IMG/VR virus record: IMGVR_UViG_3300025655_000024
Coordinates: 1-64,000 of that record
Length of the DNA: 64,000 bases
Origin: a virus
Strand: one strand, 5' to 3'
The number at the start of each line of letters is the position of its first letter. The stretch's first letter is position 1. The translations under genes were made by a program, and so were the position numbers. This document shows, one piece after another, positions 1-64,000 of the stretch. The notes under the pieces are model-generated. The model did no database searches. It was not told the origin of the DNA and was given only the letters and a program-made list of their open reading frames with translations.

Positions 1-1
1 C

Positions 2-184
2 CTCAATCTCAGGCTCTATCGTGAAGCACCATCACAGGATGGACACACGGGCTACACAAAGAAGGGGTTCTATCTCTATCGGGATGAAGCCATCCAATTG
101 CGTGATGCTCTCAATGACCTTCTCGCTGATGGGGCTTTTGACACAAACGACACACGGGAAATTCCTGAAACATTGGAGGGCTAA
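2..184 (+). CDS. C-terminal fragment of a small protein, possibly PC4-like
   Basis: This frame is open from the left window edge and ends at a TAA three bases before the next ATG; 60 residues are visible and the N-terminus lies outside the window. The visible part has a G-Y-T-K-K-G-F-Y-L segment followed by an amphipathic helix (DEAIQLRDALNDLL) and an acidic tail. A lysine-rich 'KKG' beta turn followed by a helix at the C-terminus is the general pattern of PC4/transcriptional coactivator p15 ssDNA-binding domains, which exist in some archaea and phages. That resemblance is by eye only. It stands directly before a possible TFB-like gene, which would suit a transcription-related role. It could equally be an unrelated small protein. 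Confidence 0.6.
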   Translation, partial: LNLRLYREAPSQDGHTGYTKKGFYLYRDEAIQLRDALNDLLADGAFDTNDTREIPETLEG

Positions 185-186
185 AC

Positions 187-630
187 ATGGACATACGGCT
201 GATACCCAAAAGCGAAGAGTGGTTTGACTTCTATCGTGGTCTTGGTGCTGAATTGATGAACGCATTGGATCTCAACGAAGAGGTGTTTCAAAGCCTCGTG
301 TTTGCTTTGTGGGAGGAAACGACCACGAGGGTTGGGCGTGCGCCATTACCTCTCATGGCTGATTGCATTTACATCATCGCTAAATTGACGGGCAACCGCA
401 AAAGCATCAGGGTGATGAAGAACGCCACCGAAGAGGTGTGGGGCAAACGCACAGACATTTTGCCGTTGGATAGGCGAAGGCAAAAACGAAGGTGGGTGTG
501 GGCGAAGAAGGATTTCATTTGTTCTTTGCTTGTGCTTGATGACGAATCATGGAGGGATTTTGTCGCTGAATGGACTGACGGGGAAACCGAAAAGGTTGTT
601 GCTGATTCGTATTGGGAGGAATCCGAATGA
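187..630 (+). CDS. Putative TFB/TFIIB cyclin-repeat-like protein
   Basis: This is a 147-aa protein. Residues of about 15-75 read like one cyclin-fold repeat of archaeal transcription factor B: a helix 'FYRGLGAELMNALDL', then 'EEVFQSLVFALWEE', then 'GRAPLPLMADCIYIIAKLTG'. In TFB the corresponding segment is typically G-K/R-x-P-x-x-L-A-A-A-x-x-Y-I-A-x-x-x-x-G. After it comes 'NRKSIRVMKNATEEVWGKR', at the place of the TFB recognition helix. The N-terminal zinc ribbon of a full TFB and the second cyclin repeat are absent. If real, it would redirect host RNA polymerase to viral promoters or modulate initiation. The ATG follows the previous stop by two bases, and the stop overlaps the next ATG. A helical protein of unrelated function cannot be excluded. 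Confidence 0.5.
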   Translation: MDIRLIPKSEEWFDFYRGLGAELMNALDLNEEVFQSLVFALWEETTTRVGRAPLPLMADCIYIIAKLTGNRKSIRVMKNATEEVWGKRTDILPLDRRRQKRRWVWAKKDFICSLLVLDDESWRDFVAEWTDGETEKVVADSYWEESE

Positions 631-830
631 ACATTGAAATTGGTTCTCGTTGGAGGAACAAATACACCCGTGAGCGATTCTTGGTGACAGACATAGAGGT
701 TGTTCCTTTCAGGGGATATAACATCACCACCGATGTGATCGTCGTGTTAAACACCGACACCGACGAAGATGGGCGTTGGGACATATCGTTCTTCAAACAA
801 GCATTTGACCCCCTTGAAGAAGAGGAATGA
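627..830 (+). CDS. Small hypothetical protein, possible SH3-like fold
   Basis: The protein has 67 residues and starts at an ATG that overlaps the previous stop (ATGA), with a GGGAGGA ribosome-binding site six bases upstream; an in-frame start further upstream would lie inside the previous gene and has no better site. The sequence is a run of short predicted beta strands (IEIGSRWRN, RFLVTDIEV, DVIVVLNT, RWDISFFKQAF) followed by a glutamate tail. This resembles small phage SH3-like barrel proteins that begin G-x-x-W/R, but I cannot assign a family. It is co-transcribed with the flanking genes. Confidence 0.6.
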   Translation: MNIEIGSRWRNKYTRERFLVTDIEVVPFRGYNITTDVIVVLNTDTDEDGRWDISFFKQAFDPLEEEE

Positions 831-832
831 AC

Positions 833-2272
833 ATGGAGTCCATTTCTTTCAGCACAATCGCCGCATCATGCCGTCAGGCATACAATGGTGTCAAAAGACC
901 CACGATTGTGTTGGAGGGTTTGTTCAACCATTCTCCCAAAGACATAGAGGACATCATACGCTTTTGCTACGAGGATAACCGCATTGAACAATCCTTGAGC
1001 GATGAGGATTTACGGGAAATTTACCTATGCTTAACAGACGCTTATCCCGAAGAGGTTGAGGACAACCCTGACCTCGTTCAAATCATCACCCACCTTTCTC
1101 TCGCTGATGAAACGAGAGTCAGCCTGTCATTTGTGCTGAAACAGATGAGTCAAATGTTCAAGGCTGACAACAACAAAACCCGGTCAGTCATTATGAACGG
1201 GCTGTTGAGGCGTGTCAATCAGCGTGATGCCTATTGGCTTCTTATCCGCATGATACGAAGGAGGAATCCTTTCAGGCGGTATCACATTCTCACGGCTCTC
1301 GCCAATCACTACAATCTGTTCTATGAACGGCTCAAGCGTGAAGCCAATTTCATCCCGTTGGTGACTTTGGCTCAACGCCTCAAAGAAGGAAACGATCTCA
1401 TTGGTGTGCCTTCAATCGGAAGCCCGTTGGTTATTCCTTTGCCTGTCAAAGCACCAATCAAGGAACGCTTCGGTGCATACCTTGAGGTGATTCGTGGTGA
1501 ACGGCTCACTATTCACAAAGAAGGCGACATGATTCTCATGTGCGATGTCAATGGACTGTTCCTTGAGGAAACGATAGAGGGCCAACACGAATTGGGTTCA
1601 CTCATCAGCGATGGTATTTACCTCATTGAGCGCGTTGTTCAGGATGACTTCCCGCTACGCTTGGTGGATGTCCTTTACCACAAAGAAGGGCATCACGATG
1701 AGGACTTTGAAACAAGACGGGATTGGTTGCAGGAACACGCTTCGTTGCCCAATTTCTTCAAGCCAATGTATTGGTGCGAGAACCCTCAACAGATTCAGCA
1801 CAAAACGCCACCAAATAGCGTGGCTTTCCTTTATGCTCGTGATGGCAAATTGACATACAACAACACCAAAGAGGAAGTGGTGCGTTTTAGCACAAAGAGC
1901 AGGGGTGAAATCCTCCGGGTGATTGGAGGTATTTACACTCAAGACCATGTGCGTGGTTTAGTGATGAATCGTTGGCGCGTGTCGGCTCGTGATGGCTTAG
2001 ACTCGTATTATGAAGTGGGGGAAATTCAAGCCGAGGACATTGAAATGGAGAAGCGGTTGGCGAGGCTAACCGAACCCTCAAAGGCTTTCGTGGGCGAGGT
2101 TGCCCAAATGAAAGGGGCGACATTTGTTGAGGTTGAATTGCACCACGCCGACTACGATCATCGTGGGATTTCAATATCAGGGTCTATTGTTGGCATTGTG
2201 TCCAATGCGGGATTCAGCGATGTCGTTGCTGTTGAGGACTTGGAGTGGTTGGCGGGTGATGTGGATGGCTGA
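833..2272 (+). CDS. ATP-dependent DNA ligase-like protein lacking the catalytic lysine
   Basis: The 479-aa protein follows the layout of archaeal/eukaryotic ATP-dependent DNA ligases. Residues of about 90-170 match the helical DNA-binding domain (the 'LLRRVNQRDAYWLLIRMIRR' region). Residues of about 205-310 match the adenylation domain, and the C-terminal 150 residues look like an OB fold. The motif I position, normally K-x-D-G-x-R, reads V-I-R-G-E-R, so the nucleotide-accepting lysine is a valine (codon at 1487) and the aspartate is arginine (codon at 1493). Motif III D-G-E reads D-G-I. Motif IIIa is recognisable as 'LRLVDVLYHKEG...RRDWLQEH'. Catalysis by the normal route is not expected; nick binding or a structural role is possible. 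ATG 833 is preferred over 827 because AGAGGA lies six bases upstream. Confidence 0.7.
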   Translation: MESISFSTIAASCRQAYNGVKRPTIVLEGLFNHSPKDIEDIIRFCYEDNRIEQSLSDEDLREIYLCLTDAYPEEVEDNPDLVQIITHLSLADETRVSLSFVLKQMSQMFKADNNKTRSVIMNGLLRRVNQRDAYWLLIRMIRRRNPFRRYHILTALANHYNLFYERLKREANFIPLVTLAQRLKEGNDLIGVPSIGSPLVIPLPVKAPIKERFGAYLEVIRGERLTIHKEGDMILMCDVNGLFLEETIEGQHELGSLISDGIYLIERVVQDDFPLRLVDVLYHKEGHHDEDFETRRDWLQEHASLPNFFKPMYWCENPQQIQHKTPPNSVAFLYARDGKLTYNNTKEEVVRFSTKSRGEILRVIGGIYTQDHVRGLVMNRWRVSARDGLDSYYEVGEIQAEDIEMEKRLARLTEPSKAFVGEVAQMKGATFVEVELHHADYDHRGISISGSIVGIVSNAGFSDVVAVEDLEWLAGDVDG

Positions 2273-2885
2273 CGATTATTTCAAGCGAAGCAATTGGAAT
2301 AGGAAAGACGAATACTACACGCCTCCTATTTTGGTTGAAGCCATCCTCCCCCACATTGTTGGGAACCCTAAAGAAACAACGGTTTGGTGTCCTTTTGATA
2401 CCGATAAAAGTGCGTTTGTTGAAATTTTGCGGGAACGAAATTTCAAAGTCATCCATTCTCACATTTGGGAGGGGAAGGATTTCTTTCAATACGAACCCGA
2501 AGAAGAATACGATTACATCATTTCAAACCCTCCTTTCACGAGGAAATTGGATGTTTTCAAGAGGCTTTTTGATTTGGGGAAGCCCTTTGCTATGGTGATG
2601 GGGCTTCCCATTTTGAATTATCAAGAGGTTGGGGATTTCTTCACGAAACATCAACAACAAGGGCATCACATTCAATTGCTGATAGTGGACAAAAAGGTGT
2701 CCTTTGACGGCAATACCGCCTCTTTCAACAATTCGTTTTTCTGTTGGGATATGCTACAAAGGGACATTGTTTTTCACCATTTAGCCCACAACAATTCAGG
2801 GGACGATCACATTGGGAGTCGCATGAAAGTGGATTCCGAAGAGAGAGGAATAGAACCGCTACCCGTGAGGTGGTTATTTGATTGA
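2265..2885 (+). CDS. NPPF-type DNA adenine-N6 methyltransferase-like protein
   Basis: The 206-aa protein has the layout of a compact phage methyltransferase family. It starts with D-E-Y-Y-T-P-P at about residue 14-20. A W-C-P-F-D segment stands in place of the usual SAM-binding G-loop, and 'SHIWEGKDFF' follows. Motif IV is I-S-N-P-P-F, the class signature for methylating an exocyclic amino group. 'RLFDLGKPFAMVMGLP' follows, as in that family. The likely substrate is adenine in DNA, although some members are annotated differently. There is no restriction endonuclease next to it, so protection of viral DNA from host restriction is the simplest role. The ATG overlaps the end of the ligase-like gene by 8 bases. 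Confidence 0.7.
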   Translation: MADDYFKRSNWNRKDEYYTPPILVEAILPHIVGNPKETTVWCPFDTDKSAFVEILRERNFKVIHSHIWEGKDFFQYEPEEEYDYIISNPPFTRKLDVFKRLFDLGKPFAMVMGLPILNYQEVGDFFTKHQQQGHHIQLLIVDKKVSFDGNTASFNNSFFCWDMLQRDIVFHHLAHNNSGDDHIGSRMKVDSEERGIEPLPVRWLFD

Positions 2886-3252
2886 TGAAGAAACAATTAC
2901 CATGCTGTTGCTCGCAACCAACGCACGCTTCCGCATAGGTGTGCGATTCACCACAAATAACCAAACGGGCTATGAAATCCGACCCGAATGTATTCTTTTT
3001 GGGAGGAACACGATACCCGAAGCCGTTCAATTGGTCTTGAAGGAGAACGGTTTGCCCGTTCAAAATCAATTCACTGATGCGGTGCATCTTCAAAAAATGC
3101 TGAGAATCACAAAGGCTTGGCGGGACTTTACCAAAGAGCCTGAAGGGTGGCTTCTTGTAGCGCGGTTTAATGGGCGTGTTCCCGAATTGAAATTCCACGA
3201 GGATGTTGAACAGGCATTGAATGTGTTTGAGGATGATGATGATGCTTTATGA
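2878..3252 (+). CDS. Hypothetical protein, 124 aa
   Basis: I do not recognise this protein. It has a beta-rich N-terminal half (ARFRIGVRFTTNN..YEIRPECILFGRN) that faintly recalls a LAGLIDADG-type half-domain, but the diagnostic acidic helix is missing. A helical middle and an acidic tail (VFEDDDDAL) follow. The chosen start is TTG at 2878 with GAGG just upstream, overlapping the previous stop by 8 bases; ATG 2902 is the alternative and has no clear ribosome-binding site. Codon use and overlap pattern match its neighbours, so it is likely a real operon member. Confidence 0.6.
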   Translation: MIDEETITMLLLATNARFRIGVRFTTNNQTGYEIRPECILFGRNTIPEAVQLVLKENGLPVQNQFTDAVHLQKMLRITKAWRDFTKEPEGWLLVARFNGRVPELKFHEDVEQALNVFEDDDDAL

Positions 3253-3817
3253 CGAAACGCCCACAGAAGAGGCGGTGGATTGGTTTGCCGTCTGTCCGAA
3301 TTCGGATTCTCAATACGAAGCACCACTCCCAACCGGGCTGTTTGATGTGCTGAGGTTATACACTAACGAATGGGATCGTGCCGTTGTTGGTAAAGCCATC
3401 AAGCACACGAAAGGAAACATTCTCTTCGGACTTCATGTTTTGTTGCGAACCTTCCCCAACAACATCGCGCTTGAAATGTGTGCGCGTGAATTCGCCCATC
3501 GCATCCCGTTCCGTTTGCTCGCTGACATAATCGCGCTTTCGCATAACGGAACAAGTCGCAAACGCTTGGTGTTTCCCGACAAACGACAGAAGCCTGTGCC
3601 TTCTTCGTTGCTCAAGGCATTCGGTTTGCGAGGTTCGGAAAGTGGGTGGTTTGACCGCTTGGCTCAGAACGAGGATTTTGTTCGCTCGGTGGGCTTGAAT
3701 ATCAAAAACGAGGATTGGGAATTTATCACCATGTATGATAAAGCAACGCTGTTCAAATCGGACACAAAACAAAGCACTGCGAGCCATAGAGGTGCAAATC
3801 AGGGGGCTTTGTTTTGA
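3242..3817 (+). CDS. Hypothetical protein, 191 aa
   Basis: This is a predicted mostly helical protein of unknown family. Features are a tryptophan/leucine-rich segment at about residue 30-90 (VLRLYTNEWDRAVVGKAIKHT), a basic stretch 'SRKRLVFPDKRQK' in the middle and a low-complexity end. Five in-frame ATGs cluster at 3221-3242; the last is chosen because GAGG lies nine bases before it. It is the last gene before a 50-base gap that holds a TATA box, so it probably ends the first transcription unit of the early arm. Confidence 0.55.
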   Translation: MLYDETPTEEAVDWFAVCPNSDSQYEAPLPTGLFDVLRLYTNEWDRAVVGKAIKHTKGNILFGLHVLLRTFPNNIALEMCAREFAHRIPFRLLADIIALSHNGTSRKRLVFPDKRQKPVPSSLLKAFGLRGSESGWFDRLAQNEDFVRSVGLNIKNEDWEFITMYDKATLFKSDTKQSTASHRGANQGALF

Positions 3818-3825
3818 CACCGATG

Positions 3826-3834
3826 CTTTTATAC
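3826..3834 (+). promoter_or_regulatory. Archaeal TATA box upstream of the replication operon
   Basis: CTTTTATAC lies in one of the few true intergenic gaps of the early arm (3818-3874). An initiation point about 25 bases downstream would fall near 3856, leaving a short leader that contains GGAGG at 3863-3867 and then ATG 3875. This places the clamp-loader gene and the genes after it under their own promoter. No convincing purine-rich BRE was identified. Confidence 0.5.
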
Positions 3835-3874
3835 ACAAGACCCTATTGGCAGGGGTGCTAACGGAGGAATGACG

Positions 3875-4822
3875 ATGACGCAATTGTGGCTCAAATACCG
3901 ACCCGATACGATGAGGAACATGGTTGGGCTTGAGGGCTTGAAGAAAGACGCTCAGTCATGGGCTGTGGCAGGTTCTCTCCGCTGTGGTGGTGTCATTTTC
4001 AACGGTAAGGCGGGAACGGGTAAAACCACCGCCGCACGAGCCATCGCCAAGGATATGCTTGGTTCGGCTTTTGAAGCCAATTTTCATGTGTTCAACGCCT
4101 CCGATGATAGAGGCATCAATTTTGTCCGTGAACGCCTAAAGCCCTTGGCTGAACAGAAGGCTACGGGTGCTAATTTCAAAGTCATCAACCTTGACGAAGC
4201 CGATGGTCTAACAAACGATGCTCAGGAGTCCATGCGACAAATCATTGAGATCACGAGCAAACACACTTTATGGATTCTCACCTGCAACCGTGTGAGCCGT
4301 ATCATCCCTGCACTTCGCTCAAGACTCCCCACATACAATTTTGGTGGGCTTGAAGGCGAGGATGCCGAGTCTTTCTTGGAGAATGTCATTGAAACCGAGA
4401 ATTTCCCGCAGGATTGGGTATATAGCGTCAAATCCTTGATTGGTAAAACCAACGGTGACTTGCGTGCGTGCCTAAAGACCATGCAAATTTGTGACCCAAC
4501 AGACCCAAAGGCACTCGCCCTCACAATCGCACAGGATTATAGTGCGGTCATCGCACTCTATGACTCCATCGTTCAGCACGAATGGGAGGATTGTTTCACT
4601 CAAATTGACATTATTGACCGTCAGGGCGTTGTGCGTGACGAGGTTATTGATGCAATACACGAAGCGTGCATGGAAAAATACAAAGCGGGCGACATTGGCA
4701 TCCAAATCGCCCTTCTCCACCTGCTGATTCTCGGTCAGTGGGCGGCAAAATCGGCTGATTGGGTATCAGGCGACATCCTATTCCTCCGATCAATGATTGG
4801 GGATTATAACAAGAGGTGTTAA
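3875..4822 (+). CDS. rfcS: Replication factor C small subunit (sliding-clamp loader)
   Basis: This 315-aa AAA+ ATPase loads the PCNA-type clamp encoded three genes downstream. Visible motifs are the N-terminal RFC box (W-L-K-Y-R-P), Walker A G-K-A-G-T-G-K-T at residues 44-51, Walker B 'VINLDEAD', a sensor-1-like 'WILTCNRVSRI' and a C-terminal helical collar. The SRC motif that carries the trans-acting arginine finger reads R-S-R-L: the arginine is kept and the cysteine is leucine. No large RFC subunit is present in the window, so it may act as a homo-oligomer or with the host subunit. ATG 3875 is preferred over 3869 because GGAGG is seven bases upstream of it but only one base from 3869. Confidence 0.95.
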   Translation: MTQLWLKYRPDTMRNMVGLEGLKKDAQSWAVAGSLRCGGVIFNGKAGTGKTTAARAIAKDMLGSAFEANFHVFNASDDRGINFVRERLKPLAEQKATGANFKVINLDEADGLTNDAQESMRQIIEITSKHTLWILTCNRVSRIIPALRSRLPTYNFGGLEGEDAESFLENVIETENFPQDWVYSVKSLIGKTNGDLRACLKTMQICDPTDPKALALTIAQDYSAVIALYDSIVQHEWEDCFTQIDIIDRQGVVRDEVIDAIHEACMEKYKAGDIGIQIALLHLLILGQWAAKSADWVSGDILFLRSMIGDYNKRC

Positions 4823-4824
4823 AA

Positions 4825-6177
4825 TTGACAGAAGAAAGAGAAATTGGATATGAATGTATTGAAGAAGCCGCCACCATTTTGGGCGTTGAAAGGGCAGAAG
4901 CCCTTGAGTCCTTTGGCTCGTGGATGGGAGAGGTTTTCCCTGATATGTGGGCTGAATGTGGACAAGACGCGCTGAACCTTGAGGATGAGGACTTCAATCA
5001 CTATGCGGATATGTTCGTTCTCGCTGTGCGACCTTCGGGTGGTTCAAGCGGTGGCGTTGGCGGTGGTCGTGGTGAGGAATGGGTCGGTGCTTTCATCGGC
5101 TTTGACCGAAGGACTGACATGATGAAGCGAAAGCGTGACATGGCAATTGACATCGCAACGGCTGATTTGAGTGGTGCTATTCGCAACGGGTTCACCTACA
5201 ACGGCAACAAGGTCGGGATTGGTCGTGCTTTCACCAAAGACGGCAAATGGCTCATTGAACACTCTCAAGGTGTGTATCAAAGCGATAAGGATGCCGATTC
5301 TCAACCATCGTGGGTCATTCCCATCAACGAGAAGGTGAACATCTCCATGCTCAAGCCCGACAACACTCCTACACTCGCCTACATGACGAAGAGTGTTTGG
5401 ACTTTTCACGGCAACACCAAAGAGAAATTCTTGTCCGAAGGGCCAATCACCGTCAAGGTTGAAGGTCAATGGGAGGCGGCAGATCACGATTGGAAATTGT
5501 GGCAACCTGTTCTCATCAAGGGCGAATTTGACGCTGAGGGTTGGAATGGCTCAGGGGCAACGCTGTCCGTGAGCAACCCTGCCTGTGCCTACGGTCTTGA
5601 TTGGATTCCCGAACAGAATCGTGAAGCGGGTGCATCCCTCTTCAAACCTGAGCAATTCCTCACAACCTGTGGAGAAGCACTCGTCAATCTCGGTGATTTG
5701 CTTGACCATCACATGACAAACCGAACCGAGTCCTATGTGGACAGGAACGGTGTGCAACGCTACGATGGTGCTTTGGTTGTCATCGTTGGGGGTGTCATGG
5801 ACATCAATCACGAAGGTCGTGAGTCCCAATGGGATTCAACGGGTCGTGATTATTACCTCTCCATCTCCAATCAGGTGTTGCGACGAGAAGATCCCAACGC
5901 TCGCATTGGCATCGGTGTGAGTGGCATCCACCACGACAAATTCAACGCCATGAATGTGTTGAAGGGTGGCGAGTGGCTACCCTACGCTCGTGGTTCTCGC
6001 ATTTGGGTCGTTGGTCGCACCGACTCCTATACCAACACCAACGGTGAGGATGTCGTCAAAATCAACGCACATGGCATTTACGCCATTCCCAACAAATCTA
6101 TTCCCGCACAGAAACCGAGCGAGGACTCCAATGACCTCGGCAATCTCGGTGGATTTGGTGTCGGAGGTGATGAGTGA
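4825..6177 (+). CDS. Putative single-stranded DNA-binding (RPA-like) protein
   Basis: This 450-aa protein lies between the clamp loader and the RecA-like ATPase. The N-terminal 70 residues are acidic and helical. A glycine/serine linker (about residues 72-82) leads to two beta-rich regions of about 130 residues that could be OB folds, for example 'YDGALVVIVGGVMDIN' to 'SRIWVVGRTDSYTN'. The C-terminus is a flexible glycine-rich segment ending G-G-D-E, like the acidic tails of ssDNA-binding proteins, and the next protein ends the same way. The assignment rests on fold-like pattern and position, with no decisive motif. TTG 4825 is chosen because AGAGGTG lies six bases upstream; GTG 4816 lies inside that site. 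Confidence 0.45.
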   Translation: MTEEREIGYECIEEAATILGVERAEALESFGSWMGEVFPDMWAECGQDALNLEDEDFNHYADMFVLAVRPSGGSSGGVGGGRGEEWVGAFIGFDRRTDMMKRKRDMAIDIATADLSGAIRNGFTYNGNKVGIGRAFTKDGKWLIEHSQGVYQSDKDADSQPSWVIPINEKVNISMLKPDNTPTLAYMTKSVWTFHGNTKEKFLSEGPITVKVEGQWEAADHDWKLWQPVLIKGEFDAEGWNGSGATLSVSNPACAYGLDWIPEQNREAGASLFKPEQFLTTCGEALVNLGDLLDHHMTNRTESYVDRNGVQRYDGALVVIVGGVMDINHEGRESQWDSTGRDYYLSISNQVLRREDPNARIGIGVSGIHHDKFNAMNVLKGGEWLPYARGSRIWVVGRTDSYTNTNGEDVVKINAHGIYAIPNKSIPAQKPSEDSNDLGNLGGFGVGGDE

Positions 6178-7316
6178 TGTCAGGAACAGGATTTTTGGAT
6201 GGATTCAAGGAACAGAAGGGCAATTTTGAGCCACCCGTCAAGGGTGCTGAACCAAAGCCTGAGCCGAAGGCTCAAGCAAAGCCCACACCACAACAGCCAA
6301 AGCCACAGGCTGAGGCTAAACCACAACAACCCAAGCCGAAGCCACAGGCGGTTGCTCACGAAGCACCCACATTCAAAGCATCGGCTAACATGAACCCGGT
6401 CATCGCTCGTATGATTCAATCAGCACGCACTATGGCTGTCCGTCAAGACACCTTCGTGATGTGCGGTATCGCAGGGCATCCCAAAACGGGAAAAACGGGT
6501 ATGGTGCTTGACAGCCTCACCCCTGATGAAATCGCCAATGGTGCTGAAATTTGGCACATTGACTTTGACCTTGGTGGTGAAACCACGAAGGCGGCACACC
6601 ACAAGGATAAGGCGGCAAACATTGTTGTTCTCAATCCGTGGGTTTTCAATTATGGAAACAGTCGTGTGCCGTATGATTTCCCTGCAACCTTTCAGCAGAC
6701 CATTGACATTCTCAAGGCGGCACAAGCACAAATGGAGGAACAGAACAATTTCTTCATGGAACATGGTAAAATGCCCAAGCCATACCTCAAGACTGTCGTG
6801 TTTGATGGGGCAGACCATTGGCTTCACATCACTGAAACCTGCATGAAGGTGGATGATCTTGAATTGGGCGTTGATGGTATTGCTGTGGCCGGGAAGAAGG
6901 CAACCACACAGATTGGTCGTTTCAATTGGAACATTCGTGCGACCCGATACCAAACCGCTATGGTCGCTCTCCGTGAATTGTGTCGTGGTGGTGTTCATTC
7001 GTATGTTATCACTCACATGAAACCCGCCTATGACAACACGGGCAACGAATTGGTGGGTCAGGACTCACCCAAGTGGCTCAAGGACACCGAAGGACACCTT
7101 CAACAAGTGGTCTATACCGAAATTGAAGAGGAACGGGATGAGAACGGTGAATTGACGGGCGTTGTGCGTGGTTATGCACGAGTCGTGGCGAACCGCACTT
7201 CTCTCCAATCAGGTGGCCGACATTTGCTCTTTGAACGCAACAACGAGGGCGGAACATGGTATGGTTGGGATGGACTCAAGAAAGGTGAATTTGACATCGC
7301 AGGAGGTGATGAGTGA
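6177..7316 (+). CDS. RecA/RadA-type ATPase with a proline-rich N-terminus
   Basis: The 379-aa protein has a P-loop G-H-P-K-T-G-K-T at residues 100-107, a Walker B-like strand 'KTVVFDGADHWLH' and a further conserved strand 'GGVHSYVITHMKP'. This is the pattern of phage RecA-like ATPases (AAA_24/nucleotide-binding protein type). Residues of about 20-60 are a lysine/proline/glutamine repeat (PKPEPKAQAKPTPQQPKPQ-like), presumably a flexible linker. Position between the ssDNA-binding candidate and PCNA suggests strand annealing, recombination or replication-fork support. It ends with the same acidic G-G-D-E tail as the upstream gene. The start is ATG 6177, six bases after a perfect GGAGGTGA. Confidence 0.75.
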   Translation: MSGTGFLDGFKEQKGNFEPPVKGAEPKPEPKAQAKPTPQQPKPQAEAKPQQPKPKPQAVAHEAPTFKASANMNPVIARMIQSARTMAVRQDTFVMCGIAGHPKTGKTGMVLDSLTPDEIANGAEIWHIDFDLGGETTKAAHHKDKAANIVVLNPWVFNYGNSRVPYDFPATFQQTIDILKAAQAQMEEQNNFFMEHGKMPKPYLKTVVFDGADHWLHITETCMKVDDLELGVDGIAVAGKKATTQIGRFNWNIRATRYQTAMVALRELCRGGVHSYVITHMKPAYDNTGNELVGQDSPKWLKDTEGHLQQVVYTEIEEERDENGELTGVVRGYARVVANRTSLQSGGRHLLFERNNEGGTWYGWDGLKKGEFDIAGGDE

Positions 7317-8092
7317 TGGTTCAAGTCGTCATCAATCGCAACCACTTCAATTCGTTCATGTCGGGCTTCTCGGCTATGGATGATCTTGTTCTCCACGCCA
7401 ATGAAGAAACCCAACGCATTTACGCATCGGGAACGGCTGACCGAGCCTTCTTCATCAATCGTTGGGCGGGTGCTGATGTTGTTGAAGGAGGAAACATTGT
7501 CATGGGTCAAATCGGCACAATCATTTCTCTCGTCAAGGATTTACCACAAACGGAGGAAAACGAAATCCGACTCTCCTGTGACGGTGATACCCTCACCATC
7601 ATGTCAGGTGGGTCGTTCTTCCGCATTCCAACATTGGCTTCGGCCACTTCGTCAGCGGGCGTTGAACAATTGCTGAACACCCTTGAGGAATCACGGGGTT
7701 CTGACTACGCTCGCTTCGGCCAATCGGACTTCGCATACAAATACCAATTTGAATCAAACACGGTTCGTGCATTACAAAAAATCGGTTCGTCAATCAACAG
7801 CGGGGCGTTGTTTTGCTTGATTGTGTCGGGCGATGAATTGGTCTATGTGGTTCAGCGTGATGGTATTCGCATTGAACACACGATTGAAGCGATTCAAAGT
7901 GACTGTCTTGAAGAAGAAACATCCATTTGGTTTGGTTCTTGGTTGTTGGATGCACTGAAGGCTATGCCGAGTGGTGGTGTCATCCATTTGTCGTGTGGTG
8001 CTGACACGCCTCTCCTGCTTCGTCACGAAGCCGTTGAGGGTCAGGAACACGGCACAACCGTCATTGTAGCACCTCGGCAAGAAGCCGAGTGA
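7316..8092 (+). CDS. pcn: PCNA-like DNA sliding clamp
   Basis: The 258-aa protein has the length and two-domain beta architecture of archaeal PCNA. The C-terminal part is the most telling: 'SIWFGSWLLDALKAMP', then 'GVIHLSCGADTPLLLRHE', which corresponds to the PCNA strand-helix followed by the L-x-x-x-x-D-x-P-L motif. The N-terminal domain contains 'RIYASGTADRAFFINRWAG', where PCNA has its 'GID' strand. It would encircle DNA as a trimer and tether PolB, the gene immediately downstream. GGAGGTGA precedes ATG 7316 by six bases and the start overlaps the previous stop by one base. Confidence 0.85.
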   Translation: MVQVVINRNHFNSFMSGFSAMDDLVLHANEETQRIYASGTADRAFFINRWAGADVVEGGNIVMGQIGTIISLVKDLPQTEENEIRLSCDGDTLTIMSGGSFFRIPTLASATSSAGVEQLLNTLEESRGSDYARFGQSDFAYKYQFESNTVRALQKIGSSINSGALFCLIVSGDELVYVVQRDGIRIEHTIEAIQSDCLEEETSIWFGSWLLDALKAMPSGGVIHLSCGADTPLLLRHEAVEGQEHGTTVIVAPRQEAE

Positions 8093-8097
8093 TTACA

Positions 8098-10392
8098 ATG
8101 ATTGTTGAGCGATACATCACGAATGACGAAGAAGAACGCATCTTCACTCGGTGGCGAAAGCCTGACGGGTCATTGGTTGAGGAACACCATGACTTCGCAC
8201 CGTATTTCTATGTGCTTGACGATGAACGCCTGATAGAGCGTTTGACTCAAATGTATGATGCTCGTTTCTTCGGTTGGGAATTGACTGAGGACACAGCCAC
8301 TTCACTCCCAAGCAAAGAATACCCGCATGGTCGCACACTGCGAAAAGTGGTTGCACCGACCTCAAAGGACATACGAGCCATGCGAGAAATCGCAGGTGAC
8401 ACATGGGAGGCTGACATTCACTTCGTTGATCGTTTTTGCATTGACACATACGAGGCAGGTGATATGCCTGATTGGTTTGACAACATCGTTAAGGCGGGTG
8501 GCTTTGACATGGAGTGGAATCAAGACAATGAAATCACCATGCTCGGCTACACCACCGATGGTGTGGTTGCTCGCACATGGTCTTGGCATCCGACATATGA
8601 GGGTGTTCTCAATCCATATCGTTCCGAGAAGGAAATGCTTGAGGCGTTTGCACAAGCCTTTGAGGAATTGAACCCTGACTTGATTACAACATGGGCAGGA
8701 AATCGTGCTGATTGGCCGATGCTATACAAGCGGTTCAAGCATCACGGTCTTTCGTTGGATTGGGCTTCGCCAATTCAATGTGCTTCACCACCAATGACTC
8801 ACTTGCCGCGCTCAGGTGTCTATCAAGAAGGAACACAGATTATGCTTGGTCGCATGACTCTTGACTTGGCTGACAGGAATCATGGCTTTGAGCGTGTGTG
8901 GCGTGATGGAGGAAACGGTCAATTGTCCGACAGGCGACTTGGTGCGGTGGGGGAATTGTTGTTCCCCAACAACCCTGAGTGGTGGAAAGTGGACATGAAG
9001 GGCATGAGCCACCACGATATGTGGTTGGAGGATTTTGAGGCGTTCTGTGCGTATCACAGGGGCGACATTTTGCTCACCGATAGGATTGACCGTGAATACC
9101 ATGTCAGTCGCTTCTTCATGGCTTTACAGCGTGTCTGTGGGGTATCATTCTCATCCGTGTTCACGGTCAGTCGTTTCGCACGAGGACTCCTACGCAGGAG
9201 AGCAACATGGGCATCGCCAACCGGGACATATCACAAAGGAACGGATGGTGCATTGTCGGGTGGCTTTGTGGCTGAACCGAAAGTGGGTCGTTTCACCAAT
9301 GTAGGTGTCTTTGACTTCCGGGCTATGTATGCTGAAATCCAACGAGGAAACAACATCAGTCCCGAAACAATTCGCTACGAGGTTGGTGACGAAACACGGA
9401 CATTGGGCAACGGTTCAATTTGGTATCAAGGTAAAATGGGTGTTCTTCCCCAATTGCAGATTGATCTCGCTGAGGCGAGGAATGACGCAAAAGCCCAAAT
9501 GAAAAAATACGAACCCACTTCACAGGAATATGCGGGTTTCAACACACTCCAATTGGCATTCAAGCGCGCGGCAGCGTCAGTCTATGGCCTGATGGGACAC
9601 ACAGGACACGGTGAGAGCCACCTTGAAGTCGCATCAGCCATTACCTATGTTGGTCGCTCGTTGGTCGGGCGACTTATGGAAATATGTGATGACATGGGTT
9701 ATCCTGCCCTCGCAGGTCACACCGACAGTGCCTACATTTCAATCGGTGACGCTAACGGCGAGGAAATTGCCGAGCGTTTAACACAAATCATACAGAAGGA
9801 ATTTGATAGCGACAGGTTTGTTGTTGAATTTGAGAAATTTATGAAAGCATGGATTGCCGCAAAGAAGAACCGCAATTTTGGTTGGGTCGTTTGGCCGAAA
9901 GAATCACTCCATGTGACAGGATTTGAATACAAAAAGAGCAACGCATCACGAATCACTAAGCGTGTTCAGGGCGAAGCGTTCATGGCGTTGTGTCGGGACT
10001 TGGCTGATCGTGATGCCATTGATGACATTGTATATGGCATCATCAAAGAAGTCAAGTCGGGTTCTGTCCCTCGCAAACACTTGACTATGCGTTCACGCTT
10101 AGGTAAAGACCCCGAAAAATACGGACAGCAGGGTGGCTTTCAGGGGGCGGCGAAGAAATACAACCTCACAGCACCCAAGCATTTGCACTTCAAGGATGGC
10201 GATGGAGTCCCACACCTTTACACAAAGCGTGGAATTGAAGCATATCGCACCGATGAGGAATTGGCTTCACTCCCACTTGATTTGACAACAATCGTGCAAA
10301 AACAAGTGATTGCACCCGTTGCACTTATCTATGAGGCTATGGGTTGGAGTGAACCCACAGCCGATGCCTCAAGACCTGTTTCCCTATGGTGA
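8098..10392 (+). CDS. polB: Family B DNA polymerase with 3'-5' exonuclease domain
   Basis: The 764-aa protein is the replicative polymerase. Exonuclease motifs are visible: Exo I F-D-M-E (D137, E139), an Exo II-like 'TWAGNRADWP' and Exo III Y-H-R-G-D. Polymerase motif A is F-D-F-R-A-M-Y with catalytic D406. Motif B is K-R-A-A-A-S-V-Y-G from K489, where the usual asparagine before serine is alanine. Motif C is H-T-D-S: the first aspartate of the usual D-T-D is histidine (H541), while the catalytic D543 remains. Both metal-binding aspartates are therefore present. It lies directly after the clamp gene. ATG 8098 is preferred over GTG 8089 because GAGTGA lies five bases upstream. Confidence 0.93.
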   Translation: MIVERYITNDEEERIFTRWRKPDGSLVEEHHDFAPYFYVLDDERLIERLTQMYDARFFGWELTEDTATSLPSKEYPHGRTLRKVVAPTSKDIRAMREIAGDTWEADIHFVDRFCIDTYEAGDMPDWFDNIVKAGGFDMEWNQDNEITMLGYTTDGVVARTWSWHPTYEGVLNPYRSEKEMLEAFAQAFEELNPDLITTWAGNRADWPMLYKRFKHHGLSLDWASPIQCASPPMTHLPRSGVYQEGTQIMLGRMTLDLADRNHGFERVWRDGGNGQLSDRRLGAVGELLFPNNPEWWKVDMKGMSHHDMWLEDFEAFCAYHRGDILLTDRIDREYHVSRFFMALQRVCGVSFSSVFTVSRFARGLLRRRATWASPTGTYHKGTDGALSGGFVAEPKVGRFTNVGVFDFRAMYAEIQRGNNISPETIRYEVGDETRTLGNGSIWYQGKMGVLPQLQIDLAEARNDAKAQMKKYEPTSQEYAGFNTLQLAFKRAAASVYGLMGHTGHGESHLEVASAITYVGRSLVGRLMEICDDMGYPALAGHTDSAYISIGDANGEEIAERLTQIIQKEFDSDRFVVEFEKFMKAWIAAKKNRNFGWVVWPKESLHVTGFEYKKSNASRITKRVQGEAFMALCRDLADRDAIDDIVYGIIKEVKSGSVPRKHLTMRSRLGKDPEKYGQQGGFQGAAKKYNLTAPKHLHFKDGDGVPHLYTKRGIEAYRTDEELASLPLDLTTIVQKQVIAPVALIYEAMGWSEPTADASRPVSLW

Positions 10393-10397
10393 TATAC

Positions 10398-11351
10398 ATG
10401 ATTGAACACAAACCACCAAGAGCCTATCCTGTGCCGAACCGTGAAGGGTTGTTTTCAACATACGCATGGCATCCCGGCATGAAGCAAAATTACATTTTGA
10501 GGATGAGCAAATCCTCACTTGGCGACTCCACCTTTTGCGCTCAACAATACTTCATTGGTCGCATCATTGGCATGAAAGAGCCACAGAACGATGATATGCT
10601 GAGAGGAACAAATGTCCACGATATTGTTGAGCAATTCTATGACAATGTGGACATTGAATACGCAAAGGGTCTTGATGCCGATAAGGTGGATATGTATTTT
10701 CAAAATTGTATGCCCGATGCTACGGGACTCAAAAAGCCCCAAGAGGTTTTCACACTTGATGAGGATTTGCACTTAGACCGCTATCGTGTTGCTGAGGTGC
10801 AACGCTTCTTGTCGTCAGATCCCGACAATTTTTTGCCAACAGGCAACGAATTGTTGGTTGATGATGTGGTTGAGATTGAGGTGGATGGCATCAAGCAATT
10901 GGTTCACTTCACAGGGTTCATTGACAGAATTTTCACCAACCCTGACGGCACACTTCACATTCACGAATTGAAAACGGGTCTATGGAAGGATAAGGAATAC
11001 AAATACAACAGCATGAGGAAGGAAATGGCGTTTTATGTTTGGTTGCTTCGCAAAACGGACAATTCAGCACGAATCACTCATTGGGGTTGGGATCACACAA
11101 AGGGACTTCAAGGCGAAACAGAAGAAAGCGAGGTATTCCGTCATGTTGAACCCGTTAGGGTGAAAGAAATCGGTGAAATGCTCGCTGATATGCACAACCT
11201 GATTCGTATGCACAGGCGATACAAAGGCGACGGGGAGGGGTCAATGTTTGCTCTCATCCCTGAATATCGCCAATACAACATTTGCGACCCTTGGTGCGGA
11301 TTGAAAGAATTCTGTCCTCGCTACACTAAACACTTGGAGGAAGAAAAATGA
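10398..11351 (+). CDS. Cas4/RecB-like PD-(D/E)XK exonuclease with Fe-S cysteines
   Basis: The 317-aa protein contains the RecB-family nuclease motifs: R-G-T-x-x-H ('RGTNVHDIVE'), 'TGFIDRIF' with the metal-binding aspartate, H-E-L-K-T-G with E190 and K192, and the helix 'KEMAFYVWLLRK' in the place of motif QxxxY. An N-terminal cysteine (F-C-A-Q-Q-Y) and a C-terminal C-D-P-W-C-G-L-K-E-F-C cluster give four cysteines as in the 4Fe-4S cluster of Cas4/AddB-type nucleases. No other Cas protein or CRISPR array is present, so a role in end processing during replication or recombination is more likely than spacer acquisition. ATG 10398 has GGTGA five bases upstream and is preferred over 10386. Confidence 0.85.
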   Translation: MIEHKPPRAYPVPNREGLFSTYAWHPGMKQNYILRMSKSSLGDSTFCAQQYFIGRIIGMKEPQNDDMLRGTNVHDIVEQFYDNVDIEYAKGLDADKVDMYFQNCMPDATGLKKPQEVFTLDEDLHLDRYRVAEVQRFLSSDPDNFLPTGNELLVDDVVEIEVDGIKQLVHFTGFIDRIFTNPDGTLHIHELKTGLWKDKEYKYNSMRKEMAFYVWLLRKTDNSARITHWGWDHTKGLQGETEESEVFRHVEPVRVKEIGEMLADMHNLIRMHRRYKGDGEGSMFALIPEYRQYNICDPWCGLKEFCPRYTKHLEEEK

Positions 11352-12973
11352 GAGAATTGCTAAACGATTGTTTTGTGCTTGAGGGCGATTGCCTTGAACG
11401 CTTGAAGGAATTGCCTGAAAAATCCATCCATACCTGCGTGACCTCCCCGCCCTATTACGCTTTGAGGGATTATGGCACAGGTTCGTGGGAGGGGGGCGAC
11501 CCGGATTGTGAACATGAAGGCGTTGTGTTAGGCAACAATAGAAATTTTGTTGATCGTGAGGGGAGAGGAAGCAACAATTCCGCCCTTGATAGTGGCGATT
11601 GCACCAAATGTGGTGCGATTAAGGTGGATTCTCAAATAGGGTTAGAAAAAACACCCGAAGAATTCATTCAAAACCTCGTTCATGTTTTCCGTGAAGTGCG
11701 AAGGGTTCTCCGTGATGACGGCACTTTGTGGTTAAACATGGGCGATTCCTATTGGGGTGGCAAAGGGGCGAGTGGACAAGGCGATTCAGCATACCAAGAA
11801 GCGCGGGTGGCCGAAGGCAAATCCTTCAACAAAGGTCATCATCAAATCGGAGGCTCAAAACAAACAAGGCCAACGGATGATTCCCATGAAACCTTCAAAC
11901 CGAAGGATTTGATGATGATACCGCATCGTTTGGCTATTGCTTTGCAGGATGATGGTTGGTGGGTGCGCCAAGACATTGTTTGGCATAAGCCCAATCCCAT
12001 GCCTGAGTCTGTCAAAGACCGATGCACAAAGGCACACGAATACATTTTCCTATTGTCAAAATCAAAACACTACCATTACGATCACGAAGCGGTAAAAGAA
12101 AGAACGACTGATTCATATGGAGGTAAAAGGGGCAAAGTGGTTAAACGGATTAAAACCCAATCCATGATGAAAGACCGAGTGTTTGACACCCCGTATTCAC
12201 ACGAAATGAGAAGAAATCGCCATTCGGTGTGGACTGTCAATGTTTTACCTTATTCCGAAGCACATTTTGCTGTTTATCCACCTGATTTGATTGAGCCTTG
12301 TATTCTTGCGGGCTGTCCACCAAAGGTTTGTTCGTCTTGTTTGACTCCGTATAAGAGGGAATTCAAGACAGAAGAACGCTTTTTGTCGCTTGAAGAATTG
12401 AATGAAAGCAATTTGAACCCCGATTCCGTGATTCCGAATTATGAAATCGTTGATGGGGAGAGGGTCAGCAAATTAACACGAATCATAGAGGATAGGAATT
12501 TGCCCGACCACGAAGAATTGCGCCAATACCTCCAAGAAAACAGAAAGAAAGCGGGTTTGACAATTAAAGAGGTTGAGGACTTTTTTGGCACATGGCAAGC
12601 ACACCATTGGCTCACGAAAGGAGGGAGTTATCCACCCGCTGAAAATTGGATGGATTTGAAACAATTGCTTGACTTGGATGACACATACGACAAGGCTATG
12701 ACAGAAATTTTCATTCGTTCAGGCATCAAGGTAAAGAGCGAAACCATTGACTTAGGGCTTGTTAAACAATGCGAATGCGAATGCGAATTGAGCGTAAGCG
12801 GAACAGTCCTTGACCCCTTTGGTGGCTCAGGAACAACGGCAGGAGTCGCACTCAAACATGGCCGTAAAGCAATTGTGTGCGAATTGAATCCCGAATATGT
12901 TGATTTGATGCCAAAGAGAATTGAAATGATCAGCGGGCGAAGCAAAGAGCAACGAACATTATTTGATTGGTGA
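11348..12973 (+). CDS. DNA methyltransferase with SPPY motif (N4-cytosine/N6-adenine, beta class)
   Basis: The 541-aa enzyme has catalytic motif IV T-S-P-P-Y at residues 32-36 and the SAM-binding motif near the C-terminus (D-P-F-G-G-S-G-T-T, followed by 'CELNPEYVDL'). This IV-TRD-I order defines the beta class, and an SPPY core is common in N4-cytosine enzymes. Between them are the typical 'LWLNMGDSYW' and 'AHEYIFLLSKS' segments and a long insertion (about residues 320-470) that includes a C-x-x-C zinc-knuckle-like 'CSSCLTPYKR'. No cognate restriction enzyme is adjacent. The ATG overlaps the previous stop (ATGA) and GGAGG lies seven bases upstream. Confidence 0.9.
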   Translation: MRELLNDCFVLEGDCLERLKELPEKSIHTCVTSPPYYALRDYGTGSWEGGDPDCEHEGVVLGNNRNFVDREGRGSNNSALDSGDCTKCGAIKVDSQIGLEKTPEEFIQNLVHVFREVRRVLRDDGTLWLNMGDSYWGGKGASGQGDSAYQEARVAEGKSFNKGHHQIGGSKQTRPTDDSHETFKPKDLMMIPHRLAIALQDDGWWVRQDIVWHKPNPMPESVKDRCTKAHEYIFLLSKSKHYHYDHEAVKERTTDSYGGKRGKVVKRIKTQSMMKDRVFDTPYSHEMRRNRHSVWTVNVLPYSEAHFAVYPPDLIEPCILAGCPPKVCSSCLTPYKREFKTEERFLSLEELNESNLNPDSVIPNYEIVDGERVSKLTRIIEDRNLPDHEELRQYLQENRKKAGLTIKEVEDFFGTWQAHHWLTKGGSYPPAENWMDLKQLLDLDDTYDKAMTEIFIRSGIKVKSETIDLGLVKQCECECELSVSGTVLDPFGGSGTTAGVALKHGRKAIVCELNPEYVDLMPKRIEMISGRSKEQRTLFDW

Positions 12974-12978
12974 TTGAC

Positions 12979-14043
12979 ATGAGCCACTTATTCCGTCATT
13001 TTCCTCGTGAAGTGGATATGCGGAAGCGCAAGGTCGTTCATTCAATGGATGAATTACAACGCTATGTTGAGGCAACCAACGGTGCTGACAACCTCACCAC
13101 TACGGTCTATGGCTTTAGGGCATTGAAGGGGACAGGAAAGCGTGCTGAATACACCACAGCCGTAGTCCCGCACTTTGTGATGGACTTTGACTATGAGCGC
13201 GCAAAGGTGAATGGGCGGAGTGATAGCGAGGCAGGAAATCGTTGCCTCCAAGAAGTGTCCATGCTTCACCACCATTTACTGAGCAACGATTTCAAGCACG
13301 CCATGTGGTTCACGGGTGGGGGTGTTCATGTGTGGGTGAACCTTGACCGAACACATTACCCCGATGGGCGAGGTATGTCAGACTTGATGACGACAGGCAG
13401 GAGGCTCGTGGAGGGGTGGGTCAAAGAGTGGTCGTTAAGCACACTTGACCCGGTTGTATCGTTCCGCCCTGACCGTCACATTCGCATCCCCAACACCTAC
13501 AATTTCAAGCGTGGTCTGTGGGGCTTCCCTCTCAAGACTGAGGACTTTGATTTGACATGGGAGGACATTCTTGACCGGGCATTGAAACCTCAAGGTGGCA
13601 TGATTATTTATGGGTCAAAGGGCATGACTTTGGAAATACAACAACGCGATCCCGATAAGCCGTTTGAAGCACAGCCCGTTGATATTGACATGAAGAAAGT
13701 CGGCTCAATCAATGTGTTGCCATGTCTTGCGGCATCCGCTTGTGATGTTGGTGGCAACCCCCCGCACGAAGCGAGAGTGTATTTGATGATATTCCTACAA
13801 GACCGATTTAGGTCGTTTGCCCGCCCCCCTCGTTCAGCACAAGTGTCTAACGAAAGCATTGTGGAAAGCGTGTGTTCGTTCATCAACGACCTTCAATGGT
13901 CGGATTACAATGAAGAAATAACACGAAGGTATGTGTCCATTGGGGTCAGCAATTTTTACATTACCCCTTCATGTCGCACGCTTTACGAGAAGGGGTATTG
14001 CTTAGGTCGTTGTCCATTTTATGATGGCAGTGGAGGTGAATAA
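12979..14043 (+). CDS. Archaeo-eukaryotic primase: PriS domain fused to a PriL-like Fe-S domain
   Basis: The 354-aa protein joins two primase parts. The N-terminal 220 residues carry the AEP catalytic motifs: M-D-F-D (D69, D71), F-T-G-G-G-V-H with H117, and a third motif region 'LDPVVSFRPDRHIRIPNTYN'. Residues of about 245-350 match the PriL C-terminal 4Fe-4S domain: L-P-C (C249), 'HEARVYLMIFLQD', 'YNEEITRRYVSIG', P-S-C (C332) and G-Y-C (C341), with C255 and C345 as further candidates for the fourth ligand. One polypeptide could therefore make primers without a separate large subunit. ATG 12979 has GGTGA five bases upstream. Confidence 0.88.
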   Translation: MSHLFRHFPREVDMRKRKVVHSMDELQRYVEATNGADNLTTTVYGFRALKGTGKRAEYTTAVVPHFVMDFDYERAKVNGRSDSEAGNRCLQEVSMLHHHLLSNDFKHAMWFTGGGVHVWVNLDRTHYPDGRGMSDLMTTGRRLVEGWVKEWSLSTLDPVVSFRPDRHIRIPNTYNFKRGLWGFPLKTEDFDLTWEDILDRALKPQGGMIIYGSKGMTLEIQQRDPDKPFEAQPVDIDMKKVGSINVLPCLAASACDVGGNPPHEARVYLMIFLQDRFRSFARPPRSAQVSNESIVESVCSFINDLQWSDYNEEITRRYVSIGVSNFYITPSCRTLYEKGYCLGRCPFYDGSGGE

Positions 14044-14044
14044 T

Positions 14045-14371
14045 TTGACTGATATTGAAGAAATACGAAAGAAAAAATTGGAGGCTATTCGCAAGAAAGC
14101 CACTCAGGTTGAAGCACAAACAGACGAATTGAGAGCCATGCAAAAAGAATTCACATGGGCTGACTTTGGTTATGATGAACCCGAATGGGGATTCCGTGAG
14201 AGTCAAGAAATGGAAGGGGCGTTTGATGTTTGTCAAAAGCGTCAAACCGTAGCCATCACGGGTGATCCTAAGTGGGCTATGCTTGTCACCGATCTGCTCA
14301 ACCGAGCGAGGCTTGAAGAATTGACATTGGCACAAAGGGGGGATGAAAGTGAAAAAAATGCTGATTTGTAA
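14045..14371 (+). CDS. Hypothetical protein with a charged N-terminal helix
   Basis: The 108-aa protein begins with a strongly charged helix (IEEIRKKKLEAIRKKATQVE) that probably forms a coiled coil. A W-A-D-F-G-Y-D-E-P-E-W-G segment and a helical C-terminal half with 'KWAMLVTDLLNRARLEEL' follow. The family is not recognised. The start is TTG 14045 because a perfect GGAGGTGA ends five bases before it; the in-frame ATG at 14021 lies within the primase gene and upstream of that site. It overlaps the following zinc-ribbon gene. Confidence 0.55.
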   Translation: MTDIEEIRKKKLEAIRKKATQVEAQTDELRAMQKEFTWADFGYDEPEWGFRESQEMEGAFDVCQKRQTVAITGDPKWAMLVTDLLNRARLEELTLAQRGDESEKNADL

Positions 14372-14471
14372 GCGGTGCAACCGTTCAACGAATGTTTTGC
14401 ATCCGTTGCATGACATTTGCCACGAATGCTACAACCCTACGCACATTATCAGGCGGAGGGGGCGAAAGTGA
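14343..14471 (+). CDS. 42-aa zinc-ribbon microprotein
   Basis: This short frame encodes a basic protein with two zinc knuckles, C-K-R-C at residues 9-12 and C-H-E-C at residues 26-29, and a basic C-terminus (IIRRRGRK). Its stop TGA overlaps the GTG of the ERCC4 nuclease gene (GTGA), the standard coupling in this operon, which argues that it is a real gene. It fills the space between the two neighbouring genes. A DNA/RNA-binding accessory role is likely but unspecified. Alternative starts are GTG 14349 and ATG 14358. Confidence 0.6.
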   Translation: MKVKKMLICKRCNRSTNVLHPLHDICHECYNPTHIIRRRGRK

Positions 14472-15178
14472 CCGAAAAAACCCTGTTCATTGACTATCGT
14501 GAACGCTCAGGACTTGAGAAGGGTGTGATAAAGCACTGCGAAAAAGAAGGAATTGCCTATCAAATGCAGGAGAATTTGATTACAGACTATTGCTTTGGTT
14601 CACTTGGCATTGAAGCCAAATCCATTCACGATTATTTCAATTCACTTCATAGTGGACACCTGCAAAATCAATTGGCGAACATGGATGATAATTTTGAACG
14701 CATGGTGTTGGTGATTCACGGGACTGTGGATCAATATGTTGCTGCGTTGCGTAAAAGAGGCAACAAAAGCGCATCCTATGCACAAATGGAGGCTCGCTAC
14801 ATTGGTTCTTTGGCTCGCTTTGATGTGGATTACGATATTACAATTATGCAATTTTCAACAGCATCCGCTGCCGCACGATGGATTGTCAAGCGTTGTCAAA
14901 AAGATGGCACGCTTGGTTCAAGCAATACCCTACGCACCCTGCGTAAAACACGCTCGGAAGATGTTCGGATTGACGGACTCAGGGCGTTGGGATGTAGTGA
15001 AACCATCGCCAAGAATTTGCTTGAACACTTTGGTTCAATTGTTGAATTGACAGGTGCTACGAAGAGGGAATTGATGAACATTGAAGGCGTTGGGAAAAAG
15101 CGTGCGGAGGATTTGCACCAAGCCCTGACGAGTGAGCAACCTGTGGTAAAACAGACACATCGTAAAACGATGGCGTAG
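14468..15178 (+). CDS. ERCC4 (XPF/Mus81/Hef-type) structure-specific endonuclease
   Basis: The 236-aa protein has an N-terminal ERCC4 nuclease domain with D-Y-R-E-R (D9, E12), then 'TDYCFGSLGIEAKS', where the usual E-R-K-x-x-x-D catalytic motif appears as E-A-K: the glutamate and lysine stay and the arginine is alanine. The C-terminal 70 residues are a tandem helix-hairpin-helix domain ('LRALGCSETIAKNLLEHFG', then 'LMNIEGVGKKRAEDLHQAL'). Archaeal relatives cut branched DNA such as flaps and forks; here it would process replication or recombination intermediates. The start is GTG 14468, overlapping the stop of the zinc-ribbon gene, with a G-rich AGGCGGAGGGGG upstream. Confidence 0.9.
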   Translation: MTEKTLFIDYRERSGLEKGVIKHCEKEGIAYQMQENLITDYCFGSLGIEAKSIHDYFNSLHSGHLQNQLANMDDNFERMVLVIHGTVDQYVAALRKRGNKSASYAQMEARYIGSLARFDVDYDITIMQFSTASAAARWIVKRCQKDGTLGSSNTLRTLRKTRSEDVRIDGLRALGCSETIAKNLLEHFGSIVELTGATKRELMNIEGVGKKRAEDLHQALTSEQPVVKQTHRKTMA

Positions 15179-15226
15179 GTTTAAGGTGAGAAGCGTTTAG
15201 GCGAGAAAGCACAGGGGTTGGTCTAT

Positions 15227-16753
15227 ATGAACGGCATTGAATCGGTAAAGGATTTGACGAGAAAATGGGATGACTACGGTGTAGTCAATTCCGACAACGA
15301 TGGTTCTCGTTTTATTCGTGGCTACATTGAGCGTTTCAATACCGTGTCGTTCTTCAATGAATTCGCAGGGCTTCTTTCTTTCTTCTTTGTCATGGGTCAG
15401 GTATGTGCGCCATTCATGCGTATTCCTATTCACGGCACATACATTGATTGTCGTGTCCACACCTATTGGATTCAACAATCAAGGACAGGTAAATCAATTG
15501 CTTGGGAATTCACAGACCGACTTCTTGAGGCACTTGGCATTGAGAGCGAAACCTTCACCGCAGGGTCGGATGCAAAATTGATTGGAACAGTCCAAGAGCA
15601 ACCTGTTATCGGTGAGGATGGTCGCCCTACGGGTGAAATCAACCACATCACTGTGCCGGGTTTGCTCAACGGCTACAAGACCCTGCTCTTTGACGAGGCG
15701 AGTGTGTTGCTCAACGATCAGAAGGCATATTTCAGCGATAAAATTCTCTATCTGCAACAGGCCATGGCACCCTTGGGGTCACGCACGAATGTATTGGTGA
15801 AGCACTTGGTGGGTGGGTCAGTCCACACGCCATCAGGGGTGTCCTTGTGGATGACGACTTTCCCTCCAAAAGACATCATGGCTCATGTGTTGGACAAGGG
15901 TTTCTTTCAGCGTGTGTTCCTGTATCAAAACGACATCACTGCCGAGCAACGACAAACCGTGAGTGAACACCGTGTGGGCGGTGCGTATGTGCGACCCGAT
16001 GGGAGAATCATGGACTATGATGTTCTCGCCACCTACATTGAACAATGTGTGGACTTGGTTAAGGGTCGTCTGTTTGACGCTATGGGGCTAACGGATGAAG
16101 TGGTTGAGCGTGTTGATGAAGAAGGAAATGCCTTCACCTACACCATCAGTCGTGGTGAACAGTGGACAAGACTGAGCGACCAAGAAAGAGAACAGGCGGC
16201 GATGGAACACGCCTACGATTTGTTTGAGGTATCACCGGGTTATTCGGCAGCGTTGCTCAACGCAACCGATGACTATTATCAATTGGCTCACGGCATTTCA
16301 AGTGACGATGTGCGTGAAACAGCCCTCTCCTTTATCCCCAACATTGAAAATTACACAATGATATTCACTAACCTGATTGCCACTATTATGCGTTCTCCCG
16401 TATTGACGGAGGATCATGTGATGATGGCTTCGGAAATGATTTACGACAATTTTCACAACCTCATCATTTGGCTTGAGCAAAAGCAAAATGTGTCCGAGAA
16501 GAAGAAAATTGCTTCTCAGCGTGCGGCATGGACAAGTGCATTCAATGCGTGCAAACGCTATACGGATGAAAGCGATGGGGTGGAAAAGGTTATGCAAACC
16601 GAATTGTTGGATATGTATGCGACCCAACAATGTATTGCGAACATCACGGCACAAAGGAGGTTTAAGTCATTGAAGGACTCAAGACAAGTCACCATATCAA
16701 AGTCGGGTCAGGGTGGTCGTAATTTCGTTGTATTGGCGTGGGGTGGTTCGTGA
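15227..16753 (+). CDS. P-loop ATPase, candidate replicative helicase
   Basis: The 508-aa protein has a P-loop at about residues 85-92 that reads Q-Q-S-R-T-G-K-S, so the first glycine of the usual G-x-x-x-x-G-K-S is glutamine. Walker B is 'YKTLLFDEAS', a sensor-like strand is 'GVSLWMTTFPP' and a possible arginine finger is 'GFFQRVFLYQ'. The order P-loop, D-E-x, sensor, Arg is that of AAA+/SF3/MCM-like helicases. The C-terminal 90 residues look like a winged helix (KRYTDES..QTELLDMYATQQ). No other helicase gene is visible among the replisome genes, so this is the best candidate. ATG 15227 has AGGGG nine bases upstream. The preceding 48 bases are noncoding. Confidence 0.55.
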   Translation: MNGIESVKDLTRKWDDYGVVNSDNDGSRFIRGYIERFNTVSFFNEFAGLLSFFFVMGQVCAPFMRIPIHGTYIDCRVHTYWIQQSRTGKSIAWEFTDRLLEALGIESETFTAGSDAKLIGTVQEQPVIGEDGRPTGEINHITVPGLLNGYKTLLFDEASVLLNDQKAYFSDKILYLQQAMAPLGSRTNVLVKHLVGGSVHTPSGVSLWMTTFPPKDIMAHVLDKGFFQRVFLYQNDITAEQRQTVSEHRVGGAYVRPDGRIMDYDVLATYIEQCVDLVKGRLFDAMGLTDEVVERVDEEGNAFTYTISRGEQWTRLSDQEREQAAMEHAYDLFEVSPGYSAALLNATDDYYQLAHGISSDDVRETALSFIPNIENYTMIFTNLIATIMRSPVLTEDHVMMASEMIYDNFHNLIIWLEQKQNVSEKKKIASQRAAWTSAFNACKRYTDESDGVEKVMQTELLDMYATQQCIANITAQRRFKSLKDSRQVTISKSGQGGRNFVVLAWGGS

Positions 16754-17301
16754 TGAAAGTGGTGGGTTTGGCCGTTGTTTTTGATGGCGATATTGAAAGT
16801 CAAGGCTATCGGGGCGACTTCACCCCAATCCTCTATGCCACCTTTGACGGCAAACACGAAACGGTCTATACCGACCTTGAATTCATACCACGCTTATCAC
16901 GATGCGAACAAAAATCACTCGCTGAATTTGACTCCAACGGCGTTTTTGTTGCTCACAATTTACCAAAGGATTTCATTGGTGACAACACCACAGACCTCCT
17001 TCGTTTGACACAAACAGCGAGTGCCGAAGTGCTTCAAAATGAAGGCAAACGCTACGCCTTAGCCGATTTGTGTCGGTGGAACAAGGTCAGGGGATTTCAT
17101 CAAGAAATCGCAACCGCCATCAAAAAATACACAGCCTATCGCAAAGGTGATCACCACAAAATAGCACGATGGTCGCTTGAAGAAGCAAAGCGATGTCAAG
17201 AGTTATTCGTGGTCGTTAGGAAGCGTGGCCGCATTCGTTTCGTTGATGCCAACACAGGAAAATTGGCTTTTGCTGAATTGGATTTTACGGAGGAAGAATG
17301 A
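16753..17301 (+). CDS. Degenerate DnaQ/PolB-exonuclease-like protein
   Basis: This 182-aa protein has the outline of a DEDD (RNase H-fold) exonuclease: an N-terminal strand 'VVGLAVVFDGDIES', where an Exo I D-x-E would be, 'GVFVAHNLPKDF' at the Exo II position, then 'YALADLCRWNKVRGFHQEI' and 'HKIARWSLEEAKRCQELF', which matches the Exo III region Y-x-x-x-D-V with the aspartate replaced. At least one metal ligand therefore appears lost. It may be an inactive DNA-end binding protein. The assignment is by pattern only. The start overlaps the preceding stop by one base (TGATG). Confidence 0.4.
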   Translation: MKVVGLAVVFDGDIESQGYRGDFTPILYATFDGKHETVYTDLEFIPRLSRCEQKSLAEFDSNGVFVAHNLPKDFIGDNTTDLLRLTQTASAEVLQNEGKRYALADLCRWNKVRGFHQEIATAIKKYTAYRKGDHHKIARWSLEEAKRCQELFVVVRKRGRIRFVDANTGKLAFAELDFTEEE

Positions 17302-17531
17302 TGCCTGTCGTTTCCTGTGCAAATTGTGGTAAAAGACACAAGGCTACACCCAAGCGTTTGCGTCGTAGTCAAGAAACACCAAGTCTTTGTTGGAAGTGCA
17401 ATCGTGATTTGCCTGAAGAATACAGGTGCAAAGGAACGCTAAAGCGTAAGGAAAGGCGATGCGAGCAAAGGGCTTTGGACAATGGCTATTGTGGTTATCA
17501 TCAAGACCAATTCGGTGGTGAAGAAGAATGA
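17301..17531 (+). CDS. Small zinc-finger protein
   Basis: The 76-aa basic protein has one C-x-x-C pair near the N-terminus (C-A-N-C), a second C-x-x-C about 25 residues later (C-W-K-C), and a further C-x9-C-x8-C-x2-H set (CKGTLKRKERRC...YCGYH), enough for two zinc sites. It ends in an acidic tail. It is probably a nucleic-acid-binding accessory factor. ATG 17298 and 17301 are adjacent; 17301 is preferred since GGAGG is seven bases upstream, the spacing seen elsewhere here. Confidence 0.65.
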   Translation: MPVVSCANCGKRHKATPKRLRRSQETPSLCWKCNRDLPEEYRCKGTLKRKERRCEQRALDNGYCGYHQDQFGGEEE

Positions 17532-18685
17532 GTGCTTTCACACGGGGTTGGGAATTGATGAAAGGCATTGTTTGGAATGGCCGTGAATATGACGACATTG
17601 ATGAAATTGACCCTATCATTCGTGGCATTTTGGATGATTACACGCAAGGCACGACACTGCCCGCACTGCCTTGGTCGGGTGGTGGTAAGCGAAAGGGGAC
17701 ACCTTGGACTCGTATGTTTGCCGAAGGAAGCAGTGCGCCCCTTCATCGTTTGAAGGGGTTCACTAATCCCGAACAAGAAATGTTGCCTACGGTGGTGAAT
17801 TGGGAAGGAGGCAAGACTTCAATCATGCCTCAATTCCGAGCCTTAACCAAGCCTTTGGGTGGTCGTTTTATCCCCGCTGAGTTATTCGGTGGAAGTGGCT
17901 CGTTCATTCTTGGCATGAACGACCCACAAGCACGAGGACTGTATGCTGATCTTAACCCTGACATGACGAACCTTATGGCTCAATTGAAACAGGGGATGGG
18001 CGATGTCAATATCGCCCAAGACCAAGACGATCTTGAGCGTATGGTTGCTGAATTGAATGAAATTCGCTATCGCAGGGATGTCATGGGGCAAGAATTGGAT
18101 GATGATGATTTGATGCGTATGGCTCACTTATTGGTTGGTGCAAATTTAGCAAACAGGAATGGGATGTTCACCTACAAGCCTTGGGACAAAGAACCTCAAA
18201 CCTACACCGAAGGAAAAATACAACGCCCGTCATTCCGAGTCCAACCAAAGCGTGTGATGCCAAACGATGTTGGGTCAATCAACCTTGACCCCTACGCATC
18301 ACGATTGCGGAATGTGGACATACGCACAGGTGATTTGCGACAAACCTCCGAAGCCTTAACGCCTGAACATTTGCTTTACCTTGACCCACCCTACATATCA
18401 AGGGACATTTCCTATGGAGGATCAGAACAACAATTGGAGGGCAAAACCTTCGATCAATTGCAGCGTGACACCATTGATATAGCAAATGAACACAAAGGCC
18501 CAAGCATTGTTTCAAATTACCTGTATAGCAAAGAAACGGGCGAACCTTTGAAGGAATACATCAACGCCTTGCTGAATGCCGAAATGCAAATTCATCCATG
18601 GATCCGAAAGCCAAAGGGCAACAAGCAACCACAGGTGGAATTGATAGCGACAAAGAATTTCCCACAGCAACGCACGCTGTTCTAA
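17528..18685 (+). CDS. Dam-type (alpha class) DNA adenine-N6 methyltransferase
   Basis: The 385-aa enzyme has the alpha-class order. The SAM motif is at about residue 120 (F-I-P-A-E-L-F-G-G-S-G-S-F), followed by 'LYADLNPDMTNLMAQLK', which corresponds to the D-x-N-x-x-L-I of Dam. A long target-recognition region comes next, then catalytic L-D-P-P-Y at about residue 278-282. It lacks the usual N-terminal K-W-A-G-G-K but has 'NWEGGKTSIMPQ' in that place. It is the last rightward gene, and its stop overlaps the end of the convergent leftward gene by four bases. Confidence 0.88.
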   Translation: MSAFTRGWELMKGIVWNGREYDDIDEIDPIIRGILDDYTQGTTLPALPWSGGGKRKGTPWTRMFAEGSSAPLHRLKGFTNPEQEMLPTVVNWEGGKTSIMPQFRALTKPLGGRFIPAELFGGSGSFILGMNDPQARGLYADLNPDMTNLMAQLKQGMGDVNIAQDQDDLERMVAELNEIRYRRDVMGQELDDDDLMRMAHLLVGANLANRNGMFTYKPWDKEPQTYTEGKIQRPSFRVQPKRVMPNDVGSINLDPYASRLRNVDIRTGDLRQTSEALTPEHLLYLDPPYISRDISYGGSEQQLEGKTFDQLQRDTIDIANEHKGPSIVSNYLYSKETGEPLKEYINALLNAEMQIHPWIRKPKGNKQPQVELIATKNFPQQRTLF

Positions 18686-18957
18686 CGGTCACGGCTGATG
18701 CGACCACCGCCCGCACCCAAGTCACGCCTCATGCGTGGTCTTGCACCACTCCCTGAGCCACGAACCTTGCTTCGTGCATACCTCGCTCGTGTTCGCTTCT
18801 CCTTGTTCTTTCGTGATACGCTATACGCCCTGCGTTTAGCCTGTCGTTCAGCACGACCTTCGGATGGATTGCGAGTGTAGCCGTGAAATTTGCCTTTCAA
18901 GACTCCAAATCCGACAGCGAAGGCATGGGCTTTAGCCTCGGCTTCGCTTTTCGCCAT
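18682..18957 (-). CDS. Small, very basic arginine-rich protein
   Basis: This is a 91-aa protein with an extreme excess of arginine and lysine from residue 28 onward (ERQAKRRAYSVSRKNKEKRT-like), ending in a glycine-rich segment. No family is recognised; nucleic-acid binding or packaging is a guess. It converges with the Dam-type methyltransferase. The ATG lies 61 bases inside the upstream zinc-ribbon gene; a TTG at 18900 that overlaps that gene's stop (TTGA) would give a 72-residue protein and is a reasonable alternative. Confidence 0.45.
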   Translation of the reverse strand: MAKSEAEAKAHAFAVGFGVLKGKFHGYTRNPSEGRAERQAKRRAYSVSRKNKEKRTRARYARSKVRGSGSGARPRMRRDLGAGGGRISRDR

Positions 18958-19097
18958 ATATTACCGCAGGTATCGCACTCCCATAAAAATATCCTATCCC
19001 GACTCCCCGCATAAAACCCATTGATTCTCCGAGCAAGCCCTACGGTTTGACACGAATCACATCGTTGTTCCAATTTTGCTCGGAACATTCGCTTCAT
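18897..19097 (-). CDS. Zinc-ribbon protein, 66 aa
   Basis: The protein has C-D-S-C and C-D-T-C pairs separated by 27 residues with a beta-rich spacer containing 'IFLWECDTCGNIWRK', the usual pattern of a single zinc ribbon (compare TFIIS or rubredoxin-like knuckles). The rest is basic. It is the penultimate gene of the leftward arm. The start may be ATG 19097, ATG 19088 or TTG 19106; the last overlaps the upstream stop (TTGA). Confidence 0.6.
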   Translation of the reverse strand: MKRMFRAKLEQRCDSCQTVGLARRINGFYAGSRDRIFLWECDTCGNIWRKAKPRLKPMPSLSDLES

Positions 19098-19102
19098 GGC
19101 AA

Positions 19103-20254
19103 TCAATACCCTGCGTGCGTGTAATAGAATTCAACCTCACCCACACCAAGTGGGCCGAGAGGGGAAATGACGGTGAGTGACAAGTCACCGAAGGTAATCA
19201 ATTTGCCCGCCACCGTGAAGTGTGGGCCTTCTTTCAAAGGACACATTTGGCTATCACCCGATCCAAACCAAACGGCTGTGATGAGTCGTGTTGAACCACC
19301 CGTTTCGTCAGCGAGTGGGGTAAAAGAAAGCGAACCCGTTGAACCCGAACCCGTGTAGGAAATGGTTTCCTTTGCTTGTTTGTGAACAGGAGTCAATTGA
19401 TATGCACCGCCCGCCCCTGAGCCAATGGCTTGGTCGCTTTGAAAGAACAGGTGCGTTTCACCATCACCGTGAATGCTTGTTGCACTCACTTGAAAGCCAT
19501 TGGGGTCACGAGCATAGAGTGTGCCTAAGTCGGTGAGGGGCAAAGCCCCCGCTGACAATGCGGGCGTAGTGCCGTAATCGTTAGATGGGTCAATGCCGTT
19601 CCCCGATGGGTCTTTCATCGCAGTTAAGGGGAATGGCCCACCACGAATGAACACACGCTTATCCTCAACCGCAGCGACATTCAGTGGTGTAGCATAAGTG
19701 ACACGCACAGCACCCAAAATGACCGATTGCTTGATGAGGTGAGAGGAAGGCATCTGTGGGTAAATGCCTGTGCTTGTATCAACGACTGTGCCACAGACCA
19801 AACCAATGTTGTTCGTGGATGTCAATTCGGGATCGGCAATCACCAAGACCCAACACTCTTCGTTGAGGGCTGATGGCAACACCATACCGCCCGCATTGAA
19901 TCGGCTGTTGTAATAGGATGCTGTATCAATGTCAAACGCTGATGCTGAACCAACGGAATAGAACACACCGTCAAGGCACACCACGCCTGAGTCCACAAAT
20001 ATCTCATTAGCGTCACCACCTGCATTGGGTCGGACACAACAATTACCGCTGATAGGATTGTTCCTATCGCCCGCCCCCGAATCACTGCTGTAATCCGTCA
20101 AGGAAATGGGTATGACACCGTTGCCAATGCCACGCTCAAGGAAACCTGTGAGGGTTGCGGTGGACAGCACATCGGTATCACGCAATCCATCGGATTGCCA
20201 TGTCGCACCTGTGCCTGTCTTTTCGTGTCCTTCTCCGAGTCCTGTTGTTCCCAT
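19103..20254 (-). CDS. Hypothetical virion protein, probable tail-fibre or baseplate component
   Basis: The 383-aa protein is beta-rich, with many glycine, serine, threonine and aspartate residues and almost no charged helices. The N-terminus (TGLGEGHEKTG..SDGLRDTDVLSTATLTGFLERGIGNGV) resembles the start of phage appendage proteins. The middle has repeated hydrophobic strands ('CWVLVIADPEL', 'SVILGAVRVTYA'), and the end contains 'FTVAGKLITFGDLSL'. Its place after the giant tail genes suggests a virion surface or assembly role. A GAGGTGA site lies four bases before the ATG. Confidence 0.5.
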   Translation of the reverse strand: MGTTGLGEGHEKTGTGATWQSDGLRDTDVLSTATLTGFLERGIGNGVIPISLTDYSSDSGAGDRNNPISGNCCVRPNAGGDANEIFVDSGVVCLDGVFYSVGSASAFDIDTASYYNSRFNAGGMVLPSALNEECWVLVIADPELTSTNNIGLVCGTVVDTSTGIYPQMPSSHLIKQSVILGAVRVTYATPLNVAAVEDKRVFIRGGPFPLTAMKDPSGNGIDPSNDYGTTPALSAGALPLTDLGTLYARDPNGFQVSATSIHGDGETHLFFQSDQAIGSGAGGAYQLTPVHKQAKETISYTGSGSTGSLSFTPLADETGGSTRLITAVWFGSGDSQMCPLKEGPHFTVAGKLITFGDLSLTVISPLGPLGVGEVEFYYTHAGY

Positions 20255-20263
20255 GTTTTCACC

Positions 20264-21379
20264 TCAAAATAATCTCGTCTGTATATGCCTTGGGTTGTTC
20301 AAGTGGTCTAACACACTTTCTGCCAAGGGATTCGTCACAAACGGTGAAAAGACATTCCCAATGACACCCGTTGAGGCATCTGTGACGCTCTTACCCGACC
20401 TATATTTGTGACCTTCGGTGGGCGACCAATCGTAATTTTTAGGGAAACCCTGCATTACACCCAATTCCGAAGGAGTCAGCACACGATTGTAAATGTGCGT
20501 TGCAGGATTAGAGGACATCAAACCCGGTATTGTTTGCGATGCAGGGGAGGTGTGTTTCCATGTGTAGCCCTTTCTGTTGTCATTCCATTCCGACCCACCC
20601 GTTCCCACATCAACCGAACCCGTGTCATTGATGAACACATCACCCATCAAATACCGAGCAACATCAGGTCTTATAATCCCGCGCTGAACCAATTGAGCAA
20701 GTGTTTCTTCTTTGTGTCCACGAATTTCTTGTTCTTCTTCAAGCAAATGTGGTAAAGCATCTAATGGCGTGGTTGAAGGTCGTTGGAGTCGTGGGTCAGA
20801 CAAGTCAAAACCCTGCCCAAGAACCGCCCTTTCACGATATGTCGGTGCGCCAAATTGTGCTGCCGTGACTTTCGGCATTCGCATTGATTGAAGCGAATCC
20901 ATCCACCTCCTACGGTGAGGATTCCATGTGGCGTTTTCCATCAAATACGGTATGACTTTTGGGCTATTCTCAAAAGACCATGAGTTAGGAGGGTTTTCGC
21001 TTGCTTCCAACATATCCAATAGGTTGCCGTAATTGTTGATGTGAGCCATACCGCGCATGGCTCGCTCATGTCCACTATCACCAATGTTCAATGGTGATGC
21101 TCTTGAGAAATCAGGGCAAGGTGTGGATGCGTTAATGTGATATTTGCGACCACCCACCGCATCCAAGATTTCTTGCATCAACCTCGCATTGTCAAATTCA
21201 TCACTCCCAATTGCCGCCCGTATATGTTTGGCTTCGGGGTGATTGGCAGCATGGGTGTCTAAAGCGGGCTTCCAATAATCAACGGCTAATGCCGTAGGAA
21301 TACCCTGCATTTTGAACCCTTGCGATACGCCACCGCCACCCGAATACAAATCAACGAGAGCAATATCGTCACGCATCAT
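20264..21379 (-). CDS. C5-cytosine DNA methyltransferase
   Basis: The 371-aa enzyme has the C5 motifs in order: motif I D-L-Y-S-G-G-G-G-V-S-Q-G-F at about residue 10, motif IV P-C-P-D-F-S with the catalytic cysteine, motif VI as S-F-E-N-S, motif VIII as Y-R-E-R-A, a variable target-recognition region, motif IX 'RVLTPSELGVMQGFP' and motif X 'GNVFSPFVTNPLAESV'. All key residues are present, so it is probably active. It is the only obvious enzyme of DNA modification in the late arm and lies between tail genes. The first ATG overlaps the upstream stop; ATG 21376 is the alternative, with GGAAGTG nearby. Confidence 0.93.
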   Translation of the reverse strand: MMRDDIALVDLYSGGGGVSQGFKMQGIPTALAVDYWKPALDTHAANHPEAKHIRAAIGSDEFDNARLMQEILDAVGGRKYHINASTPCPDFSRASPLNIGDSGHERAMRGMAHINNYGNLLDMLEASENPPNSWSFENSPKVIPYLMENATWNPHRRRWMDSLQSMRMPKVTAAQFGAPTYRERAVLGQGFDLSDPRLQRPSTTPLDALPHLLEEEQEIRGHKEETLAQLVQRGIIRPDVARYLMGDVFINDTGSVDVGTGGSEWNDNRKGYTWKHTSPASQTIPGLMSSNPATHIYNRVLTPSELGVMQGFPKNYDWSPTEGHKYRSGKSVTDASTGVIGNVFSPFVTNPLAESVLDHLNNPRHIQTRLF

Positions 21380-21717
21380 CTCACTTCCATTACCACATCC
21401 ACACGGATTTCGGTGGTTTGGTTTTTGCTAATTGGCACAAACGATGCGCGAAATGCGGGGTTGTCAAGGGGGGTTGCCCCATGCACAACGACCTCTTTCA
21501 CATCGCTCGCTGCAATCAATTGAGTGTCAAATATGCCTGTCACCGACACGGTGCGATCATCAATGCGTTGAACCGTAGGTGTGACGGAGAAGGCGACATT
21601 ACCTGCCCCTCCATCCCTTGTGGTAGCCCGCCCACCCGAAGTGCCAAGACTCATTTGGCTCACAAGTGATTGGAGGTGTTCGGCTAACTTGGCTTTGATT
21701 TGGTCTAAAACGGGCAT
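21376..21717 (-). CDS. Hypothetical tail-associated protein, 113 aa
   Basis: This small beta-rich protein starts with an amphipathic helix (LDQIKAKLAEHLQSLVSQM) followed by a glycine/threonine-rich linker and strands 'RTVSVTGIFDTQLIAAS', 'VKEVVVHG' and 'TTEIRVDVVME'. It is probably a small tail-tip or fibre-assembly component, translated with the 2947-aa protein: its ATG overlaps that gene's TAA by one base (TAATG) and GAGGTGA precedes it. No family is recognised. Confidence 0.55.
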   Translation of the reverse strand: MPVLDQIKAKLAEHLQSLVSQMSLGTSGGRATTRDGGAGNVAFSVTPTVQRIDDRTVSVTGIFDTQLIAASDVKEVVVHGATPLDNPAFRASFVPISKNQTTEIRVDVVMEVR

Positions 21718-24700
21718 TATTTCACCTCATAGAATCGTGATTTGGAGTGTCCGATAGGCAATTGGCGACTTGAAGAAACACGAAGCCTCTCGTTGTCGGA
21801 CACGGCTACGAGGCTTCCCGCCTTCAAAGTGATGGTGGTTGCGGTGACGGAATTGATATATCCGATGACCTCATGGTTAGCGTTCAACACCGCATCATGC
21901 TGTGCGAACCTCTCCGTAGCATCAACGCCATCAACGGTCATCGTGGTGGTGCTTGTAGCGTAGCCACCGCCATTGTTGATTAGAACACCTGTATCACCAC
22001 CACGCACACCGATGACCCCCAATTGATTCGTTGTTGGTTCGCCACGCCATCGCCCGCCTATAAGCAAACGAGTCCCGTTCACGAACCGTGTCATCACACG
22101 GTGTGCTGAAATCACTTGGATTGGTGCATTCAGGGTAATGTCAATTTGTTCATCGGTTCTTGTGGCATCATCATCGCTCGTCGTGGATGTTGATGTTTGC
22201 AGATCAGCCAACAGCCCTTCAATGCCCTTCTCGTATTGTCCCATCACAATGTCGGTGAGTCCTGTGTTGTAGTCGTTGAACACTTCAAAGACAACGAATT
22301 CTCCTTTGATTGCTTCCGCTGTGAAATCAACACGGATTATTTCTCCGGGCTTGATGTCACTGCATTTGATGAGTCCTTCAACACGAATGAGTGCCGAGCC
22401 TTGTTCGGTTCTTCGCAATAGTCCCTTTGCCAAACGGAGAGCAACACTTCGTTCCTTTACCCCCAACACCTTCGTCTTGAGCGTGCGTTCCACGCCTTCG
22501 TCATCACCAACCCCGCCCATGCGTTTCATGCGTTCCAAGTCCTTAACAGAAGCCCGAACCGTTTCGTTGATAGCGATTTCATCACCCTCAACAATCACTT
22601 GGTTTGCCATTTCAAGCATTTGACTCACGCTGATATTGCGAGGGCCACTGCTTGTTCCAACCCGCCTCCCCATATCAATGAAAATGTTAGGGGAATAAAT
22701 CAACAACCCTTCTTCACTCAATGATAACTGATAGCCGTCAATTCGTGACAAATCACGCAAAGCATCCATAATACCAATACCTCGTGTTTTGCGACTGATG
22801 AAGTGATGGCTGTGTAGCATAGCATCACGAAGGTTTGGATGAGCGAATAGAAATGCTTGTCGTGCGACTTCTGTGCTATGATGAGCCGATGAATAATCCG
22901 CATAAACACCTGCATCGGTGGTTTTTTGTTCAAGGAACACACGGAATTTTTCAAGGTCAATTCCCGGTATGGATTTGATGATGTCTTTCATCAACAATAA
23001 GGCGGCATCGGTGGTTCGCAACCCAACACCCATAAAGTGTCCAAGTCGCACACTGTTAATCTCCATCCCTGACGCTGAAAGTGAATTTTCTGTTAGGTTC
23101 TTGAATGTCAAGAATGTGTCATAGAAATCACCATCGCCCTCGTTGTTTTGTGCTTTAGCGATCCGCCATTTTTGATTCGTAGCATCAATGAGGTATGGTG
23201 GGAAGCGAGAGGGTATCATTTCAGTCCCATCAACATAGACCTTTGACATTCCCCCTGTTCCTGCGTTCCGTTTGTATGAAATCAATCCCGTGTTTTGTCC
23301 GTCATTCAGCACAAATGTCTGAGCAGATAGCATGAAAAAGTCAGATGGGTTGTAGTGTCCGATTCCACGATAGCCCATGTTGGTATTGATGATTGCACTA
23401 TCGTCACTCGTGGTCGCATCCCATTTGTCCGAAAGCAATTTACCAACCGACACAGCGTTATCAACCAAAGAGGGCAACACAACCAAGCCGAGTGAAGTGG
23501 GTGCTATGTTTTCAATTTTTGACACGGCTGAACCTGTATTTTTGCCCGCACGAACCGTATAGCCTGTGAGATCAGCCGAGGCACATTGAAATGTCAAAGT
23601 CAGTCCGTCAAATGTGTTATGAGTGCGACTTGTATAGGTGATTTGACCCGTCAAACCGATGATGACAAGCACCCCCGATTGTGCAAACGAAGTGGCATCA
23701 TCAACAACGATTTTTGATGGCGAAGCACTCTTTGCATCAAATTTAATCACAGCCTTAGCACCAAGTGCCAACATCGCTGTGCTTGGTTGCTTGACAACCG
23801 CATTAGCGTCTTTGTCGCGCTTGAGGTATGGATTAACCACCACCGTGTCATCCGTTGCATATACCGTTTCTGTTTGTGAAATGTATTCTCCACCACCTGC
23901 ATGGGTGCTTTGTGAATATCGGGCTTCCACCAATGGCACAATTCTTCCCTCAGCGTCTTTGCGTGAAGCATCCGCTTTGAAGTGTTGAAGCATATTTGCT
24001 GATGGGATAAGATGCCACACAACATCACGGTTGTTAGCGTCAGGCCACTCAATCGTTGGTGCTGAATCGTAGGGAGAAGAAATGCCTTGAATGTCGCCAA
24101 TTTGACTTGTTGTTGTCGTTTCAAACATACCGTAGCGTTTGTCACGGGTGTATGGTTGGTCTTTGCTTCCTGCTTGGGTGACGGTGCTGTATGGCCCAAG
24201 CAACCACCCGTCTTGATTCATGTCGTTGCCGTCACTATCGTTCTTGGTGGTGTAGCCAAACACCTTCAATGGTCGCACCATACGAACAATGTAATCCGCA
24301 TATTTTCGCACAGGTTGTGCCACCTGTGACTTGATTGCCGCATTCTTCCCCCCTTGCTTTGACCGCAAAGCGTCTGTGTTTTCAGGGCGTTCAAGCCATG
24401 TTTTGCGGAGGATAAACACCCCGCCCCATGCGGGCAAATCAGCCGACCCACGAACAGCCCAATGATCACGGACACCGACACCGTTTGCTTGGAGAATGTC
24501 ATCACTAAACGGATTGCTCACCGCCGCCAAGTCCATGTCCTCATTCAACGACCATTTTGGTTTGGCAACCTTTTGATTTGGATTGGATTGACCCCCGTAT
24601 GTTTCATCGGGGCGAGATGCGTCTGTTGTGATGCTTCCTTCCGAACCCCCGTATTTTGTCCATCGTGTGTCCTGCACCCATGATGGAGTGATTGGGAACA

Positions 24701-27700
24701 CTTGACCCACAGCCAAGTCGGAGTGTAGTGATACAGCCTTTGTGCTTGTCACCACATAATCGCTGTTTTCCCCTGTTAAATACTCGCTATGCGTTTCAAC
24801 ACTCAAGCCCAAACGAGGTGCAACATCGGATTGCACTTGTCGGTGGTCGGCAATTTCGTGAAGTGGGATGGGGAGTGTTCCACGCTCGGCTTCGCCTTTG
24901 TCTTTCATGTTGAGGTTTGTTCCCCAACCAACCGCAGGGAAGTGTTGGTTGTCGGTATCACCGTTAATTTTGACATCAACAGGGTGAGCGTTAAGGTGCA
25001 GGTTGTTCCCTTTGTGATGGTAAAATTCACTCCCCACACTCGCCCCAAATTCACTCGCTTGATATACGGCTTCAACAGAATTCGCCGCCTTTGTTCTGTC
25101 GCCTGAGTGATGGTTCAAGCCGATGATAGGGTCTAACCCCGTGTTCATTGATTTGGCTTGTAAAAATTTAGCCGATGAGCCTGTGATTGTGGCAAATTCT
25201 GTTCGGTGTGCATCCACTACACCCGATGGCATAGCCCTGTGTGATACCATGCCGAGTGTTTCATCTTGAAGCACTCGCCCCATACCGACCCGTGTTTCAG
25301 CCTCAGTCCAAGGCGTGTTGGACAAGCGGTTGAAACCCTCACGCCCAATACCTTCGTTGGTGTGTTGGCTGATAACCATGCCAATAGGCACAGTGCGTTC
25401 AATCCCTGTGTATGTGCTGTCACCCCATGCCCAATCACCGCCTGTCGGCAAATCGTTCATGCTGTCGTGCTTCCCGCCATCAAAACGGGCTGACCGCAAT
25501 ATAGCATCCATTGAGGATGAGGTTTCAGCGGGGTCGCCCGCTAACATATTGAGAGCATCCGAAGCACCCTTGAAACCAAAGGCTCGCACAGGTAATCGTC
25601 GTGACAAATCCACAGCGACCATTGGATTTTGCACCACCGTCATTTCATTCCACTCATACGAATTGGTGGTGTCCTTATCCAATACCCATTTCGTGATGGC
25701 TTTGCGTGGGTTGAGTCCGTCACCAATGCCTTCTCCACGAGAATAGCGGGTGCTTGCACCCCTCAGCACAAAATGCTGACGCAATTCAAGCGTGCCGTGT
25801 GGCTCACGCAATCCTGTGTGTCCCATCAACACCGCACTCGCTGAACGCTGACCCCAATTTGTGCCGTGTCCACCTGCGTTAAGTCCGTTGTAGCCGTATT
25901 GTTGTAGCCATTGAAATGCGTAAATGCGTTCAAAAGCCATTCCCTTATCCACAGAACCCGTGTCGGTGGCGGGGGCATTACGCAAATACAATCCTCGCAC
26001 TGATGGTTGATACACAGCGTTAGGCATACCTGCTTCACGGTATCGGAATGTCATGTATTGTTCTCGGCTTGTTCCGAGCAAAGCGGGGTGACTGTATTCA
26101 GCAAGCCATGTGCATAGGAACGCATCGGGGATGGCGTTTGAATTGGTGTCACTTGATGAAACTAACGCCAAGTCAGCGTGCGAGTCCTCCGCATCAAAAT
26201 CCCCACTGCTTGATGGGGACTCCACATTGGCGACAGGCACAGCCGACATATTCACCATTTCAGGATCGTGAGCAATAAGTGGGGGAACGGTGGCTAACTC
26301 CGTTCCCACACGGGCTGTTCGCCAACCCGCAGGATGACCTGTCAAGGAATAATAGGTGTGTAGCCCATCGGATGCCTCAAAGCCATTTTGAATCCATGCG
26401 GGATTTGGTCGCCCTCCCATGAGCATATATTGCGAAAGCATGAAACCGTTCATGGCAAATTCTTCACCTGCGTTGTGCCTGTTATTGACGGTTCGTGAGC
26501 CAACAGTGAGGGCAATTGGCCCGGATGTTGCCGCACTTCCATACGGCCCAAAAGCCGCAGAATTTTGACTGTAATAAGCCGAAACCCACTGTGCTTGTTC
26601 CGTAGCACCCTCAACCTTCGTATGCAATTGACCGGGTGCAAATAGCAAATCAATTTGGTCGTGGGGCGTAGCACCGTCATACCTTCTCCAATTCGGCAAC
26701 CCTGCGTTTTTGATTTCGCTCATTGGGAAGCCATCGGATGCAAACGACCCTGTATTGTAGGCTTCGCTCTTGACCTCCAAAGTGTCAAGGTAATAGACGG
26801 TGGCTGACGGTGGGTCTATGCCTCCATTGTAGGCTGATTGAAAGCCCCAATGCTTGTGTTCTGTTTCAGCCTCAAAGAGCAACGAATATGCCGAACCGTG
26901 TGAGCGATGCAATTGCCTTCGCAACGCCATAGGTGTGCCTCTTGTGGTTAATGGTGCAACAAAGGAGTGGCCTTGACGACCAAAACGGATGCGGTGGTGA
27001 GGGTGGAGGTATGAACCGTCAGCCCCGTTATTTGTGTCCAATAGCACCGAACCACGCTCAACATGGTCGCTAAGGCGGTGTGCCGCAAATAAGCGAGTCG
27101 TTCCGCTTGGCACGCCACCTGCGGTGGTGTTGAGCGTGAGTCCAAATTGACTCTCCATTTTGTCGTGAATAATACGCACAGCGTGAAAGTGCAAAACCCT
27201 GTCGTGTGTGTCAAACGCTGTGACTTGCACATCCTTTGTTGAAGATTCAGCATCACCCGCTAAGCCCGAAGTCGGTGCTGACAACCCACCCATGCCCCAT
27301 GTCAAATTATTCCATGCTTGAACACGATCATGCCCGGAACGCACGATGATATTGCCGGGTATTTCGTCTTGTGATGGGAGGTTGATTTCCAAATTGGGTT
27401 CAATTCCGCTTCCAACCGTTGAAGGAAGAGGTGTTTCTGTTCCCGTGTTAGGATTGAGGCGGGTCTGTTTGTAGGTGAAGTCTTTGATGACCGTTCCGAA
27501 AGGCGACCCCCCTTCTAAAATCAATTCCTGTCCTTTGTCATCAACGACTGAAATGCTGTCCCAAACCCGTTCTTCGTTAGGCACATATAGCCCACGAACA
27601 CGCTCGGTGCTAACGGTTCTCGTGACACGATAAGGCCGACTCACATAGCCCAAAGAACCCACGAAGGGGCTTGTGCTTGTGCTAATTGTCGTGTTTTCGG

Positions 27701-30560
27701 ATTTCAACCCGTTTTTGACAACAGCCTTTGCTTTGTCTGTGGTGCTTTGTCGCATATTGTTGAGTGTCGCATAATCACTTTCGGTGGCGTTTGTCATTGA
27801 ACCGTATTTGCTCGCTATTTCATAGCCATTCTCCAATGCAACCGACCAATCACCCGTCTTTTTGATTTTGTAAAGGGGCTGAGAATCCACTAAATCAATG
27901 GTAGTGGGAGAGGATAGGGTGATTGTGGGACAAGCCCGATAAAGCAGGGTATCTGTGGCTATGTCTTTGTCCAAATTGAGCAAAAACATTCGTGAAAATC
28001 TGTATGAACCAAGTGTTGAAGGGGCATAAGCACCACGCCACAAACGACCAAAAATTTCCGACACACTGTTCATCAACACATTGGGGTTGGGGGCATAGGT
28101 GTAGTCGCCAATCGTTCCACTGACCGCACCCAACGCTTCAGGAGAAACGGTTGTCACGCCATCAGCATTTGCGTCATAAACCTCAAGGTCAATGCCCGCA
28201 TCAAAATCACTGCTCGTGTAATCAACACCCGTTGGTTTGCCATTATAGCGAATATCGCCACCAATTCCACCACTCACCGTAATTATGTCGCCCGCTAAAT
28301 AGCCCGAACCTGCTGATGCTAAATTTACGGTTGCCTTGACGATAGCACCATTGAAGGTCACAATGTCCACCGTCATACCGACTCCCGATCCCGAAGTCGT
28401 TGTAGCCACACCTATACCGTCGCTATACCCCGTTCCTCCGATGAGCAATTCAATAACCTCATAATTCACTTTGCGAATAAAAATGATAGTCCCCGCATAA
28501 AGAGCAATTGTTTGATTATCCACCAATTCAATGGATGACCCATTGATATAACCAACCGTTCCAATTTCAACATTGGTTGAAGTGACAACAACATCACCAA
28601 CCGCAAATTCTCCACTCAATGCCGAGAACACCAAGTGATTGTGAGTCGTAGTTAATCCAAGTGAAGCCCTGTGCAATTCATCGGTTGCGGTGAGTGCCAC
28701 CAATGGATCTTCCTGCAATTTTATCGTCGTTGCATTCGGAACATTGTCAATAAGGCCGACGAATTCACCACTTGGACTCCACACTTCTTGTCCCGCCGCA
28801 AATTTGGTGGTGGCATCCGTTCCTGTGACGGTTAAGGTTCTCCCTGATCGGCTTACGAAATCAACACCCGTATTTTGAATTGCACCCAACAATTCCAATC
28901 CTGTGGTTCGGTGGGTTGGCCCTAATGCCCGCAACCCCATAGAGTGAATACCGCTAACACCATCAACAACACCAACACTTTGTCCGTCTTTGGTGTAAAT
29001 CGTATCACCAATTTCAAAGTGGTCGCCAAACGCTGTGTTTGGAGTCATGGCGTTGAATTGGGACACACCCGCACTCAATGTTGCGTTGGTGCTGACATAG
29101 CACTCCGTTTCTTTCAAAACAAATTCATCCAATTCTGTTCCGAATTCAACATCGTCAAGCAATAATTCATCATCGGCTAAAGCCGTTCTTTGATCGTTTA
29201 GCCCTGTCCATTGAAATGGGTCGGATGCCACTTCACCCATGATAACCGGGCCGTCAAAGGGCATATCAGGCGGTGGTAAATCGGGCAATACGCACGAATT
29301 CAATCCTTCAATGGAGAATCGGCTATACCCGTGTCCACTCAAAGCGGATGGTTGTGCGCCCCGTGATTCGTGCGTAATGTCGGGCAACCCCATGTTCCCA
29401 CCATCCATCGGCTTAGCGGTGAGATACCACACAGGAAGTGGCGCACCAAGACCTTGAACGATTGGGCCACCGTTTGCTGTTCCCCAATACCCACCGCCTG
29501 TCGGCGTGTCACTTTCCCATGACACCACGACAGTGTGCTGTTGTTCTGTTTCATTGTGGATTGTCCATGTTGGTTCGGATCCCAACACGCCATCAAAATC
29601 ATAGGCGGTGTTGTAGGCATACACATTGAAAGCGATTTGACCTGTTTGATTTAATGAGCCAAAATTTGAATCGGCAATCACTTCCCACGAATCGTAATAG
29701 AGGATGTATTCATTGGATGAAATAGTCGTTGTCAATTTGCCCTTTTGTGGTATGTCGGTTGGCAAACGCACCGTAGGTGCATTGTTGAGGGCTTCGCCAA
29801 TATACAATTCATCAAATGACATCAGCACTTTTCCAAGCCGAATTGGGTCACTGTCACTTAGGTCAGTCGCCAAATCCTCTTTCAAATACACCTTTGTGCC
29901 TCTCACTTCAAGGACTGTTCCAACAAAACGACTGTTTGCACCTGCGGTGTATAACTTGTCACCGGGATGGATAGTGCTGAGAACCAAGTCGTTGCCCGAC
30001 GATTCTTTCAAGGTGATGTAATTTGCTGAACCCTTTGCTTGATTACCATTGGCTTCCCACTGCAAAGAACCCCCTTCGCCCCCTGTCAAAAAGCCGAGAG
30101 GATTCCAATTTACACCTTCGTAATTGGCTCGCCCTGACATTGATTGGTATTTGGCTCGCAAATATCGCCCCCGTGAATGCGACCCTGTTTGATTCGCACG
30201 AGATGAATTGATAGCGGATGCAATCATCATCGCCGCCTCTTTTGACCCTAAATCATAGGTCAATGACGACGAGGCGGCACTCGCCGCATCACTCGCACGC
30301 TTCAAATCAATCACATAGAAATTGTCACCGTTGCTATATGTGCCAACGGAGTCATTCGCCAAATTTGTTCGCACCAAAAAGTGCATACCGAGAGCGTTGC
30401 CACCACCCGCCCAAGTGAAAGTGGTCGCATCTGTATATTCGGTGTCAGGATAAGTGAAATGGAGGCTGAAATAGCCACTTGGGGGTCGTGCGTCATCACT
30501 CCCCATAGTGCGTGTGTCGGCAGGGTAGTCCTGTCGCTTGAACGCACTCACCTCAGCCAT
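21717..30560 (-). CDS. Giant tail-tip/fibre protein, 2947 aa
   Basis: This is the largest gene in the window, a single 8.8-kb uninterrupted frame. The sequence is beta-rich with little low complexity. The first about 900 residues and the C-terminus carry copies of a module of about 70 residues built around V-x-x-x-D-A-T-x-x-F, G-D-x-V/I and T-x-I-x-L. A central region is rich in H, N, Y and W. Residues of about 2500-2850 include a segment with 'SVSQMLEMANQVIVEGDEIAINE' and 'RTLKTKVLGVKERSVALRLA', reminiscent of tail-tip hub proteins of siphoviruses. Location distal to the tape measure and the size suggest the central tail-tip or side-fibre protein that contacts the host. I cannot map enzymatic domains. 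Confidence 0.65.
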   Translation of the reverse strand: MAEVSAFKRQDYPADTRTMGSDDARPPSGYFSLHFTYPDTEYTDATTFTWAGGGNALGMHFLVRTNLANDSVGTYSNGDNFYVIDLKRASDAASAASSSLTYDLGSKEAAMMIASAINSSRANQTGSHSRGRYLRAKYQSMSGRANYEGVNWNPLGFLTGGEGGSLQWEANGNQAKGSANYITLKESSGNDLVLSTIHPGDKLYTAGANSRFVGTVLEVRGTKVYLKEDLATDLSDSDPIRLGKVLMSFDELYIGEALNNAPTVRLPTDIPQKGKLTTTISSNEYILYYDSWEVIADSNFGSLNQTGQIAFNVYAYNTAYDFDGVLGSEPTWTIHNETEQQHTVVVSWESDTPTGGGYWGTANGGPIVQGLGAPLPVWYLTAKPMDGGNMGLPDITHESRGAQPSALSGHGYSRFSIEGLNSCVLPDLPPPDMPFDGPVIMGEVASDPFQWTGLNDQRTALADDELLLDDVEFGTELDEFVLKETECYVSTNATLSAGVSQFNAMTPNTAFGDHFEIGDTIYTKDGQSVGVVDGVSGIHSMGLRALGPTHRTTGLELLGAIQNTGVDFVSRSGRTLTVTGTDATTKFAAGQEVWSPSGEFVGLIDNVPNATTIKLQEDPLVALTATDELHRASLGLTTTHNHLVFSALSGEFAVGDVVVTSTNVEIGTVGYINGSSIELVDNQTIALYAGTIIFIRKVNYEVIELLIGGTGYSDGIGVATTTSGSGVGMTVDIVTFNGAIVKATVNLASAGSGYLAGDIITVSGGIGGDIRYNGKPTGVDYTSSDFDAGIDLEVYDANADGVTTVSPEALGAVSGTIGDYTYAPNPNVLMNSVSEIFGRLWRGAYAPSTLGSYRFSRMFLLNLDKDIATDTLLYRACPTITLSSPTTIDLVDSQPLYKIKKTGDWSVALENGYEIASKYGSMTNATESDYATLNNMRQSTTDKAKAVVKNGLKSENTTISTSTSPFVGSLGYVSRPYRVTRTVSTERVRGLYVPNEERVWDSISVVDDKGQELILEGGSPFGTVIKDFTYKQTRLNPNTGTETPLPSTVGSGIEPNLEINLPSQDEIPGNIIVRSGHDRVQAWNNLTWGMGGLSAPTSGLAGDAESSTKDVQVTAFDTHDRVLHFHAVRIIHDKMESQFGLTLNTTAGGVPSGTTRLFAAHRLSDHVERGSVLLDTNNGADGSYLHPHHRIRFGRQGHSFVAPLTTRGTPMALRRQLHRSHGSAYSLLFEAETEHKHWGFQSAYNGGIDPPSATVYYLDTLEVKSEAYNTGSFASDGFPMSEIKNAGLPNWRRYDGATPHDQIDLLFAPGQLHTKVEGATEQAQWVSAYYSQNSAAFGPYGSAATSGPIALTVGSRTVNNRHNAGEEFAMNGFMLSQYMLMGGRPNPAWIQNGFEASDGLHTYYSLTGHPAGWRTARVGTELATVPPLIAHDPEMVNMSAVPVANVESPSSSGDFDAEDSHADLALVSSSDTNSNAIPDAFLCTWLAEYSHPALLGTSREQYMTFRYREAGMPNAVYQPSVRGLYLRNAPATDTGSVDKGMAFERIYAFQWLQQYGYNGLNAGGHGTNWGQRSASAVLMGHTGLREPHGTLELRQHFVLRGASTRYSRGEGIGDGLNPRKAITKWVLDKDTTNSYEWNEMTVVQNPMVAVDLSRRLPVRAFGFKGASDALNMLAGDPAETSSSMDAILRSARFDGGKHDSMNDLPTGGDWAWGDSTYTGIERTVPIGMVISQHTNEGIGREGFNRLSNTPWTEAETRVGMGRVLQDETLGMVSHRAMPSGVVDAHRTEFATITGSSAKFLQAKSMNTGLDPIIGLNHHSGDRTKAANSVEAVYQASEFGASVGSEFYHHKGNNLHLNAHPVDVKINGDTDNQHFPAVGWGTNLNMKDKGEAERGTLPIPLHEIADHRQVQSDVAPRLGLSVETHSEYLTGENSDYVVTSTKAVSLHSDLAVGQVFPITPSWVQDTRWTKYGGSEGSITTDASRPDETYGGQSNPNQKVAKPKWSLNEDMDLAAVSNPFSDDILQANGVGVRDHWAVRGSADLPAWGGVFILRKTWLERPENTDALRSKQGGKNAAIKSQVAQPVRKYADYIVRMVRPLKVFGYTTKNDSDGNDMNQDGWLLGPYSTVTQAGSKDQPYTRDKRYGMFETTTTSQIGDIQGISSPYDSAPTIEWPDANNRDVVWHLIPSANMLQHFKADASRKDAEGRIVPLVEARYSQSTHAGGGEYISQTETVYATDDTVVVNPYLKRDKDANAVVKQPSTAMLALGAKAVIKFDAKSASPSKIVVDDATSFAQSGVLVIIGLTGQITYTSRTHNTFDGLTLTFQCASADLTGYTVRAGKNTGSAVSKIENIAPTSLGLVVLPSLVDNAVSVGKLLSDKWDATTSDDSAIINTNMGYRGIGHYNPSDFFMLSAQTFVLNDGQNTGLISYKRNAGTGGMSKVYVDGTEMIPSRFPPYLIDATNQKWRIAKAQNNEGDGDFYDTFLTFKNLTENSLSASGMEINSVRLGHFMGVGLRTTDAALLLMKDIIKSIPGIDLEKFRVFLEQKTTDAGVYADYSSAHHSTEVARQAFLFAHPNLRDAMLHSHHFISRKTRGIGIMDALRDLSRIDGYQLSLSEEGLLIYSPNIFIDMGRRVGTSSGPRNISVSQMLEMANQVIVEGDEIAINETVRASVKDLERMKRMGGVGDDEGVERTLKTKVLGVKERSVALRLAKGLLRRTEQGSALIRVEGLIKCSDIKPGEIIRVDFTAEAIKGEFVVFEVFNDYNTGLTDIVMGQYEKGIEGLLADLQTSTSTTSDDDATRTDEQIDITLNAPIQVISAHRVMTRFVNGTRLLIGGRWRGEPTTNQLGVIGVRGGDTGVLINNGGGYATSTTTMTVDGVDATERFAQHDAVLNANHEVIGYINSVTATTITLKAGSLVAVSDNERLRVSSSRQLPIGHSKSRFYEVK
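21771..21989 (-). repeat. Copy of the VDATxxF tail module (C-terminus of the 2947-aa protein)
   Basis: This segment encodes about 73 residues starting G-V-L-I-N and containing V-D-G-V-D-A-T-E-R-F, 'EVIGYINSVTATTITL' and N-E-R-L. It aligns by eye with segments at 30799-31016 and 33574-33789 of the neighbouring gene and with a more diverged copy at 28662-28872. Confidence 0.7.
28662..28872 (-). repeat. Diverged copy of the VDATxxF tail module
   Basis: It encodes 'TVTGTDATTKFAAGQEVW', then 'EFVGLIDNVPNATTIKL' and T-D-E-L-H, the same order of landmarks as the other copies. Two or three weaker relatives seem to flank it in the same protein (around 28450-28660 and 28880-29060), but these are too diverged for a firm call. 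Confidence 0.6.
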
Positions 30561-30561
30561 G

Positions 30562-33500
30562 TCAATCCCACACCGTTAGAGCATTATACAATTCCGTCAC
30601 TTCGTCAGCGGTAAAAGCCTTTTTCCATAGAGCAATATCAGCAAGACCGCCTTTGAAATAAATGGGGTCTGTGTTATTTGATGTTCCACTGTGATGTCGC
30701 CCGTAAAAATATGTCCCCGATACGCTGTAAGAGTGCAAAGCAGTGCCGATGGTGAGCATATTGGTGTTCCTTCCATAAAATCCGCTTGAAAGGGCAACAC
30801 CCTTCTGTAAATCGTCATTGTTGTTCAAAGCGACTATGTTTTTGGTTGTTAGGGTAATTGCGGTTGCCGTCAAAGAGGCGACGACCCCAACAACATTCCC
30901 ACTTGGGTCAAACACTGCATCACCGATGCTAAATTGGGTGGTTGCATCAACCGTATCAACGACAATAGTGACATTTTCGCCCGCTGTGTAGCCACCTGAT
31001 TTGTTCACAAGGACACCCGATGCTGTCACATGAGGAACACCAATGGCGGTTGGCAAATGTGGGCTGTTTCCTGCTGTTCCGTTGCGGTATGATGACGAAT
31101 CAATGTTCCCCAATTGTGTCACGCTTGACCCCAAACCACTCAATTCTTGAACACCGTTCACGAATACAGAAGCGGTTGGGTATGTTCCTGTTCTCGCCAC
31201 CACAACATGATGCCATGCGTCTTTGGGCAAAGGTGCGAGAAGCGTAATCCTGTAATCCGATTGGCTTCCCAAAGCCTGTGCTGTTCTCACCAAAATAATC
31301 ACATCCATCATGTTTGGGTCAATTGCATTTTCTTTGGTTTCAATGCCCACGCCAAATGTCCCGTTGTTCGTGTCAATGCCTTGAATGACAGGCCCATTTC
31401 CATAGGCTTCGCTTGTCCACGAACCTGTGTTGGGTTTAGCCGAGAACAAAAATGACACCGACCAATCGTCATTGACGGCATCAATGATAGGAACACGCAA
31501 TTGTGGGCTTTGACCCATCCCTGCGGATTGTTTGTGAAGGGATATGGCGGCGTTATCCGCTGTCGCTAAGTCAATTCCTTTTGATTCGGGATCAACGCTA
31601 ATGGGTGCATCCACCCCATCAATAGCCGATGCTGAAAAATTGCCGTAGGCGAGCAATTTGCGACCAAAGAGGGTTTCAAGAACCAATTCTTTCCCGTCTG
31701 TTCCGTGATTTGTGCTGAATAGTCCACCTTCATTCAAGCGTGCATAAAACAAGCAATCGTTGTCCATCGTATGTGCTAAATTGTCAGCAACGCCTGATGA
31801 AACGAGAGTGTATTTTCCATGCAATCCACGATATGTGTTTTCTTTGACGGTATCGCTATTCTTCAATTTGGTGAAATCCAATACGGCGGCGGATGTTTGA
31901 ACCTCTTGAAGATTTTGAAAGCCACTATACCCCGTTGGGCCTTGAGAATAATGGTGAGTGTAAAAGTCCGAATAATCGTTGTCTGTTCCATCGCTGATGT
32001 CAAAGACCGTTCCTGTGTGTCCACCACCAAAGAACAGAATACCGTGTGCATCAGGCAAAGGATAGACGATTTTGATGACCGCCTCTTTGCTATTGCCTTC
32101 GCGATCCACAAACAATTCAGTCCACTTCTTTGTTAGGTCGTCATCAAGGGGTCTTACCGTTCCCAAAAAACAGCACGCACCGACTCCATTTACACGGCAC
32201 TGCGTTGCCCCAATGTTCGCTACGATATTTTCAAAAGTCCCTATCAAAGCATCATCAACGACAATATAACCGAGATTTGAAGATGAGGTGTTTTGTGATA
32301 AACGGCTGATAACATCCAATGCCTTTCTTTCAACGGCAATATGCGGGAATGAATTCGTGTCATAAACGGGCCAAAAGTCGCCATCCTTTTGACGAGCGTT
32401 TTTGACTGATTTGATGATGAATTCGCTTCCGATTCCGTTGTAGGTTCGCAAATTACCACCACCATCCTCCACCCGCCCGTGAACACCGCCCTGAAATGTG
32501 GTAATCGGAATGTGTGTTTCACCATCCATGCCCAATGGCAAAGGGGCGGCAAAGGATGAAGCCTGATATGACCGACTGTTTGTAGCCAACAAACCACCGT
32601 GTCCTATTGCTTGAATAGGGCGATAAGGATAAGGACTGTTGTTGTGAAGCCATAGGGCGAAATTGCGACCTGTTGCACCCGGAATAGTGCTGTGTATAAC
32701 AATAGATATGCCCACTTCTCCATCACGGCTCTCCACTTCTTGTCCAATAAATGCACGCACATACCCCATGTGTGTTCCTGTATCAAGACTTGACACTGTT
32801 TCTGTTCCATCGGTTTCGGTGAATAATTGTGGTGGATTGAAGGCACTTCCACCGTTGGTATTTTTTGCATTGGGATGACCTGCTTGATTGATGAGTCGGG
32901 TGATTTCATTGACACCTTCTTTGAAATTACTGACATTTTTTGAATTGGCAACCGTTCCAAGGTTTATATGGAGTGGGCGAACATGGTCTAAGGTTTCATC
33001 ATTACGCTTGCCTTTTAGAGCAAAATGTCCTGTTCGGCATTCAACAGGTGGTTGAAGCGGGAAGTCGTCATCACCAAACAAATGGTTGCTCGGATCAAAA
33101 GAGAAGCCTTCCATTGTTGGCCCTTTGTTAATTAACAGCCGTGAGTCGTCTGTTGGGTCAATGCAAATCGCTGTTTTGTTGTCGGATGTTGAACGCCCCA
33201 AACACAAAGCATAGCGCATTGGGTCAATGAACGCTTGGGCCATTGTGCTATTGCTCGTTCCAACCGTAGCGGAGAAGCCCGTGAGTGCCTTGACTGTGCC
33301 GTTGTAATGAAAATCATCATCCGATAGCCAACAACCCATCACAACGGGCAAACCGATAATGAATTGGTCTTGCACTTCACTCAATGTTGCGTCTTTATCA
33401 GCCCAATCGTGCCACGAATCAAAATATAGACGATGGCTCAATCCTTCAATTGACACTTTATACACACGGACACGGATTCCGCCCGTGTCGTTTATCACGC

Positions 33501-36384
33501 CTTCTCCAATCGTGACAGCGAATCCGTTGTCGCCGTTTGGTGTCGCACCCGCCGCCCCAAACGACCAATACGGTGAACCCAACGGTGTGTTGTTCACCAA
33601 TGCTTCAGGTATGCCTGTCCTAAGCGTGATGTTTGTTGATGTCACGCTTGACACAACGCCAAGGAGTGAACCTGTGTTGTGGTTATACACTTCGTCACCG
33701 GGTTTGAATTGGGTGGTTGCATCAACCGTATCAACCGTAAGGCTCGTTTGACCGATGGGATGACCACTCAAAGCATTGATTAACACACCTGTGCTTGTGG
33801 TGTTGTAATTCGGAACATCAATTCCACTTTCTTGAATAAACGGCTGAACATCATCAACCTCAATGTAAGCATCCGTGTAGGCTGAACCTCCTGTGGCGGT
33901 GGTTTCACCGCCTGAATATGTTCCCAATTTCAAATATGACGATGCGTTTTCTCGCATAAAACGAATGATTGTTCGCCCCGCAACCATGCTATAATTGTGG
34001 ACTTTGAAGGATGAAACCTCCCCTCGCAACCCCCAATCAATCGCCCACCGATTCTCATAATTTTGCATTTGTGGGCGATTAACAGCCGACATGGTGCAAT
34101 CAACAACGATTTCCATTGACTTATCGCTCGGTAGTGGACTCCTTCGGTATTCACTATCAGGCAAAATTTGCTCAATGTCATAGAACATTGAGGGGAACAA
34201 CGGCAATTCAACCAATGCTCTCGTTGATGCGTAATAGGTGGAGGTTTGCCTGTCGTTTCGCACCGATGGGTTGTTTGTCCCAATCACCTTATCCTTCCAC
34301 ACAGGCAATTTGCTGTGTTCTGTTCGCACAGGGGCAACATCAATACCGCCTTGCCCCAAACCACCAAGTGTGATGCTCACGGTTGGCGATCCCAAATCAC
34401 CGATTTCTTTGATTGGGAAGCCTTCATTCAAATCAAAATCCCTTTCGCTAATTTTGTCCGTAATGTCAATCAATTGTGAACGACCACGAAGGGCTACGCC
34501 TCCACTTGACATATCACCACTCACAGGATTGATTTCCTCAACACGCCCTCGCATCAAGGTCATTTCAATTGTGCAATTGTGATATGAATTGACTCCGTTT
34601 TGCTGAGTGTAAATAGTGTTGAGGGTCTTTGTTCTGTTCCTGTTTGACGGATGAATTAACAACAAATGACGGTCTGCCTCAACGATGTTATCAATGATGT
34701 CAAATTGTTCGTAATTGACAGGTTGCATGAATGGGTTGTCATTGTCGTTAAGTGTGTCCTTGTTTTTGTTTGATGATTGAATGGTGATGGTGTGGTAAAT
34801 GCTGTCATTTTTGTCAGTGATTGAGCGTGTGTTGCTGATGGCGATTGGAGAACCATACCCATCGTCACGAATGCGGTTGCCCGCAATTGTTTCTTGAATG
34901 ACGGTGTGAGCGCAATTTTCAACATTGACGAATGGCGAAATTGCCAAATCCCCCGTGGGATTTGCCCGCAACGAGTGGTTGGTTAAACCTGATTGAAAAT
35001 CCTTTGAGGGTATGGCGATGAGTCCACCCGGTGCGTGCAGGGTGAGAGCATCCCATGTGGGCGGTGAACCAAATTGGTCGGCTGTGTAAGGTCGCCTAAT
35101 CCAATCCAAAATAGACCGATATACAGGGTAGCCATTGGAGTTATCAACGAACACCGTATTGGTATCGGGCATGGTTTTTTCAACAATCAACCAACCTTTC
35201 TTTGACATGGTGTTGATACCGTCAATGTCGTTTCGGTATGTTTGAGCATGGGATGCGGGTGTGAACCACGAATTGTTGCCTTTCCACCCCGCAACCAATT
35301 CACCTGTTGGATCAATGGCGTTGTAATAGATGAGAATTTGTGGTGGCCCTCCTGCATTACGGAGGGCTTGTGGGGTTTCCAACACAGCAATTCGGCTCTC
35401 CTTCTCAGGAGTGACATGACGAACATAATTTTCGTTTGTTGGCTTGGTTGGGTCAATCATGTCAAACAAAGCATCCTCATCGGTGTCCAAGCCTTTTAAT
35501 GAGAACGGGCGAATGTCCTCCACAGCGATAGCCACCATCGTGTCTTGTGACGACGACACTACATTCCCGTAGGTCGTATCAATGAAAGAATTGCCACCTT
35601 GAGCAACAATAGCGTGCTTAACGATGCTCGTGCCGACTGTTGTATATGTGCTGACTTGTGATGAGGTTTGCACATTCAATGCTTCACCAACAAACACACG
35701 CTCGGTCACTTTGACCCTTTCATTTTGAGTCACCAATGTTTTCGCATACGGATCTTCGTATTGGCTTTCAAATTGGTCGGCTAAACCTTGAACAGTGCGT
35801 TTAACAGACTCAATTTTTGGTTGAGGCAATTGCTTCAAAAAGAAGTGACCCTCCACACGATTGTAGGTTGTCAAACCACACATACCTGCAATATCCGTTG
35901 TTGGCTCAATGACATTACCTGATACCGATGTGAATTCATCACCCGTCGCAGGTGGGTTGCCACTTCCGAAAATTGTGATGGATGGCACACCGTTGAATGC
36001 GGCGGTGATGTCACCTGACGAGAGGATGGTTGAACCTCCGTTTGCATGAAGAAAGAAATAATCATCCAAGTCACTAACCGTGTGTGTTGGAGGTTGAGGC
36101 GGGGCGAGCATATTCGCACTGAAATTAGCCAACATAGAAGCCTGTAAAGCCGAACCCGTAGCCAAACCTTTGGTGACAAGCCAACGGATTGTATGATAAG
36201 CCGAAATTGCCGCCTCGTTTTGAAAAATTTCAATCGGTGGGCCTGAATAGCCGGGAAGAATTGGCACAAGCGTAATCGGCCCACCTTGAGCCAAATTGTT
36301 CACGGCATTCGTCAATTCCGTAGTCGCTGTTCCCGAATCGGTAGCGATAGCCGTGAGGATGAGTGTTTCTGTCAATTCAGTCAT
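30562..36384 (-). CDS. Very large tail protein, 1940 aa, with LamG-like lectin domain
   Basis: The 1940-aa protein is a probable fibre/adhesin. Its C-terminal about 330 residues have the outline of a LamG/concanavalin A-like domain: 'DWSVSFLFSAKPNTGSW', 'GTFGVGIETKENA', 'KDAWHHVVVARTGTYP', 'ASVFVNGVQELSG' and the closing strand-helix 'GGLADIALWKKAFTADEV'. A VDATxxF module is inserted inside this domain, and a second copy sits in the middle of the protein. The N-terminal half includes a coiled N-terminus and beta-rich stretches. Carbohydrate binding on the host surface is the natural inference for the LamG fold. Start ATG 36384 follows GGGGTGTGATGA. Confidence 0.65.
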   Translation of the reverse strand: MTELTETLILTAIATDSGTATTELTNAVNNLAQGGPITLVPILPGYSGPPIEIFQNEAAISAYHTIRWLVTKGLATGSALQASMLANFSANMLAPPQPPTHTVSDLDDYFFLHANGGSTILSSGDITAAFNGVPSITIFGSGNPPATGDEFTSVSGNVIEPTTDIAGMCGLTTYNRVEGHFFLKQLPQPKIESVKRTVQGLADQFESQYEDPYAKTLVTQNERVKVTERVFVGEALNVQTSSQVSTYTTVGTSIVKHAIVAQGGNSFIDTTYGNVVSSSQDTMVAIAVEDIRPFSLKGLDTDEDALFDMIDPTKPTNENYVRHVTPEKESRIAVLETPQALRNAGGPPQILIYYNAIDPTGELVAGWKGNNSWFTPASHAQTYRNDIDGINTMSKKGWLIVEKTMPDTNTVFVDNSNGYPVYRSILDWIRRPYTADQFGSPPTWDALTLHAPGGLIAIPSKDFQSGLTNHSLRANPTGDLAISPFVNVENCAHTVIQETIAGNRIRDDGYGSPIAISNTRSITDKNDSIYHTITIQSSNKNKDTLNDNDNPFMQPVNYEQFDIIDNIVEADRHLLLIHPSNRNRTKTLNTIYTQQNGVNSYHNCTIEMTLMRGRVEEINPVSGDMSSGGVALRGRSQLIDITDKISERDFDLNEGFPIKEIGDLGSPTVSITLGGLGQGGIDVAPVRTEHSKLPVWKDKVIGTNNPSVRNDRQTSTYYASTRALVELPLFPSMFYDIEQILPDSEYRRSPLPSDKSMEIVVDCTMSAVNRPQMQNYENRWAIDWGLRGEVSSFKVHNYSMVAGRTIIRFMRENASSYLKLGTYSGGETTATGGSAYTDAYIEVDDVQPFIQESGIDVPNYNTTSTGVLINALSGHPIGQTSLTVDTVDATTQFKPGDEVYNHNTGSLLGVVSSVTSTNITLRTGIPEALVNNTPLGSPYWSFGAAGATPNGDNGFAVTIGEGVINDTGGIRVRVYKVSIEGLSHRLYFDSWHDWADKDATLSEVQDQFIIGLPVVMGCWLSDDDFHYNGTVKALTGFSATVGTSNSTMAQAFIDPMRYALCLGRSTSDNKTAICIDPTDDSRLLINKGPTMEGFSFDPSNHLFGDDDFPLQPPVECRTGHFALKGKRNDETLDHVRPLHINLGTVANSKNVSNFKEGVNEITRLINQAGHPNAKNTNGGSAFNPPQLFTETDGTETVSSLDTGTHMGYVRAFIGQEVESRDGEVGISIVIHSTIPGATGRNFALWLHNNSPYPYRPIQAIGHGGLLATNSRSYQASSFAAPLPLGMDGETHIPITTFQGGVHGRVEDGGGNLRTYNGIGSEFIIKSVKNARQKDGDFWPVYDTNSFPHIAVERKALDVISRLSQNTSSSNLGYIVVDDALIGTFENIVANIGATQCRVNGVGACCFLGTVRPLDDDLTKKWTELFVDREGNSKEAVIKIVYPLPDAHGILFFGGGHTGTVFDISDGTDNDYSDFYTHHYSQGPTGYSGFQNLQEVQTSAAVLDFTKLKNSDTVKENTYRGLHGKYTLVSSGVADNLAHTMDNDCLFYARLNEGGLFSTNHGTDGKELVLETLFGRKLLAYGNFSASAIDGVDAPISVDPESKGIDLATADNAAISLHKQSAGMGQSPQLRVPIIDAVNDDWSVSFLFSAKPNTGSWTSEAYGNGPVIQGIDTNNGTFGVGIETKENAIDPNMMDVIILVRTAQALGSQSDYRITLLAPLPKDAWHHVVVARTGTYPTASVFVNGVQELSGLGSSVTQLGNIDSSSYRNGTAGNSPHLPTAIGVPHVTASGVLVNKSGGYTAGENVTIVVDTVDATTQFSIGDAVFDPSGNVVGVVASLTATAITLTTKNIVALNNNDDLQKGVALSSGFYGRNTNMLTIGTALHSYSVSGTYFYGRHHSGTSNNTDPIYFKGGLADIALWKKAFTADEVTELYNALTVWD
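30799..31016 (-). repeat. Copy of the VDATxxF module nested in the LamG-like domain
   Basis: It encodes G-V-L-V-N, V-D-T-V-D-A-T-T-Q-F, 'GNVVGVVASLTATAITL' and N-N-N-D-D-L. The flanking protein sequence on both sides belongs to the LamG-like domain. A 29-base stretch (30932-30960) is identical to 33707-33735 in the next copy. Confidence 0.7.
33574..33789 (-). repeat. Copy of the VDATxxF tail module (middle of the 1940-aa protein)
   Basis: It encodes G-V-L-I-N, V-D-T-V-D-A-T-T-Q-F, 'LGVVSSVTSTNITL' and a closing N-N-T-P-L. It shares the 29-base identical stretch with the copy at 30799-31016, which argues for recent duplication or gene conversion. Confidence 0.7.
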
Positions 36385-36387
36385 TCA

Positions 36388-39036
36388 TCACACCCCATAC
36401 CTGTCCTCAAACCACTGCACAACATCGTCATGCTCGGAGGTGCTTAGGTGCTTTGGATAGATAAGCACTTCATGGACAATGAAGCCGTTTTGAGCCATAT
36501 TGTCAATGGCGTTTGTTCCCGCACCGCTTGAAGTCATTTCACCAAACAATTCAATCCCACCCGTTTGTGCGGTAGTGTCATCAAAAATGATAGCGGGCGT
36601 TGGATTCCAATAGGCATTGGATGTGTCGCTTGAAGCACCACGATTTGACCGCACAAGCATATCAATCGTCAATGATGCTGATTGCTTTGTCCTAACGGCA
36701 ACCAAAACAGGTGTTCCTGCGGTTGGCGACGAACCATGAGTGACGAGAGGTGCAGTGTCGCTTTCGGCGGTCATTTGTGATGAACCATTGTTCAAGCGGA
36801 TAACAAGTCCGTCATTTGATTCGGAATGAATCAAGCCCAACGGGTCACTTCCGTATGCCGATGGTGTCACTACAAAATAGAATGAATGGTCGCCATTAGT
36901 CATGCTTGGCCCTCCTGAATAGAGAACACTTGGATGATCAGCACCAATCGCTTTTGAGGTGATTGATGCGTGATGGTTGATTCTTGAAGTCCCCGTGTTT
37001 CCAAAACCGTTCACCCACGATGACCCCTTGTAATATGTCACGCCTGTTGGATAGTCGGGGATAATAACACCCGATTGGATGGTTGGCGTTCCACCCGGCC
37101 ACATATACGGGCCACTTGGGTTTTGAACGACTTCGGTGATGCTCACAGCGACCAAGCCTGAACGGTTGTTCGCACTCCCGCAATTCTCTTTCCAACGCCA
37201 CCCGTTGCCCCACGAATAAAAGTGATAATTCGTTCCTGCACTCGTGGTTGGGCCACCTCGTGCTTTGTTTTTCCACCAAAATACAAATTCATCGTTGGTG
37301 ACAACAGCCGTTGCGTCATCACGCAACAATTGGCTTTTGTCATTGGCATCAAGCCAAACCAACAAATCGTTGCCGTGGGGCGGTTCAATGTCAGCCTGTG
37401 TCCCCGAAACCGTATGCAATTTGTTTTTCATTTCATCAGTCAAACGAGCCTTGCGTGAAATCCAATAGGCATCGTTGCCCAAACCTGTGCGGTCTGTAAA
37501 GCGTTGATTTTGGCTAAATCGCGCACGAGTCATTTGTCCTTTGGGTCGGCTTCCCTGTTTGCCGGGATCAACCACCAAATCACCGTTGCCGAGTGTGAAC
37601 CAAACAGGCGTATTGTCCGAATGCTCAAACAAAAATCCCTGTGTGGTTGGTTCAGCCGTATCACCCGACAGCATGGTGGATTGCACTACAACACAAGGGG
37701 GTCGGCCCAACGAATTGTTGCCCTGAAAGTCAATAGCAACGATACGCACACGCTCAATTGGATTTGCCATCGGGTCAAGGTTAATTCCGCCTTCGGGTGA
37801 ATAAGGGGCGGTATCACTCTCACGATAATACGAGAATGGCGAAACACTCCCACCCGTCACAGGATTCGTGCCTGACGCATTGACGATGGCGTTGAGGTTT
37901 GATACGGGGATGCCATCGGAGTGATAGGTGGCGTTGGTGATGGTTGATGAAATGTCCAACAGCCCACTATCCCACCATGATTGAAACGGCAATTCATTGA
38001 TTGGGACAGAAAGAATGTGCGATGCGAGCATTTCCAAAGCCGTAGCCCTGTCCTCAACGCCCGCAATAACGCTGTCAGGGAAGTCACGGATGCGAAAATA
38101 TCCGTATTTGTAGCCACTCGCCAAGTTAAGCGGATGCCCACTCGCTGTGGTGACAGCACCACCCGGATCAATGTTCGTAAAATCGTAGCCAATGCACACC
38201 ATCGGTATGGGCATCAATCCATCTGTGTGTTTGCCCACACCGTCTTTACCTTGATGCGGATGGGCGGGGTTCTTGTTGTTGAAGAAATACAATTGTGGTA
38301 TGTCATCCTCATCCTCAAAATCCCAAAGCCCCACCGTGTCGGGCGTTGCTGTCAAGGGCTTCACGATTGGGTCAATTGCACCCCTGCTTATTCGCACGCT
38401 TTCAATAACCCCCCGATATTCGCCTCCTTCACCACCAATGAACAAGTCGGATGAACCTGTTTTGATGAGCCGTTCATCACCACCAAAGTCCTGTTCGGCA
38501 GCGAGGTTGCCGTTGATGAAAATTGACATTTTCTTTGAGGTGAATTGAGCATTGACATAAATCAATTCACGAGAGGGCAGTGCTAAATCGTGGGGCTTTG
38601 ATTGCCCATCGGTATATGTCCCCCACGATACCTGTTCTGTTGGGACATTGAAATCGGTGCTGAGTCTTTCGCTCGTTGTCCGTGTTTCAACATCAAACAC
38701 CACAGGTGCGGGTTGAAATGGCTCGCCCACCTTGAGTGTGAATGCGTTTGGTTTGTGAACAATCACCCCACCGTGATCGGGAATAACGAATGCCTCAATG
38801 GTGAATGCACCGATGAGGTTGTTGAGTCCGTTGTTTTCCATTGGGAAGTGCCGTCTGCCTATTTTCGGCTCATCGCTTTCATAGACCGACACTTTGTTGG
38901 TTGCCCCTGTCTTTTCACTATGGCTGTTTGGGAATAAATCAACACCGCTTTCACGGAATGCACCCGTAGGCACAACCATCCCATCGGTATAGCCATTTAG
39001 CCTCACGGCTTTTGAATAGACCTTGTGGAGAGGCAT
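36388..39036 (-). CDS. Tail protein, 882 aa, with two lectin-like domains
   Basis: Two concanavalin A-like outlines are visible. The first (about residues 75-230) has 'GAFTIEAFVIPDHGG', 'RELIYVNAQFTSKKMSIFING', then 'DLFIGGEGGEYRGVIESVRISRG'. The second (about residues 590-880) begins 'DLLVWLDANDKSQL' and ends 'GFIVHEVLIYPKHLSTSEHD', the usual closing strand-helix of such domains. It is presumably a receptor-binding or fibre protein adjacent to the larger ones. ATG 39036 is preferred to the longer frame to 39216, which would run 180 bases into the upstream gene; the gap to the upstream stop is then one base. Confidence 0.65.
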   Translation of the reverse strand: MPLHKVYSKAVRLNGYTDGMVVPTGAFRESGVDLFPNSHSEKTGATNKVSVYESDEPKIGRRHFPMENNGLNNLIGAFTIEAFVIPDHGGVIVHKPNAFTLKVGEPFQPAPVVFDVETRTTSERLSTDFNVPTEQVSWGTYTDGQSKPHDLALPSRELIYVNAQFTSKKMSIFINGNLAAEQDFGGDERLIKTGSSDLFIGGEGGEYRGVIESVRISRGAIDPIVKPLTATPDTVGLWDFEDEDDIPQLYFFNNKNPAHPHQGKDGVGKHTDGLMPIPMVCIGYDFTNIDPGGAVTTASGHPLNLASGYKYGYFRIRDFPDSVIAGVEDRATALEMLASHILSVPINELPFQSWWDSGLLDISSTITNATYHSDGIPVSNLNAIVNASGTNPVTGGSVSPFSYYRESDTAPYSPEGGINLDPMANPIERVRIVAIDFQGNNSLGRPPCVVVQSTMLSGDTAEPTTQGFLFEHSDNTPVWFTLGNGDLVVDPGKQGSRPKGQMTRARFSQNQRFTDRTGLGNDAYWISRKARLTDEMKNKLHTVSGTQADIEPPHGNDLLVWLDANDKSQLLRDDATAVVTNDEFVFWWKNKARGGPTTSAGTNYHFYSWGNGWRWKENCGSANNRSGLVAVSITEVVQNPSGPYMWPGGTPTIQSGVIIPDYPTGVTYYKGSSWVNGFGNTGTSRINHHASITSKAIGADHPSVLYSGGPSMTNGDHSFYFVVTPSAYGSDPLGLIHSESNDGLVIRLNNGSSQMTAESDTAPLVTHGSSPTAGTPVLVAVRTKQSASLTIDMLVRSNRGASSDTSNAYWNPTPAIIFDDTTAQTGGIELFGEMTSSGAGTNAIDNMAQNGFIVHEVLIYPKHLSTSEHDDVVQWFEDRYGV

Positions 39037-39037
39037 A

Positions 39038-40294
39038 TCAAATCCCCAACAATTGTTCCGCTGCCGCAAATTCCAAGTCGTAATTCCAAACAGAATCGCC
39101 CGCTTCGTAGGTTGCCGTGAATTTTTGAACGACACCGCTGATGGCGACACCTTGACGAAGATACGGGTTGGGGCGAACAATTTCCCCTGAAATGTTATCA
39201 ACGGGGTCAAATGCACCCGTGTTTTTGACAGCCGAGAAGTCTGTTCCCGGCCCTGTCGGAATGACGAATTGACGCAATTCTCGTATATCCAAATTGGATG
39301 AAATCAGCGATTCGTATGGGATTCGCAAACCAACAATGTATTTCTTCACGGACTCCGCTTGATCAATGCGAAGCAATTTGCCCACATCAAACGAAGCGAG
39401 CGAATCAGGCATTTCAATCAAATCACCTGTAAATGACTGTGGGTTGATAAGGCCACCACCCGCTGATGCGTTCACGGTCATGTTGAGCAAATCCTGCACC
39501 TTGTCACCCCGTGTCATGCGAACACCCGACACCCCATTAACAAACGAGGCGGATGAGAAGAAAGAGTGCGACCAATCAGCGTTCCCACTAACGACCAAAT
39601 CACCCTGTTTCGTCAATGGCGTATTGCCGTCAGCACTCTTGATAATGTTGGTTAATGTCACCTTTTCCCCTGTCAAAGTGCCGACCCCTTGATGTGAACC
39701 ACTGTTCACCTTATCGCCCGCACTTTGTGATATGGTGAAAATATCCGTGATGGCGGTTGTCACCGTATTGACTTTGACTGATGCACCGTTTAGTGCTGTG
39801 ACAATCGCATCAGCGATTTCTTCTGTGTTGGCGAGGCTCGCAGGAACATAAACCGGGATGATGCTTTTCGTGGCAACCGTAGCCGAAGGCACACCCGTTT
39901 GATAAAACCGCAGGGTGATGTTCTCTCCCAAGGCAGCCGTCACTTGACCTGACGATTTGAAAACGAATTCTTTGCCATGCAACGCATCTGTGATGGCATT
40001 CATTGTGCTTCTTCCTTGAGCCTGTTGTTGCTTGAACCAAGAGTCGTAAAGCCCTGTGGCTCGTGATAAATCAAGGACAGCCGTAGCACCAACCGCACTT
40101 GATGCCACATTATCATCGGTGAGAATGCCTTTGATGCCAATGCTGAATCGGTTGTCATTCATGTCAAACGCTGCACGCACACCTGCAATCGGAATGGGCC
40201 ACACTTGAACACCACGAAGCACATCAAAGGCAACGGAGGTGGCTTCTAATTCAATGATTTTACCGTCACGCCTAATCAATTGAATCATTGGCAT
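39038..40294 (-). CDS. Tail protein downstream of the tape measure (distal-tail/baseplate-like)
   Basis: The 418-aa protein lies immediately after the tape measure gene, the usual site of the distal tail protein in siphoviruses. It has a beta-rich N-terminal domain (IQLIRRDGKIIELEATSVAFDVLRG), a middle domain with 'GENITLRFYQTGVPSATVATK' and 'IADAIVTALNG', and a C-terminal domain ending 'YEAGDSVWNYDLEFAAAEQLLG', which reads like a tail-tube/baseplate sandwich closing strand. I cannot name a family. ATG 40294 has AGGGGTG seven bases upstream; TTG 40300 overlaps the upstream stop. Confidence 0.55.
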   Translation of the reverse strand: MPMIQLIRRDGKIIELEATSVAFDVLRGVQVWPIPIAGVRAAFDMNDNRFSIGIKGILTDDNVASSAVGATAVLDLSRATGLYDSWFKQQQAQGRSTMNAITDALHGKEFVFKSSGQVTAALGENITLRFYQTGVPSATVATKSIIPVYVPASLANTEEIADAIVTALNGASVKVNTVTTAITDIFTISQSAGDKVNSGSHQGVGTLTGEKVTLTNIIKSADGNTPLTKQGDLVVSGNADWSHSFFSSASFVNGVSGVRMTRGDKVQDLLNMTVNASAGGGLINPQSFTGDLIEMPDSLASFDVGKLLRIDQAESVKKYIVGLRIPYESLISSNLDIRELRQFVIPTGPGTDFSAVKNTGAFDPVDNISGEIVRPNPYLRQGVAISGVVQKFTATYEAGDSVWNYDLEFAAAEQLLGI

Positions 40295-40296
40295 AA

Positions 40297-41871
40297 TCAA
40301 ACACCCCTGCTAAATCCACCACTACGGCTTCGGCTTCTAAACGCCTTTGATACCTCATCACTTATGGCTCTCGCCAATTTTTGAGGATCGCCACTCGCAC
40401 CATTGACGGTGATATTGACATTGTTCGTGCCTCCACCACCACCCATGCCTTCAATGGTGACAGGGATTGAACGCCCATCAGGGAGAGGCACAACGGCTTC
40501 TGTTCCGTGTAGGGCTACGGGATAGCCTGATGTCGGCCCTTTGACGACACCGCCATCGGAGAAGCCAAGCAAACCGCCAACAGCACCACCGATGCCACTC
40601 GCAACACTGCTGATGCCACCGACCACAACATCAATGGCATCAATGATTGGTTGAAGATAGTCCATGATGGCTTCAACAATGTTTGCGAAATGTCCTTTGA
40701 TGCCTTCCCAAACGCCTTTCCATGTGTCACCTATGGACTTGAAAATTTTCGCTGCGCCATCCAAATCCCCTCGCAAAAGAGCCAATGCAGCACGAATAAC
40801 CTTGATGACGGTGTTCACCACGCCCATGACAACACCAAGAATGATACCCCACCACGAAATCACCATTTTCGCATATGGTGCGATGAAGGGCCATAGCACT
40901 TGGATAATTTTCATCACTACGGCAATAATCACGCCCGTCACAACAATGATGGTTGAAACAATTTCAAACACAAGTGCGATGATGTTTCCTATGAATTCAA
41001 AAATCCCCGAATTCTGCAACCAATCCACCAAGAATTGCCACAAATCACGGATGCTTTGAAAGAAATCGCTGATTGCTGAATCCCCAAATAGTGCGGTGAT
41101 AAAACCCCATAGTGTTCCAAGTGCCGTAAAAATAGATGAAATGCCATCAATGACGGTTTGAATTGCACCTGATTCAGCCAAAGCCGTGTAAAGCGATGTC
41201 ACGAGTGTCACGCTCGTCAATACGCCTTCGGATATGATGGTGAATAGGATGCCCAATGTTGTCATTATCCCGCCAAAAATTTCCTCAGCATTGAAGGGAA
41301 TAGAAACGCTCGTAGTCAGCGTTTCCCATAGAGCCAACAATTCGTCAATGATTTTCTGTCCGTTTTCAAACACAGGTGCAAACAAGCCCCCTCCGCCTTC
41401 ACCACTCAACACACCCTTTAGGACATCAACAGCGGTTTGGATAGCACCAAATACGGTGCTGATGATCGGCATTTCCTCCAACCAAGCACGAAGTGAACCG
41501 CCTCCTTGATCCAACGCAGCGGTAAAGAGCATCATCACCCCAAGAATCGCCATCACCATGCCGACAATGGGAAAAATCGCCATCGTTAAGCCCTTGAATA
41601 ATCCAAGAACCATTGTCAGCGGTATAGCCAAACCCTTGAGGGATTTGGTGAGAATACCTCCCGTTTTCGTTTGTTGCTTAAACGAACCTGTCACGCTATC
41701 CGTCGCCATTTGGACTTTGGTGTAGGTTTTGTAAATCGGCCCTAAAGTCTTGAGAAGCATTTGGTGTTGATTGGGCAAACGGATGATTTGGTCTTGGTAT
41801 TTGTTGAGGGTTTGAATGACATCAAGAAGGGCAGCATCCATGCCCATGATTTGCTTGTTTCCCCCCGCCAT
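40297..41871 (-). CDS. Tail tape measure protein
   Basis: The 524-aa protein has a helical N-terminus, then about 300 residues of long hydrophobic segments (for example 'IPLTMVLGLFKGLTMAIFPIVGMVMAI' spread over residues 85-125 and another series at about 290-360). The C-terminus carries the classic tape-measure end: G-F-S-D-G-G-V-V-K-G-P-T, then 'HGTEAVVPLPDGRSIPV' and an amphipathic helix. By the usual 1.5 angstroms per residue it would set a tail of roughly 80 nm, assuming no processing. It follows the two chaperone genes as expected. The ATG overlaps the upstream TGA (TGATG). Confidence 0.88.
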   Translation of the reverse strand: MAGGNKQIMGMDAALLDVIQTLNKYQDQIIRLPNQHQMLLKTLGPIYKTYTKVQMATDSVTGSFKQQTKTGGILTKSLKGLAIPLTMVLGLFKGLTMAIFPIVGMVMAILGVMMLFTAALDQGGGSLRAWLEEMPIISTVFGAIQTAVDVLKGVLSGEGGGGLFAPVFENGQKIIDELLALWETLTTSVSIPFNAEEIFGGIMTTLGILFTIISEGVLTSVTLVTSLYTALAESGAIQTVIDGISSIFTALGTLWGFITALFGDSAISDFFQSIRDLWQFLVDWLQNSGIFEFIGNIIALVFEIVSTIIVVTGVIIAVVMKIIQVLWPFIAPYAKMVISWWGIILGVVMGVVNTVIKVIRAALALLRGDLDGAAKIFKSIGDTWKGVWEGIKGHFANIVEAIMDYLQPIIDAIDVVVGGISSVASGIGGAVGGLLGFSDGGVVKGPTSGYPVALHGTEAVVPLPDGRSIPVTIEGMGGGGGTNNVNITVNGASGDPQKLARAISDEVSKAFRSRSRSGGFSRGV

Positions 41872-42200
41872 CACTTCATCCCCGCATTCATCCGTTCAAA
41901 GAAGTCTATGTCGCTTGTGGTCTTGACAGACCTCCCCTTCGTTTGACCCACAGCGTTCTCACGCTTCAATTTGTCCATTTCTTTTGCCTCTATTTCCTTG
42001 AATGCGACCATCGTGTAATAGTCCAAAATCACACGCTCAGGAGGCAACCCATCCCATTGATGAGGCGAGCAATTGAAGAAGCGACCCAAAAAGAAAACGG
42101 GCATTTGGTTAATCAACACAGGCAATTTGTGCTGAGATACAGGGATTTCACCCTCTCCGTTCCATGTTGTAAAGGCACGAACATCGTCAAGGGTTATTCC
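41871..42200 (-). CDS. T segment of the tail-assembly chaperone, read by -1 frameshift
   Basis: This frame is open from the slippery site at 42200-42206 to 41871 with no stop; it continues the G protein after a -1 shift and adds 109 residues, giving a G-T fusion of about 228 residues (42556 to 41871). The residues just after the shift read 'GITLDDVRAFTTWNGEGEI'. A free-standing start exists only as TTG 42125, without a good ribosome-binding site. Phage G-T proteins are made by occasional frameshifting and help the tape measure and tail tube assemble; the gene lies directly before the tape measure, as in lambda-like phages. Confidence 0.75.
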   Translation of the reverse strand, partial: GITLDDVRAFTTWNGEGEIPVSQHKLPVLINQMPVFFLGRFFNCSPHQWDGLPPERVILDYYTMVAFKEIEAKEMDKLKRENAVGQTKGRSVKTTSDIDFFERMNAGMK

Positions 42201-42556
42201 AAAGGGCCTGATGGGTTGCTCATGCTTTCGGTGAGTGAATCAAACGAAGGCAGGATTTTCGCCAATTCTTGACCGACTTCAGGTCGGATGTTGAGCAATT
42301 GGCTCTTTGACAATTCGGGTTCAGTCCTCTCAATGCAATTCACGAGCAAGAATTTCCAAAAACCACCGAAATCAATGCTTGGCTGAGGCGTGCCATCCTC
42401 GCCCTGCTTCAATGAAACGAATTTAGTGAGAGCGTTTTGCCTGTCAATCCACGACAGATCCTTAACCCATACGGTCATTTCACCGAATGGGGTGTCAATC
42501 GTGTGTTCTGTTGCGTCTGTTGATGCGACCAAATCATTGGGGTTGGCTTTCTTCAT
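42194..42556 (-). CDS. Tail-assembly chaperone (G-like)
   Basis: The 120-aa protein occupies the gpG position, between the tail tube module and the tape measure. It begins 'MKKANPNDLVASTD' and has a predicted beta strand 'GEMTVWVKDLSWIDRQNAL' and helical C-terminal part ending '...LTESMSNPSGPLE'. ATG 42556 has AAGGTGA five bases upstream and lies 23 bases inside the SAP-domain gene. The C-terminal codons P-L (CCT TTG) are part of the frameshift heptamer just before the TAA stop. This length and arrangement match phage G proteins. Confidence 0.75.
   Translation of the reverse strand: MKKANPNDLVASTDATEHTIDTPFGEMTVWVKDLSWIDRQNALTKFVSLKQGEDGTPQPSIDFGGFWKFLLVNCIERTEPELSKSQLLNIRPEVGQELAKILPSFDSLTESMSNPSGPLE
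42200..42206 (-). promoter_or_regulatory. Slippery heptamer CCCTTTG for -1 programmed frameshifting
   Basis: Read on the minus strand the sequence is C-CCT-TTG in the zero frame, six bases before the TAA. It fits the X-XXY-YYZ pattern exactly, so both tRNAs can re-pair as CCC and TTT after a one-base slip. The -1 frame is open for a further 109 codons. No downstream stimulatory pseudoknot was evaluated. Confidence 0.75.
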
Positions 42557-42899
42557 CTGTTTCACCTTCACTGACGGCTTCGGCTTCACCGCTATCGTCA
42601 GCCTCAAGGCGAGCGATTAACTCAGCCTTCGTGCCTGTGGTTGAAAGCCCACGCTGACTACAAAGTGTCATCAATTCAGTCTTGTTCATTGACTCGTAGT
42701 CGGTGGGTGTTTCTTCAACAGGTGCGGGCGTGGATAGTGGTTCGGGGACAGGTGGTGCGGGAGGGGTGATATTCACCGTTGCCTCCACATTTGACGGGGA
42801 CAAATTCCCTGCGCTGACAATCACACCATCAGGCATGACAGTCCAATCAAGAGAAGTCTTTCGCCCGTCAATAATCACATACCCTGTTAGCCTTACCAT
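42534..42899 (-). CDS. Small virion-cluster protein with a C-terminal SAP-like motif
   Basis: The 121-aa protein has a beta-rich N-terminal domain of about 45 residues (MVRLTGYVIIDGRKTSLDWTV..), a proline/threonine-rich linker and a SAP-like helix pair 'MNKTELMTLCSQRGLSTTGTKAELIARLE', then an acidic tail. SAP motifs bind DNA, which is unusual for a tail gene. It sits between the tail tube and the chaperone. ATG 42899 is chosen; TTG 42908 has GTGAGGG directly adjacent and is the alternative. The 141-aa protein at 48966-49391 ends with a similar helix pair. Confidence 0.6.
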   Translation of the reverse strand: MVRLTGYVIIDGRKTSLDWTVMPDGVIVSAGNLSPSNVEATVNITPPAPPVPEPLSTPAPVEETPTDYESMNKTELMTLCSQRGLSTTGTKAELIARLEADDSGEAEAVSEGETDEESQPQ

Positions 42900-42936
42900 C
42901 TGTATCAACCCTCACATTTGTCGCATATAATCCTTT

Positions 42937-45114
42937 TCACAGAATTGGATATGGATTTGTTTCTTCCACTTTAAGATGTCGCACCGCCAATTCCACATTT
43001 GCTGTGACCGGGCCTTTGTCATCAGGGATGGGCATTTCAGCCTTCAATACCGTGTAGTCCTCAATCGTAATGGTCGCTCTTTGACGGTTGCTTGCCGAAC
43101 CCGGTTTGCTCAACACAATCGTAATGTCGTTGGTGTTCAAGAAGTGCTTTCGCTGTCGCAATTGCTCAAAGAAGCGATTGTCCTCCACCAATGCGTTGAA
43201 TTTGAAGGTGTATTCTCGCTGTGCTTCGGTGATTTCAGTGGCGTAATTGACCGCTGCCTCCGACACTTGATCGGTGGATGCGTATGTGCCGTCTGTTCCA
43301 CGAATGTAATAGCGAGCCGTGTTGGTGTTGTTCACGCTGAATTCCAATTGCGTAGCACGAACCACAGGTGCGCCAAAGGCACTGAAAATAATGTGTTGAA
43401 ACAAATATGGCTTCTCACCGTTCACGGCAATACCCGACACCCTTCGCTTGATATTGGTGTTGGCGGTGTTCTCAAACAGTCGGTGAGGCGTGACAAAGCG
43501 TGACTCCGTGTCGGTGAACATACGAGTGGCTTCGTATTCCCCATTCAATTTGACTTCGCCTTCGGTGTCAGCCGAACAGGTCACGCTGTTCACCTTGCAT
43601 CCTGAGAACACACGCAATAGGTGTTCCGAGCCGGGTGTAGCATCGCTCTTTCGGAATGATTGCTCAATGGCGAAGGTTGGGACACTGCTGTTTCCATAGA
43701 AGGTGTGAGTGATGCCGTATCGCAATTCATTGGTGGTATCAAGGATAGCGGGGCTTCCTCTTCGTGTTGCGCCTTGTGTTGAATCGTAGGTGAAAATGAT
43801 GCGGTCAATTCCACAGGATGTAGCGGTGTGGGTGAGGCAAAATGGTTCTTCAACATATACATATGCACCGTCAATAGCGATGACCCTGCGGATTTCATGC
43901 TTGTTGATGGTGGGCAATTCATCATCAGCACCGGGAATTTGAATGGTGTCTTTGTCCACGATTTGAATGTATTCGCCCACGCTGAATCGCCCTGCAATCG
44001 TTGATCCGACATTCACACGAATGTCACCGTGTGCGATGTCGGCCTCCAATTTAGCGAGAAGATAAACAGCCACGCCCGCTGTTTGAAGGCGGGTTGTAGC
44101 ACCACTTGTAATGTCGGCAACGGTAATGTTTGTTGTTGAAGCACTGCTATATGACCCATAAAGCATAGCCGTTCCATCGGCTGAGAGGGTTTTGAACACG
44201 CCCGAAGTGCCAACATTTTCATGCCCCGCATCATAATTTGCGGCGAGCGTAATCACAGCACCAACATTTGAAGCGGTTTTTGCCCCAAGCAAAAAGTCAC
44301 TGTTTGTTTCAATGTTTGAGCCAAGACCCGTTGCTGTTGTTCCTGACACTTGGGTAATGTCGTCAGCGTTTGCACTGCCGTATTGTTGTCCACGATATGT
44401 GGTTGTTGCGTCTTTGATGTTTAAGGGTGCATCCGTCAAAATAGTGGTGCTTGTGGTTCTGTGAGCCAATTCGCCCCAACCAAGAGCCGTGTGTCCACCA
44501 AGCCCGTAGCGTAGCCAACGCAGGTTGTGGGCGTTTGTGTCAAACGACCCACCTTGAAGCATCTCACGACCACTCGTTAGGATGTTCACATCACGACCCA
44601 TGCCGACAATGTGTTGCTTTCGCACATCCACTTCGGGTTCAGGGAGAGCGAATGAATTGAGCAAACCCAAGAATTGATCTGCCTTAATTCTGTCATCGGG
44701 CGTAGCATAGGTCATTTCAGCATCCATTGTCGGAATGCGTGCCGAATCAATAATGAAATAATCACCCGTGTTTGCGGTGGTGGCGGCGGTGGCGAGTCGT
44801 GGTGAAATGGTGATGGTGGTGTCGGTGTTTGCTGTGATGTAATACGACCTGCGGGTTGAAGCAAAATCATCAGCAGTTAAGGCGTTTGAACCGCCCGATG
44901 AATAAATGCGAAGGGTTGCACCCACAAGCATATTCTTGGGGACTTCTTGATACCAATAGACATTTGACCCAATCGTAATGACACTTGAATTGTCGGTTGA
45001 GCCGTTTGCGGTAGCCCATCCCGTTGAAGCATTGTCGCCTTGTCCAAAGAAACCTGTTTCCTTAGCCATTGACACCTCAACCAAATCACCCTTATACACT
45101 TGATTTACTGCCAT
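42937..45114 (-). CDS. Major tail tube protein (enlarged)
   Basis: The 725-aa protein occupies the tail tube position, directly before the chaperone and tape-measure genes. The region 'QHIVGMGRDVNILTSGREMLQGGSFD' and the C-terminal strands 'ITIEDYTVLKAEMPIPD' followed by 'GPVTANVELAVRHLKVEE' have the pattern of siphovirus tail tube proteins, which close with a beta strand carrying A-x-V-E-L/F. Such proteins are usually 150-300 residues, so this one carries large insertions (about residues 230-450), perhaps displayed on the tail surface. It could alternatively be a fibre protein, but position and termini favour the tube. Confidence 0.6.
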   Translation of the reverse strand: MAVNQVYKGDLVEVSMAKETGFFGQGDNASTGWATANGSTDNSSVITIGSNVYWYQEVPKNMLVGATLRIYSSGGSNALTADDFASTRRSYYITANTDTTITISPRLATAATTANTGDYFIIDSARIPTMDAEMTYATPDDRIKADQFLGLLNSFALPEPEVDVRKQHIVGMGRDVNILTSGREMLQGGSFDTNAHNLRWLRYGLGGHTALGWGELAHRTTSTTILTDAPLNIKDATTTYRGQQYGSANADDITQVSGTTATGLGSNIETNSDFLLGAKTASNVGAVITLAANYDAGHENVGTSGVFKTLSADGTAMLYGSYSSASTTNITVADITSGATTRLQTAGVAVYLLAKLEADIAHGDIRVNVGSTIAGRFSVGEYIQIVDKDTIQIPGADDELPTINKHEIRRVIAIDGAYVYVEEPFCLTHTATSCGIDRIIFTYDSTQGATRRGSPAILDTTNELRYGITHTFYGNSSVPTFAIEQSFRKSDATPGSEHLLRVFSGCKVNSVTCSADTEGEVKLNGEYEATRMFTDTESRFVTPHRLFENTANTNIKRRVSGIAVNGEKPYLFQHIIFSAFGAPVVRATQLEFSVNNTNTARYYIRGTDGTYASTDQVSEAAVNYATEITEAQREYTFKFNALVEDNRFFEQLRQRKHFLNTNDITIVLSKPGSASNRQRATITIEDYTVLKAEMPIPDDKGPVTANVELAVRHLKVEETNPYPIL

Positions 45115-45120
45115 TTTTCA

Positions 45121-45555
45121 TCACGCTACTGTCGGTAAGGCTTGGGCGAAGGTGACGACCTCCGCTTGCATTGTGTAGCGAAACATCCGTTTGCTACGAT
45201 CTGACAAGTCTGTTCTTGTCTTGAAAATGAGTCGGTCAAAATTAACCCCATCGCCTTTGCGATTTGCGTGAAGAATCCTCCGCACTTCTTCACGAAGGGC
45301 TGACAAACGCTCACGGCTTTTCACGGTGCGAATGTCAATGGTGAGGTTAATGTGTTCATTGACAAAATCAAAGAACAATTCAGGTTGGGCTTCGTTGTGA
45401 GCCGTTTCAAAAATACGGATAATGTCGTGGTCTTGAAGGCGTGTCCTTTTGCCTTCGCCAACATCCACATTGGCAATATCCAAAATGGATGGCTTAGGCG
45501 ACACATTCCAATTGCGGTCAAGCAACGAAACCACCGTAGCAATTGCGTCACTCAC
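45121..45555 (-). CDS. Tail terminator/completion-like protein
   Basis: This 144-aa protein starts with a helical N-terminus (SDAIATVVSLLDRNW) and has an alternating pattern 'HDIIRIFETAHNEA', 'EHINLTIDIRTVKSRERLSALREEVRRILHAN' and 'MFRYTMQAEVVTFAQ'. An alpha/beta layout of this type with a conserved R-x-x-L helix is typical of gpU/gp17-like tail terminator proteins at the head-tail interface. Its location between connector and tail tube genes fits. It probably starts at GTG 45555 after GATGAGGG, with a small overlap with the upstream gene. Confidence 0.65.
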   Translation of the reverse strand: MSDAIATVVSLLDRNWNVSPKPSILDIANVDVGEGKRTRLQDHDIIRIFETAHNEAQPELFFDFVNEHINLTIDIRTVKSRERLSALREEVRRILHANRKGDGVNFDRLIFKTRTDLSDRSKRMFRYTMQAEVVTFAQALPTVA

Positions 45556-45793
45556 CCCTCATCGCCTCCGTGAATCGTGCTAAAGCACTCGCCCTATTTG
45601 AAGCGAATGGGTTAGACTCCTTATGCGTTTGCATGATTTTAGCCAAATCCTCATCGGATAACTCAATCCCATCCTCTTGGTATGTCCTTTTTTCATATTC
45701 AACCATGCGTTCAAGGTATGCTTCGCCATTCTCCGCTTCATCCATCAATGCACGCTGCAATTCCTTGCTTGCTTTGTGCATTTGCTGAAACAT
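45548..45793 (-). CDS. Small helical protein of the head-tail connector block
   Basis: The 81-aa protein is entirely charged and helical (MFQQMHKASKELQRALMDEAENGEAYLERM...), with a second conserved-looking helix near the C-terminus 'SNRASALARFTEAMRGE'. A GGAG site precedes ATG 45793 by about eight bases; the frame extends upstream to 45820 but that start overlaps the neighbour. The family is not recognised. The short length and position suggest a head completion or connector accessory protein. Confidence 0.5.
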   Translation of the reverse strand: MFQQMHKASKELQRALMDEAENGEAYLERMVEYEKRTYQEDGIELSDEDLAKIMQTHKESNPFASNRASALARFTEAMRGE

Positions 45794-45816
45794 TTTGATG
45801 ACTCCTTCCAAGCACC

Positions 45817-45993
45817 TCACTCCTTCATCGCATTCATTCCTGCATCCGTTGCCTTCGCTTTGACATTACAAGTGCCACACAGGTCACGACCCGATGTGTT
45901 GCTCTCAATCCTTCCGTATTTGCCACAGTCAGCACAATGATCAATGATTCTTCCTTTTGGTGTCACTTGTCGTTGTGGTGCTTTTTCAATCAT
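45817..45993 (-). CDS. Zinc-ribbon microprotein
   Basis: The 58-aa protein has C-A-D-C near residue 20 and C-G-T-C near residue 39, the two pairs separated by 15 residues. A GGGAGG site lies eight bases before ATG 45993. The lysine-rich remainder suggests nucleic-acid or protein contact. It is one of several small zinc proteins in the late arm and lies just downstream of the connector gene. Confidence 0.6.
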   Translation of the reverse strand: MIEKAPQRQVTPKGRIIDHCADCGKYGRIESNTSGRDLCGTCNVKAKATDAGMNAMKE

Positions 45994-45997
45994 GTTA

Positions 45998-47614
45998 TCA
46001 GCCTCCCATTCCCGCAACAATTATGCTTTCTTGAAACGGCACGAGCAATTTGGACACTTCCGCCTCCAATTTTTGATGTTTCTGCGAAATATCAATGTTT
46101 TGTGTGCCTTCGGGGAACATGACGCTGTAATCATCGCTCATCAAAATATCCATGACGACCAATTTGGTGCAAGCCTCCTTGATGGACTTGTCCACATACC
46201 TGTTGCCGTAAATGTAAGCACAGCGTAGTGAGTGGTTCTCAAAGAAGGGATATTCGTTGTTGAAGGCAATCATGCCGTTCTCTTCAACAGACCACCATGA
46301 CTTTTGGCGTTCCTCATCGGTAATGTCGCACTTGAATGACACTTGATAGATAACATCACCCTCAGCGATGTTGCCGCCAAAGTCGTTTTGTTGATCGCTG
46401 ACAATGGTAAAGGTCGTGCCTGAAAGGGTGCAAAGAGCGATACGGTTGGTTGTTCCGCTTTTGATGAACACCAACGCATGGCTCTTGACGAAACCGCCCG
46501 CACTATCCACCGTGAACGAAGTGGCAGGTGAACCCGTCACGCTCGTCACCGTAGCGGTATGCTCGTTGTATTTGTTGCTGTCATAGGTGAGGGCAGTGTT
46601 GTGAGTCACGGCAATTGTAGCGTTTGCACCACCTTCGGTGCTACGCATGGATGAAATTTCCACTACACCGTCACCGTTGTCGCTGTTGGCAATAGCCAAG
46701 AATTCGTCATGGACATTCAACGCCGCGCTCGCACTCTCCCTATTCTCAACCGTTAGTGAGCCAATTTGAATTGCCGATTTATTGAATTCGGGGTCTTTGT
46801 TCACAAGCGCACCAATGTTCTCGGCAGCGGATTTGTGATCAAAATCCCCCCTCCATTTCGTCTGTGCATCCGAACCTTCGGTTAGCGTAGCCACACCGTT
46901 AGCACCGGGACACAGGAGGATGGATTCGCCTGACACGAGGGTGTGGTCGCTGACCTGCAACCCAATTCGTGCCGCCGCCATTTCACGATAATAGTCGCCC
47001 TGCCACGCACCCAATTTGAGAATGCGTTGAATGTTGCCGTTTTGTAGGAAAATAGCACCCACATAATCCGTGTAATATCGCCTTCGGTATGGCTTGAATG
47101 TAGTGAAATTTTGATATTCCTCAGCCACCAAGCGTGGTCGCCATGCGTTTCGTGTCACTTTGTCAATGTAGTCTTGACGAATGCGAATCAATTCTTCAAC
47201 ATGGCTCTTTTTGATGCCTCGCTCTTTGCTGTTTGTGATAGCCGACTGATGTTGAATGTAGGCGTTGTTGGCTGTGGTGAATGACTCAGCCCCCTTAGCC
47301 GTAGCGATGACATACACTTTGCCACCACTCCCCACCGAAGCGATTGAAGTCACGGTGTAGGTTTTGCCGAGAGCATCAGCATCGTCATAGACCAACACCG
47401 TGTCATTAGCGGAATAACCCCACCTGCGATAATCCACACCGCTGATAGGAAATTTGATGTTTGCACCGTCAATCACCGAATCATCGCTAAGTGCGGTTGG
47501 ATCGGGCAACGGCAATTGAAGAAAGTCAGCGACATGGGCTACGGTGGTATAGACCAAATCATCAGGATAAAGAGGGGCATCGGGGCGATGACCGGGTGAA
47601 AATGTGCGTGGCAT
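45998..47614 (-). CDS. Head-tail connector/adaptor-like protein
   Basis: The 538-aa protein has a connector-like frame split by insertions. The N-terminus 'DDLVYTTVAHVADFLQL' and the C-terminal helices 'YVDKSIKEACTKLVVMDILM' and 'KLEAEVSKLLVPFQ' resemble the helical bundle of HK97 gp6/SPP1 gp15 adaptors. A long beta-rich middle (about residues 100-440) includes 'VTSVTGSPATSFTVDSAGG', which looks like added surface domains. Position after the capsid block supports an adaptor function. GGTGAGA precedes the ATG. Confidence 0.6.
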   Translation of the reverse strand: MPRTFSPGHRPDAPLYPDDLVYTTVAHVADFLQLPLPDPTALSDDSVIDGANIKFPISGVDYRRWGYSANDTVLVYDDADALGKTYTVTSIASVGSGGKVYVIATAKGAESFTTANNAYIQHQSAITNSKERGIKKSHVEELIRIRQDYIDKVTRNAWRPRLVAEEYQNFTTFKPYRRRYYTDYVGAIFLQNGNIQRILKLGAWQGDYYREMAAARIGLQVSDHTLVSGESILLCPGANGVATLTEGSDAQTKWRGDFDHKSAAENIGALVNKDPEFNKSAIQIGSLTVENRESASAALNVHDEFLAIANSDNGDGVVEISSMRSTEGGANATIAVTHNTALTYDSNKYNEHTATVTSVTGSPATSFTVDSAGGFVKSHALVFIKSGTTNRIALCTLSGTTFTIVSDQQNDFGGNIAEGDVIYQVSFKCDITDEERQKSWWSVEENGMIAFNNEYPFFENHSLRCAYIYGNRYVDKSIKEACTKLVVMDILMSDDYSVMFPEGTQNIDISQKHQKLEAEVSKLLVPFQESIIVAGMGG

Positions 47615-47624
47615 TGACTCTCAC

Positions 47625-47948
47625 CTAACCCATGATGTGACTACCCATGTTAAAGTGCATCGCATCCCCGCACACACCGCATTTGGGTGTCCAACAGAAA
47701 TAGAGTGTTCCGCACCCACGACATCGTGTGCCTGAGCCTATGTTTTGAATGTTTTTACGCTCGTTGCGTTTGATTTCCACCTTTTTGTTGGTGGAGAATT
47801 TCTCCATGTTTTTCTTGGAGAACAGGGATTCGCTTTCATCAAATGACGAACCCGAAGCATTGGCGATTTCAGCCATACGCAATTTGCGCCTTCGCTGAAT
47901 ATCAATTGAAGTGTCAAGGTCAATTTCTTGGACTTTCATTCGTGCCAT
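47625..47948 (-). CDS. Charged protein with a C-terminal zinc ribbon
   Basis: The 107-aa protein has a long charged N-terminal region (RRRKLRMAEIANASGSSFDES), then a lysine-rich stretch and a C-terminal zinc ribbon 'CRGCGTLYFCWTPKCGVCG' with two C-x-x-C pairs. GGGGGTGAACC precedes the ATG. The family is not recognised. Together with the zinc proteins at 18897, 45817 and the portal insertion, it makes zinc binding a recurring theme of the structural arm. Confidence 0.55.
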   Translation of the reverse strand: MARMKVQEIDLDTSIDIQRRRKLRMAEIANASGSSFDESESLFSKKNMEKFSTNKKVEIKRNERKNIQNIGSGTRCRGCGTLYFCWTPKCGVCGDAMHFNMGSHIMG

Positions 47949-47974
47949 TTTGGTTCACCCCCGTTGGGCGAACC

Positions 47975-48328
47975 TCATGCACGAGTGCCTGTCACCGTAA
48001 TATACACCGTTTGATCGGACAAATCGGCTGTGTCGGAAACAGCACTAAGAGGGGCAAAAACATCAGCAGGGATAGGGGTTGATTGGTCGTCAGCGGGAAC
48101 GGACAATGCCTGATAAGCCAACAATTTTTTGTTGGTTCGGTCATATTTCCACACATAGCCACCACCATCGGAGTCAATGGTGACGGTTTCAATGACAGGG
48201 ACATATTGAGTTAGGTCAAGCGATTCGCCCGCAGCGAGCCACGAATCATCAGGAGTGATTTTGAGGGAAGCAGAAATCCTGCTTCCTGATACTTGATTAC
48301 GCCCTAATTGCACCACTGTCAAAGCCAT
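47975..48328 (-). CDS. Small structural protein, 117 aa
   Basis: The beta-rich protein (ALTVVQLGRNQVSGSRISASLKI...TVTIDSDGGGYVWKYDRTNKKLLAY...TVYITVTGT) looks like a small capsid decoration or head-completion protein, located in the cluster after the major capsid. ATG 48328 has AGGGTGAG five bases upstream and is preferred over GTG 48337. A possible TATA-like sequence lies in the 44-base gap upstream (minus strand, around 48354-48365). Confidence 0.5.
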   Translation of the reverse strand: MALTVVQLGRNQVSGSRISASLKITPDDSWLAAGESLDLTQYVPVIETVTIDSDGGGYVWKYDRTNKKLLAYQALSVPADDQSTPIPADVFAPLSAVSDTADLSDQTVYITVTGTRA

Positions 48329-48372
48329 GTCGCTCACCCTTCCGTATTACTATGTCATATTTAACGATATTC

Positions 48373-48966
48373 TCAATTATAGACGATGACAACAAAAATT
48401 GAACCCGTGTCCGAAGCCCACGCTGTTCCTGTCGTCAATTTGATTTGCACTTTACCACAAACCATGCCTGTCCACGGTGCGACTTCATCAACCAATGTAG
48501 CCGTTCCTGCACTGCTGAGAGTCTTGGGGGCTTCGGGGGTGGATGAATGTCCACTCACACCTGCACGCACAACGAGAGCATTCGCTTGTTGCGCGGGTGC
48601 TGCCTGAATTGCCGCACCCTCAGCCGTTTGAAATTTGTAAGGGCGTGGGGAGGCGGTGGTGTAGTCAAGGTTGCTGATTTGCTCGTGATAGGATAGGGGT
48701 AAAGCCGATCCTGCACCGTCATCTAAATCAGCATAAAGCAATTGAAATGTCCCACCATGCACTTGGGTGTTGGTGTTGGTTGTCAATTTGCTACGGGTTG
48801 CGTCAAGGATAATGTTGTTCACTTGACCGTTGAGCAAAACATCAGCCGTCACCGTAGTGTTGCCTGACAAATCGTCTTGAGTGAATTCATAGACGAGGCG
48901 ATTGACACGAATGCGACCTGCGTATCGTGCTTCACCGTCATAGAGCGTGGCTTTGTGTTCAGCCAT
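48373..48966 (-). CDS. Small structural protein, 197 aa
   Basis: The protein is beta-rich with 'ATLYDGEARYAGRIRVNRLVYEF' at the start and 'IKLTTGTAWASDTGSIFVVI' at the end, and a middle region rich in alanine/threonine. It is probably a capsid decoration, head-tail joining or fibre component; no family is recognised. ATG 48966 overlaps the stop of the upstream gene (TGATG). It is followed by a 44-base noncoding gap. Confidence 0.5.
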   Translation of the reverse strand: MAEHKATLYDGEARYAGRIRVNRLVYEFTQDDLSGNTTVTADVLLNGQVNNIILDATRSKLTTNTNTQVHGGTFQLLYADLDDGAGSALPLSYHEQISNLDYTTASPRPYKFQTAEGAAIQAAPAQQANALVVRAGVSGHSSTPEAPKTLSSAGTATLVDEVAPWTGMVCGKVQIKLTTGTAWASDTGSIFVVIVYN

Positions 48967-49391
48967 CACTCGTCACCCCCGCTTGATGCGGAGGCTCTAA
49001 CGGTTTCAATGATGGTGGATTTGTTTGCACGAGCGTCAATTTCAACGCCATTTGCTTCGCACCATTCAACCATTTTCGCCTTTGTCCATGTTTCGTCAAA
49101 GGACTCCGATTCTTCCGTGATTTGTGGTGCTTCTTCCACGACAGGCTCAGGGGTTGGCTCAATAGCCTCAACCATTTGCTTTGTCTTTTCAGCAACGACT
49201 TCTTCATCAAGACCTTTTACAGACCATTGAGGGAAATTGTCGCCCTTGAATCGTTCAGCCAAGTGGCGAGGGATGTCCTCACGAGTGCTTTGCCGACTGA
49301 AACCGTATGTCACTCCACCTTCGGTGAATTCCACATAGGGTCTGTCGCCCACATATTGAACGGTAATCGTCAAAAGACGACCCCCAATCAA
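48966..49391 (-). CDS. Structural-cluster protein with C-terminal SAP-like helix pair
   Basis: This 141-aa protein has a beta-rich N-terminal domain 'LTITVQYVGDRPYVEFTEGGVTYGFSR', a proline/glutamate-rich linker and a C-terminal pair of helices 'WTKAKMVEWCEANGVEID' followed by 'NKSTIIETVRA', resembling a SAP motif. The likely start is TTG 49391, overlapping the upstream TGA (TTGA); TTG 49373, with GGGGGT before it, is the alternative. The other SAP-tailed protein lies at 42534-42899. Confidence 0.5.
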   Translation of the reverse strand: MIGGRLLTITVQYVGDRPYVEFTEGGVTYGFSRQSTREDIPRHLAERFKGDNFPQWSVKGLDEEVVAEKTKQMVEAIEPTPEPVVEEAPQITEESESFDETWTKAKMVEWCEANGVEIDARANKSTIIETVRASASSGGDE

Positions 49392-49789
49392 GCGTAATAC
49401 AAAAGGGTCACTCGGTGGGTGTCGCCCGCTGTTCCTGATGCGGTGGTGAAAGCAACAGTGCTTCCTGATGCACGCACAAGCGTAGGCAATTCGTTGCCAC
49501 CGCTTCGGTTGGTGACACTCAGCACTTCAAGCACCGTTCCACCGTTTCCAAGACCCGTGATTGCCACAGGCGAGCCTTCATCGGAGTCAGCGTCAGCCAA
49601 ATCCACAACGGTTGCTGTGGATGCTGCCGTCACAACAACATCAACCACCATCAAGTGCAAAGCACCTGCGGCGGCGTTAGAACCGATTGGGGATTGAAGC
49701 CATGCGGTTGAGGTGTTGTCCGACCCCGACCACATTCGCTGATCCAATACTACTGCACTGCCCGTTCCTGTCAAATTCGTGTTTGCCAT
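49388..49789 (-). CDS. Small structural protein, possible capsid decoration protein
   Basis: The 133-aa protein lies immediately after the major capsid gene, the usual site of decoration proteins. It is rich in A, T, S, G and V and predicted all-beta (ALHLMVVDVVVTAASTATVVDLAD..VAITGLGNGGTVLEVL). A GGAGAG site lies eight bases before the ATG. It could be the stabilising/decoration protein of the HK97-type capsid or a head fibre; no family signature is visible. Confidence 0.5.
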   Translation of the reverse strand: MANTNLTGTGSAVVLDQRMWSGSDNTSTAWLQSPIGSNAAAGALHLMVVDVVVTAASTATVVDLADADSDEGSPVAITGLGNGGTVLEVLSVTNRSGGNELPTLVRASGSTVAFTTASGTAGDTHRVTLLYYA

Positions 49790-49810
49790 GTGTATCTCTC
49801 CTTGTTTCTC

Positions 49811-49820
49811 CTATTTAACC
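49811..49820 (-). promoter_or_regulatory. Weak TATA-like element between capsid and decoration genes
   Basis: Minus-strand GGTTAAATAG lies in the 31-base gap after the capsid stop, about 26 bases before ATG 49789. It resembles an archaeal TATA box but is short and partly degenerate, and a ribosome-binding site is also present, so leaderless transcription is not needed. Only a candidate. Confidence 0.25.
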
Positions 49821-50987
49821 TCAACTCAAGTCACGGATTTTACCGCTTGCCTTGAAGAAAGCACAAATCAATTCGCCCATCGTGTGAAACATTCCCATTT
49901 GTCCCAAGCGGTTGATACCGAATGGGTCGCCCGTTTCAATGCCACTCTCGTGGTAAAGGGTAGGCTTGGCGGTGGTGAACCACAGGTAGTCGGTGTCAAG
50001 GAAATAGAGGCGAGAAGAACCGCCCGTTTCCTTGTGAACATCTTTGGAGGGGATGATTGGGACACCGTTGTAGGTAGCGACCATGAAGCCACCCTGAATG
50101 CCCGGAACACCCTTCACACCATTGACACCCGGCACGACACGCTTCATTTCAACGAAGCGTTGTTGGGGTTGTAGCAATTGCTGAATGGTTTCAAGAGTGT
50201 CGTAGCCCGTAAGGATGACCTTTGGCTGACCACCTGCTTCCCACACTTGTCGGAACATTCCGTCAAGGATGTTCAGGGACAATGCACGCTCGGCACTTGA
50301 TGCACCTGCATCCACTTGAGCGTCATACCACTGAGCCGACCCTGCGGTTTGACCTGCACGAGTGAGCGAATAGATGTTGTGATCCGATTCAGCACTCACA
50401 TCGGAGAAGGTGTTGTAGTCCTCCACATAGGAATTGGAGGTGATACGGTCAAGGGACTCAAAGTCGTTTCCTGCGGTGGTATCAATGTCACTCAACAGCA
50501 TTTGGTTGATGTGTTCAGTGTGGTGCTTTGCCATTTCCATTTTGATGACAGCACGAGCATCACCAAGACCGTCATCCTTGTCAGCAAGGAACATGGCGGT
50601 TTCGGTGAGGTCAAAGGTGTGAGCCACAGTCTTTGGCTTGGTGCTGACCTCAGCGAAGGTTGGCTTGGTGGTTTCAGGGAGGGTTGCGTTCTCAGGAACA
50701 CCGCCACCCTTCGTGAAGTCGGGCTTGGCGGTGGTGACACGCCATCCACTCTTCTCCCAAGGCTTCTTGGGGAGAATGCTGAAAGCGTTGAATTCTTGGT
50801 TCAATTGCGACCAAACCTTGCGACCAAAAATCGCTTGGTAAGTGCCACTCGTTGAAGAGGCGAGAGGTGAATCGGCTTTCAAGAGGTCAGTGCCACTGTA
50901 AGCCCATGCGTTCTGTCCTGCACCTGCACCGTAATACAGGCGTTCCATGTCCTCAATTGTTCGGATATATCCTTGACTTCCACTCAT
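49821..50987 (-). CDS. Major capsid protein, HK97 fold
   Basis: The 388-aa protein follows the prohead protease gene and has HK97-type landmarks: an N-terminal helical region 'MERLYYGAGAGQNAW', 'NQEFNAFSILPKKPWEKSGWRVTTA', an E-loop-like stretch 'GGGVPENATLPETTKP' followed by 'TKPKTVAHTFDLTETAMFL', a long spine helix 'GDARAVIKMEMAKHHTEHINQMLL', and the A-domain and P-domain strands 'PKVILTGYDTLETIQQLL' and 'GVPIIPSKDV'. The length suits a mature-type subunit without a long delta domain. GAGGTGA precedes ATG 50987 by six bases. Confidence 0.88.
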   Translation of the reverse strand: MSGSQGYIRTIEDMERLYYGAGAGQNAWAYSGTDLLKADSPLASSTSGTYQAIFGRKVWSQLNQEFNAFSILPKKPWEKSGWRVTTAKPDFTKGGGVPENATLPETTKPTFAEVSTKPKTVAHTFDLTETAMFLADKDDGLGDARAVIKMEMAKHHTEHINQMLLSDIDTTAGNDFESLDRITSNSYVEDYNTFSDVSAESDHNIYSLTRAGQTAGSAQWYDAQVDAGASSAERALSLNILDGMFRQVWEAGGQPKVILTGYDTLETIQQLLQPQQRFVEMKRVVPGVNGVKGVPGIQGGFMVATYNGVPIIPSKDVHKETGGSSRLYFLDTDYLWFTTAKPTLYHESGIETGDPFGINRLGQMGMFHTMGELICAFFKASGKIRDLS

Positions 50988-50998
50988 TTTCAATCACC

Positions 50999-52327
50999 TC
51001 AAAGGTTTCCTCCAACCATTGAACGCTGGCCCAATTCTTCCAAAGCACGCCATGCGTCAAGTCCATTTCCAAGTGCTGCGTATTCCTCATGCGTTGGCAC
51101 TCGCACAGCGTTCTCGGAAGGCACAGGAACGGCTGACTTTTGGATTTCAGCGTTCTCAGTGCGGAGGGAGTCAATTTCAGCCTTCAGGGAGGCGATTTGG
51201 GAAGTGAAGTCTTTGGACTTGTGGATTTCCAATGCTCGTTGCGTTTCGGCTTCGTAGCGGTCATTCCACTCCTTCTCCACAAGGGACTTCACAGCCTCTT
51301 CGTCACGGATTGAGGCGTAGGCTCGGTAGCCACGCTCAAGGGACTCAGGGGAGAGGTCAGCACCCTTGATGACATTTCCACCCGTTGATTGTGGGTGTCG
51401 CATCTGTGGTGCGTTCTTGATGACATACTTGTTGGCACGAGCGTTGCCGAGAGCAGGTCGTGGGGCGAGGGTTGCATCCTCACCACTGCCGTAAAGGTCG
51501 CCTTGTCCTCGGTGGTTGAAACCATGTTCACCATCAACGCCCACCATGTAGGCTTTGCCGAGTCCAAAGTGATCTCGTAGGCCATCCAAATCAACACCTT
51601 GCTCGTGTGCGAATTTTTCAAGGGTGTCAATGTAGGCGACAGCCGATTGCTCGGCTTTGCCCAAGTCATCCTTTTCGCACTCGCACTCGGCCATGTTGCA
51701 TGAACCGCACACCTTTGCGCTCTTTTCCATTTCCAAGCCTTTGCTGATTCGGGCAAGGGCATCTCTTACTTCGGTCAAAACATTCGTTTCTTCGCTCATT
51801 TCGTTCACATCCATTTTCAATAGGGTGTATCGGGATTCAGGATTGATTCCCTTTTTGCACAGGGTAATTTCGTGCAATTCCATGTCCGTAATTTCCCTGT
51901 GGCTTCCATGTTCGGGAGTCGTCTTGTTCACTCGGAACAAGGCTTGTCCACCAATGGAGAATGCTCGCAATTCGCCGTTGCGAATTTGCTTTTGGACTTC
52001 ACGGGCTTTTTCAATGTCGTTTCGGATTTGGCAAACCACGAATAGCCCGTGATCATCCACTTCGGATTTCCAAACCCGCCCTTCACTATCAGTGTAGGAA
52101 GGAAGGACTTGACCCACTTGAATACCGCTGTGGGCCAATTGAACATTACGATAGGATGGGTTGCTCATAAAGCCCCCAAATGCCTTCTTCAATGCACTAA
52201 CGGGGATTCTGTCACCCTGCTTGTCCACCATATCAACGGAGGCATACCCGGCAATAACCAAGTCCCCATTGGAGTCGGACTTCAGGATGAAGTCTTGTCC
52301 AACAGCCGACCATGTTGCCGTGTTCAT
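50999..52327 (-). CDS. Prohead serine protease fused to a scaffold-like region
   Basis: The N-terminal 180 residues match the herpesvirus/HK97-type prohead protease: 'GYASVDMVDKQGDRI', a histidine (H66 in Q-L-A-H-S-G) and a serine (S124 in R-A-F-S-I-G-G), which would form the His-Ser pair. The remaining 260 residues contain a small cysteine cluster 'VCGSCNMAECECEK' and a long coiled coil near the C-terminus ('SQIASLKAEIDSLRTENAEI'), as in proteases carrying their own scaffold. It lies directly upstream of the capsid gene. No Shine-Dalgarno sequence is visible before the ATG, which may be the 5' end of a leaderless transcript. Confidence 0.88.
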   Translation of the reverse strand: MNTATWSAVGQDFILKSDSNGDLVIAGYASVDMVDKQGDRIPVSALKKAFGGFMSNPSYRNVQLAHSGIQVGQVLPSYTDSEGRVWKSEVDDHGLFVVCQIRNDIEKAREVQKQIRNGELRAFSIGGQALFRVNKTTPEHGSHREITDMELHEITLCKKGINPESRYTLLKMDVNEMSEETNVLTEVRDALARISKGLEMEKSAKVCGSCNMAECECEKDDLGKAEQSAVAYIDTLEKFAHEQGVDLDGLRDHFGLGKAYMVGVDGEHGFNHRGQGDLYGSGEDATLAPRPALGNARANKYVIKNAPQMRHPQSTGGNVIKGADLSPESLERGYRAYASIRDEEAVKSLVEKEWNDRYEAETQRALEIHKSKDFTSQIASLKAEIDSLRTENAEIQKSAVPVPSENAVRVPTHEEYAALGNGLDAWRALEELGQRSMVGGNL

Positions 52328-52350
52328 TAAACAGGGAAAATCGGGTTATC

Positions 52351-52357
52351 CTATATG
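52351..52357 (-). promoter_or_regulatory. Candidate TATA box for the capsid transcription unit
   Basis: Minus-strand CATATAG sits about 27 bases before the ATG of the prohead protease (52327), in a 44-base gap after the 1169-aa gene. That is the usual TATA-to-start distance, and no ribosome-binding site is present, so the transcript may begin at or near the ATG (leaderless). Most other late genes have strong sites. Confidence 0.4.
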
Positions 52358-52371
52358 AAGCGTTTGGTTGC

Positions 52372-55300
52372 TCACATAATAGGCATTTGTTCATCATCGC
52401 CTTCCTGTTCAACGATTACCTCTTTTTCTTCGGCCTGTTCCACATTCGTTTTGCGTGGCACTCTAAACACGGCACGACCACCTTCAATATCCAATTCGCC
52501 TTCAATTTCGTTGCCAACCTTATCCGTTCTCTTGACGGATATGTGCTTCGGCATATTCAACGGTGTTTCATCAGCCATTCCGTTAGGGTCAAACATGGGT
52601 ATGCCCTCGTCATCAACCAAAGAAGTCGGCCCTCGTGGTGAAGTCATCATATCCATTTCACCATCCCATCCGCCACCTGATAGTGAACCGCTAATTCTCG
52701 CAAGCGTTGTTCCCTGTTTGGTTTCAATGGTGTCATCATCAATTGCTTCATTGACCGACCATTCGCCTTCTTCTGTTCTTTCAAGGCCATATTCAGCACC
52801 ATATTGCTCAAGCATATTCTCCGTCAAGCCCTTGATTTTGTCAATAAGGCTCTCCGCTGAGAATGCTTTGTCAGCACTGATAATGTGTGATCGTGCGTGG
52901 CTCAATATGCTCGCCACCTTATCCTCTTCACCATTTGGCTCAACCAAAGTGGCTCGTGTGAATGTGAAGGTGTCCTTTGTCACGAATGGTGGTGGATAGA
53001 GGGATAACTCCCGCTGACCCATTTTTAGGAGGTGAACACCAACAGAACCCCAAACCCCAATCTGTTTTTCTGCGTGTCGTGCCAAAGGACTGTTTGGTTC
53101 AATGCTCATTACATTGAATGCGTTGCCATCCCACTCGCCTTTCACCACCAACGGTGAACGATGACCGGGATATTCCAACAGAATGTTTTCTCCATCGTTT
53201 GACACAAACGGCAGGGTTGTGCCTTTTGTCAAACCGTCTTGACTTGGAGTGTATAGCACCCACAAATGATGAGCCTCTTTGCCCTTAGCAAAGGTGGACT
53301 GTGCATCACGAATCCACAGGTCGCCACCAATCGCCTCACTATTTTTCAACAAACCCTCTTTGTCGGTAAATTTCGTATCAAGAGGCATAGGGAATGATAT
53401 GTTGTCATTCGTGTGATACATGGTGCGAAGGATTTGGAGTCTGTCCTCCAATGGATCCATGTGAATATCCTCGCCACGATGCACCAACAAATCCATAGCA
53501 CGCAGGTGCTTGCCCTTCAAGAAAGCATCAAACACAAAGTCGCCCATCTGTTCACGGACACCTTCTTTCACAATGTCAGGCAATTTGATTTCTTTGCCCT
53601 TCTTATCCTTAGCAGTGATTTTGCTGCCCTTCTTTTCAACAAACAAACGCTTCCCTTCGGGCTTCTTTTGAACGACCCAATCCCCTGAAAAGCCACGCAA
53701 TTCCTCAATGTCATCCAATTTATACACCGTGTGAGCAGGAACGAGTGGCGTTTCAAAAACACCTGTTGGTTCATAGTCATCGGCTTTGAACAAGTCACCG
53801 CTAATGACGGGAATGTGACCCATGTTGTTTGTGACATAAAGTGCAGGTGCATCCTTTTCCTTCGGTGCAATTGGGCGGTCAGCGTGAGTGGGGTCAATCA
53901 TCTGCAAATGACCTTCGTGGACTGTTTTTTGCAGGGAATCAAACGGCTTATCCTTGACTTCAAAGCGGATGCCGTTTGCGTCTTTATCCCACTTCCATGC
54001 CAATGTTGCGGGCATTTTGTGACCCCAAGCATCCATGTCACCACTCAAATATACAGGCGGAGTGGTGGCTTCACTTGTTGGGTGAACAGGCCCAACATTG
54101 ACTTCTTTTGGTGCTAACCCATCCCCAAGCACCATAGGTGCGAGCGTGCGAGTGTTCGGATTTGACCCACGCATCATGTAATAATTCGCTGCCTGAGCCA
54201 ATTGCTGAACATTCCCACGACTGATGGTATTCGCCAACACATTCTCATTTGGTGCATTGGTGCTGAATACATCCGAGCCATAGCGTTGCATGACTTCTTT
54301 TGCCATTTCTTGCATGACTTGACCCAAATTGGCATCCATTTTTTCATAGTGGTCGTTGTGATAAGTGTGATATTGTTCGTCACCGGGATGACGCTCTCGT
54401 GTTGGGCCGATGCGTGGCATACCCATGTCACTGTGGGATGAAATGATTCGCCCAAGTGGTTGTTGAGTGAGAGCCAACGAGGGAATAATCATCCGCTTGC
54501 CACTCCCTGCCACTTCGCTTGGGTGCAGGTGTTGTTGATTGGCAACGGTATTCCAAAGACCCCTTCGCCTGTTGAATGAACGCACACGGGGGTTCTCCGA
54601 TCCTGCCTCCCAACCACTCCCAATTGCTGATTTATGTGGATGGTTTTGCATAACAGGGTGATTGATGGTCTGTGGGAAAAATGACGAACCACTTCCGTGA
54701 AACGAATCGTCTTGGTCGTTTAGAGGATGGGTTCGGTCTGTCAAATATCCCATTAGTGCTTCACCAAGCCAACCCTCAAACGCTGCGGGATAGGATTGAG
54801 TGAGAGCCGACACCAACGAATTGGCATCACGCCCAACACCGCCCCAAAATTGATACGGACTCCAATAATGATGGGTGTGTGATGGTTCAATGCCACCTTC
54901 GTCATTCAACACAAACGGTGACTTAAAGTGATTCAAACCTTGACGAACAGGCTCAGGACTCACAGGCCCATGATGGTGTGAAGCCCGTTCCCACCATTTC
55001 GCAAGTGGAGTCATACGCTCAAACCAATTGCGCTTTGCACGATCCCATGATATTCCCGCATCGGCTTTGAAATTGTTGGCAATACGCCTTGCTTCAGGGC
55101 TTTCTTCACCTTCTGTTTGCCCCATTTTCTTGAGCAATTCCATGAAAGCGTGCCGTTGCTCAGGGGTTTGCCACTCAGTCCCAAACAGGTATGAAAGCAA
55201 ACCAAGACGGCTTGTGTTTTTCGCCATCATCCCCCCTTTCTGTTGAACATTTGCACCCCATTGGCGTGCCTTCATTTCACGATATTCCTCATCGCTCAAA

Positions 55301-55881
55301 AACGAATTGCGGTCATTACGGTCTTGTTGATACAAGTCCATCATGCTCTCGCTTGGGCGACCAAGCAAATCCTCGTATTCAAAGGGAACAATATCACGCC
55401 TCTCCATTTCTTGCATGGTGTGAAGCATATTGTGTCCATCCTCATCCTCTTTGATCATTTCAAACAAATGCTCAATGAAATGAGGGTCGCCCCATTGTGA
55501 ACCATGTAGCAAAGGCATTACACAGTTATCCCAAGACAACGGGTGGCGTTTGCCAAATGGATTTTCCTCATGTGCTTTCGGCCAATCCTCAGCGTAATTC
55601 GTGCTAAATCGCCGTTGTCCTGCAACATAATCGTCATACCCATCGGGCAAATTGAGGTTTGAAAGAATGCTTGGTTTATCCAAATCCTGCATTCGGTATG
55701 GCGGTTGTTCCATAGCCATTGGCATCATAGCCATGAGTGCGGAATCCTCCTTCTCAATGGCTTTACCGTCAGCATAGAATTCCTCACACGCTTTGAGGTA
55801 AAGCGTGGAGTCAAAATTAGGGTTGGTGTGAAAAGAAACCAAAGCATCGGTTCGGATGCGAATGAATTCTTCACGGTTCAC
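52372..55881 (-). CDS. Large head-module protein with an internal DNA-ligase-like domain
   Basis: The 1169-aa protein lies between portal and protease. Residues of about 720-880 read like the adenylation domain of an ATP-dependent DNA ligase: 'DWVVQKKPEGKRLFVEKKG' with K-P-E-G-K-R as motif I (lysine at residue 740, codon 53662-53664; D replaced by E), 'FVFDAFLKG' at motif III, 'LRAMDLLVHRGEDIHMDPLEDR' at motif IIIa, and 'GGDLWIRDAQSTFAKGKEAHHLWVLY' at motifs IV-V. The catalytic lysine is kept, but the motif III and IV glutamates are F and G. An OB-like region follows (about 890-990). The first 700 residues are helical and unassigned, with many H, M and W. The C-terminus is acidic. Start GTG 55881 follows GAGGTGA. 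Confidence 0.7.
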   Translation of the reverse strand: MNREEFIRIRTDALVSFHTNPNFDSTLYLKACEEFYADGKAIEKEDSALMAMMPMAMEQPPYRMQDLDKPSILSNLNLPDGYDDYVAGQRRFSTNYAEDWPKAHEENPFGKRHPLSWDNCVMPLLHGSQWGDPHFIEHLFEMIKEDEDGHNMLHTMQEMERRDIVPFEYEDLLGRPSESMMDLYQQDRNDRNSFLSDEEYREMKARQWGANVQQKGGMMAKNTSRLGLLSYLFGTEWQTPEQRHAFMELLKKMGQTEGEESPEARRIANNFKADAGISWDRAKRNWFERMTPLAKWWERASHHHGPVSPEPVRQGLNHFKSPFVLNDEGGIEPSHTHHYWSPYQFWGGVGRDANSLVSALTQSYPAAFEGWLGEALMGYLTDRTHPLNDQDDSFHGSGSSFFPQTINHPVMQNHPHKSAIGSGWEAGSENPRVRSFNRRRGLWNTVANQQHLHPSEVAGSGKRMIIPSLALTQQPLGRIISSHSDMGMPRIGPTRERHPGDEQYHTYHNDHYEKMDANLGQVMQEMAKEVMQRYGSDVFSTNAPNENVLANTISRGNVQQLAQAANYYMMRGSNPNTRTLAPMVLGDGLAPKEVNVGPVHPTSEATTPPVYLSGDMDAWGHKMPATLAWKWDKDANGIRFEVKDKPFDSLQKTVHEGHLQMIDPTHADRPIAPKEKDAPALYVTNNMGHIPVISGDLFKADDYEPTGVFETPLVPAHTVYKLDDIEELRGFSGDWVVQKKPEGKRLFVEKKGSKITAKDKKGKEIKLPDIVKEGVREQMGDFVFDAFLKGKHLRAMDLLVHRGEDIHMDPLEDRLQILRTMYHTNDNISFPMPLDTKFTDKEGLLKNSEAIGGDLWIRDAQSTFAKGKEAHHLWVLYTPSQDGLTKGTTLPFVSNDGENILLEYPGHRSPLVVKGEWDGNAFNVMSIEPNSPLARHAEKQIGVWGSVGVHLLKMGQRELSLYPPPFVTKDTFTFTRATLVEPNGEEDKVASILSHARSHIISADKAFSAESLIDKIKGLTENMLEQYGAEYGLERTEEGEWSVNEAIDDDTIETKQGTTLARISGSLSGGGWDGEMDMMTSPRGPTSLVDDEGIPMFDPNGMADETPLNMPKHISVKRTDKVGNEIEGELDIEGGRAVFRVPRKTNVEQAEEKEVIVEQEGDDEQMPIM

Positions 55882-55890
55882 GGTATCACC

Positions 55891-56676
55891 TCATTGGTGA
55901 TTACCGATCTTCTCAATGAGGAATGCGATTTCATTGAGCAATCCTGAGTCACCACCCATCTTGTGTAGTGTGGCTAAGGAATCCTCAATGGGTGCGAGGT
56001 TTGGCTCGCCTTTCCTGTCGCCACCATCAACCAAATTCATGTGCAGGGTGCTTCCGTTTTCGTCATAGCCCGTCTTAGCGAAAGCAAAAATTTTCGCTGT
56101 TTCACTGATTGGTGACGAAGCAGGGGCTTTTTCTGTGTAAAACGGAATAGTGCCGTTTGTTTGATACGGTTTTGCTTCAACGGGCGTTCCACCCGAATAG
56201 TCAATGAATTGTGGTGAAATGTTTTCAACGCCACTTTCTTGTTGATATTTAGCGATGATTTCCGAAGTCAAATCCTCTTTCTTGACCTTCTTTGAATCGG
56301 CTTCTTCCTTATCCTTGATTTTATCCGAAATAAACGGATTTGGTGCTGATGCACCGCCCACATTCATTTGGGTTTTCATGCTGTGGCGAGGCTTGTTCGT
56401 TCCTCCCGTTGATGACGAAACAGGGGCATCGCCTTTCTTGACTTCTTTGAATGGGATTTTCTTATCGCCACGATCAGACTTGTAGTCGCCTGTTTCTTTG
56501 CCTTTCTTGGAGGCTTCAATTTTCTTGCCAACAGCCTTTTCCCAACCCGACAATTTGCCGTCTTTGTCACGGTCAGCCAAATGGGGTTTTTCCAAAGTCG
56601 CCTTTTCCAATTCCTTAACCAAAGCCAACAATTCTCCGTGTGGAGTCTTTGCGGGTTCGTGCCATCGTGGTTGCAT
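55891..56676 (-). CDS. Head-cluster protein with an EF-hand loop
   Basis: The 261-aa protein has at residues 35-46 a complete 12-residue EF-hand loop, D-R-D-K-D-G-K-L-S-G-W-E, with acidic ligands at 1, 3, 5 and 12, G at 6 and L at 8, flanked by helices ('LVKELEKATLEKPHLA' and 'EKAVGKKIEASKKG'). The middle is lysine-rich and probably disordered. A C-terminal globular part contains 'PFYTEKAPASSP' and 'SLATLHKMGG'. Calcium binding is a reasonable inference for a marine virion protein. It starts at ATG 56676, five bases after AGGTGA. Confidence 0.6.
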   Translation of the reverse strand: MQPRWHEPAKTPHGELLALVKELEKATLEKPHLADRDKDGKLSGWEKAVGKKIEASKKGKETGDYKSDRGDKKIPFKEVKKGDAPVSSSTGGTNKPRHSMKTQMNVGGASAPNPFISDKIKDKEEADSKKVKKEDLTSEIIAKYQQESGVENISPQFIDYSGGTPVEAKPYQTNGTIPFYTEKAPASSPISETAKIFAFAKTGYDENGSTLHMNLVDGGDRKGEPNLAPIEDSLATLHKMGGDSGLLNEIAFLIEKIGNHQ

Positions 56677-56681
56677 TTTTA

Positions 56682-57053
56682 TCACCTGTAATTCCTGCTT
56701 GAAGGGCTACTTTTTGGAGGCATCGCTGCCTCCATTGATTGCCACATTCGCAATTCCTCATCGGCACTACGCTTTGTAATCATAGCACCATCACCTGAAT
56801 TAAAAGCGGAGGTGAAAGAACCTCCATCGCCCAATTCCCTGTTAAGTGGGTCATAGACTTCATCGGCCATTGGGGTAATCGCCCGTAGCCAACCTGCCTT
56901 TCGCATCAATGTAGCGGGGTCATCCATAGCCTTCGTGAGCGTGGCGTTTTCGGATTTTAGTGAGGTGACTTCGGCACGAAGGCTTCTCACCTCAGCGACC
57001 AATTCCTTGAGCAAATCAGCGGTTGCTTCTCCAACGGACAATTCCTCACTCAT
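56682..57053 (-). CDS. Coiled-coil head-cluster protein
   Basis: The 123-aa protein starts with a strong heptad coiled coil (DLLKELVAEVRSLRAEVTSL), followed by a globular helical part 'ATLMRKAGWLRAITPMADEVYD' and a glycine/serine-rich end. The ATG overlaps the upstream stop (TGATG). Scaffold or portal-adjacent roles are possible. No family is recognised. Confidence 0.55.
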   Translation of the reverse strand: MSEELSVGEATADLLKELVAEVRSLRAEVTSLKSENATLTKAMDDPATLMRKAGWLRAITPMADEVYDPLNRELGDGGSFTSAFNSGDGAMITKRSADEELRMWQSMEAAMPPKSSPSSRNYR

Positions 57054-57625
57054 CACATACCACCCATCATCGGTCCGGGCATCGGCATACCGCCCGGTGG
57101 CATTCCCGCAGGGCCGGGTGAAGGCATATTCATCAACGAGGATAAGTCAGGCATACCCCCGCCCATTTCAGCACCCGGTGTGTGTTGAACCATAGCGGAG
57201 TCTTTCAAACGAATGACTTCGCACATATTGCGGATGTCCTCAACACGATCTCGCAAAGCCATCATAGAGTTAGCGTGTCCGAGAACGGTATCACCATCAA
57301 GGTTTTCGGAATATCGGGATTGGCCGATTGTTCCAATGTGTGCCGTAATGTCGGTGGCAAGATCGGTGAGGCGTTGCTCAAAATCGGACAGGGCTTCTTT
57401 GCTTGAGGAATACACTTTGCCCGATTGAGTGAGGGCATCCATTTCCTTTGGCGTTGGCGCACCCATTGACTCAGGTGGAGTCGGTGCGGGTGCGGGAGGT
57501 GAAACCTGTGCGGGCATCTGTGCCTGTTGTCCCGTTGGGTCGCCATCCTGTTTTCGCAACATCATGCTCTCACGCAAAGCGACCACTTTCATGCGGTCAG
57601 CAATTGATGGTGAAGCACGATACAT
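57053..57625 (-). CDS. Head-cluster protein with proline- and methionine-rich tail
   Basis: The 190-aa protein has a helical N-terminus, a proline-rich linker (PPAPAPTPPES), a helical core 'EALSDFEQRLTDLATDITAHIGTIGQSRY' and a Pro/Gly/Met-rich C-terminus (GMPPGGMPMPGPMMGGM). The function is unknown; flexible head-completion or scaffold protein is a guess. The longer frame to 57652 would overlap the upstream gene by 22 bases; ATG 57625 lies five bases after that stop. Confidence 0.5.
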   Translation of the reverse strand: MYRASPSIADRMKVVALRESMMLRKQDGDPTGQQAQMPAQVSPPAPAPTPPESMGAPTPKEMDALTQSGKVYSSSKEALSDFEQRLTDLATDITAHIGTIGQSRYSENLDGDTVLGHANSMMALRDRVEDIRNMCEVIRLKDSAMVQHTPGAEMGGGMPDLSSLMNMPSPGPAGMPPGGMPMPGPMMGGM

Positions 57626-57630
57626 TTGAA

Positions 57631-58005
57631 TCAGTCCTGTTGTGGTCGCCAAAAGGTTGAGGAACGGCCATATCGGGACACTCCGAGAACGGTTGCCCCC
57701 TCAGTGCCGTCATAGTCGCTGACAGTGTTGCGGTGTTGTGCCACATTACCAAGAACACGCCCATCGCCTTGAACAACACTCTCATCGCTCTTGGCAATTT
57801 GTGCCGTAGCCATGAAAGACTTGTGCAAATCCAAATCACGCTCAAGAATAGCGAGAGCATTCTTTGCCTCACTAATGTGCTTGGCAACATCATCGGTATT
57901 GTTGTGTGCGATTGCCTGTTGCATGGCTTCCATGCTCGCCAAAGCACGCCTTGCCATAGGATCCATTTTCGTAATCAGTCCAAAATCAAGAAAGCCTTCC
58001 GTCAT
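57631..58005 (-). CDS. Small helical head-cluster protein
   Basis: The 124-aa protein is mostly helical (DPMARRALASMEAMQQAIAH..., then 'KHISEAKNALAILERDLDLH') and ends with a glycine/serine/arginine-rich segment. It starts at ATG 58005; GTG 58026 is possible. It is located immediately downstream of portal, so it may be a portal-proximal or scaffold protein. No homologous family can be named. Confidence 0.5.
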   Translation of the reverse strand: MTEGFLDFGLITKMDPMARRALASMEAMQQAIAHNNTDDVAKHISEAKNALAILERDLDLHKSFMATAQIAKSDESVVQGDGRVLGNVAQHRNTVSDYDGTEGATVLGVSRYGRSSTFWRPQQD

Positions 58006-58047
58006 CTCAATCAACCCTCCCCACACGCTTCACACAAATGAATGTTT

Positions 58048-59835
58048 TCATAAACCTAACCTCCGATTGAGGTTATTCAATTTTTCATCAACATTGGATT
58101 CGGCAGGGCTTCTTTCACTTCGCCTGTCTTGAACGGTTTGGCTCATGTGATGCTCTCCGTCAAAGCGATTCACACGGTCAGGGCTTTTGCCACCACTTCT
58201 CCGTGAATGCAAATTCAATTGTGATTTGCCTCGTGTTCTCAATGGTCGCAAATCCGTTCCATGAGTGGTTGTCATAGCCGAGGGTATGGGGCGAGAGCCA
58301 TGAATGTCATCCTCAACATTCCGTTTCCAAATTTCATCCATCGTTGGTGGTAAAATGTGGGATTTAGCCATCGCACCCCCACCTTGTTGCGGTGGCGCAC
58401 CTTCAGGCGGTGGGCCTGTTTGCGGTGGTGGCGGTGGTGCTTCTTTGTAATCAAAGTGAAGGTAGCCATTGTCATCACGCAATTGAGCATCATAGCCCGC
58501 TTGCTTCATTTGCATCATGTTGCGGATAGCCATTTCATCCCTTCGCATAGCCATGATTTCATCCTCTTCCTCATGTGGATTGAGAATGATTTCCCACTCG
58601 CTAATTTGAAGGGCTTCAAGCAATAGAGGGAATAGACGATTGTTATACAGGTTTTGACTTGAAGCCAAAGCCCGATTGGTGACGACAATTTGCATTCCTT
58701 CGTTGTTCAAACCACCGCCCGACACATCGTTCATAAACACATTTGATACACCGTAAAACGATGAAATGCGTTGGCGAATGTCGTCTTTGATCGGGATGTA
58801 TTGTAATTCTTCAAGGGTGTCCATCATACGCACATATTCAAGACCACCACGACCCGTTTCTGTTTCAACACCAACCGTAGGAATGTATTGTGGGTCACGC
58901 TCAAGGTGTTCCTGAATGTTGCGTGCGGTTCGCTCAACGGTTTCAAGGTTGGATGATTTAATCACCATCACACCTCTCGGCATCCGCCTCTTTTGGTAAG
59001 CCGAATACACATAATTGTCCATCGCAATCAGCGTGTTCACTTGTCGCCATAGTGTAGCAACGGGCGAGCGACCATACAATTTTGAGGGCGACCATTTGCT
59101 CAAATGGATGACTTCGCCTTCGGTATAGACCTGTCCTGCACCAACACCTGCGAGGTTCATGTAATGAATGGGAACAACGGGTAATCCTGTTTTCGGACAT
59201 TTCTCATCCTTGTCGCTTGTGCGGAATGACCTGTCCAACAGGCTCGTGTATTGCTTGCCCCCACGCACACCACGCTTATCGGCAACAATACGCATGAAAA
59301 TGGGGTCAGCACGAGTGATTTCTTTGATGCGGTAAAATTGTGGTTGTCCTGTGTTGGGATCCACGAAATACTCCTTCGTGAGAATCAGGTATGCGTCATC
59401 AACAATGTTCAAGTCCATTTCCACTTCACGAAGGACTTCAAGGAATGATTGCGACATTCGGTTGTCCTCGTGGAGAAGGGCGTTTGCATATTCCAATTGT
59501 CCCTTATCCGCATCACGAACCTCGCCTCCGCACATACGGCACGAGTCCACTGCCTTGTTGTATTCTTCATCGCACTCTCGGCACTTTTTCACAAATTTTG
59601 GTTTCCATGTCCAACCTTTGCGGAATGTTTCAGTCGCCAAGTGATTGAGAATTGAACGCAACACCAAACACTCGTATGAGGCAGCGTATAGTGCGGGGAT
59701 GGTAATACCCTGCAACAATGGAGGCTCTTGGACACCTGTGGTGAACAATGGCATCTGTGGCGTGGGTGTTTCATGGCGTTCCATGTCCATGCCAAGAGCC
59801 GAAAACAAACGGTCAATGCGTTTCTTTTCACTCAT
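58048..59835 (-). CDS. Portal protein with inserted zinc ribbon
   Basis: The 595-aa protein has the standard portal order: N-terminal helices, 'GEVIHLSKWSPSKLYGRSPVATLWRQVNTLIAMDNY' (clip/wing core), a long stem-helix region and 'SSFYGVSNVFMNDVSGGGLNNEGMQIVVTNRALASSQ', ending in a flexible proline-rich tail. Between the N-terminal domain and the core sits a four-cysteine zinc ribbon: C85, C88, C99 and C102 ('CRECDEEYNKAVDSCRMC'). It forms the dodecameric DNA entry ring for TerL, encoded just upstream. GAGGTGA is seven bases before ATG 59835. Confidence 0.9.
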   Translation of the reverse strand: MSEKKRIDRLFSALGMDMERHETPTPQMPLFTTGVQEPPLLQGITIPALYAASYECLVLRSILNHLATETFRKGWTWKPKFVKKCRECDEEYNKAVDSCRMCGGEVRDADKGQLEYANALLHEDNRMSQSFLEVLREVEMDLNIVDDAYLILTKEYFVDPNTGQPQFYRIKEITRADPIFMRIVADKRGVRGGKQYTSLLDRSFRTSDKDEKCPKTGLPVVPIHYMNLAGVGAGQVYTEGEVIHLSKWSPSKLYGRSPVATLWRQVNTLIAMDNYVYSAYQKRRMPRGVMVIKSSNLETVERTARNIQEHLERDPQYIPTVGVETETGRGGLEYVRMMDTLEELQYIPIKDDIRQRISSFYGVSNVFMNDVSGGGLNNEGMQIVVTNRALASSQNLYNNRLFPLLLEALQISEWEIILNPHEEEDEIMAMRRDEMAIRNMMQMKQAGYDAQLRDDNGYLHFDYKEAPPPPPQTGPPPEGAPPQQGGGAMAKSHILPPTMDEIWKRNVEDDIHGSRPIPSAMTTTHGTDLRPLRTRGKSQLNLHSRRSGGKSPDRVNRFDGEHHMSQTVQDRRSERSPAESNVDEKLNNLNRRLGL

Positions 59836-61075
59836 GGGCAATCACCTCAAACGCTCGCTTCAATTTGTCCTCCGACATCCCCCACGCCTTAAGCAATTCA
59901 ACCTGCTCTTTCTTTGAAGCGTAGGTGTAAGTCAAAAGACGCATAGCCGTTTCATCACCTTCATAGGATTTGAGCAAAACCGCAGCATTCCTTTTGTTTT
60001 CATTCAAATAGGGATAGGCTTTGCGGGCTGCCTTTTGCACTGAAAGGTCGCCTTCAATGACGAATTGGCGATCTTCCCACATAATGTTGCCCACGCCAAG
60101 ACTCTCCTTTAACACAACGGTAAATTCATCACCTCTTTTGCTCGTGAACGGCAAAAACAAACGAGGCGAACCTGATGGCGTAATTTCCAAGTGTCCACCA
60201 ACATCCCAAAGGTTAGCGATGAAATTGTCAGCATTTTTGAGCATGATTTTGGGGGACTGTTTGCCGTAAAGCAGTGCCTTTGAGTCATTATTCCTCGCTT
60301 TGCCAACCACTTCAATGTCAAACAAAAAGCCGTGTGATTTGATGAGCATGGCAATTTCAGCCGAAGTCGCTGTGCTATGTGATGCGAGCATTTGTGAAGT
60401 CATCCCACCATAATCGTCTATGTTTTGTGATGCTTTGCTCAATATGTCATATTCTCGTCGGCTCAAACGGCTTTCAGCGTTGAGTCGGTCAGACCATTCT
60501 TTCCATATTGCTTCTCGTGTTTCTTCGTCAGCGTTTCGTGACGAAACAACCGCTTTACGAAACAGGAATTCCAAGCGTTCACCATGCGTAGCGAGCATAT
60601 TGAAATCGTTATCACGGACATCAATGTGTCCCCAATCGCTGTCACGCCACCATGAAAATTCTTTGAGCAAAGCATCCTGTTCCTGCTTCAACAAATTGAT
60701 TAGGCGAGGGATAATGGCTTCTTCACCATTTTCCTGCATGATTTTGATTATTTGATCGCCACTTGTGCCAAAATTGTCCATGAAATAACTGCGTGTTATT
60801 CCCACCGTTGGCGTTGCCGTTGTTCCCGGTTGGTCGGTTGGCATACCTTCGTTTTCGTTGCCTGAAAATCCTTGAATCTGTGAACCCGCTGTTGCTTGAG
60901 GTGGCATTTCCTGCTGTTGCTCTTGTTGGATGGTTTTGGCTTCCTCTTGTTTTGCTTCTTCCAATTCTTTGGTCTTTTCAGCAACCTTCTCCGAAGCCAT
61001 TTGCTGATTGTTTGGCAACAATTTGAGGATGGCACTATCCATCGTATTCAGCATGGGATTCCATTCAATTTTCAT
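59828..61075 (-). CDS. Hypothetical packaging-cluster protein, 415 aa
   Basis: The protein lies between TerL and portal. The N-terminus is a long charged coiled coil (MASEKVAEKTKELEEAKQEE and a glutamine-rich stretch) followed by a disordered proline/threonine linker. The C-terminal 250 residues are helical/mixed, with 'DDYGGMTSQMLASHS' and 'YASKKEQVELLKAWGMSEDKLKRAFEVI'. The ATG overlaps the TerL stop (ATGA). The position, and a coiled coil, would suit a small terminase-like or portal-associated factor, but the sequence does not resemble a classical small terminase. Confidence 0.55.
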   Translation of the reverse strand: MKIEWNPMLNTMDSAILKLLPNNQQMASEKVAEKTKELEEAKQEEAKTIQQEQQQEMPPQATAGSQIQGFSGNENEGMPTDQPGTTATPTVGITRSYFMDNFGTSGDQIIKIMQENGEEAIIPRLINLLKQEQDALLKEFSWWRDSDWGHIDVRDNDFNMLATHGERLEFLFRKAVVSSRNADEETREAIWKEWSDRLNAESRLSRREYDILSKASQNIDDYGGMTSQMLASHSTATSAEIAMLIKSHGFLFDIEVVGKARNNDSKALLYGKQSPKIMLKNADNFIANLWDVGGHLEITPSGSPRLFLPFTSKRGDEFTVVLKESLGVGNIMWEDRQFVIEGDLSVQKAARKAYPYLNENKRNAAVLLKSYEGDETAMRLLTYTYASKKEQVELLKAWGMSEDKLKRAFEVIAHE

Positions 61076-62508
61076 GCGTCAGCCCACCCTATTCGTTTTG
61101 TCCACGCCTCGCTGTCAAGAATCACGATGCTGTCTTTATACTCCTTCGTAGCCTGAACCGCAAGGGCGAGGGCAATAACTGTATCGTCGTGTTTTCCAAG
61201 CGACTCCATTTTACCATTCGGCAACATGGTGAACATGGACAATTCGTTTATCAAAATGTCCATCAATCTTCGTGTAGCCCCATCCTCTTTGTAGGGCAAA
61301 ATCAAATGCCGTTGTTCAAAGTGCAATTGAAGAGTGTGAATGACCGCTTCTTTTTTCATACGGCTCATGGTGAATGGTTTGATGGGCAAATCGCTGATTT
61401 CTTTCAACACTTGATGAAATGCCTGTGCGAAATTGTTGGTTTCCAATTCCACAATGACGGGATTGTAGCGAGTGTTTAATTCTATGATTTTGTCAATTTG
61501 GTCGTTGAATGACATTCCTTTTTCACGGTGCATCCAAACCACACGCTTGTGTCGGTTTTCATCCACCGCAATCACGACCATGCAGGTGTAGTCGGCTGAA
61601 CGGTCAGGGCTGATTGCAGGATCCCAACCGATGTAATAATTCACATCCTCTCGGTTGGGGTCGGCATACGGGTCAAATTCAAACGCATATTCCAAGTCCT
61701 TGCATGGTTCAACCATATCTTCGGGGAATAGACTCGCATCGCTCGCAATTGGGCGACACAGGTATTCACGGGTAAATGCAATTGAAGTCATTTCGCTTCT
61801 TCGCCCTTGTAGTGCTTCAAGACTCCAACGCTCAGGCCACAGCGGTTCACCCGTCTGCTCACTAATGGCGGGGTATTCACGGACTTGATAGCCACTCAAG
61901 CCTTTCAATTCTTGGTAAAGGTCGGTGTAGGAGAACGGAGTGCCGACAATGCACAATTGTGCCGAGTGGTGAAGCACAGGCAACAAAGCGGTGTAAAACC
62001 ACGAAGCGATGTGTGCTAATTGTGTTGATGCTTCGCTTGACAGAATATCGTCAAGCACCACGATGTCAGGGTGCGCACCACGCACAGCCTTACCGACTGA
62101 CATAGCCGATATGGATGATTTGTTTGTCATTTTGAATTTCTGTTTCGCCCATCCTCGTGCGGGCTTCAAATGCGAAAGCACAGGATTTGACTCAATCAAT
62201 TCATTCATTTTCGCCATGTGTTCAATGGACTGATGCTGACTGTGTGAAAAGAATAGCACTTCTGTGCCGGGATTGTAAGCCATTTTCCATAGCAAATAGA
62301 CTCGGTAAAACACCGATTTGCCGTGATCACGAGAAGCGATTACACAGGTTTTGTTGTGTTCCTCCGACATGGCAAACCATTCTTCGTGAAAGTCGGCTAA
62401 TTGATAGCCTTCTTCTTTGCCACAAATGTCCTCAAAAAAGAATTTGAAATCCCTGCGCCCCATTTCCCAATCCACTTTGTTGGCGAGGTCAAGGACACCT
62501 GCTGACAC
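61072..62508 (-). CDS. terL: Terminase large subunit (DNA packaging ATPase-nuclease)
   Basis: The 478-aa protein has a Walker A variant A-S-R-D-H-G-K-S at residues 58-65, the 'VLFFSHSQHQ' strand, Walker B 'DIVVLDDIL', and the coupling motif around 'LCIVGTPF'. The C-terminal RNase H-fold nuclease shows 'YIGWDPAISPDRSADYT', 'PVIVELETNNFA' and 'GKHDDTVIALALA' with the catalytic acidic residues. It cuts and pumps DNA through the portal. GTG 62508 is the start, six bases after AGGTGA. Confidence 0.92.
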   Translation of the reverse strand: MSAGVLDLANKVDWEMGRRDFKFFFEDICGKEEGYQLADFHEEWFAMSEEHNKTCVIASRDHGKSVFYRVYLLWKMAYNPGTEVLFFSHSQHQSIEHMAKMNELIESNPVLSHLKPARGWAKQKFKMTNKSSISAMSVGKAVRGAHPDIVVLDDILSSEASTQLAHIASWFYTALLPVLHHSAQLCIVGTPFSYTDLYQELKGLSGYQVREYPAISEQTGEPLWPERWSLEALQGRRSEMTSIAFTREYLCRPIASDASLFPEDMVEPCKDLEYAFEFDPYADPNREDVNYYIGWDPAISPDRSADYTCMVVIAVDENRHKRVVWMHREKGMSFNDQIDKIIELNTRYNPVIVELETNNFAQAFHQVLKEISDLPIKPFTMSRMKKEAVIHTLQLHFEQRHLILPYKEDGATRRLMDILINELSMFTMLPNGKMESLGKHDDTVIALALAVQATKEYKDSIVILDSEAWTKRIGWADA

Positions 62509-62518
62509 GGGGCATCAC

Positions 62519-64000
62519 CTAAACCCAACCATTCGGCAAAAGTGAATAATTGACATCCGCATTGTTTTCTTTCAACAGACTGTTTCGCATACCGCTTGGC
62601 AAAAGGGATAGGTTGGTGTCATGGCTCATTTTGAAGGTTTCACCAAACAATTCTTCCATTTCATCCATGAATTGTGGATGCACTCTTTCAACCTCATCCA
62701 TGTTATTTTTGATGTGGCTCATGGCTTCTTTCTTACCTTCTTGTGCATCAAGAATCAATTCCCCAACCTCTTCGGATGACATATTGCGGATTGCTTTCAT
62801 TGGAGTGGATTTTTCCTTCGCACCACCCTTTTCGCCACCCACTTTCGTGGTCGCTTCTGTGCTTTCACGAGTCGTTTTTCTTCGCTTGCTGCGTTTTGTG
62901 GCTTCGGTTTCAGTGGCCTTTTTGTCCTCAACAGGTGCGGATTCTTCTCCGCCCCCAAACAGTGTCGTTTGGTCTGTCGTTGGCAATTTAGTGGCTTGTT
63001 CCTCAACCTTTGGTTCGGTTTGCTTTACGCTCTCAGTCTGTTCTTGAGGTTGTCCGAAGCCTGAGTCCCTAATTGCTTCAAGCATAGCCCTTCCCATAGC
63101 GGTTTCATTTTCATCCAACGCACCTCTCGTTTCGCCCGGTTCGGGCAAATTGGTTTGTGGCTCAGGCTCTTTTTTCTTTGGCGTTCTCTTTCGCTTAGGG
63201 CGTTTGAAATTATCAATTATGTTTGGATTTTGGCGTTCCAATTTTTGCCCTGCTTTTGCTTGAGAAGTCCTTTGTGTTCCATCGCCTTCGGTCAATTTCA
63301 ATGGAGAACGACCTTGCCCTAATTGTAGGGGATTCCGAATCGGCCCTGACCCTAACCGTTTTACCGAACCATCCTGCATTGGTATTTCATCCAAAGGTTC
63401 AATTTTTTCTTCTCCCCTTGTTGAAAGTGCGGTGTTGCTTGGTTTTGGTGTAGGGACAGGCAAATGGTTGGGGTTAATTGGGCGTTTGTATTCCTGCGTG
63501 GTTGTTTTTTGTCGTGTCGGTGCAACCGCTTCACGCTTTTGATTTGGACTCAGTGTTTCACCACCAAGCCTTCGGTTCGCTTCGTTGAGAGTCGGTGTTG
63601 GTGTTTCTTCTAAAGTCGGCAATTCGGGGTATTTGCCCGCTTGACGAATGCGCTTCAATTCTCTAATTGCTTCGCCCGAAGTCATTTTACCACTGTTAAT
63701 GGCGTTAATCCTTCGTTGTTCAATTTTCTTTCGCTTTGCTTCTATGTCTTTGTAGTTTTGGTTGCGAATTGGGTCTGTCCTGTCACCCAAATCACCTTGA
63801 GTGCGTGGATCCAATTCTTTCTGTTCACTTACCATAGGAATGTCGGTTATATCAAGTGGGCGTGTTGCTTCCTCGGTTGTTGCACCGACAGTGCGTTTTT
63901 CAGGGGCATTGACTCGTAGCATATCTTCCCTTTGATCTCTTTGTCCAAGTGTTTGAAACGCTTCTAACAAGTCTTGACGAGAAGGTGCTTGCCCTTTCTG
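62519..64000 (-). CDS. Disordered, highly charged protein, truncated at the window edge
   Basis: The frame is open to position 64000, so the N-terminus is not in the window; 493 residues are visible. It is rich in K, E, P, T, R and Q with long low-complexity stretches (GQKLERQNPNIIDNFKRPK, then KKEPEPQTNLPEPGE), so mostly disordered, with helical segments 'DIEAKRKKIEQRRINAINSG' and 'SSEEVGELILDAQEGKKEAM'. It sits upstream of TerL, where a small terminase might be expected, but the composition gives no support for that. Function unknown. Confidence 0.65.
   Translation of the reverse strand, partial: QKGQAPSRQDLLEAFQTLGQRDQREDMLRVNAPEKRTVGATTEEATRPLDITDIPMVSEQKELDPRTQGDLGDRTDPIRNQNYKDIEAKRKKIEQRRINAINSGKMTSGEAIRELKRIRQAGKYPELPTLEETPTPTLNEANRRLGGETLSPNQKREAVAPTRQKTTTQEYKRPINPNHLPVPTPKPSNTALSTRGEEKIEPLDEIPMQDGSVKRLGSGPIRNPLQLGQGRSPLKLTEGDGTQRTSQAKAGQKLERQNPNIIDNFKRPKRKRTPKKKEPEPQTNLPEPGETRGALDENETAMGRAMLEAIRDSGFGQPQEQTESVKQTEPKVEEQATKLPTTDQTTLFGGGEESAPVEDKKATETEATKRSKRRKTTRESTEATTKVGGEKGGAKEKSTPMKAIRNMSSEEVGELILDAQEGKKEAMSHIKNNMDEVERVHPQFMDEMEELFGETFKMSHDTNLSLLPSGMRNSLLKENNADVNYSLLPNGWV

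What the first reader, a model, noticed from the sequence alone, without database searches (positions are those of the whole stretch)
833..2272. Early ligase-like protein lacking the catalytic lysine
The 479-aa early protein keeps the helical DNA-binding domain and overall ligase domain order, but motif I is V-I-R-G-E-R instead of K-x-D-G-x-R, and motif III is D-G-I. It appears to be a pseudo-ligase kept in the operon with an intact long frame, so selection probably acts on another property such as nick or clamp binding. Together with the late ligase-like domain, the window holds two separate, differently degenerate ligase relatives.
Basis: partly seen in the sequence, partly recalled or inferred. 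Interest (0 to 1): 0.65.

Follow-up and report, generated by a model that had tools for sequence, protein, structure and literature searches.

The report
Conserved dead DNA ligase, archaeal virus
A lineage of marine archaeal tailed viruses keeps, under strong selection, a complete DNA-ligase-shaped protein whose whole catalytic centre has been lost, and it keeps this protein even in relatives that no longer carry a recognisable DNA polymerase of their own, so the protein must do something other than seal DNA.

Summary
The 479-aa protein (833-2272; probable true start 827, 481 aa) is an open, three-domain homologue of archaeal/LigI-type ATP-dependent DNA ligases: Foldseek E 1.5e-19 over the whole chain, profile-profile E 7.5e-6 to cellular archaeal ligases and 2.9e-13 to magrovirus-like ligases. 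It is catalytically dead. In 51 full-length relatives the motif I lysine is deleted in 51/51 and motif III Glu is Gly in 51/51; catalytic residues of motifs IV and VI and the first Lys of motif V are gone. dN/dS is 0.05-0.08 in close pairs.

The late ligase-like domain is also intact in those sisters and degenerate here, so both ligases went silent in one lineage. Half of this lineage (clade B, 10 records of 76-108 kb) has no detectable PolB or clamp loader, yet keeps the pseudo-ligase beside a RecA/Sak4-like protein, a Cas4-like nuclease and two conserved unknowns. A clamp role is therefore unlikely, and nick binding is weakened by lost positive charge. Most likely it is a non-catalytic scaffold of the viral recombination module; this function is inferred.

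The parts
827..2272 (+). Pseudo-ligase ORF (481 aa from ATG 827, which overlaps the upstream stop as ATGA; 479 aa if started at 833)
   Evidence: family of 53 distinct homologues
833..1402 (+). N-terminal all-helical domain (residues 1-190), equivalent to the ligase DNA-binding domain
   Evidence: AF2 model pLDDT 88.7, Foldseek whole-chain match to archaeal ligases, hhalign
995..1054 (+). Most conserved block L-S-D-E-D-L-R-E...L-T-D-x-Y-P-E-E, at the position of the ligase DBD first helix-loop-helix; K-K of intact magrovirus-like ligases replaced by an invariant D-E-D
   Evidence: D, E, D, R, E invariant 53/53; comparison with intact viral ligases
1403..1861 (+). Shortened nucleotidyltransferase domain (residues 191-343); the stretch between motifs III and IIIa is deleted (about 24 aa)
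1484..1504 (+). Motif I remnant E-V-I-R-G-E-R; catalytic Lys deleted, Asp replaced, Gly and downstream His kept
   Evidence: Lys gap 51/51, Asp 0/51, Gly 51/51, His 51/51
1607..1630 (+). Motif III remnant S-D-G-I-Y-L-I-E (D-T-E-I-Y-P in intact viral ligases): Glu to Gly
   Evidence: Gly 51/51 against Glu 68/68 in intact ligases
1862..2269 (+). C-terminal OB-fold domain (residues 344-479), motif VI lost, net acidic
187..630 (+). Conserved neighbour: single-repeat TFB/TFIIB-like (cyclin fold) protein, 36 of 37 loci
   Evidence: family profile vs PDB TFIIB 1d3u E 2.3e-6; synteny
2878..3252 (+). Conserved neighbour of unknown function (124 aa), 36 of 37 loci
4816..6177 (+). Conserved neighbour of unknown function (453 aa), 37 of 37 loci; no family or structure hit by sequence
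6174..7316 (+). Conserved neighbour: RecA/Sak4-like ATPase, 36 of 37 loci
   Evidence: phrog_124 E 2.8e-4
10386..11351 (+). Cas4-like nuclease (name given from sequence features, not tested against a library), in 25 of 37 loci within the stretch held
3869..4822 (+). RFC small-subunit-like clamp loader, kept only in the window's own clade of the lineage
53002..53757 (-). Late ligase-like domain (residues 709-960 of the 1169-aa protein at 52372-55881), also degenerate: motif I position K/M/R, motif III Glu lost, motif IV Lys to Arg

Best explanation
It is a true pseudoenzyme. The replicative ATP-dependent DNA ligase of an ancestral magrovirus-like virus lost its catalytic centre, most simply once, in the ancestor of this lineage, and the complete three-domain body was kept and is still under strong purifying selection. 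Shown: homology, positional orthology with an intact viral ligase, loss of the catalytic residues in all members, monophyly, purifying selection, and absence of any other recognisable ligase in the lineage records searched. Inferred: it now works as a non-catalytic scaffold or adaptor of the viral recombination/strand-annealing module (RecA/Sak4-like protein, Cas4-like nuclease and the 453-aa and 124-aa proteins). The helical domain would still contact DNA or a partner through its second helix-loop-helix and the invariant acidic first one, while the NTase and OB domains serve as protein-binding surfaces rather than closing around a nick. Sealing of viral nicks would be left to the host ligase.
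For: Fold: 41-sequence AF2 model, pLDDT 88.7; the top 50 listed PDB matches are all ATP-dependent DNA ligases, archaeal first, best E 1.5e-19 over 556 columns. Sequence: a profile finds LigIV in PDB; hhalign E 7.5e-6 to archaeal ligases against 0.2-0.7 for shuffled controls, 2.9e-13 to magrovirus-like ligases. Catalysis lost in all. Orthology: intact ligase at the head of the same order, ligase - small protein - ATPase - RFC - about 410-aa protein - RecA-like - clamp - PolB, in sister viruses whose TerL is 39-40% identical. One origin: pseudo clade support 1.0. Selection: dN/dS 0.046-0.081 for pairs with dS below 1. No substitute ligase: PF01068 over cut-off in 0 of 24 lineage records against 7 of 7 sisters; PF01653, PF09414 and RtcB absent from the lineage records searched. 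Link to recombination genes, not replisome.
Against: No biochemical data. The recombination link rests on synteny only, and operon neighbours in viruses can be transcriptionally rather than functionally linked. A RecA-like gene also sits near the intact ligase in the sister viruses, so part of the association is inherited. Two partner proteins are of unknown function. The records are metagenomic and their completeness is not given.
Confidence: 0.5

Rival explanations
1. Nick- or junction-binding clamp: the dead ligase still encircles nicked DNA and holds it without sealing, protecting or presenting it to the host ligase or to recombination proteins.
For: Whole three-domain ligase architecture is retained; Arg residues of the second helix-loop-helix are conserved (R139 and R149 positions).
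Against: NTase and OB domains have lost positive charge (mean net -8.0 and -8.4 against -2.1 and +2.3 in intact magrovirus-like ligases); K-K of the first helix-loop-helix became an invariant acidic D-E-D.
Confidence: 0.22
2. Antagonist of the host: the pseudo-ligase competes with the host DNA ligase for PCNA or for repair complexes and so blocks host Okazaki maturation or repair during infection.
For: Early gene, catalytically dead, and the lineage must rely on host ligation; clade B seems to rely on the host replisome altogether.
Against: The canonical ligase PIP-box region (Q-K-S-F-F in archaeal ligases) is not conserved; the virus itself appears to need host ligase.
Confidence: 0.13
3. Still an enzyme by another route: a migrated lysine (for example the invariant K310) or use of pre-adenylated ends.
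For: K310 is invariant in all 51 full-length members; pseudoenzymes with migrated residues are known (PMC10211241 abstract).
Against: Motif III Glu, motif IV Glu and Lys, the first motif V Lys and the motif VI residues are gone as well, so the adenylate pocket itself is lost; K310 lies after motif IIIa, away from motif I in sequence.
Confidence: 0.05
4. Decaying pseudogene on its way out.
For: All catalytic motifs are lost.
Against: 53 distinct relatives, nearly all about 460-486 aa long, 27-100% identical, dN/dS 0.05-0.08 in close pairs, invariant residues not found in ligases.
Confidence: 0.01

Closest known systems
ATP-dependent DNA ligase of magroviruses (order Magrovirales, described for Aoguangviridae and Apasviridae)
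   Same: Same fold, same domain order, same position in the early operon; profile-profile E 2.9e-13
   Different: Magrovirus-like ligases keep all catalytic residues in 68 of 68 sequences; the window family has lost them in 51 of 51, lacks about 24 aa between motifs III and IIIa and is far more acidic
Archaeal/eukaryotic LigI and LigIV type ATP-dependent DNA ligases
   Same: Helical DBD + NTase + OB, whole-chain structural match
   Different: No catalytic Lys, no adenylate pocket, acidic first helix-loop-helix
Catalytically inactive DNA ligase 4 acting structurally in NHEJ (PMC11754673, PMC3694833)
   Same: Precedent that a ligase body can support DNA repair without catalysis
   Different: Those are laboratory point mutants of an active enzyme; here loss is natural, complete and fixed across a virus lineage

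Membership tests
ATP-dependent DNA ligase (active enzyme) | Catalytic Lys in motif I K-x-D-G | tested here: not met
   Lys column is a gap in 51/51 members; Asp 0/51
ATP-dependent DNA ligase (active enzyme) | Motif III Glu | tested here: not met
   Gly in 51/51
ATP-dependent DNA ligase (active enzyme) | Motif IIIa aromatic-Asp | tested here: not met
   Asp kept 51/51 but the Phe is V/I/C/L
ATP-dependent DNA ligase (active enzyme) | Motif IV Glu and Lys, motif V Lys pair, motif VI Arg and Asp-Lys | tested here: not met
   None of the commonest residues at the motif IV Glu and Lys columns or the first motif V Lys column is the catalytic one; second motif V Lys in 18/51; motif VI Lys column is Ala in 45/51
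ATP-dependent DNA ligase (active enzyme) | Pfam PF01068 at or above the curated cut-off | tested here: not met
   0 of 24 lineage records; 7 of 7 sister records pass
DNA ligase fold family (by descent) | DBD-NTase-OB architecture | tested here: met
   Foldseek, top 50 listed matches all ATP-dependent DNA ligases, whole chain
DNA ligase fold family (by descent) | Sequence homology to bona fide ligases | tested here: met
   hhalign E 7.5e-6 and 2.9e-13
Pseudoenzyme under selection | Catalytic loss fixed in a clade with purifying selection | tested here: met
   Monophyletic, support 1.0; dN/dS 0.05-0.08 in close pairs
Order Magrovirales (the virus itself) | Relatedness to classified magroviruses | tested here: inconclusive
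   TerL 39-40% to magrovirus-like records and shared gene order; records ON649702, OR863078 and PP497040 are not held
Nick- or clamp-binding replisome factor | Binding to nicked DNA or sliding clamp | not testable with these tools
   Only indirect evidence

The most novel reading that the evidence does not exclude
A whole lineage of marine archaeal viruses silenced both of its ligases, the early replicative one and the one fused into a head-module protein, and turned the early one into an essential non-catalytic core component of a recombination-based replication module that has outlived the viral DNA polymerase and clamp loader. That would be, as far as the searches here show, the first natural, clade-wide DNA pseudo-ligase.
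Probability: 0.4. Interest if true: 0.78.

Novelty: new variant of a known kind. Interest (0 to 1): 0.63.

Why it matters
Published profiles describe magroviruses as encoding their own ATP-dependent DNA ligase (PMC10768690, PMC12999244, PMC10160649). Here is a related lineage in which the positional orthologue looks like a ligase in fold searches but cannot be expected to ligate, so annotation by fold would be wrong. The comparison of intact and dead orthologues at the same locus gives a ready test of what a ligase body does besides sealing, and a stepwise picture of a virus lineage giving up its replisome.

Tried and rejected
Pfam, PHROG and single-sequence PDB searches gave nothing for the protein. 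The PDB profile built from the wide family lost the ligase hit that the narrower one found, so sequence profiles are at their limit and structure plus profile-profile comparison carried the case. No homologue in INPHARED phages or in GTDB genome contigs. An alternative ligase (NAD-dependent, RNA ligase, RtcB) was sought and not found. The idea that the late ligase-like domain compensates was rejected: its motif I Lys is K in 11, M in 6 and R in 2 of 19, motif III Glu is lost in 19 of 19 and motif IV Lys is Arg in 20 of 20. The pseudogene idea was rejected on dN/dS. Literature searches found no described DNA pseudo-ligase family in archaeal viruses; subscription journals are largely not covered. 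The query used to fetch cellular archaeal ligases was written from memory and served only to find real sequences; all comparisons use the fetched ones.

Full report
Observation. The ORF at 833-2272 is open, 479 aa. An ATG at 827 overlaps the stop of the previous ORF as ATGA, so the product is probably 481 aa and the gene is translationally coupled into an early operon.

Family. Searches of IMG/VR gave 6, then 18, then 62 loci; a further scan returned the same number and no new contigs. From 60 of these I took 53 distinct proteins, nearly all 460-486 aa and 27-100% identical to the window protein. None has a Lys at motif I. The protein was not found in INPHARED phages nor in one genome for each of about 85,000 prokaryote species.

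Is it a ligase by descent? Yes. A profile of 14 members finds DNA ligase IV as its five best PDB hits (best E 0.024) and aligns the E-[IV]-x-x-G-E-R-x-x-x-H segment on motif I. Two AF2 models (pLDDT 76.5 and 88.7) match ATP-dependent DNA ligases over the whole chain in all of the 50 listed best PDB hits, archaeal enzymes first, best E 1.5e-19. Global TM-scores are only about 0.35-0.4, which I read as differing domain arrangement, since ligases are flexible. Against 12 archaeal cellular ligases fetched, hhalign gives E 7.5e-6 over 395 columns, against 0.2-0.7 for eight column-shuffled controls.

Positional orthologue. A search with cellular archaeal ligases found 11 viral contigs with a ligase; a second search with seven of those proteins found 251 matching stretches, of which 80 were kept. 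Their early region reads ligase - small protein(s) - ATPase - RFC - about 410-aa protein - RecA-like - clamp - PolB, the order of the window. They also carry GroEL- and TFB-like genes, and one has a PolB in two pieces; this fits the published description of Aoguangviridae and other magroviruses, although the type records were not held. Their TerL is 39-40% identical to the window's. Their ligases are intact: motif I Lys and Asp, motif III Glu, IIIa Phe-Asp, IV Glu and Lys, both motif V Lys, and VI Asp-Lys are present in 68 of 68 distinct sequences.

What is lost. hhalign between the pseudo-family and these ligases gives E 2.9e-13. In the merged alignment the Lys column is a gap in 51/51 full-length pseudo-ligases, the Asp is absent in all, motif III Glu is Gly in 51/51, the IIIa Phe is gone while its Asp stays in 51/51, motif IV Glu and Lys and the first motif V Lys are replaced, and motif VI is unrecognisable. 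A stretch of about 24 aa between III and IIIa is deleted. The pseudo clade is monophyletic with support 1.0 on a long stem, consistent with one loss; the long branch makes its exact sister uncertain.

What is kept. dN/dS is 0.046-0.081 in pairs with dS below 1. The most conserved block, L-[ST]-D-E-D-[LF]-R-E...L-T-D-x-Y-P-E-E, lies at the first helix-loop-helix of the DNA-binding domain, where intact viral ligases have N-N-[LI]-x-x-K-K. In ligases that motif faces the minor groove (established knowledge of LigI-DNA structures, not tested here). Net charge: DBD 0.4 against -2.6 in intact orthologues, NTase -8.0 against -2.1, OB -8.4 against +2.3. The DNA-encircling half has thus lost its positive charge, which speaks against a retained nick clamp.

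The second ligase. The late protein at 52372-55881 carries the other ligase-like domain and is present in 19 of 19 lineage records. In the window lineage its motif I position is K, M or R and the motif III Glu is lost. In the sister records that hold this part of the genome the same domain has intact motifs (K-Y-D-G-M-R, L-D-[AG]-E, F-D-[IV]-M, [AS]-E-G-V-V-I-K-D, K-W-[VI]-K-W-K-K) and passes the PF01068 cut-off in 5 of 7 records. So both ligases are intact in the sisters and both dead here. No lineage record has PF01068 over cut-off (0 of 24), and no NAD ligase, RNA ligase or RtcB was found in those searched. The lineage must use host ligase, or replicate in a way that needs none.

Context. 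In 37 loci the pseudo-ligase is accompanied by a TFB-like protein (36; TFIIB profile match E 2.3e-6), a 124-aa protein (36), a 453-aa protein (37) and a RecA/Sak4-like protein (36), with a Cas4-like nuclease in 25 within the stretch held; RFC (9) and clamp (7) occur only in the window's own clade. Ten clade B records of 76-108 kb have no PolB and no RFC anywhere, while the clade A and sister records searched have both. The pseudo-ligase therefore outlives the replisome it came from.

Mechanism. The best reading is a non-catalytic scaffold of the recombination/annealing module (0.5). Rivals are nick binding without sealing (0.22), interference with host ligase or PCNA (0.13) and residual chemistry (0.05). 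Catalytically inactive Lig4 supporting end joining is a precedent for a structural role of a ligase body (PMC11754673, PMC3694833; titles and abstracts seen). Shown here: homology, orthology, catalytic loss, selection, synteny. Inferred: the molecular function.

Limits. All viral sequences are metagenomic; completeness of records is not stated; the sister group is called magrovirus-like by gene content, not by comparison with type genomes; nothing has been tested at the bench.

Noticed in passing
window 52372-55881 (-): The 1169-aa protein in the structural module holds a second degenerate ligase domain whose counterpart in magrovirus-like viruses (L185-L189) has intact ligase motifs; parallel loss of two ligases in one lineage.
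   Followed up: yes
records behind L006, L014, L017, L033, L035, L040, L046, L055, L061, L065: Ten related viruses of 76-108 kb with no detectable PolB or RFC; may correspond to Poseidoniales viruses described as possibly using the host replisome (Satyavativiridae, PMC13108676), not testable here.
   Followed up: partly
window 187-630 (+): Single-repeat TFB/TFIIB-like cyclin-fold protein conserved next to the pseudo-ligase in 36 of 37 loci.
   Followed up: yes
window 3221-3817 (+): 198-aa protein matches the C-terminal part of a 280-aa sister-virus protein (L182:11054-11893, E 3e-13) that has an N-terminal P-loop; the P-loop part is missing here, so a neighbouring ATPase also seems to have lost its catalytic part.
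   Followed up: partly
window 2878-3252 (+): 124-aa conserved protein with a G-Y-E-I-R-P-like segment that recalls LAGLIDADG folds; not confirmed.
   Followed up: no
window 4816-6177 (+): 453-aa protein kept in 37 of 37 loci, no convincing hit in Pfam or PDB by profile; a good target for structure prediction.
   Followed up: partly
L010:909-2312: The pseudo-ligase frame ends after 294 aa although tblastn similarity continues downstream; a frameshift or assembly error.
   Followed up: no
L220 (contig of 184,733 bases): A magrovirus-type ligase on a contig about twice the size described for magroviruses.
   Followed up: no
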